Below, in pieces: positions 1 to 20,719 of a DNA stretch of 20,719 nucleotides. The stretch lies in the IMG/VR virus record IMGVR_UViG_3300025818_000247, positions 1-20,719 of that record; one strand, 5' to 3'. The position numbers and the translations under genes are program-made. The stretch's first letter is position 1; each line of letters begins with the position of its first letter. The stretch is from a virus. Under the pieces are notes generated by a model. The model saw nothing but the letters and a program-made list of their open reading frames with translations, did not search any database and had not been told where the DNA came from.

Positions 1-249
1 CTACTCCGTTGGTCGCGCTGCGTAGGCAGCCTTAACCGCGTCAGTAAATACAGTGCCAGCGATAGCTTGTACGTCAGCGTCTTCGGCTGCTACATCAGCG
101 TCAGGGGCTAATGTGTAGCGATGAAAAGTGCGGCTGATCTCTGTGCCATCCTCTGAGATGATAGTCGCTTGGCGTACTTGCACCACAGACCAATCACCTT
201 GATTGATAACCTCGATCTTGTCGTTCACTTGGGTTTTTGTAAGTGCCAT
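1..249 (-). CDS. Conserved phage protein, 82 aa, unknown function
   Basis: This complete 82-residue reading frame ends in TAG at the very edge of the window. It has a strong ribosome binding site, AAGGAG, seven bases before ATG. It is small and soluble, with no signal peptide or membrane segment. The first half (KIEVINQGDWSVVQVRQATI, residues 12-31) looks beta-rich, and the C-terminal part is acidic and alanine-rich (VAAEDADVQAIA). I recall similar short proteins next to fibre genes in marine phages, but I cannot name a family. It follows the fibre gene in the same direction, 48 bases downstream, so it is probably a late gene and perhaps a minor virion or fibre-related protein. No function is assigned. 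Confidence 0.75.
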   Translation of the reverse strand: MALTKTQVNDKIEVINQGDWSVVQVRQATIISEDGTEISRTFHRYTLAPDADVAAEDADVQAIAGTVFTDAVKAAYAARPTE

Positions 250-297
250 CGTTTATCTCCTTATGGCTTGGACTGTCCGACCTGATGTCCAATCAGG

Positions 298-1323
298 TTA
301 TGATGTTCTGTAAATTAAAGAACCTTGAGCAACAAAAGTATTTGAAACATCGGCAGTCTGTAAATATGTATTAGATGTAGCACTAGTTCCACTTACTTTA
401 GTAAACCAACCAGCGGCTGCATTACCTCCACCCAATTCTATACTTAATCCACTTACAGCATTATTAAGATTTTGAAACACATTAATTATACCAGAACCAG
501 CATCAACACCAGTGTGATTAAAAGGTAATCCTTTAATCAATGTGTAATTTCCTGTAATACTTCCTATATTTGTTAATGCTACACGAAACACAGCATAAAC
601 CATATTTCCTATTTTTGTGTAGTGTCCTACTTGACCACTATACCCAGAAACCTCGGTGCCACTCAAATCTGTAATGGTCGGCGTCCAAGTCCCCTTCTCA
701 TAGTCGTCCAGCGTATTGTTCGCATTGTAAACGCCAGCAGCGGTGCCAAGGGTGATGCCTGCGGGGACGATGAGATGGCCTGATGGGTCGAGGCGCATAC
801 GCTCGGTGCGGTTGTTGCTAGTCGAAGTGGCAAACAAAAGAGACCCGTCAACGGCACCTGCGGTATTTGTGTTAATTAAGCCGCCGATATAACCGTATTC
901 AATTTGCACATCTGAAGCGTTGTTGAGGGCAAATTGAATACCGTTTCCGCTGCCTACCGTATTCGTAGGTCTGTAAAAACCAACGCCGCCATATGTAGGG
1001 CTAACCGCCGTGCTGTCTGCGGTGAAAAAAGCAGGTAAAGCACCCTTTACATCAAGCCTATACGATGCATTAGGACTGCTTGTTCCAATCCCCACATTAT
1101 TGGACGCCGCATCCACAAACAGCGTGTTGGTGTCCACGGTGAGGTTGCCAGAGAAACTCCCAGTCGTTCCACTGATAGCCGCAGGGGTGCTGCCGCCGAT
1201 CACAGTGCCGTCGATGGTGCCGCCGTTGATGTCTGCAGACGCTGCCGTTAAGTCGCCCTCAACGTCCACATCCTTGAAGGTTGGGTTGCGGCCAAAAATA
1301 CCGCCTTGCTGTCGAATTGTCAT
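298..1323 (-). CDS. Tail fibre-like protein (second receptor-binding candidate)
   Basis: This 341-residue protein has the look of a phage fibre. Residues 1-60 are Gly/Thr/Ser repeats (FKDVDVEGDLTAASADINGG, then GTIDGTVIGGSTPAAI). A motif frequent in phage fibres, NNVGIGTSSPNASYRLDVKG, lies at 75-94, and a second one, NTLDDYEKGTWTPTI, at 203-217. Residues 218-341 are beta-rich and probably form the distal tip. It presumably binds a host surface structure; no enzymatic motif is visible. The start has a strong site, GGAG, seven bases upstream. The gene sits just after a tail-assembly-chaperone-like gene, the usual partner of such fibres. GC content falls from about 56% (positions 661-840) to about 35% (301-660) right after the WTPTI motif, which suggests that the tip was exchanged. 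The fibre role is well supported by pattern; the attachment point and receptor are unknown. Confidence 0.75.
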   Translation of the reverse strand: MTIRQQGGIFGRNPTFKDVDVEGDLTAASADINGGTIDGTVIGGSTPAAISGTTGSFSGNLTVDTNTLFVDAASNNVGIGTSSPNASYRLDVKGALPAFFTADSTAVSPTYGGVGFYRPTNTVGSGNGIQFALNNASDVQIEYGYIGGLINTNTAGAVDGSLLFATSTSNNRTERMRLDPSGHLIVPAGITLGTAAGVYNANNTLDDYEKGTWTPTITDLSGTEVSGYSGQVGHYTKIGNMVYAVFRVALTNIGSITGNYTLIKGLPFNHTGVDAGSGIINVFQNLNNAVSGLSIELGGGNAAAGWFTKVSGTSATSNTYLQTADVSNTFVAQGSLIYRTS

Positions 1324-1335
1324 CTGACCTCTCCT

Positions 1336-1548
1336 TTATTTTGGCGGGCTAACTGGGAATGAAACATCAAACCAATTTTCCACATTCTCTGGAATGTTAG
1401 ATGGCAAATCTCTCAACTCTGTGCGATAAGCAGCCCAAGCAGCTTTTTGCTCACTCGCCAGAGGAGAGTCAGACATCTGGGTCCAGTCAGATTGCTTTAG
1501 TAATTGATCTCGCTGATGCCTAACTTGAGAAAGATTTAAGTCATCCAT
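1336..1548 (-). CDS. Phage tail assembly chaperone-like protein (Phage_tail_APC type)
   Basis: This 70-residue protein carries the signature of the small domain often found next to or fused to phage tail fibre proteins: RDQLLKQSDWTQMSDSPLAS at residues 13-32, then KAAWAAYRTELRDLPSN, and a short tail (WFDVSFPVSPPK). Members of this family (Pfam Phage_tail_APC, as I recall it) are thought to help fibre folding or attachment. The SDWTQ and AWAxYRxxLRDLP blocks are both intact. The start has AAGG eight bases upstream. It lies between the spike (12 bases away) and the fibre-like gene (12 bases away), which fits a role in maturing one or both. It could instead be a minor structural part, as in phages where the same domain is the C-terminus of a fibre. 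Confidence 0.8.
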   Translation of the reverse strand: MDDLNLSQVRHQRDQLLKQSDWTQMSDSPLASEQKAAWAAYRTELRDLPSNIPENVENWFDVSFPVSPPK

Positions 1549-1559
1549 TTTCTTTTCCT

Positions 1560-3860
1560 TTACTGGGTTACATGATATTTAATATCATAAACACCAATCC
1601 GATGTTGTGCTGCGTCAGCGCCGTTTGTAACCGACAAGACCAAGGCTGTTGATACTGGGCTGGTTAAATTAGCTCCAAGCGACTGAGTTCCTTTTGAAAC
1701 TCCATTAACAAAAAACTCAACTTCGTTTAATTTGTTAATAACTTTAAGCGAAGTTGCAAGGCCAGCAGATATATTTGTTGACAAATCTAGAACAGTTAGA
1801 GACCCAAAGTTGTCGCACACAATTCCTTTGAGTGCGTTATTATCAATTCTAAATCCAAACGCTCTTGCTGATGGATCAGCCGCAGTAATTTGGTTGGAAA
1901 ACCTAATCCAAGTTTTTCCATTTGCGGTTCCAGAAGCAATGTTGCTAACAATAAATTCAATTTCGCAAACTTTGCCATAGTCATAGGTGGCTTGGCCTAG
2001 ACCAAGACTTGAGGCTATAATTGTTGACGCTATGGCTGTTGAACCTGCTGTTGCGCCAGAGTTGACAATAATTCCAGTGCCCTCACTTGTCACTGATCCT
2101 GTTCCCGTTACAGCAGTTGTCCATATATCAATGGCGCAAGGAACACTTCCAGAGCGTTGCTTTGCTTGGTCAACTAAAAATGTATTTTCATAATGATTGT
2201 AATTATTAAGCGTAGGCTCATAAAAATTGCTTGGAAGGTTGCCAAACGTATTGGTCGAAGAATAAGTAGCACCACCGCCTCCTGCCGGATTAAGGCCCAA
2301 AGCACCCAAATGAATGTCGTTTACAACTGCACTGTTAGCAAATTTTACAAACTTATTTCCAACATTAAGCAAATTAGCTTCCAAAAATACCCCTACAGCA
2401 TATTTCATTCTGATTGGGATGTAATCCTCGGTGCTGGCGGGATTGTTTCCGTTAAAGTAACAGCCAGTAATAGAGACACCAACAACATAGGATGATGCGC
2501 CGATGTAGATGTCGTAGTATTCTCCCGCACCGCCAATGGTTTTATTTTCCTCAAAATAGCAGCCGTTAAAACTTAATCCACCACCAGCAGTATCAATATA
2601 AAGGCCGCCACCGAAGCACGACTCAAACGTTGTCCCTGTAAACGAAATTCCGTTTAAAGCATACGCCCAAATCCCTTGCGCCTTAATGCTTGAAATATAG
2701 CAACCAGCAACTGTGCCTCCGTTCCACCCAGAAAAGGTTGGCACGTCGTTGTATATTCCGTAATAGCAACTACCAATTTGGCAATCAATAACATCTAAGA
2801 CAATGCTGTCTTTTACATAAATGCCGCCGCCGCCAGAACCAGTGTAACCCCAACCTGAAATTATACATCCAATAATTGAGGCTCGGCTGGATTTTACTAC
2901 TTCAATACCCCATCCGGTTGTGTTTGCATTTTGCCCCAAAATTGACAAATCCCTAACGACCGTGTTGTTGGAGCCTGTTAAGGATGGACCTTGCGGCAGC
3001 TTAAGGGCACTGGTGTCTGCGGTAACTTGTCGAATTTTGCTGGCACGCCAGCCAGCCCCGAACAGCGTCATTCTTTCAAGGCTAGTCATATCCAAAGCAC
3101 TACTTATGACATAATCGCCTTCTGGAAAGAAAATAGCTGAGCCTAAAGAAGCGGCGTTTAAACACGCCTGAATAGCCGTTGTGTCATCCGTCACGCCATC
3201 ACCAGTTGCACCAAAGTCTTTGACCGATACAACCTCGCGCAACTTTGCTTGCACGGTAGTTTGCTCCGCGCCGGACCCTGCGGGGTCGTAAAAGATGCTT
3301 GCCGCGTTGTTTCCAGTTGCGTTTACAAACGAAGAAACTGCCGCGTCGAATTGAGCCAAGGTATTTGTTGAGGTGGTAACACCGCCGTCATTTGTGAAAC
3401 CAAGAACCTTGTTTGATCGAGCAGCAGCGGCTGGCAGTACGTTGTCGCCAGTGAAGCTATCGTAAACCGGGAACTTAATCGAGCGATCAACGCGCTCGTC
3501 GATCTGCTGCTCAAAGATAATGTTACTGTCGAGTTGCTCGTTGAGGCTAGATGCAAGCAAGTCACCGGCAGTCACAAAGTCTGTCGTGCGCTCAATGTCT
3601 CTAGCGCCGATAATGATGATCGTGTCACTGGCCGTTGGCGTTGACGGCACGTTGCCGCCAGTGATGATGTTGACGCTGCCAGTGCCGTTGGCGTTAATGG
3701 TTACAGTGTAATCGCTAGAGAGCGTCAGCGCGGTCTGGTTGAAATAGACCCCAACATCAGTTTGGTCGATGATCTCAAACGAGAACGCATATGGCCCTAG
3801 ACCGGCAGAGCCAGTGTAAACCACGCGGCGCGTAATTGCGTTAATGTTATAGTCAGCCAT
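1560..3860 (-). CDS. Tail spike with T7 gp17-type N-terminus and pectate-lyase-like beta-helix
   Basis: This 766-residue protein is the main receptor-binding candidate. Residues 1 to about 150 match the T7 tail-fibre attachment domain: RRVVYTGSAGLGPYAFSFEI near the start, then VYFN, DYTV and IIIIGARDIERTTDF, followed by the conserved stretch around SLNEQLDSNIIFEQQIDERVD. Residues 211-250 (VSVKDFGATGDGVTDDTTAI, then FFPEGDYVI) are the classic start of a pectate-lyase-superfamily right-handed beta-helix. The helix continues to about 520 with repeated short strands and many Gly, Cys and Tyr. Residues 560-766 look like a separate beta-sandwich, possibly carbohydrate-binding (NEVEFFVNGVSKG resembles LamG-type domains). 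Such spikes usually bind or cut host polysaccharide; catalytic residues cannot be assigned by eye. The start has GAGG seven bases before ATG. The 3' portion is AT-rich compared with the N-terminal region. Confidence 0.85.
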   Translation of the reverse strand: MADYNINAITRRVVYTGSAGLGPYAFSFEIIDQTDVGVYFNQTALTLSSDYTVTINANGTGSVNIITGGNVPSTPTASDTIIIIGARDIERTTDFVTAGDLLASSLNEQLDSNIIFEQQIDERVDRSIKFPVYDSFTGDNVLPAAAARSNKVLGFTNDGGVTTSTNTLAQFDAAVSSFVNATGNNAASIFYDPAGSGAEQTTVQAKLREVVSVKDFGATGDGVTDDTTAIQACLNAASLGSAIFFPEGDYVISSALDMTSLERMTLFGAGWRASKIRQVTADTSALKLPQGPSLTGSNNTVVRDLSILGQNANTTGWGIEVVKSSRASIIGCIISGWGYTGSGGGGIYVKDSIVLDVIDCQIGSCYYGIYNDVPTFSGWNGGTVAGCYISSIKAQGIWAYALNGISFTGTTFESCFGGGLYIDTAGGGLSFNGCYFEENKTIGGAGEYYDIYIGASSYVVGVSITGCYFNGNNPASTEDYIPIRMKYAVGVFLEANLLNVGNKFVKFANSAVVNDIHLGALGLNPAGGGGATYSSTNTFGNLPSNFYEPTLNNYNHYENTFLVDQAKQRSGSVPCAIDIWTTAVTGTGSVTSEGTGIIVNSGATAGSTAIASTIIASSLGLGQATYDYGKVCEIEFIVSNIASGTANGKTWIRFSNQITAADPSARAFGFRIDNNALKGIVCDNFGSLTVLDLSTNISAGLATSLKVINKLNEVEFFVNGVSKGTQSLGANLTSPVSTALVLSVTNGADAAQHRIGVYDIKYHVTQ

Positions 3861-3900
3861 ATGTTTGCCTCATCTCAATGCTGGGATTATACCTTATTAT

Positions 3901-6900
3901 TTAACGTCCGTATAGATTAGCCTTTTCCTGATTTCTGGCTATCTTTGCGGCAGTATCTGGATACATAATTTCTGCGCCGTCATCTGATTGCATAGTGTAA
4001 TTTACAAGGCCGGTGTCTTTGTCCTTGATAGTCTTGCCAAACATTTTGTTGCGCGCCCTAGCGCGGTAATCAGCGACTACTTGATCTACGTCATTTTGCA
4101 GCGATCCTAGAGGCGGGCTAATGCCCAAAGCCTCTGCATCATTAATGCGATCATTGATTGCTTGCAAAATAGCCTCATCCATTGTCATGCCGGTAACAGG
4201 ATCAGGGTCTTGCTGTAGCTTTAAATACATATCCTGTTGCTCTGCTGGTATGCGCACACCACCTATTGTAAAATTAGGCTCTCCAATGCCGTGGTTTATA
4301 GCTGCCAACATTTCAGAAACCTCGTCACGTTTACCCTTTGCCATAGCCAATGGCATCCAAGAGTAGTCCTTGTCGTACTCAATTGGATTTCCACGCGCGT
4401 CACGCTTTGGCGGGAGCTTGTTTGATTTAGTAGGCACACGGCTCATCACTTTATTGTAAGCCTCAAAGAACGCCCTGATGCCGGGTTGTGTCGCGTCAAC
4501 ACCCAGAACGTCATCAGCCCATTCAACTTGGCTTTGATTAATAGCCGTGTTACTCAATGCAGGATCAAGGATGCGCTCAATTTTTCCAACAATTGCACTG
4601 TTAGCTAAACCAACAATAGGCGTTCCAGCTATGGCTACATTACCAACCTGACGCACATACGCATCAAACATAGCCACGGCCTTGTCGCCAAAGTCTGTCT
4701 GCCTCTGGTTAAGGATGCGCATCAATTCGTTTACTGACTGCATCGCTGGCATATTAGTTGAATATTCAGCAAGCGAGGCCATCATCGCGTCAAACATAAT
4801 CTCAGCCTGAGTATCATCAGGATCATAAGCGCGATATTTCTGGGCGTCTGCAAATGCCGCACCAAGTAATAGCGGGATTGTCACCGGCTCCATTCTCTTT
4901 AGCGACACAAATGTACTGCCCTCAAACGTGCCGGTTCCACGCATTGCCGTGCCAGCGCCCATAATATTATTAAGGCGCGCAATGTTAGCGTCTGACATTT
5001 CTTCGTTGTCAAAACGCATACTAAACTCTTGCCACTTCATGCTCTTGAGGTTATTGCGCTCCTCTGTGTCTGCCGGGCCTGCACCAGTAAGCCGCCCATT
5101 GTGAGCCAGAAAATATGAACCAAGACCCAAGCTGCCACCAACAACCATACGGCTTATAGCAAGGTCACGGTGACGGCCACCTTTTTCCCACTCGCTATAA
5201 AAACGCGGAGACATAAAGTTAAGAACAGGCACACGCGCGGCACCCTCAACGGCTAGATTTGTGACTGACTTACTAAACAACATAATCGGCTTCACCAAAG
5301 GCCAATTCATCATTTTGAGCGCGCCGTGGTATGTCCTACCAAGTGCAGACTGTCTGTCAATGTCTGCCATCAATGTGGCTTGTTTGCGAAACGACTGCAC
5401 ACTAGCCTCTACCTCTGCCGGGCGCTCAGTCAAAAACTTATTAACCGCCTCTTGGGAAGATGCAAGCGCCTCATCTGCTGATGCGCCATCAGCCAATTTC
5501 TTGTCGTAAATGGTAGCACCGTAACGCCACGCCTGCTCGTGCAATTCCATACGTTGCGCAATGCCGCCAAAGAACTGATCACCAGCCCCAAGCGCGCGCA
5601 TAGGTATTGAATAGAGAGAGCCAAGACTATCTAAGACGCGGCCTGCTAATGTGTTCTTTAGCTCTGGTGTGCGCGCCACTTCTTTGCCCAGCATCATAAC
5701 AGGCGTGTTGCTAAAGTAAGCGGATGATATGGGGTTGCGCGGCGCGTCCTTGGTTGCCCCTGTCTTTGCGCCCTTTGCCATCATTGACCAGCCATCCATC
5801 AGGCCATTATAAAAGGCTGACGTTCTGGCATAAATGTCTTGGCCGTAATACTGATCTGGCTTGTATTCCTTGCCAAGAACTTTAGCGAGGCGCTGTCTTA
5901 CCTTGCCAACAGGAATAGCAACGGCGCGCTCTGGCACGTCCATAAACAGCGTCAAGCCGTTTGCTGTAGCGTTAAATATATGCGTTTCCCAGTTAGTCAA
6001 GAATGTAGACTGAGCCGCATAAATCATACTGTCATATGTTTTGCGTAAAAGCCCAACTTCCAATATTTTGTTTTTGGCGGCGCGGTTTTCTTGTTGCAGA
6101 TAATTGTCAGCCAAGGCGCGCAATTGCTGATCACCACCAACGCCATCAAGCACGGCGCGAATATCAAGCGCTGGCAAGTTGCGCTCACGCGCGCCCTTAA
6201 ATACATTCATGCTGCGCGCCACATCGCGCTTTGCGCCTTTTAGTTCTGCCAATACAATTTCATGTTGCGCCAGTGCTTCGCGCAACTCAAACTTGCCGAG
6301 GTCAGTCAAAAGCCCAGATGAGGCCTGCGCCATCAACTCGTCAACCTTCTGCGCGCTAACGTCATGCAACGCTTGCAGCCCTGCAAGCTGCGTGGCTAAT
6401 TGGTTGTTGCCGACCTTGCTTTGCATTGGTATGCCGCGAAACATTGCGTCTAATGTTTTCTTTGGAACACCAGAAGAAAAAGCGCGCTTGTAAAGGCTCT
6501 CAACTGTTTGCGATTGATAGTCAGGCTCGGTATCGCCAGCCACGGCCTTGACTGTGGCAGCGAGGCTGTCACTGTCATAGAAGCGCGTATTCACTGGCCC
6601 AGCTTCAATGCCCTCTGCAACTTGCGCCTTAGTAGGCGATGGCACTTGACGCGCACCGCCCATAGCTTCCTGACGCTCTGCCATAACCTCTTCGACACGC
6701 TCTTCGCTAACTGGTGCCGGTTTCTTGATTGGCGGCACAATTTGCGGCTCAATCTTCTCGACTGGCGGTTCTGGCATTTGAATGTCTGGGTCAACAACGT
6801 CAACCGGCTTTGTTATTTCTTCTGTTACTTTATAGTCAGGGTCAACGCGCGCGCCGCGCTTTGTTAGCGGCTCAAGGATCTGACCGGCAACTTGACGCCC

Positions 6901-7017
6901 TGCTGACCTAGCAAAGCCAGCAGGCTGGATGCCATCATCAGTCAGATCAGGCTCTGCTGTTTGTTTTGAAAGCTGGTCGAGTTCGTCAGCTAAATCTCTT
7001 GGGCCGCGTATTGGCAT
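3901..7017 (-). CDS. Large internal virion (ejection) protein, gp16-like position
   Basis: This is the largest gene, 1038 residues. It is last in the ejection cluster and directly before the spike, the place and approximate size of T7 gp16 (about 1300 residues). Residues 20-140 are disordered, rich in Pro/Glu/Val (PDIQMPEPPVEKIEPQIVPP). The rest is mainly helical with several amphipathic or hydrophobic helices, for example NGLTLFMDVPERAVAIPVG (353-371), MVVGGSLGLGSYFLAHNG (624-641) and VTIPLLLGAAFADA (712-725). Blocks typical of large phage internal proteins are present: LTNWETHIFNATANGL (340-355), GAGDQFFGGIAQRMELHEQA (477-496) and FSKSVTNLAVEGAARVP (581-597). Unlike T7 gp16, I find no lytic transglycosylase domain in it. 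The likely role is to help form the channel that carries DNA across the host envelope. The start has AGGA six bases upstream. Function is inferred from order, size and composition. Confidence 0.65.
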   Translation of the reverse strand: MPIRGPRDLADELDQLSKQTAEPDLTDDGIQPAGFARSAGRQVAGQILEPLTKRGARVDPDYKVTEEITKPVDVVDPDIQMPEPPVEKIEPQIVPPIKKPAPVSEERVEEVMAERQEAMGGARQVPSPTKAQVAEGIEAGPVNTRFYDSDSLAATVKAVAGDTEPDYQSQTVESLYKRAFSSGVPKKTLDAMFRGIPMQSKVGNNQLATQLAGLQALHDVSAQKVDELMAQASSGLLTDLGKFELREALAQHEIVLAELKGAKRDVARSMNVFKGARERNLPALDIRAVLDGVGGDQQLRALADNYLQQENRAAKNKILEVGLLRKTYDSMIYAAQSTFLTNWETHIFNATANGLTLFMDVPERAVAIPVGKVRQRLAKVLGKEYKPDQYYGQDIYARTSAFYNGLMDGWSMMAKGAKTGATKDAPRNPISSAYFSNTPVMMLGKEVARTPELKNTLAGRVLDSLGSLYSIPMRALGAGDQFFGGIAQRMELHEQAWRYGATIYDKKLADGASADEALASSQEAVNKFLTERPAEVEASVQSFRKQATLMADIDRQSALGRTYHGALKMMNWPLVKPIMLFSKSVTNLAVEGAARVPVLNFMSPRFYSEWEKGGRHRDLAISRMVVGGSLGLGSYFLAHNGRLTGAGPADTEERNNLKSMKWQEFSMRFDNEEMSDANIARLNNIMGAGTAMRGTGTFEGSTFVSLKRMEPVTIPLLLGAAFADAQKYRAYDPDDTQAEIMFDAMMASLAEYSTNMPAMQSVNELMRILNQRQTDFGDKAVAMFDAYVRQVGNVAIAGTPIVGLANSAIVGKIERILDPALSNTAINQSQVEWADDVLGVDATQPGIRAFFEAYNKVMSRVPTKSNKLPPKRDARGNPIEYDKDYSWMPLAMAKGKRDEVSEMLAAINHGIGEPNFTIGGVRIPAEQQDMYLKLQQDPDPVTGMTMDEAILQAINDRINDAEALGISPPLGSLQNDVDQVVADYRARARNKMFGKTIKDKDTGLVNYTMQSDDGAEIMYPDTAAKIARNQEKANLYGR

Positions 7018-7027
7018 TATTTATCCT

Positions 7028-7228
7028 TTACTTGCGAAACTGCTCTGGCAGTTCAAGCTCTTCTTCTGCGCTTAACTCTTTTGGAGCTTCGCCAAAATAA
7101 GCAATATCCAAATAGTTTTTTCTATTCAGCGGTATTTTGTACTTGCTCATCAACTGCACCACTGGGTCGCTGCCAAGTTGGGGGGTTGATGCCGCCTGCT
7201 CGTTGCTCAACTGCATTTCTTGCCTCAT
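7028..7228 (-). CDS. Small phage protein, 66 aa, overlapping the end of the 742-aa ejection protein
   Basis: This short frame starts inside the 742-residue gene and runs 94 bases past its stop, so 107 bases are read in two frames. The ATG at 7228 has an AAGGTGAGG ribosome binding site nine bases upstream, which supports this start. The protein is hydrophilic; its second half (MSKYKIPLNRKNYLDIAYFG, residues 27-46, then an acidic LSAEEELELPEQ) looks like a conserved small domain of a type I recall from marine phages. A shorter product beginning at the second candidate ATG (7150) is possible, but no good ribosome binding site precedes it. The stop is 10 bases before the 1038-residue gene. Another explanation is that this frame is the C-terminus of the upstream protein, joined by a +1 frameshift at the C run in 7180-7185. 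Function unknown. Confidence 0.65.
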   Translation of the reverse strand: MRQEMQLSNEQAASTPQLGSDPVVQLMSKYKIPLNRKNYLDIAYFGEAPKELSAEEELELPEQFRK

Positions 7229-9350
7229 CTAAAGTTACCTCACCTTTTCTGTATTTGTACCATATATTGTTAACATCCTCTACATTCTTGGCCTGACCTT
7301 TAAATTTGTCAGTAAACAAACCGCGTACAGCTTCCCAAGTTATAGACTGCATTTCTCTAGGTAATACGCCGCGCTCTGCTGCGGCTCGCCGGTATGCTTC
7401 AGCATACAACCCATAATTTCCTTGAACACCAGTTTTTGCTGAGTTCTTAGTCGCCCCAAGCCAATCAGCGCCCTGCTTTGCTTTTGCTGGACTGCTGCCA
7501 AAATTGTGATGCACCTCTGTAGCTTGACCAGATAATGGCCTCAACAAAGCAGCAGCAACAGCGTGTGTGTCAATCGTTACGTCACCATTTGGCCCATTAG
7601 GGTCAAGGATATTATTATAGAAACTGCGAACCTTGTGCTTTGTTCCCATCAATGGGGTCAAAACATTTTTATCGCCGCCACTTTCAAAAGCAGAAACAGC
7701 TTTAGAAATTTCAACAATTGACCCCCAGCCTGTGCCTTTAGGCTCACCTTTGCCAGTCATAGCTGTGCCGATAAAATCACCTTCTGGTGAAACAATCTGA
7801 TGGCTTCTGTCACCATATGTCTCATCATGCAAACGCAGCCAAATAGCTTTTTCCGCTGGCAACTCAAGCTCAGATAATTTTTTATTTGAAATAGCTTTGA
7901 TTATAGCTTGATCTTGTGGCTTGTTAAACTTTTCCAAACCAGTTTTTAACATTTCTTTAGTAAACACTGTGTCTTGTTGATTGCTCATAATATCAAGCAC
8001 ACGCTCACCAAGGCTCACGTTCATATACCAATCTTTTTGTGGCGATAGCGCTGCAAGCACACCAGCAATAGAACTATCTGGTAAATTGTATTTTTCAGAC
8101 CATCTGTCAGTAATTGCCCTAGCGCCATCATACCATTTTTTAGAACGCTCTCTGGTCTGCTCTGGCACCTTATCAAAGACCCAAAGCAAATTGTTTTTTG
8201 CGTGTTCAATAAATGCTTTACTGGCCTCGGCTGGCGGCAATGCTGCCTCTGCCTCAGTCATATTTGGGTAATTCTTAACAATGCCAACATTATGCTCAAA
8301 CACAACAGGATCAGCCGCAACCTCATCTAGCCCGATTTGCAGTGGCTGCGCAATTGGGTCTTCTGTTGCGCCTTTTGCTGTTGGCAGTCTCGTAGATATT
8401 CTATTTGGGTTTGCCTCTGTTTGAGGCTGCCTAACCAACTTACCAGCCGCAGCCAACGCCGGGTCAATCACTTCCATAGGGTCAGCGCCAGACATAACAC
8501 GATCAGTAATAGGCCCACGCTCTGCCATCCGAGCCTCGGCTGACTGCCCCGCTTGGCTTATCGCCTCACCAACAGCAGGCCCAAACTCACGCGCCAGCAT
8601 CTCGCCGCCTTTAACTAGGCCGCCACCGGCAGCGCCGCCAACAACAGACGTTATAGCTGTACGCAGTGCGCCTGTCACTGGGTCAATGTCGTACCCAGCC
8701 TGCTTCTCAACGGCCTGCGTAAGCTGATCAGCGGCACCCGCCTCAACGCCGGTATATACAGCGGCTGACGCGCCGGGGCGTTTTGCTATCTCAACCAATG
8801 CTCTTTTAATACCCATAGCGCCAGTCTTGCGCGCGGCAAAGCCAAGCCCCAATGTGCCAAAGCCAGTGTAAACGCTAGGGTCGGCGACCATACCGCGTAT
8901 CATTCGCCCAGTGCCAGCTAATGTAAAATTAGGCAATTGATCGTAGCGATCCATAAGATACACAAATGCCTTCGCCTGATCTTGCGAGCCGCTTGTTAAT
9001 AGCGCCGCCGCTTGGCCTATTGTGCCGGGCGAGCTAATGCCACTTTCGCCGGGGATGCCAGCCGGGCCAGCAAAGTTATAATTAAACTCGCCAATAGCGT
9101 CTATTCCGTATCGCGCCGCAGCCTGATCATCACCATCAAAAGGCTCGCCCTCAAACAGCAAATGAATGTCGCGCGCAGACGCTGCAAACTTTGGATCAAG
9201 CAGCAATTGCTTTTCAGTCACCTCTGGCGCTTTTGGCTGCACAGGGTCTGGCGGCGTATCCATTGATGGTATTTGCAACACAGGCGGCGTGTCCACTATA
9301 ACACTGGCCGCAAACTTGTCCTCATACGCTTGTGCAAAATCATCGGTCAT
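7122..9350 (-). CDS. Internal virion (ejection) protein with a large C-terminal conserved domain
   Basis: This 742-residue protein lies between the gp15-like and gp16-like genes. Its start overlaps the previous stop as ATGA, so translation is coupled. Residues 45-180 resemble the N-terminal region common in ejection proteins of marine podoviruses (ARYGIDAIGEFNYNFAG at 79-95, KAFVYLMDRYDQLPNF at 127-142, then DPSVYTGFGTLGLGFAAR). Residues 160-260 hold Gly/Ala-rich, possibly membrane-inserting helices (TSVVGGAAGGGLVKGG at 234-249). From about 345 the character changes: a conserved domain with IAGVLAALSPQKDWYMNVSL (428-447), VTIDTHAVAAALLRPLSG (591-608), EVHHNFG (612-618) and NYGLYAEAYRRAAAERG (645-661). 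I recall this domain from phages and mobile elements as a domain of unknown function; its conserved Asp and His residues suggest an enzyme, but I cannot name an activity. GC content differs strongly between the halves. Confidence 0.65.
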   Translation of the reverse strand: MTDDFAQAYEDKFAASVIVDTPPVLQIPSMDTPPDPVQPKAPEVTEKQLLLDPKFAASARDIHLLFEGEPFDGDDQAAARYGIDAIGEFNYNFAGPAGIPGESGISSPGTIGQAAALLTSGSQDQAKAFVYLMDRYDQLPNFTLAGTGRMIRGMVADPSVYTGFGTLGLGFAARKTGAMGIKRALVEIAKRPGASAAVYTGVEAGAADQLTQAVEKQAGYDIDPVTGALRTAITSVVGGAAGGGLVKGGEMLAREFGPAVGEAISQAGQSAEARMAERGPITDRVMSGADPMEVIDPALAAAGKLVRQPQTEANPNRISTRLPTAKGATEDPIAQPLQIGLDEVAADPVVFEHNVGIVKNYPNMTEAEAALPPAEASKAFIEHAKNNLLWVFDKVPEQTRERSKKWYDGARAITDRWSEKYNLPDSSIAGVLAALSPQKDWYMNVSLGERVLDIMSNQQDTVFTKEMLKTGLEKFNKPQDQAIIKAISNKKLSELELPAEKAIWLRLHDETYGDRSHQIVSPEGDFIGTAMTGKGEPKGTGWGSIVEISKAVSAFESGGDKNVLTPLMGTKHKVRSFYNNILDPNGPNGDVTIDTHAVAAALLRPLSGQATEVHHNFGSSPAKAKQGADWLGATKNSAKTGVQGNYGLYAEAYRRAAAERGVLPREMQSITWEAVRGLFTDKFKGQAKNVEDVNNIWYKYRKGEVTLDEARNAVEQRAGGINPPTWQRPSGAVDEQVQNTAE
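7238..7246 (-). promoter_or_regulatory. Ribosome binding site for the overlapping 66-aa gene
   Basis: On the minus strand this reads AAGGTGAGG, a double Shine-Dalgarno-like motif ending nine bases before the ATG at 7228. It lies inside the coding region of the 742-residue protein. It is the main evidence that the 66-residue frame is initiated independently and for choosing the first ATG rather than the one at 7150. Confidence 0.55.
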
Positions 9351-11113
9351 CGTAACAGCGCGTCCCTTCTTTCCTTTGCCCTTTTAACGGCTACCAATTG
9401 TCCTCGCGCTTTGTTTACATAATCCGCAAGTTTGTTGCCAGAATGACCCGCCGCTATTAACGCATCTTCTATTTCTTCAATAGTGGTATTCTCTGTAATT
9501 TCTATATTAATTTGTACTTCTGTTGCCTCCTCACCAATAAACCGCCTCTCAAGGTTAGCTAATGCTCTTTGAAGTTCTTTTTCCTCATCACTGCGGCGAA
9601 TTTCAAGATCAATTTCTTTAGCCACACTCAAGCGCGTTGGCTTAATACCAGCGCTGCCACTAGCTTCCCACTCCGTTATTTTGCCCTGATACCTTGCCGA
9701 TAACTCCCTATCAAAAACAAAATATGCCTTTGATTGTTCTTCGCTTGGAATGGTTCCTTGCACAATTTTAACATTCCGGCTAATTATGCGATTAATCTCC
9801 GTTTCTTCCCCTTTTATGTCTGTTACTAAAAAAGGATAAATAGAGTAATAATCTTTTGGCCCCACGCCTAAATTGATGGCCTGCTTTTCTAAATCATCTG
9901 GGGTTTGTATTTCGCCCGACATAATTCTGCGCTTCAATTCAAACATACCAGCATAATTTGGTTTATCAACTTTCGTTGGGTCAAGCGCATTATCTAGCGA
10001 TGTAATTGACGACTGGGTTACAGCCTCTGGATACAAAATCGCGAGCGCCTGTAGCTGGTCAATTTGGCTATTATATTGCTCGCCGCGATATGGCAGATCA
10101 GCCATAGTGGTTTGTATGCGCTGCACTTCTTTTTTGGCGTTTTCAATGCCTACATTCCGCACAACCTTTTCATCATTTATCTTTGCGTCTCTGCGGCTTC
10201 TAACGCCCTCACGCACTTTGGCTTTGCCAGCATCATCAAGCCTTGAATAAAGGCTCGTAAATCTGTCACCAAAGTCGCCCTTCAATGCGCGCCCAATATT
10301 TTGATCTGACTGCGTAGCCCAATCAACAAGGACGCCCTGCATTTGCTCTTCTACAACATCTCTAATTGCCGCCCCACTGGTCTCAATAAATGAGGCATCG
10401 CCAGTGTCAATAATTGCGTCATTAGCAATTCTTAAACGCGCCTCAATCTCACCCTGCGTTTGCTTCATGTCGCCGGAATGATTTAAGAAAATTGTCTTTA
10501 TGTCATTAGGTAGAATGTCTAGGTTAGCGTTTGCAGTGTCTTTTCTAAAACCCTGCATAATTTTATAAGAATGTTCTAGGCCAGATTTGTAAGCCGTTGA
10601 CGCAAGCGCATTTGCAGTAGCCTCATAGGCTAGTGCTTTTTGTGGATCAACTTGCGCAATGACGTTTGTATGACCATTGATCAATCCAGTTAAATCAGTC
10701 TGCATTTTGGCAACATCAAAGTCTGGGTCGCCACTTTCTATTTGCGCATTATATTTTGCCAACACCCCTGTTAGCTGCGTCTCAAGCGATGTTTTTAACT
10801 GCGCCGCCGCTGTTGCAGTAGTAACCGCGCCAAACACAGTATCAGGATCACCAACAATTTCGCTTACATCTCTGCCCTCAGACAAAGCATCTTTGATTTG
10901 ATCTGGCGTGACAGGGTTTTCAAAAGCATACTTTAATGCTTGGCGTTGCGTCTTAGCTACTTGCTCTTTGTAAAAATAGTCGGCCATTGTGTCTAAGCCG
11001 CGTGCCACCTCATTATAGGCACTGGCCTTTGCGCGACCAGCCGCCGCAAAGTCAACGCCGGGCAATGGCTGTATCGTTACGCCTAATGGGCGGTATTTTG
11101 GTAACTCAGCCAT
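9347..11113 (-). CDS. Internal virion (ejection) protein, gp15-like position
   Basis: This 588-residue protein follows the gp14-like gene immediately (TAA directly followed by ATG). It is hydrophilic and predicted largely helical, with many Gln, Lys and Glu and no membrane segment or signal peptide. The N-terminus (YRPLGVTIQPLPGVDFAAAG, residues 7-26) is a pattern I recall from ejection proteins of marine short-tailed phages: a short Pro-containing lead followed by long helices such as YNEVARGLDTMADYFYKEQV. The C-terminus is highly charged (KELQRALANLERRF; VAVKRAKERRDALLR). T7 gp15 is longer (747 residues) but occupies the same place and is also a helical internal core protein ejected with the DNA. 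The assignment rests on gene order, size and helical character; no enzymatic motif is visible. Confidence 0.6.
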   Translation of the reverse strand: MAELPKYRPLGVTIQPLPGVDFAAAGRAKASAYNEVARGLDTMADYFYKEQVAKTQRQALKYAFENPVTPDQIKDALSEGRDVSEIVGDPDTVFGAVTTATAAAQLKTSLETQLTGVLAKYNAQIESGDPDFDVAKMQTDLTGLINGHTNVIAQVDPQKALAYEATANALASTAYKSGLEHSYKIMQGFRKDTANANLDILPNDIKTIFLNHSGDMKQTQGEIEARLRIANDAIIDTGDASFIETSGAAIRDVVEEQMQGVLVDWATQSDQNIGRALKGDFGDRFTSLYSRLDDAGKAKVREGVRSRRDAKINDEKVVRNVGIENAKKEVQRIQTTMADLPYRGEQYNSQIDQLQALAILYPEAVTQSSITSLDNALDPTKVDKPNYAGMFELKRRIMSGEIQTPDDLEKQAINLGVGPKDYYSIYPFLVTDIKGEETEINRIISRNVKIVQGTIPSEEQSKAYFVFDRELSARYQGKITEWEASGSAGIKPTRLSVAKEIDLEIRRSDEEKELQRALANLERRFIGEEATEVQINIEITENTTIEEIEDALIAAGHSGNKLADYVNKARGQLVAVKRAKERRDALLR

Positions 11114-11617
11114 TTATCCAGTCCCCATTTCTGTGCCGGGATAATCGCCTTGAACGCCAGAACTGCCACCGCTTGGCCCCCCTAGTTTAGCCTGCCCAGC
11201 ACTAAAGCTCGCCACTTGAGTAAACGCCCTTGCGCGAGCAGCAGACATTGCGGCCTTAGCTTGTGTCATGCTAACACCGGCTCGCATCTCGCCAGTTCTA
11301 AGCGCGATGATGCCGCTTTCTTGCGTCGTGTAAAGTTCCTGCGCACCCTTTGCCATAGCATATTGATTAAGAGCCTTGGCACTACCGCTAAATGGATCAA
11401 TGCCACCAGCCGCCGCCCTAGCAGTGATTGATGCTTGAGTGCGCAGAATGTTATCAAGGACGGCAACGCCCTGCTCTTTATACCTTAACTCCTCAGTCTT
11501 GGCTTGCATCCGCTGCATTGTAGCCTGCGCCGCGTACCCCCTCGCCTCGGCCTTACCGGCCTGCAAGGTTGTGACGACTGAACCAGCAAGTAAAATATAT
11601 GGGATCGCCTGTGCCAT
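11114..11617 (-). CDS. Internal virion protein, gp14-like position
   Basis: This 167-residue protein is encoded between tail tubular protein B and the 588-residue ejection protein, exactly where T7 carries gp14 (196 residues). It begins with a hydrophobic segment (AIPYILLAGSVVTTLQAGKA, residues 4-23), followed by long alanine-rich amphipathic helices (ARGYAAQATMQRMQAKTEEL) and a Gly/Ser-rich C-terminus (LGGPSGGSSG). The pattern of one hydrophobic N-terminal helix plus an Ala/Gln/Met-rich helical body and the motif ARAAAGGIDPFSGSA (67-81) are typical of gp14-type proteins, which insert into the outer membrane during DNA ejection. The start lies one base after the preceding stop. Membrane insertion is inferred from the family role, not shown here. 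Confidence 0.65.
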   Translation of the reverse strand: MAQAIPYILLAGSVVTTLQAGKAEARGYAAQATMQRMQAKTEELRYKEQGVAVLDNILRTQASITARAAAGGIDPFSGSAKALNQYAMAKGAQELYTTQESGIIALRTGEMRAGVSMTQAKAAMSAARARAFTQVASFSAGQAKLGGPSGGSSGVQGDYPGTEMGTG

Positions 11618-11618
11618 C

Positions 11619-13826
11619 TTATTGTCCTACACTAACTTTATAATCAATGCCAAGCAGCGTCATTTTTAATGGCACGTCTTGACCGATTGTGATTTGACCA
11701 TCGTAAGTATACCCTAAAATGCCGTGCAATGTCTTTAGTCCAGTAAACTCCTGCACTGAACTGTCAAGAACATTTGTGCCAAAGTTTCTAAATGACACAG
11801 ATTTGCCGTCAATCGTTAATGATTGCGTGGCAAACAATTCGGCATTTACCTCAAAGATACGCTTCTTAAATCCCTTGAGCGACCCGCTGGCAAGGTTAGG
11901 CTCAACCGGCAGCGTCTTGATCTCCGGCGTAAAGTTCAGCCCAACCTCATAGCTGGCAGTGGCTGGCCGGGCAAACGTCACAGTGTAAGGTGACGCCGGT
12001 ACAACTTGCTGCGGCTCGTGGACGCCATCGCGGATAATGTCAATCGTCTTGCCCTGAAGATGCGTCACATTGACTGAGCTTGCCGCGCCGCCGACCAATG
12101 CACAATCAACCAGAACATCTGGGTCAAATAGCTCAACATAATAAACAGCCGCGCCATTTACTGTGCGTTTGACCACAGTGTAAATGTCATCAACATCAAC
12201 ACCAATGCTTACATACTCGCCGTCTGTCGTCCACTCTGACGGCGCAATTACGTTCTGGCTGCGTAGCAAAGTATAGCAGGCAATTGAGCCGTCATCGCCA
12301 TTAACGATCATCAGCCGGTCACCCTCATCAGTTGACGTGGCGACACGCACCGCCATCTCCTCTGGCGACTTTAGCAGATGCGATGATAGCAACGAAATCT
12401 TGGCTGACGTGTAAGCCTGCACCGTATCACTGAACAGGAACTCTTGCAGTGCCTTGCCCTGACGCTGAACAAACAGGGTCGAGCCATCCACATTCTGCAA
12501 GCGGATGCCCGGTTTCATGCCAAAGGCTGTCTGTTTCTTAACAATTAGATTGCTTGGCGTGATTGGCGTGTCTAGCGTTTGCGGCACATAGAACTCAGCG
12601 CCTGTCGTAAAGACCTGCAAGTGACGGCCAGAGTAAAGGTCAACAATTGCGTTAAATGTTCCGGTGTCTAATGTCGCCTCAACTGAGTCATCGTCAAGCG
12701 CCTCATTTGGGCTAAAGTCAAAGAATACCGAAACCTTTGATCCCCAAATAGTTGATGGCCGAGCCTTGCTGCCGCCAAAGTATAGTCGCCCCTCGTGAAA
12801 TGTCACGCTGCGAGGCCAGCCGCGTGTCGCCGACCACACATCCTCATAGCCGTGTTCAGTCTCAAAGTTACCGGCAGTAATGGCAGAGGTGTCAAAGAAT
12901 GGCGTTTCAGTAAATGCTTTGACCTCTGTGTCACTGACAAACTCAACGACACGCGCACGTCCAAAGCCATTCTTTTCCACAACATATTCATCCACCATAG
13001 CTGCGCCAAATGCTTTTACCTTGTAGCTGCTTGCCGCAGTTGGTTGAACATCCCACGCTGGCGTAACTGTCGCAACTTTAGTAGCCGCAACATAGCTCTC
13101 AATGTGGCGCGATTGACCAACGCCGGGGCCAGACGTGATCAAAATAAAAAAGCCAGAACAAGCATCATCAGTAGTATATGAGGTCGCTGCCTTTAATGTA
13201 ATTGTGTCAGCGCCGCCAGCCTGCGCATTGCCAGTGTCTGTTGTTACTGATGATGCGGTTAGGGTGATATTGCCACTAGCAGCACTCGGCGTAATTGTGT
13301 AATCCGGCTCATGTGTGTCAAATAGAAACGCATATTTGGGGATGTAATTAAACGCGATAACACTGGCAGTCCAATCGCTGTCAGTCGCGCCGCGCACAAT
13401 CTTGACAGGCTCTAAATCCTCATGCACGACAATCACAGTGTCGGCTGACTGCACCCAATTCATTTCTGGCAGGATTGCGCTTGTTAGGCTGGCGACAGTC
13501 AAATAGTCATTGCCGCTGCCGTTGATGTTGGTGATTAACGCGCCATCCTTAAACACATACATTTTGCCGGGCGTGAACACCAGCATATAGCTGTCGGCGA
13601 TACTAAACTCAAACGACACCATCCGCACCGCGTCAGCAGCGCCGCTGTCTAATGCCGTGATAAACTTACTGCCGTCACGCCGCTTTGCGCCGCCCTGCGG
13701 CTGCACTGTAATGTTGCGCGCTGTAGACAGGCCAGACTTGTACTGAGCCAAATCAGTACGCGCTCTCAGCTTCGGATCAAGCTCGCCAGCCGTGAAATCA
13801 TTTTGTATCTGAATGATCCGGCTCAT
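11619..13826 (-). CDS. Tail tubular protein B (T7 gp12-like nozzle)
   Basis: This 735-residue protein is close to T7 gp12 in length (794 residues) and follows tail tubular protein A with a one-base gap. The N-terminus is typical of the family: IQIQNDFTAGELDPKLRART (residues 5-24), then QYKSGLSTARNITVQPQGGA and a KRRDGSKFI block. Further family-like blocks are GWPRSVTFHEGRLYFGGSKA and TIWGSKVSVFFDFSPNEALD in the middle, then the VDLYSGRHLQVFTTGAEFYV block and ALQEFLFSDTVQAYTSAKIS. It is expected to form the hexameric nozzle at the end of the short tail, to which fibres or spikes attach. It is beta-rich, without membrane segments. The conserved order TTA, TTB, gp14-like strengthens the call. 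Confidence 0.9.
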   Translation of the reverse strand: MSRIIQIQNDFTAGELDPKLRARTDLAQYKSGLSTARNITVQPQGGAKRRDGSKFITALDSGAADAVRMVSFEFSIADSYMLVFTPGKMYVFKDGALITNINGSGNDYLTVASLTSAILPEMNWVQSADTVIVVHEDLEPVKIVRGATDSDWTASVIAFNYIPKYAFLFDTHEPDYTITPSAASGNITLTASSVTTDTGNAQAGGADTITLKAATSYTTDDACSGFFILITSGPGVGQSRHIESYVAATKVATVTPAWDVQPTAASSYKVKAFGAAMVDEYVVEKNGFGRARVVEFVSDTEVKAFTETPFFDTSAITAGNFETEHGYEDVWSATRGWPRSVTFHEGRLYFGGSKARPSTIWGSKVSVFFDFSPNEALDDDSVEATLDTGTFNAIVDLYSGRHLQVFTTGAEFYVPQTLDTPITPSNLIVKKQTAFGMKPGIRLQNVDGSTLFVQRQGKALQEFLFSDTVQAYTSAKISLLSSHLLKSPEEMAVRVATSTDEGDRLMIVNGDDGSIACYTLLRSQNVIAPSEWTTDGEYVSIGVDVDDIYTVVKRTVNGAAVYYVELFDPDVLVDCALVGGAASSVNVTHLQGKTIDIIRDGVHEPQQVVPASPYTVTFARPATASYEVGLNFTPEIKTLPVEPNLASGSLKGFKKRIFEVNAELFATQSLTIDGKSVSFRNFGTNVLDSSVQEFTGLKTLHGILGYTYDGQITIGQDVPLKMTLLGIDYKVSVGQ

Positions 13827-13827
13827 G

Positions 13828-14442
13828 CTAGAACCTTATGTCTGAGATCGGAAACTCTTGGATTTGTTGCGCTGGTCTGTCAGCGCCGTCAATGTTGATG
13901 GCTACGCGCACCAGACCGCCGCGCATATTCTCAGCGGCTGAACCGTATGCCTTTGTGTGATAATATTCTGCTTTTGTGATCTGATCTGTAATTGGCTCGG
14001 CAAACTCTGATGCCAGTGCCGTCTTTAACAAACGCACAAAGTATGGCGGGAATAGGGCAGGCTCTGGCCGGAACTGGTAGTCGATCCAGATTTCTTCGTA
14101 ATCAGAGAAAATGCCGCCGCTGTAAATCTCGAACTCGCGCACTGATCTCGCGCCGACATTGCCATTATTAAATACGGCCTTTGGGTTACCAAGAATATCG
14201 CCGGGCAGAGTAAAGTTATATTTCCATTCGTTGATCGGGGCAGCGACAAGACGCGCCAGCTTTACTTTTTTGACCGACCAAGAGTAAGCATATTGCATTA
14301 GAAGAGTGTCGCGCACATCACCATAAAGACGATCTGCGACTTGCGCCTCATCAGTGCCATCGGCAAATGATGAGAGCGGAGCCGCCCCAAGCATAATTAG
14401 TGCTTCAGAACATATTGATAGTTTGGTATCACCAGCCGCCAT
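13828..14442 (-). CDS. Tail tubular protein A (T7 gp11-like)
   Basis: This 204-residue protein matches the size of T7 gp11 (196 residues). It begins DTKLSICSEALIMLGAAPLS, the typical start of the family: a small helix with N-x-A/S-L-x-x-LG, then ADRLYGDVRDTLLMQYAYSW with the conserved helix and aromatic pair, and the loop WKYNFTLPGD. The C-terminal part (FPPYFVRLLKTALASEFAEP) is the conserved helix that packs against the portal. Twelve copies form the adaptor ring between portal and nozzle. The start is preceded by GGAG, seven bases upstream, which sits right behind the terminator hairpin of the previous gene. No promoter is visible in that gap, so expression probably depends on readthrough. 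Confidence 0.9.
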   Translation of the reverse strand: MAAGDTKLSICSEALIMLGAAPLSSFADGTDEAQVADRLYGDVRDTLLMQYAYSWSVKKVKLARLVAAPINEWKYNFTLPGDILGNPKAVFNNGNVGARSVREFEIYSGGIFSDYEEIWIDYQFRPEPALFPPYFVRLLKTALASEFAEPITDQITKAEYYHTKAYGSAAENMRGGLVRVAINIDGADRPAQQIQEFPISDIRF

Positions 14443-14454
14443 CGAGCCACTCCA

Positions 14455-14489
14455 AGAATAGAGAAAGAGGGGCTGGTTGCCCAGCCCCG
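14455..14489 (-). terminator. Intrinsic terminator after the decoration gene
   Basis: On the minus strand an 8-bp GC-rich stem, GGGGCTGG paired with CCAGCCCC (14481-14488 and 14469-14476), closes a GCAA tetraloop and is followed by a T-rich but interrupted tract, TCTTTCTCTATTCTT. It begins eight bases after the decoration stop codon. The stem is strong; the imperfect T tract suggests partial termination, which would let some transcription continue into the tail genes. Confidence 0.75.
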
Positions 14490-14496
14490 CTCAAAG

Positions 14497-14769
14497 TTAG
14501 TCAGCGTCAGCGACTGAAACAGCCGTGCCGTCTGATACGTCAACAACACCAGCGGCATTTGACAGAACAACAACGATTGACATTGTTGGTGTCGCGCTGT
14601 CGTGAACAAAGATCACATCGCCGACTGCCACTGTGTCTGACAAGTCATTGAAATAACCTTCGGTGTTCACAGTCGCAATCGCGTCTGCTGATGTGTAGGT
14701 GTACATTGATGGTGCGTTGCCTTTTTTAGCTGCACCGATCACATTCCATCCTGCTGAAGAGAAAGCCAT
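14497..14769 (-). CDS. Capsid decoration-like protein, 90 aa
   Basis: This 90-residue protein follows the major capsid gene after 15 bases and has a strong AGGAG site eight bases before ATG. It is beta-rich and Thr/Val/Ala-rich, with the pattern MYTYTSADAIATVNTEGYFN (residues 22-41), then VGDVIFVHDSATPTMSIVVV (49-68) and AAGVVDVSDGTAV near the end. Proteins with this AGYFND...VGDVIF pattern are very common directly behind P22-like coat genes in marine phages and are usually taken to be head decoration or head-fibre proteins. It shares the capsid transcript, bounded on both sides by terminators, as expected for a protein needed in many copies. The decoration role is inferred from position and pattern, not from a known biochemical homologue. 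Confidence 0.6.
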   Translation of the reverse strand: MAFSSAGWNVIGAAKKGNAPSMYTYTSADAIATVNTEGYFNDLSDTVAVGDVIFVHDSATPTMSIVVVLSNAAGVVDVSDGTAVSVADAD

Positions 14770-14784
14770 TAGTTAATCTCCTTT

Positions 14785-15618
14785 CTATTCAGTACAAGAA
14801 ATGGCAACGATACCTTCGGCATCAATGGCAACCGCGCCTGCGGAGAACATTGAAGACACAAGGAACGATGTCTTTTCTGGGACGTAGTTGATCTCAGACT
14901 TTTGGTTCATGCCGATACCAACGCCGACTGCATCGCGATGGAACGCAAAGCATGTGCGAGTTGATGGAAGCGGCAAGCCGCCTTCGTCACGATCACCAAG
15001 TGTCACGAACTTGAAGCCCATAAAGGTGTCAATGTCACCCTGCACAAGAGCTTTGACTGATGCAAAGTCTGCACTGGTAACCTGAGTCTCACCCAAAAGG
15101 CCAGCAAGGGTGTTGGCGTGGATGAGCATACAACGCCCTTCCATTGGTACGTTACCGGCATCGAGCAGCTTCTTAGCTTCAATCAGCTTCTCAATGTTCA
15201 TGTTTGTACCAGCACCACCGATTGATGTCGCAACAGTCAGTGATGTGCCTGATGCTGTAAGGGCATCAATGGTCAACTGATCCATCCGGCGACCGATAGC
15301 GGCACCAACGACTTGCACCAATTCACGGCGCTCGTCAAAGTTCACCTTCTGCTGTGAGAAGATATCTGAGTATTCAGCAGCAATGTAATCTGACATTGTG
15401 GCTGTAACTTGTGAGTAAGTCACATTCAATGGAGTTACATCAGTCTGCGGAACACGAACAGTTGCGGTGCCTTTTCCGATCTTCGGAAACTTCACCTGAT
15501 TGCCTTCGACATTTGTCCGCTCGCGAGTTAAGCCAGCCAGAGCGCGTGACGCTTGGTATGCCTGCTTAACCTCGGCATCGAACAACTGCACAAAAGCATT
15601 GGAAATGCCTACTGCCAT
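14785..15618 (-). CDS. Major capsid protein (P22 coat-like, HK97 fold)
   Basis: This 277-residue protein has the features of the P22-coat-like capsid family (Pfam Phage_capsid_2, as I recall it). The N-terminus has FVQLFDAEVKQAYQASRALA (residues 9-28), the long helix that opens HK97-type subunits. This is followed by GNQVKFPKIGKGTATVRVP (39-57), DYIAAEYSDIFSQQKVNFDE, the helix VVGAAIGRRMDQLTIDAL, and the conserved P-domain pattern RCMLIHANTLAGLLG with FMGFKFVTLGDRDEGGLPLP. It is shorter than P22 coat itself (430 residues), lacking room for an inserted telokin-like domain. The gene has its own promoter-like sequence and a 5' hairpin leader and comes right after the scaffold gene. The ribosome binding site AAAGGA lies eight bases before ATG. 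Confidence 0.9.
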   Translation of the reverse strand: MAVGISNAFVQLFDAEVKQAYQASRALAGLTRERTNVEGNQVKFPKIGKGTATVRVPQTDVTPLNVTYSQVTATMSDYIAAEYSDIFSQQKVNFDERRELVQVVGAAIGRRMDQLTIDALTASGTSLTVATSIGGAGTNMNIEKLIEAKKLLDAGNVPMEGRCMLIHANTLAGLLGETQVTSADFASVKALVQGDIDTFMGFKFVTLGDRDEGGLPLPSTRTCFAFHRDAVGVGIGMNQKSEINYVPEKTSFLVSSMFSAGAVAIDAEGIVAISCTE

Positions 15619-15683
15619 TTTCCTGTTCCTTTGTAAAAGTTAAAACACGATTTGACGCCTAGCAGGTATCCTTTCGGGCTGCG

Positions 15684-15712
15684 GCTTGGGCATATACGCT
15701 ACGCCCCCAAGC
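15684..15712 (-). promoter_or_regulatory. 5' leader hairpin of the capsid transcript
   Basis: On the minus strand GCTTGGG (15712-15706) pairs perfectly with CCCAAGC (15690-15684) across a 15-base loop. If transcription begins six or seven bases after the -10 element at 15718-15723, the message would start almost exactly at this stem. A 5'-terminal stem-loop is a known way to protect abundant phage mRNAs from decay. The pairing is visible; the role is inferred. There is no T tract, so it is not a terminator. Confidence 0.45.
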
Positions 15713-15717
15713 GTTTT

Positions 15718-15747
15718 GTAACAGGTCGAAAGCCGATTGTCTGTCAA
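15718..15747 (-). promoter_or_regulatory. Sigma70-like promoter for the capsid gene
   Basis: A perfect -35 hexamer TTGACA occupies 15747-15742 on the minus strand and is followed after 18 bases by TGTTAC (15723-15718), a weak -10 element matching three of six consensus bases. It lies between the scaffold terminator and the capsid start, in one of the few non-coding gaps of the window. It would be read by the host RNA polymerase. The position is convincing; the weak -10 keeps certainty moderate. Confidence 0.5.
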
Positions 15748-15760
15748 GGGTGATTTTATA

Positions 15761-15793
15761 GAAAAATGCGACAGTTGTAAACAACTGCCGCAC
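15761..15793 (-). terminator. Intrinsic terminator after the scaffold gene
   Basis: On the minus strand TGCGGCAGTTGT (15792-15781) pairs with ACAACTGTCGCA (15778-15767) in a 12-bp stem with one G-U pair and a two-base TT loop (likely opened to four bases), directly followed by TTTTTC. It begins six bases after the scaffold stop codon. Stem, position and T tract are those of a strong Rho-independent terminator. It would reduce transcription coming from the portal side before the capsid promoter restarts it. Confidence 0.85.
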
Positions 15794-15798
15794 TTTGG

Positions 15799-16599
15799 TT
15801 AAATTGCCGAATATTCTTGGCTACCGTAGACCTGCTCAAACATTTTTTCGACCTTGGCGCGGTACGCCGGGTCGGTGTTATATTCGGGCTTGCCGACCAT
15901 TGCCATCAGCTCCTCTTTAGATGGAGCGCCGTCAATCGGCCCAACATCAACAGGGATTGGCTTGTCGCCGTAGTAAGACCTGACTTTTTGCAGAGCGCGG
16001 ATGCCTTGGGCTGTACCGCCCATAATCTTGAACTCTTCAAAGTCAGCCTCAGACCAGACGCCCTTGCGAACTAAGCCCTGCGCCCAGTCAGTCATTGACT
16101 TAATGGTTGCATCGGCGTTGTTGCCTAGCTTCTTATACTCTTCCTCAAAAGAAACTTGACCTTGTTCAGCCTCAAGCTGAGACATACTAATAAACTTAGT
16201 AGCCAAATCCTCAAACGCAGATTGGCTAATGCCGTTTTCCTTCGCCCAATCTCGATAAGTCGAGAAAAGCTCATCGTCATCACCAATGCCTGCATCCTTA
16301 AATACAGTGTCATCGTATTTTTCTGGAGCCTTGTGCTTGCCCTGCGAAAACTTTTTTTGCAGTTCGTTGTAAGATTTGACAAGATTTTCAAGGTCTGGCC
16401 CCTCTTCATCATTCCAAAATTTATCGGGGTACCAATCTGGTTTGGAAAGCTCAACCTCCTCACCCTCTTTGGCTACAGTCACATCATCAAGTGATGGCTC
16501 TGTGTCCGGTAGTTGATGGGAAATGGTTTGTTCTTCCTGCTGCTGGTTATCGTCGCCCTCGATTTGGGCTTCGGCCAACAGACCTTCGGTTTCGTTCAT
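15799..16599 (-). CDS. Capsid scaffolding protein
   Basis: This 266-residue, strongly acidic protein lies between the portal and major capsid genes, the standard place for a scaffold. The N-terminal 60 residues are disordered and rich in Glu, Gln and Asp (EGDDNQQQEEQTISHQLPDT). Then comes KPDWYPDKFWNDEEGPDLEN (53-72), with LVKSYNELQKKFSQGKHKAP, a block typical of podovirus scaffold proteins: WxPxKFWxxxxG, xxLxxSYxELxxKxG. The remainder is mainly helical, ending in a charged helix (YRAKVEKMFEQVYG). Scaffolds guide assembly of the shell and leave before or during packaging. The start overlaps the previous stop as ATGA, so translation is coupled. A strong terminator follows six bases after the stop. 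Confidence 0.85.
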   Translation of the reverse strand: MNETEGLLAEAQIEGDDNQQQEEQTISHQLPDTEPSLDDVTVAKEGEEVELSKPDWYPDKFWNDEEGPDLENLVKSYNELQKKFSQGKHKAPEKYDDTVFKDAGIGDDDELFSTYRDWAKENGISQSAFEDLATKFISMSQLEAEQGQVSFEEEYKKLGNNADATIKSMTDWAQGLVRKGVWSEADFEEFKIMGGTAQGIRALQKVRSYYGDKPIPVDVGPIDGAPSKEELMAMVGKPEYNTDPAYRAKVEKMFEQVYGSQEYSAI

Positions 16600-16859
16600 A
16601 ACGACCTCGCTCTTTTCATACGCCGCTCAATTTCGCGAACCAGACTATTCTGGCCCTCGCGAGCAAAACCGTGGCTGGCATCTTCGCCGGGATACCACGT
16701 TGGCTGCTCGATTGTCAGTGATCGCAGATGGGTGAGCAGCTTTTGCCCATCGTCACTGCCAAAGACGCGCAGATAAAGACGATCAACGTCATCCTTATCC
16801 ACCTGTTCCTTAAAATCAGGCTCTACAGAATGTAGGCCTTCCCATCCATCTGGGTTCAT
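16596..16859 (-). CDS. Bbp19-like small phage protein, 87 aa
   Basis: This 87-residue protein starts directly after the portal stop (TAAATG) and overlaps the scaffold start by four bases. The pattern YLRVFGSDDGQKLLTHLRSL (residues 29-48), then a Pro/Trp block and SHGFAREGQNSLVREIERRM (62-81), matches the short Bbp19-like family as I remember it (F-x-T/S-x-x-G-x-x-V/L-L-x-x-L ... F-x-x-G-x-x-x-x), found between portal and scaffold or near the capsid genes in many podoviruses. Its function is unknown; its fixed place between portal and scaffold suggests a role in head assembly. No membrane segment or signal is present. Confidence 0.6.
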   Translation of the reverse strand: MNPDGWEGLHSVEPDFKEQVDKDDVDRLYLRVFGSDDGQKLLTHLRSLTIEQPTWYPGEDASHGFAREGQNSLVREIERRMKRARSL

Positions 16860-18404
16860 TTACTGTTCGCCGCCCTCTGGCAACGCCCCTTGTTGCGCCG
16901 CCATCTGTGCCATTTGTGCGGCCTGTTCCATCATCTGCTCACGCTCCATTGGAGTTGTGCGCAATTCGGCTGGCACACCGAGTTTGTCGGCGACATAATC
17001 TGCAATGCTGCCAGTCTTGACTGCCATCTGACCCTCTGGGCCAAGCGCTGATGACATCTGCACCCACTGCATAATTTTCTCAATGTCGCCCATATTCTGC
17101 GCCTGCGCAATCGGGCTGATTGGCGTGACCTTAACCTCAAGGCCATTGACGCGCAGTGGCATCTCGATCATGCCGCGCTCATCCATAACATAGAGGATGC
17201 GCCCGATCATCGGCACCATAGTCTCAGTAATTAAGCGACCAAAAGCGGAGCCGAGGTTCTGCGCCAGTTCTTTCATGCGCTCGGCAATCTCTGTCGCAGA
17301 CCTCGCGCTCATATTGTCAGGCGGCAATGTGTCATCAAGCATGATCTTTTTAATATTCATGCGCAGATCGTTAATAATAATCTGAGACACATTGAAATCG
17401 CCAGAGCGCGGTAGCATCCGCAGGCTCTCACCTGACGGCCCGCCATTACGCGCCACTGGGATAATCGCGCCCGGCGCAATGCGGATTGTCTGCGGGTTTA
17501 GAACGCCATCATCAGCCGCCGTGTAAACACCGGCAATGGACAGGCTGGCGTTTTTCAGTAGCAACTCAAGCGTCTTATTCAGCGTCTTAATGTCTGGGAT
17601 AGCCGTCACCAACGGCCCGCGACCGTAAACCTCGCCCGCCACTTTCATGTAACGCGCCACGATCCAAGGCGATGATTTCATGCGCCGCATCAATAGCTCG
17701 GCCTTACCCTCTGCCCAGATGACGTGATAACAGAAATCACCCTGATCTGGATCATATAAGGTAGCCTCGACAAGCTCGATTTCCTCTGTCGGCTTCTCGT
17801 CAATCATGCGCTGCATACGCTCTGGAATGTCAGCGTCAGACCAATGCTGCTTGATGGCCTCGCCCTTCAAGCGCATACGACGGTAGACGTTATCGACCTT
17901 GCCGTGCGCGCCTTCCTCGATGCTCACAAGATATTGCGGCACGGCAGTAAAGCGGATAGGCGTCAGGTCATCGCCGGGCTGGATCAACATCACGGCAGTG
18001 CCGACAGCAAGATCAAGCAGGAACTCGCCCATAGCCAGATCAAAATTAGACTGGCGCAACACGCTGAACATCTTGTCGTTATACATATCCAGCGCCATCT
18101 GCGCCTCTAGCTTACGCTCGTCTGGAATTTCTGGCCCCGGCTCTAAGCGGCACCATTGGCCGTATGGCGGGAATAAGCCAGACTGGATGCGATTGGCAAA
18201 GCGCTGCGTGGCGTTAATGGCGGTACTGTCGAACACGCGCACCATTTTATTCTGGCCGGGTGCGCCGCCGCCCTCGTAATAGCCATCATAGAGATTGCGC
18301 TGCGGCAGCGCGAACTCGTAGCAATCTTCGTAAATCTGACGCCAATTATCTTTGCGGCGCTGCGCGGCGTCGTGCCGCTTTAGGATTTGCTCAACACTAT
18401 GCAC
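16860..18404 (-). CDS. Portal protein (head-to-tail connector, T7 gp8-like)
   Basis: This 514-residue protein is near T7 gp8 in size (536 residues) and shows the family pattern: a helical N-terminus with DNWRQIYEDCYEFALPQRNL (residues 18-37), then VRVFDSTAINATQRFANRIQ and SGLFPPYGQWCRLEPGPEIP; in the middle VARYMKVAGEVYGRGPLVTA and IPDIKTLNKTLELLLKNASL, the conserved stem region; and PPDNMSARSATEIAERMKEL in the clip and wing region. The last 40 residues are Gln/Met/Ala-rich. Twelve copies form the ring through which DNA is packed and leaves. The start is GTG at 18404; it overlaps the end of the preceding gene by eight bases (GTGCATAG), with AAGGA nine bases upstream. It can be named with confidence. 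Confidence 0.92.
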   Translation of the reverse strand: MHSVEQILKRHDAAQRRKDNWRQIYEDCYEFALPQRNLYDGYYEGGGAPGQNKMVRVFDSTAINATQRFANRIQSGLFPPYGQWCRLEPGPEIPDERKLEAQMALDMYNDKMFSVLRQSNFDLAMGEFLLDLAVGTAVMLIQPGDDLTPIRFTAVPQYLVSIEEGAHGKVDNVYRRMRLKGEAIKQHWSDADIPERMQRMIDEKPTEEIELVEATLYDPDQGDFCYHVIWAEGKAELLMRRMKSSPWIVARYMKVAGEVYGRGPLVTAIPDIKTLNKTLELLLKNASLSIAGVYTAADDGVLNPQTIRIAPGAIIPVARNGGPSGESLRMLPRSGDFNVSQIIINDLRMNIKKIMLDDTLPPDNMSARSATEIAERMKELAQNLGSAFGRLITETMVPMIGRILYVMDERGMIEMPLRVNGLEVKVTPISPIAQAQNMGDIEKIMQWVQMSSALGPEGQMAVKTGSIADYVADKLGVPAELRTTPMEREQMMEQAAQMAQMAAQQGALPEGGEQ

Positions 18405-18693
18405 TGGCTTGGTTCCTTTTGCTTATGGCTGCGGCCTTCTTTTTCGCGTCTGCCTTGGAACTCGCGCCCCAAGCGCGGAGTGACAAGAGCAGGCGCGTCG
18501 GCTCGCCATTCTTATATTCTGGCCCCGGCATCCCGCCCATACGCGCCAAGAAAGACGCGCGGCGCGGATTGTCGCCCGACTTGACTGGCCGCTTCAGGTT
18601 CATGCCCTCGGCCTTGGCAGAGCGACGCCCGGCATCGTTTAGACCGCCCTTCGGGTTTTGACCCGCCTTGCGTGTCCAAGCCGGGGAAGCCAT
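18397..18693 (-). CDS. Small basic conserved phage protein, 98 aa (DUF6321-type)
   Basis: This 98-residue protein is very basic and matches a short family widespread in marine phages: WTRKAGQNPKGGLNDAGRRS (residues 6-25), then KRPVKSGDNPRRASFLARMG (34-53) and TRLLLSLRAWGASSKADAKK (66-85), ending in ISKRNQ. I recall this as a domain of unknown function, probably DUF6321; the number is from memory. The K/R-rich blocks around NPKGGLN and SGDNPRRxSFxARM suggest nucleic-acid contact, but this is an inference. Its start shares one base with the preceding stop (TAATG), and its end overlaps the portal GTG start by eight bases, so the three genes are translationally linked. It is likely a minor head component or packaging accessory protein. 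Confidence 0.75.
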   Translation of the reverse strand: MASPAWTRKAGQNPKGGLNDAGRRSAKAEGMNLKRPVKSGDNPRRASFLARMGGMPGPEYKNGEPTRLLLSLRAWGASSKADAKKKAAAISKRNQASA

Positions 18694-18989
18694 TAACGAC
18701 CGATCCGAACTGACGCTGTTCCGCTGGTGTAATCGCCGGTCTTGATGCCAGCGCGGTAAACAACGATAGGCTCACCATCATAACCGGCTGTCTCAATCGG
18801 CGCGGTAAATGTATCAACGTCGCGCCAAGTAGCGCCAGCGTCAAAGCTGCGCTGTACTGTTACCGTGCCGACAAATGTGCCGCTGATCGAAAAGCTAAAG
18901 TCGCCCTCGACATACAACCCATCGCTAAATGTGTTCTCAGCCGAAATGTCTTTTTCGACCAGACCTACGTTTTTATTCAATACAGCCAT
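18693..18989 (-). CDS. Small beta-rich phage protein, 98 aa
   Basis: This 98-residue protein has GAGG five bases before ATG and ends in a one-base overlap with the next gene. It appears to be a single beta-sandwich: FSDGLYVEGDFSFSISGTFV (residues 21-40), TVTVQRSFDAGATWRDVDTF (42-61), and YRAGIKTGDYTSGTASVRIG (78-97). The alternation of strands and the QRSFDxGxTWxDVDTF pattern are characteristic of small proteins located near portal genes in marine podoviruses. It may be a decoration or adhesion-type virion protein, like other Ig-like phage proteins, but the sequence alone does not show where it sits. No enzyme motif and no signal peptide are visible. Confidence 0.65.
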   Translation of the reverse strand: MAVLNKNVGLVEKDISAENTFSDGLYVEGDFSFSISGTFVGTVTVQRSFDAGATWRDVDTFTAPIETAGYDGEPIVVYRAGIKTGDYTSGTASVRIGR

Positions 18990-18990
18990 A

Positions 18991-19146
18991 TCAACCTCGC
19001 GCCGCTCTCATGTTGTCAATCAAATTAGGGTAAGGCCGACCAGCCTTCTTAGCCGCCCTCATCGCGGAGCGTTTCTTTGCCGCACTAAGCTCTTTGGGTT
19101 TGCCCAAATCCTTTGGCCGCTTTTTATCCCAAACCTCTTTAGCCAT
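18991..19146 (-). CDS. Tiny basic phage protein, 51 aa
   Basis: The frame is open from 19185, but the start I choose is ATG at 19146, which gives [20 protein letters not shown] and so on. It overlaps the stop of the 44-residue gene and has GGAAAGG nine bases upstream. The extra 13 residues in the longer version overlap coding sequence of the previous gene and have no ribosome binding site that I can see. The product is very basic (Lys and Arg about one third) and ends in [20 protein letters not shown], a motif I have seen in small phage proteins of unknown function. Nucleic-acid binding is plausible given the charge. The stop lies one base before the start of the next gene. Confidence 0.6.
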
Positions 19147-19273
19147 CCTTCTTTGCCTTTCCGGCCTTCGACAATGCGATTGCAATGGCCTGCTTTTGCG
19201 TCCGACCTTCCTTCATCAGCATTTTGATGTTCTGGCCGACAGTCTTTTCAGATGTGCCTTTTTTAAGTGGCAT
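19139..19273 (-). CDS. Tiny basic phage protein, 44 aa
   Basis: This gene is 45 codons long including TAA. It starts at ATG 19273, inside the end of the 52-residue gene (11-base overlap), and its stop overlaps the start of the 51-residue gene. The product begins [20 protein letters not shown], continues with [20 protein letters not shown], and ends KKDG. The central block ([35 protein letters not shown]) is a pattern common in tiny phage proteins of unknown function. The sequence is highly basic and likely forms two helices. Its chained overlaps with both neighbours strengthen the case that it is real despite its size. Confidence 0.65.
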
Positions 19274-19421
19274 AGCTTTTCTTCTTTGCCATTTTGGTTT
19301 TCATGCTGGCCTCAGTGACGCGACCACCAGTCTGCCGCGCATATTCCTTGGCCGCCTTCATGCCAGCCGCACTGTAAGCAAATGTGCGAGCCTTGCCATC
19401 TTTTGACACGACCTTCGGCAT
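19263..19421 (-). CDS. Tiny basic phage protein, 52 aa
   Basis: This gene has a clear AGGAG site six bases before ATG and encodes [20 protein letters not shown], then [20 protein letters not shown] and a lysine-rich end ([12 protein letters not shown]). The short core ([30 protein letters not shown]) is one I recognise as a recurring small protein in marine phage structural modules, with no known function. It overlaps the next gene by 11 bases. The high charge suggests binding to DNA, to RNA or to acidic partners such as the scaffold; none of these is shown by the sequence. Confidence 0.65.
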
Positions 19422-19422
19422 C

Positions 19423-19641
19423 TTATGCTCCTAATGTTGTCTGAACACCGGCCTCTGCGTCCTGACGCTCGCCGGATAATAGCATACGCTTGCCGCCTAC
19501 GCGCCGCGCAGCCCTACGCGCTGCAATCGCCGCCATCTTTTGCGCTTCTTGTGCGTTAAGACGTTCTTCTTGACGCATTTGCGCGGCCTTCAATTCTGGA
19601 TCAGGCGGGGGAGCTTTTGGAGTTCTGAGAATAGGAGCCAT
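19423..19641 (-). CDS. Small charged phage protein, 72 aa
   Basis: The frame is open from 19686, but the best start is ATG at 19641, with GAGG seven bases upstream, giving MAPILRTPKAPPPDPELKAA. The longer version would add 15 Met-rich residues that lie inside the GNAT-like gene. The body is a single predicted long helix (AAQMRQEERLNAQEAQKMAA, then RRAARRVGGKRMLLSGE) with a Pro-rich lead and a Gly/Thr end. The first 41 bases overlap the end of the GNAT-like gene in another frame, and the stop is one base before the start of the next gene. Proteins of this shape (Pro-rich start, one charged helix, then GGKRMLLS) occur near terminase genes in other phages, without known function. Confidence 0.6.
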   Translation of the reverse strand: MAPILRTPKAPPPDPELKAAQMRQEERLNAQEAQKMAAIAARRAARRVGGKRMLLSGERQDAEAGVQTTLGA

Positions 19642-20122
19642 TAAAATACCTCGCATACATAACATAATCATTGCCATTGGGGCCATAATTACGCATTACG
19701 CCCTCTGGCGTGAATTTTAACGCATTAACCCAGTTCATTGCAAACGAATTATCGCAATCAACTACCATCTGCAATCTTTTTAATTGAAGAATTGTTGCAA
19801 CCTTATTGAAGTATCGTAGCGCACCCCTTGTAAGTGATACAGGATGTGTTGCAACCTTATCAGTTGTTAGCATCCAACCCTCTGCCATACCCGGCCAATA
19901 TTGAATAACGCCAAAGCAACAGGCTATTTTCCCGCCGACGATAGCCGTGCAAGATAGATCGTTTGCAGCGTAAGACTTTAGCCAGTTGGCATAATCAGGC
20001 ACAGTGTCGAAATATTCCTTATCCATTGGCCTCAATTCAGCCATCATCGCGTGACCCCAGTGAAAAGGCACGATACTGACGCCATTATTGCTGGATAGGT
20101 CTCGGCGCCAATCAGAAAACAT
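19601..20122 (-). CDS. GNAT acetyltransferase-like phage protein (T7 gp13-like position uncertain)
   Basis: The chosen start is ATG 20122, which overlaps the terminase stop by 11 bases; an upstream start would lie deep inside the terminase gene. The 173-residue product shows a GNAT-like layout: a beta strand pair CTAIVGGKIACCFGVIQYWP (58-77), then EGWMLTTDKV, the helix LTRGALRYFNKVATILQLKR (97-116), LQMVVDCDNSFAMNWVNALKF (split across 117-137) and a terminal GVMRNYGPNGNDYVMYARYF (141-160). The final pattern (AxxWxxALxFxxEGxxRxYGPxGxDYxxYxR) is typical of GNAT-fold proteins in phage packaging and structural regions. The usual acetyl-CoA loop (Q/R-x-x-G-x-G/A) is not obvious, so it may be a structural relative without enzyme activity. 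The exact start is uncertain; ATG codons at residues 26 and 27 are alternatives. Confidence 0.6.
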   Translation of the reverse strand: MFSDWRRDLSSNNGVSIVPFHWGHAMMAELRPMDKEYFDTVPDYANWLKSYAANDLSCTAIVGGKIACCFGVIQYWPGMAEGWMLTTDKVATHPVSLTRGALRYFNKVATILQLKRLQMVVDCDNSFAMNWVNALKFTPEGVMRNYGPNGNDYVMYARYFNGSYSQNSKSSPA

Positions 20123-20719
20123 TGAAATCCATATTTGCGCTGAGTTGCTTGAACTGTTTGCTAAACTGGCTGTTTCGCGTGATGCTCCGCACCTCGCCAG
20201 CCCCAAGCATTAAATAACCAAATGCGTCGCCGACGTGCGAGTGCTGGTTTTTGTTCGGCACATCTCTAAACCGTTCCTGACCAGCGCCGACAGCCATACG
20301 CTTAAAGTGATAGCCGCCGGCCAGAGACTTACGAACTTTAGCGCAGGAACGATTAACCAGCAGCCCCGGCTTGCCGTCGATCAGCCTATTCATTGGCATA
20401 GCACCAGCTTCACGCCGAACCATAAAATCGTTGGTACTGGTTGGCCTAGCGTGTAGACCCATAGTGCGCAGATGCTCAAACGCCGTCACCTCAAATATCT
20501 CGTCGCGCTTAACGCCAGCAGGGTCGCCCCAGATCAGAATGTCCGACTTTGGAAAATGCTGCTGTATGTCAGCCAGCAGGTGATGGCAGAACCGCTCCAA
20601 GCCCATATCAAAGGCAACCAACTCGTGGACGACGTGCCACCTGCCGTTCTGCATCTTTTGCCCAAAGACAGCCGCAGGCGTCAAACCAAAGTCAAGCCCG
20701 ATGTGAACCGGCCAACCCG
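20112..20719 (-). CDS. terL: Terminase large subunit, C-terminal nuclease domain (5' end outside window)
   Basis: The reading frame runs to the window edge without a start, so only the last 201 residues are seen. It opens with GWPVHIGLDFGLTPAAVFGQ, the first acidic strand of the RNase H-like nuclease domain (Asp in GLDFG). It continues with HLLADIQQHFPKSDILIWGD and DPAGVKRDE, the second acidic site, then GLLVNRSCAKVRKSLAGGYH and HSHVGDAFGYLMLG, whose Asp completes the metal-binding triad. The ATPase half must lie to the right of the window. The enzyme cuts concatemeric DNA and drives it into the prohead through the portal. The stop overlaps the start of the GNAT-like gene by 11 bases. A TTG codon at 20684 is not a true start, because the motif continues upstream. 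Confidence 0.92.
   Translation of the reverse strand, partial: GWPVHIGLDFGLTPAAVFGQKMQNGRWHVVHELVAFDMGLERFCHHLLADIQQHFPKSDILIWGDPAGVKRDEIFEVTAFEHLRTMGLHARPTSTNDFMVRREAGAMPMNRLIDGKPGLLVNRSCAKVRKSLAGGYHFKRMAVGAGQERFRDVPNKNQHSHVGDAFGYLMLGAGEVRSITRNSQFSKQFKQLSANMDFNVF

Follow-up and report, generated by a model that had tools for sequence, protein, structure and literature searches.

An exchangeable DUF7178 domain with a predicted DNA glycosylase fold on a phage ejection-type protein

Introduction

Phages and conjugative elements encode polyvalent proteins, in which several domains of disparate activity are joined in one polypeptide and for which delivery together with the DNA is a proposed theme (Iyer et al. 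2017, PMC5512222). The text of that paper contains no glycosylase domain (PMC5512222). The DNA glycosylases of the HhH-GPD superfamily provide a second point of comparison. In Pab-AGOG, K142 and D174 are catalytic, and the base lies stacked between F146 and W212, with K149 and D208 touching its edge; in OGG1, K249 and D268 give a Lys-Asp spacing of 19 (PMC9638937). The gp46 protein (PUGT) of phage PaMx11 is a phage protein with an HhH-glycosylase fold, encoded by a stand-alone gene beside other enzyme genes. Polyvalent cargo and the HhH-GPD fold are therefore already known as general kinds. Tip exchange in polymorphic toxin systems resembles the cargo exchange described below, which takes place at one fixed junction and in which the carrier is a phage ejection protein. 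A literature search returned no paper naming the Pfam family DUF7178, and the literature on injected glycosylases yielded nothing relevant.

Genomic context of the gene

The window analysed here is the whole of a viral DNA stretch of 20,719 nucleotides (IMG/VR record IMGVR_UViG_3300025818_000247, positions 1 to 20,719). As in its preliminary description, the gene of interest, which encodes a marine phage protein, is a clean ORF of 742 aa on the minus strand (Table 1). It lies in a same-strand cluster comprising tail tubular genes (phrog_394 and phrog_376), a gp14-like gene, a gp15-like gene, the 742-aa gene, a 66-aa ORF (orf66), a gp16-like gene and a tailspike gene, and its position between the gp15-like and gp16-like genes makes it a member of a T7-type cluster. 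The locus resembles that of phage LUZ100 in gene order, and residues 51-219 of the N-terminal part (N-part) share 34% identity with the N-terminus of LUZ100 gp47 ("internal virion D"; E 4e-23 in direct comparison, 2e-17 in a search of a phage collection). As gp47 is annotated as similar to T7 gp16, the N-part falls by similarity into the gp16 group. The rest of gp47 is unmatched, whereas the window has DUF7178 there and a separate gp16-like gene after it. Neither the 742-aa protein nor its gp16-like neighbour has a Pfam match to the transglycosylase domain of T7 gp16. From gene position and T7 biology we infer that the 742-aa protein is probably packed in the virion and would be ejected from it, and delivery of the cargo protein into the cell is likely.

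Table 1. Coordinates of the 742-aa gene, its parts, its predicted active-site residues and its neighbours in the window
Feature	Position	Strand	Evidence
gp16-like internal virion protein, downstream neighbour	3901..7017	-	phrog_6651 E 1.2e-16; relative of MEP301 gp23
orf66, 66 aa, +1 frame over the end of the cargo domain	7028..7228	-	Ribosome-site-like GAGG before ATG; homologues behind v1
Gene for ejection-type N-part plus DUF7178 cargo	7122..9350	-	ORF, 742 aa; Pfam PF23802 E 3.2e-27; relatives
C-part, residues 308-742, DUF7178 version 1	7125..8429	-	AlphaFold pLDDT 92.1; structural matches; Pfam
W672 of QSITW, predicted base-stacking	7335..7337	-	Counterpart of Pab-AGOG W212; invariant in v1 and v2
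D594 of VTIDTHA, predicted catalytic aspartate	7569..7571	-	Counterpart of Pab-AGOG D174; invariant in v1 and v2
F577, predicted base-stacking	7620..7622	-	Counterpart of Pab-AGOG F146; invariant in v1 and v2
K573, predicted catalytic lysine	7632..7634	-	Counterpart of Pab-AGOG K142; invariant in 28 v1
Linker, about residues 267-307, crossover zone	8430..8552	-	L005 homology begins at residue 267
N-part, residues 1-307, conserved ejection-type	8430..9350	-	88-94% in L011-L014, with other C-part
gp15-like ejection protein, upstream neighbour	9347..11113	-	Order as in LUZ100; relative of MEP301 gp26
gp14-like internal virion protein	11114..11617	-	phrog_418 E 9.9e-6

The nearest isolate by capsid is Methylophilales phage MEP301 (68.5%), in which the slot between the gp15-like and gp16-like genes holds a 161-aa protein with no recognisable cargo domain. 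MEP301 gp25 was considered as a bare N-part but is not counted as one here: it has the same slot and a similar character, but no significant sequence match to the N-parts. In MEP301 the annotation divides the gp16-like protein between two overlapping ORFs, gp23 and gp24 (464 and 586 aa; L218:14031-17130), which match successive parts of single ORFs in relatives; this split is a frameshift or a sequencing error.

Two parts with separate histories

The gene consists of two separately inherited parts joined at residues 307/308. Both parts are present together in the viral contigs L002-L004. In L011-L014, residues 1-307 are found at 88-94% identity and are fused to a different C-part, and in L006 and L007 the window's C-part recurs at 97%, preceded by an N-part that is unrelated. 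L005 combines the C-part, at 99%, with an N-part at 39%, and in L031 the same N-part, at 71%, is joined to a third C-part. At the nucleotide level, homology to L011 and L013 extends from the upstream genes to nt 920 of the gene (codon 307/308), stops there and picks up again at nt 2323. Proteins with different N-parts have in common a linker of roughly 40 residues that ends at the junction. Because each part occurs without the other, the C-part can be described as exchangeable cargo on a conserved N-part.

The proposal, made earlier from the DNA letters, that an ejection-type N-part is fused to an unrelated domain is thereby borne out. Relatives do not always carry both parts (L006/L007, L011-L014), and the second part also turns up without this N-part (L006/L007). 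The junction had been placed close to residues 340-390; it lies instead at 307/308, where homology to relatives stops or starts. Thus the fusion with an enzyme-like domain stands, while the junction position and the use of a GC step as the sign of fusion do not.

The third C-part (L031:6230-6904) has only a weak, sub-threshold match to Nuc_deoxyrib_tr, and its ORF runs off the contig. An extra module of ~130 aa (PLTKENLEKADEVTKLLVSKIL...FDN.IDKIV) lies between the N-part and DUF7178 in L010, L013 and L006; it has no Pfam match and occurs before version 1 as well as version 2 of the domain.

The GC step itself is real. GC content is 59.2% at 8401-8760 (213/360), as had been counted, and 37.2% at 7861-8220 (134/360), which agrees with the earlier figure of about 37%, its count of 135 being one base too high. 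The motifs cited with it (VTIDTHAVAAALLRPLSG, EVHHNFG and SPQKDW) are all found in the 742-aa protein. For third codon positions (GC3), the best single split falls at codon 308, with 0.51 before and 0.35 after it, and the step is more than chance, since its log-likelihood gain of 9.2 exceeds the maximum of 5.2 among 50 permutations. By itself it nevertheless does not show fusion, for the C-part is lower in both GC and GC3 in all 11 homologues compared, including the divergent version 2 and AT-rich phages. Being present in every one of these homologues, the step dates no transfer; it is a standing property of the parts, and its use as evidence of recent transfer is ruled out. Such steps are also not unique, since the window's tailspike gene (1560-3860, minus strand) has a larger one, with GC3 falling from 0.60 to 0.36 at codon 215. 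The tailspike step sits at the boundary between a conserved N-terminal part and a beta-helix part and is probably the result of receptor-binding exchange.

The same uniformity among the 11 homologues is what would be expected of an ordinary gene with a single history, in which the changes in GC and protein character are due to amino-acid composition only. That reading deserves virtually no credence, given that either part can be found at high identity in the absence of the other and that nucleotide homology breaks at codon 308; L006/L007 and L011-L014 already refute it.

Distribution of DUF7178

The C-part, taken in the preliminary description for an uncharacterised domain, does belong to a Pfam family of unknown function, DUF7178 (PF23802; phrog_3842), with a score of 96.1 bits that is well above the curated cut-off of 27. 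The Pfam model has 193 positions and the window's C-part has insertions, so that the match falls into three separate stretches (7980-8213, 7533-7709 and 7320-7445). In the window the domain is fused to an ejection-type N-part. Two versions of the domain are distinguished here: version 1 (v1) is that of the window, and version 2 (v2) is the divergent second version found as the C-part of L011-L014 (Pfam DUF7178, E 1.6e-8). PF23802 is matched by all 28 v1 and all 25 v2 relatives.

DUF7178 was not found in 14 well-known control genomes. It also occurs in phage records and inside phage proteins of 1,600-3,800 aa, where its partners are ART-PolyVal, C5 or SAM methylase, InPase, Glucosaminidase, Zeta toxin and LPD38 domains. 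These giants share the type of domain set of the polyvalent proteins (PMC5512222), and four relatives (L035, L060, L061 and L151) combine several domains of disparate activity in one polypeptide. The window protein has one recognisable domain plus the N-part; it is a small two-part form built on a gp16-group ejection protein.

Among the bacterial genomes searched there was one relative, in a MAG contig. The conjugative Bradyrhizobium plasmid pCC829_1 carries a 101-aa fragment of the C-terminal DUF7178 region at 45-47% identity (L148:6013-6318), with a TIR-domain gene and the remnant of a phage terminase nearby. In the roseophage isolate CRP-738, v1 is found in a "hypothetical" protein just after the portal gene (L145:11002-13509), and v2 is similarly found in "hypothetical" proteins just after the portal gene in isolates CRP-212 (L146:10240-13851) and CRP-3. 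These three isolates are suited to testing the cargo idea. Roseophage CRP-901 has a distant v2-like match (L219:2776-4146), and in L144 (860-3816) the v2 domain is split across two overlapping ORFs of 593 and 392 aa.

Predicted fold and active site

AlphaFold models of v1 (28 sequences) and v2 (25 sequences) reached pLDDT values of 92.1 and 84.8, respectively. Foldseek searches of the two models against the PDB gave nothing significant, with no match under E 0.29, and the evidence for the fold is a second look with VIA-align 2, a method whose Z values below about 13 may carry little meaning, and can arise by chance, when a fold is helical. For v1, ranks 1-12 are all members of the HhH-GPD superfamily (Z 7.8-3.9), with unrelated folds from 3.2. 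The best match is AGOG (1xqo; Z 7.8, 201 residues, 5.0 A), followed by EndoIII-3 (6.9), OGG1 (6.0), MUTYH (5.8) and PUGT (3.9). For v2, the superfamily fills ranks 1-11 (Z 10.2-4.6) ahead of a first unrelated row at 4.1, and the best match is MjaOGG2 (3knt; Z 10.2, 176 residues, 3.5 A), with TmOGG at 9.8 and AGOG at 7.1. The two versions are mutually related and so are not fully independent tests of the fold.

Profile methods gave no comparable signal. No v1 or v2 member matches Pfam HhH-GPD (PF00730) at E up to 10, and hhalign of the v1 profile against Nth, MutY and AGOG gave nothing significant, pairing only the QSITW helix unaided. When segment HMMs were compared with AGOG and with shuffles, the C-terminal segment scored weakly above chance (0.3-5% of shuffles reach its score), while the hairpin segment and the whole core did not. 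PDB sequence searches with the v1 and v2 profiles gave nothing useful, and a search for phage EndoIII homologues from which to build a profile found none. Because the PF00730 and hhalign matches are absent, the claim made here is one of fold and not of membership in the Pfam HhH-GPD family. Confidence is raised by the fact that one superfamily tops the lists for both versions and that the active site fits; DUF7178 very probably has the HhH-GPD DNA glycosylase fold.

Residue counterparts in AGOG were assigned by motif, spacing and secondary structure rather than by superposition, with a Pa-AGOG comparison sequence that agrees with PDB 1xqo. Invariant residues in v1 are K573, F577 (K+4, the AGOG spacing), N580 (K+7), D594, Q668 and W672 (Q+4), and those in v2 are K147, F151, N154, D165, Q257 and W261. 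The Lys-Asp spacing is 21 in 73/73 v1 domains and 18 in 61/61 v2 domains. In the v1 model, K573 starts the second hairpin helix and D594 stands immediately before a helix, so the prediction has both the catalytic aspartate after the hairpin and the lysine of bifunctional members. The W672 segment was paired with AGOG by unaided hhalign and hmmsearch, a pairing that is not significant alone. Together, these observations strongly indicate that K573, F577, D594 and W672 are active-site residues, and the earlier impression of an enzyme-like domain gains substance from a predicted fold in which a known catalytic Lys/Asp pair has conserved counterparts.

The nearest HhH-GPD glycosylases, AGOG (1xqo) and OGG2 (3knt), resemble the window domain in its predicted fold, in the lysine of the hairpin, in the aspartate before the next helix and in the Phe/Trp pair for base stacking. 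They differ from it in that the window domain lacks profile similarity to them, is phage-borne and is attached to a delivery part, and in that the AGOG edge residues K149 and D208 are replaced by N580 and Q668 in v1 and by N154 and Q257 in v2. Since these base-edge residues differ, the domain is not called AGOG.

HhH motifs are common DNA-binding elements, and a fold that only binds DNA, holding or leading the genome during packaging or ejection, would suit a protein placed among internal virion proteins; some phages of the same kind, such as MEP301, have no recognisable domain in the slot. Such a non-catalytic role is unlikely, as neither version varies at the pocket residues K, F, D, Q and W although overall identity between the two is low, which suggests chemistry. 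It is somewhat probable that the cargo acts enzymatically on DNA bases. The chemistry could in principle be that of a base-modifying transferase like PUGT, in which an HhH fold attaches a group to the bases of DNA: both structural lists include PUGT (Z 3.9), and its sequence, read by eye, has Lys and Asp similarly placed. That match is weak, however, with PUGT scoring below the repair glycosylases and lowest within the superfamily; neither the window, which is a fragment, nor MEP301 has hypermodification genes, and such enzymes act during phage DNA synthesis and not at entry, all of which makes a transferase very improbable.

A conserved overlapping ORF

The preliminary reading of the gene did not include orf66, whose start lies within the final stretch of the v1 coding sequence, preceded by a GAGG-type ribosome site. 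Homologues of 60-85 aa occur in the +1 frame in L025, L033-L082 and L151 and share the pattern DP...IP(V/L)TRENYL.LAY...E.LP. They follow v1 in host proteins of ~620-1,175 aa and are nested inside the giant hosts. A giant-type copy used as query retrieved 28 loci, many of them on contigs already in the comparison. In pairwise comparisons of the giants (98 pairs, 26 sequences), the host frame has a synonymous codon identity of 0.95-1.00 where it overlaps codons 5-50 of the nested ORF, against mostly 0.55-0.77 in the flanking sequence. Under such strong synonymous constraint the ORF has the behaviour of a genuine second gene. Most copies encode an acidic product, and orf66 has no match in the phage collection or in PHROGs.

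No copy was found at any v2 locus, and the block replaced in L011/L013 relative to the window (7028-8429) comprises v1 and orf66 together. A copy was not detectable at a minority of v1 loci (L044, L048, L049, L063, L064, L080, L145 and L150). Judged by these comparisons, orf66 is a v1-specific partner, and its product is perhaps an inhibitor, a chaperone or a cofactor.

Proposed mechanism

The virion presence, delivery, catalysis, target and partner role that we infer can be put together as follows. Residues 1-307 would serve virion assembly and entry, and residues 308-742 would be exchangeable cargo on an ejection protein of the T7 gp16 group, ejected with the core proteins and entering the host along with the DNA. 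The cargo would bind DNA through its hairpin and flip a base between F577 and W672, whereupon K573 and D594 would displace the flipped base and nick the backbone in the manner of a glycosylase/AP lyase, before phage genes are expressed. Host or defence-related DNA would be the target, and orf66 would encode a dedicated partner of the cargo. A delivered glycosylase/AP-lyase-like cargo with a small partner has, as a whole explanation, about an even chance of being right.

The same chemistry could serve a delivered repair enzyme that clears the incoming phage genome of damaged bases, for example oxidised purines, before it is transcribed. The closest folds are 8-oxoguanine glycosylases, many relatives come from marine phages, and a repair glycosylase of a different type, endonuclease V, has been described in a roseophage (PMC11288001). 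Repair is nonetheless rather unlikely: the residues predicted to contact the base differ from those of AGOG (N580 and Q668 for K149 and D208), a nicked incoming genome would require immediate host repair, and the exchange of versions and the toxin-like domain company fit conflict better. On account of that company and of exchangeability, a role in conflict seems the somewhat likelier purpose of the cargo.

Further still, v1 and orf66 might form a virion-delivered effector/partner pair, with a glycosylase/lyase carried on interchangeable delivery proteins and a +1-frame ORF, lying across the end of that gene, for its inhibitor (or activator), a suggestion that should be regarded as doubtful.

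Implications

Within these searches, four things appear to be new: the fold, the active site, the swapping of cargo at one constant junction, and the partner ORF that overlaps the cargo. The comparisons suggest that phages exchange cargo that acts on DNA while the delivery part stays the same. If the explanation is right, an unnamed domain family that is spread over T7-like, HMO-2011-type and giant-protein phages would acquire a fold and an active site as well as a chemistry open to test, and the polyvalent-protein theme would gain an injected cargo that acts on DNA bases. The partner ORF, conserved in a second frame, offers a direct experimental handle on the cargo. Should the two form an effector/partner pair, the overlap would keep the cargo and its control element inseparable during exchange between phages, even when nested in giant proteins.
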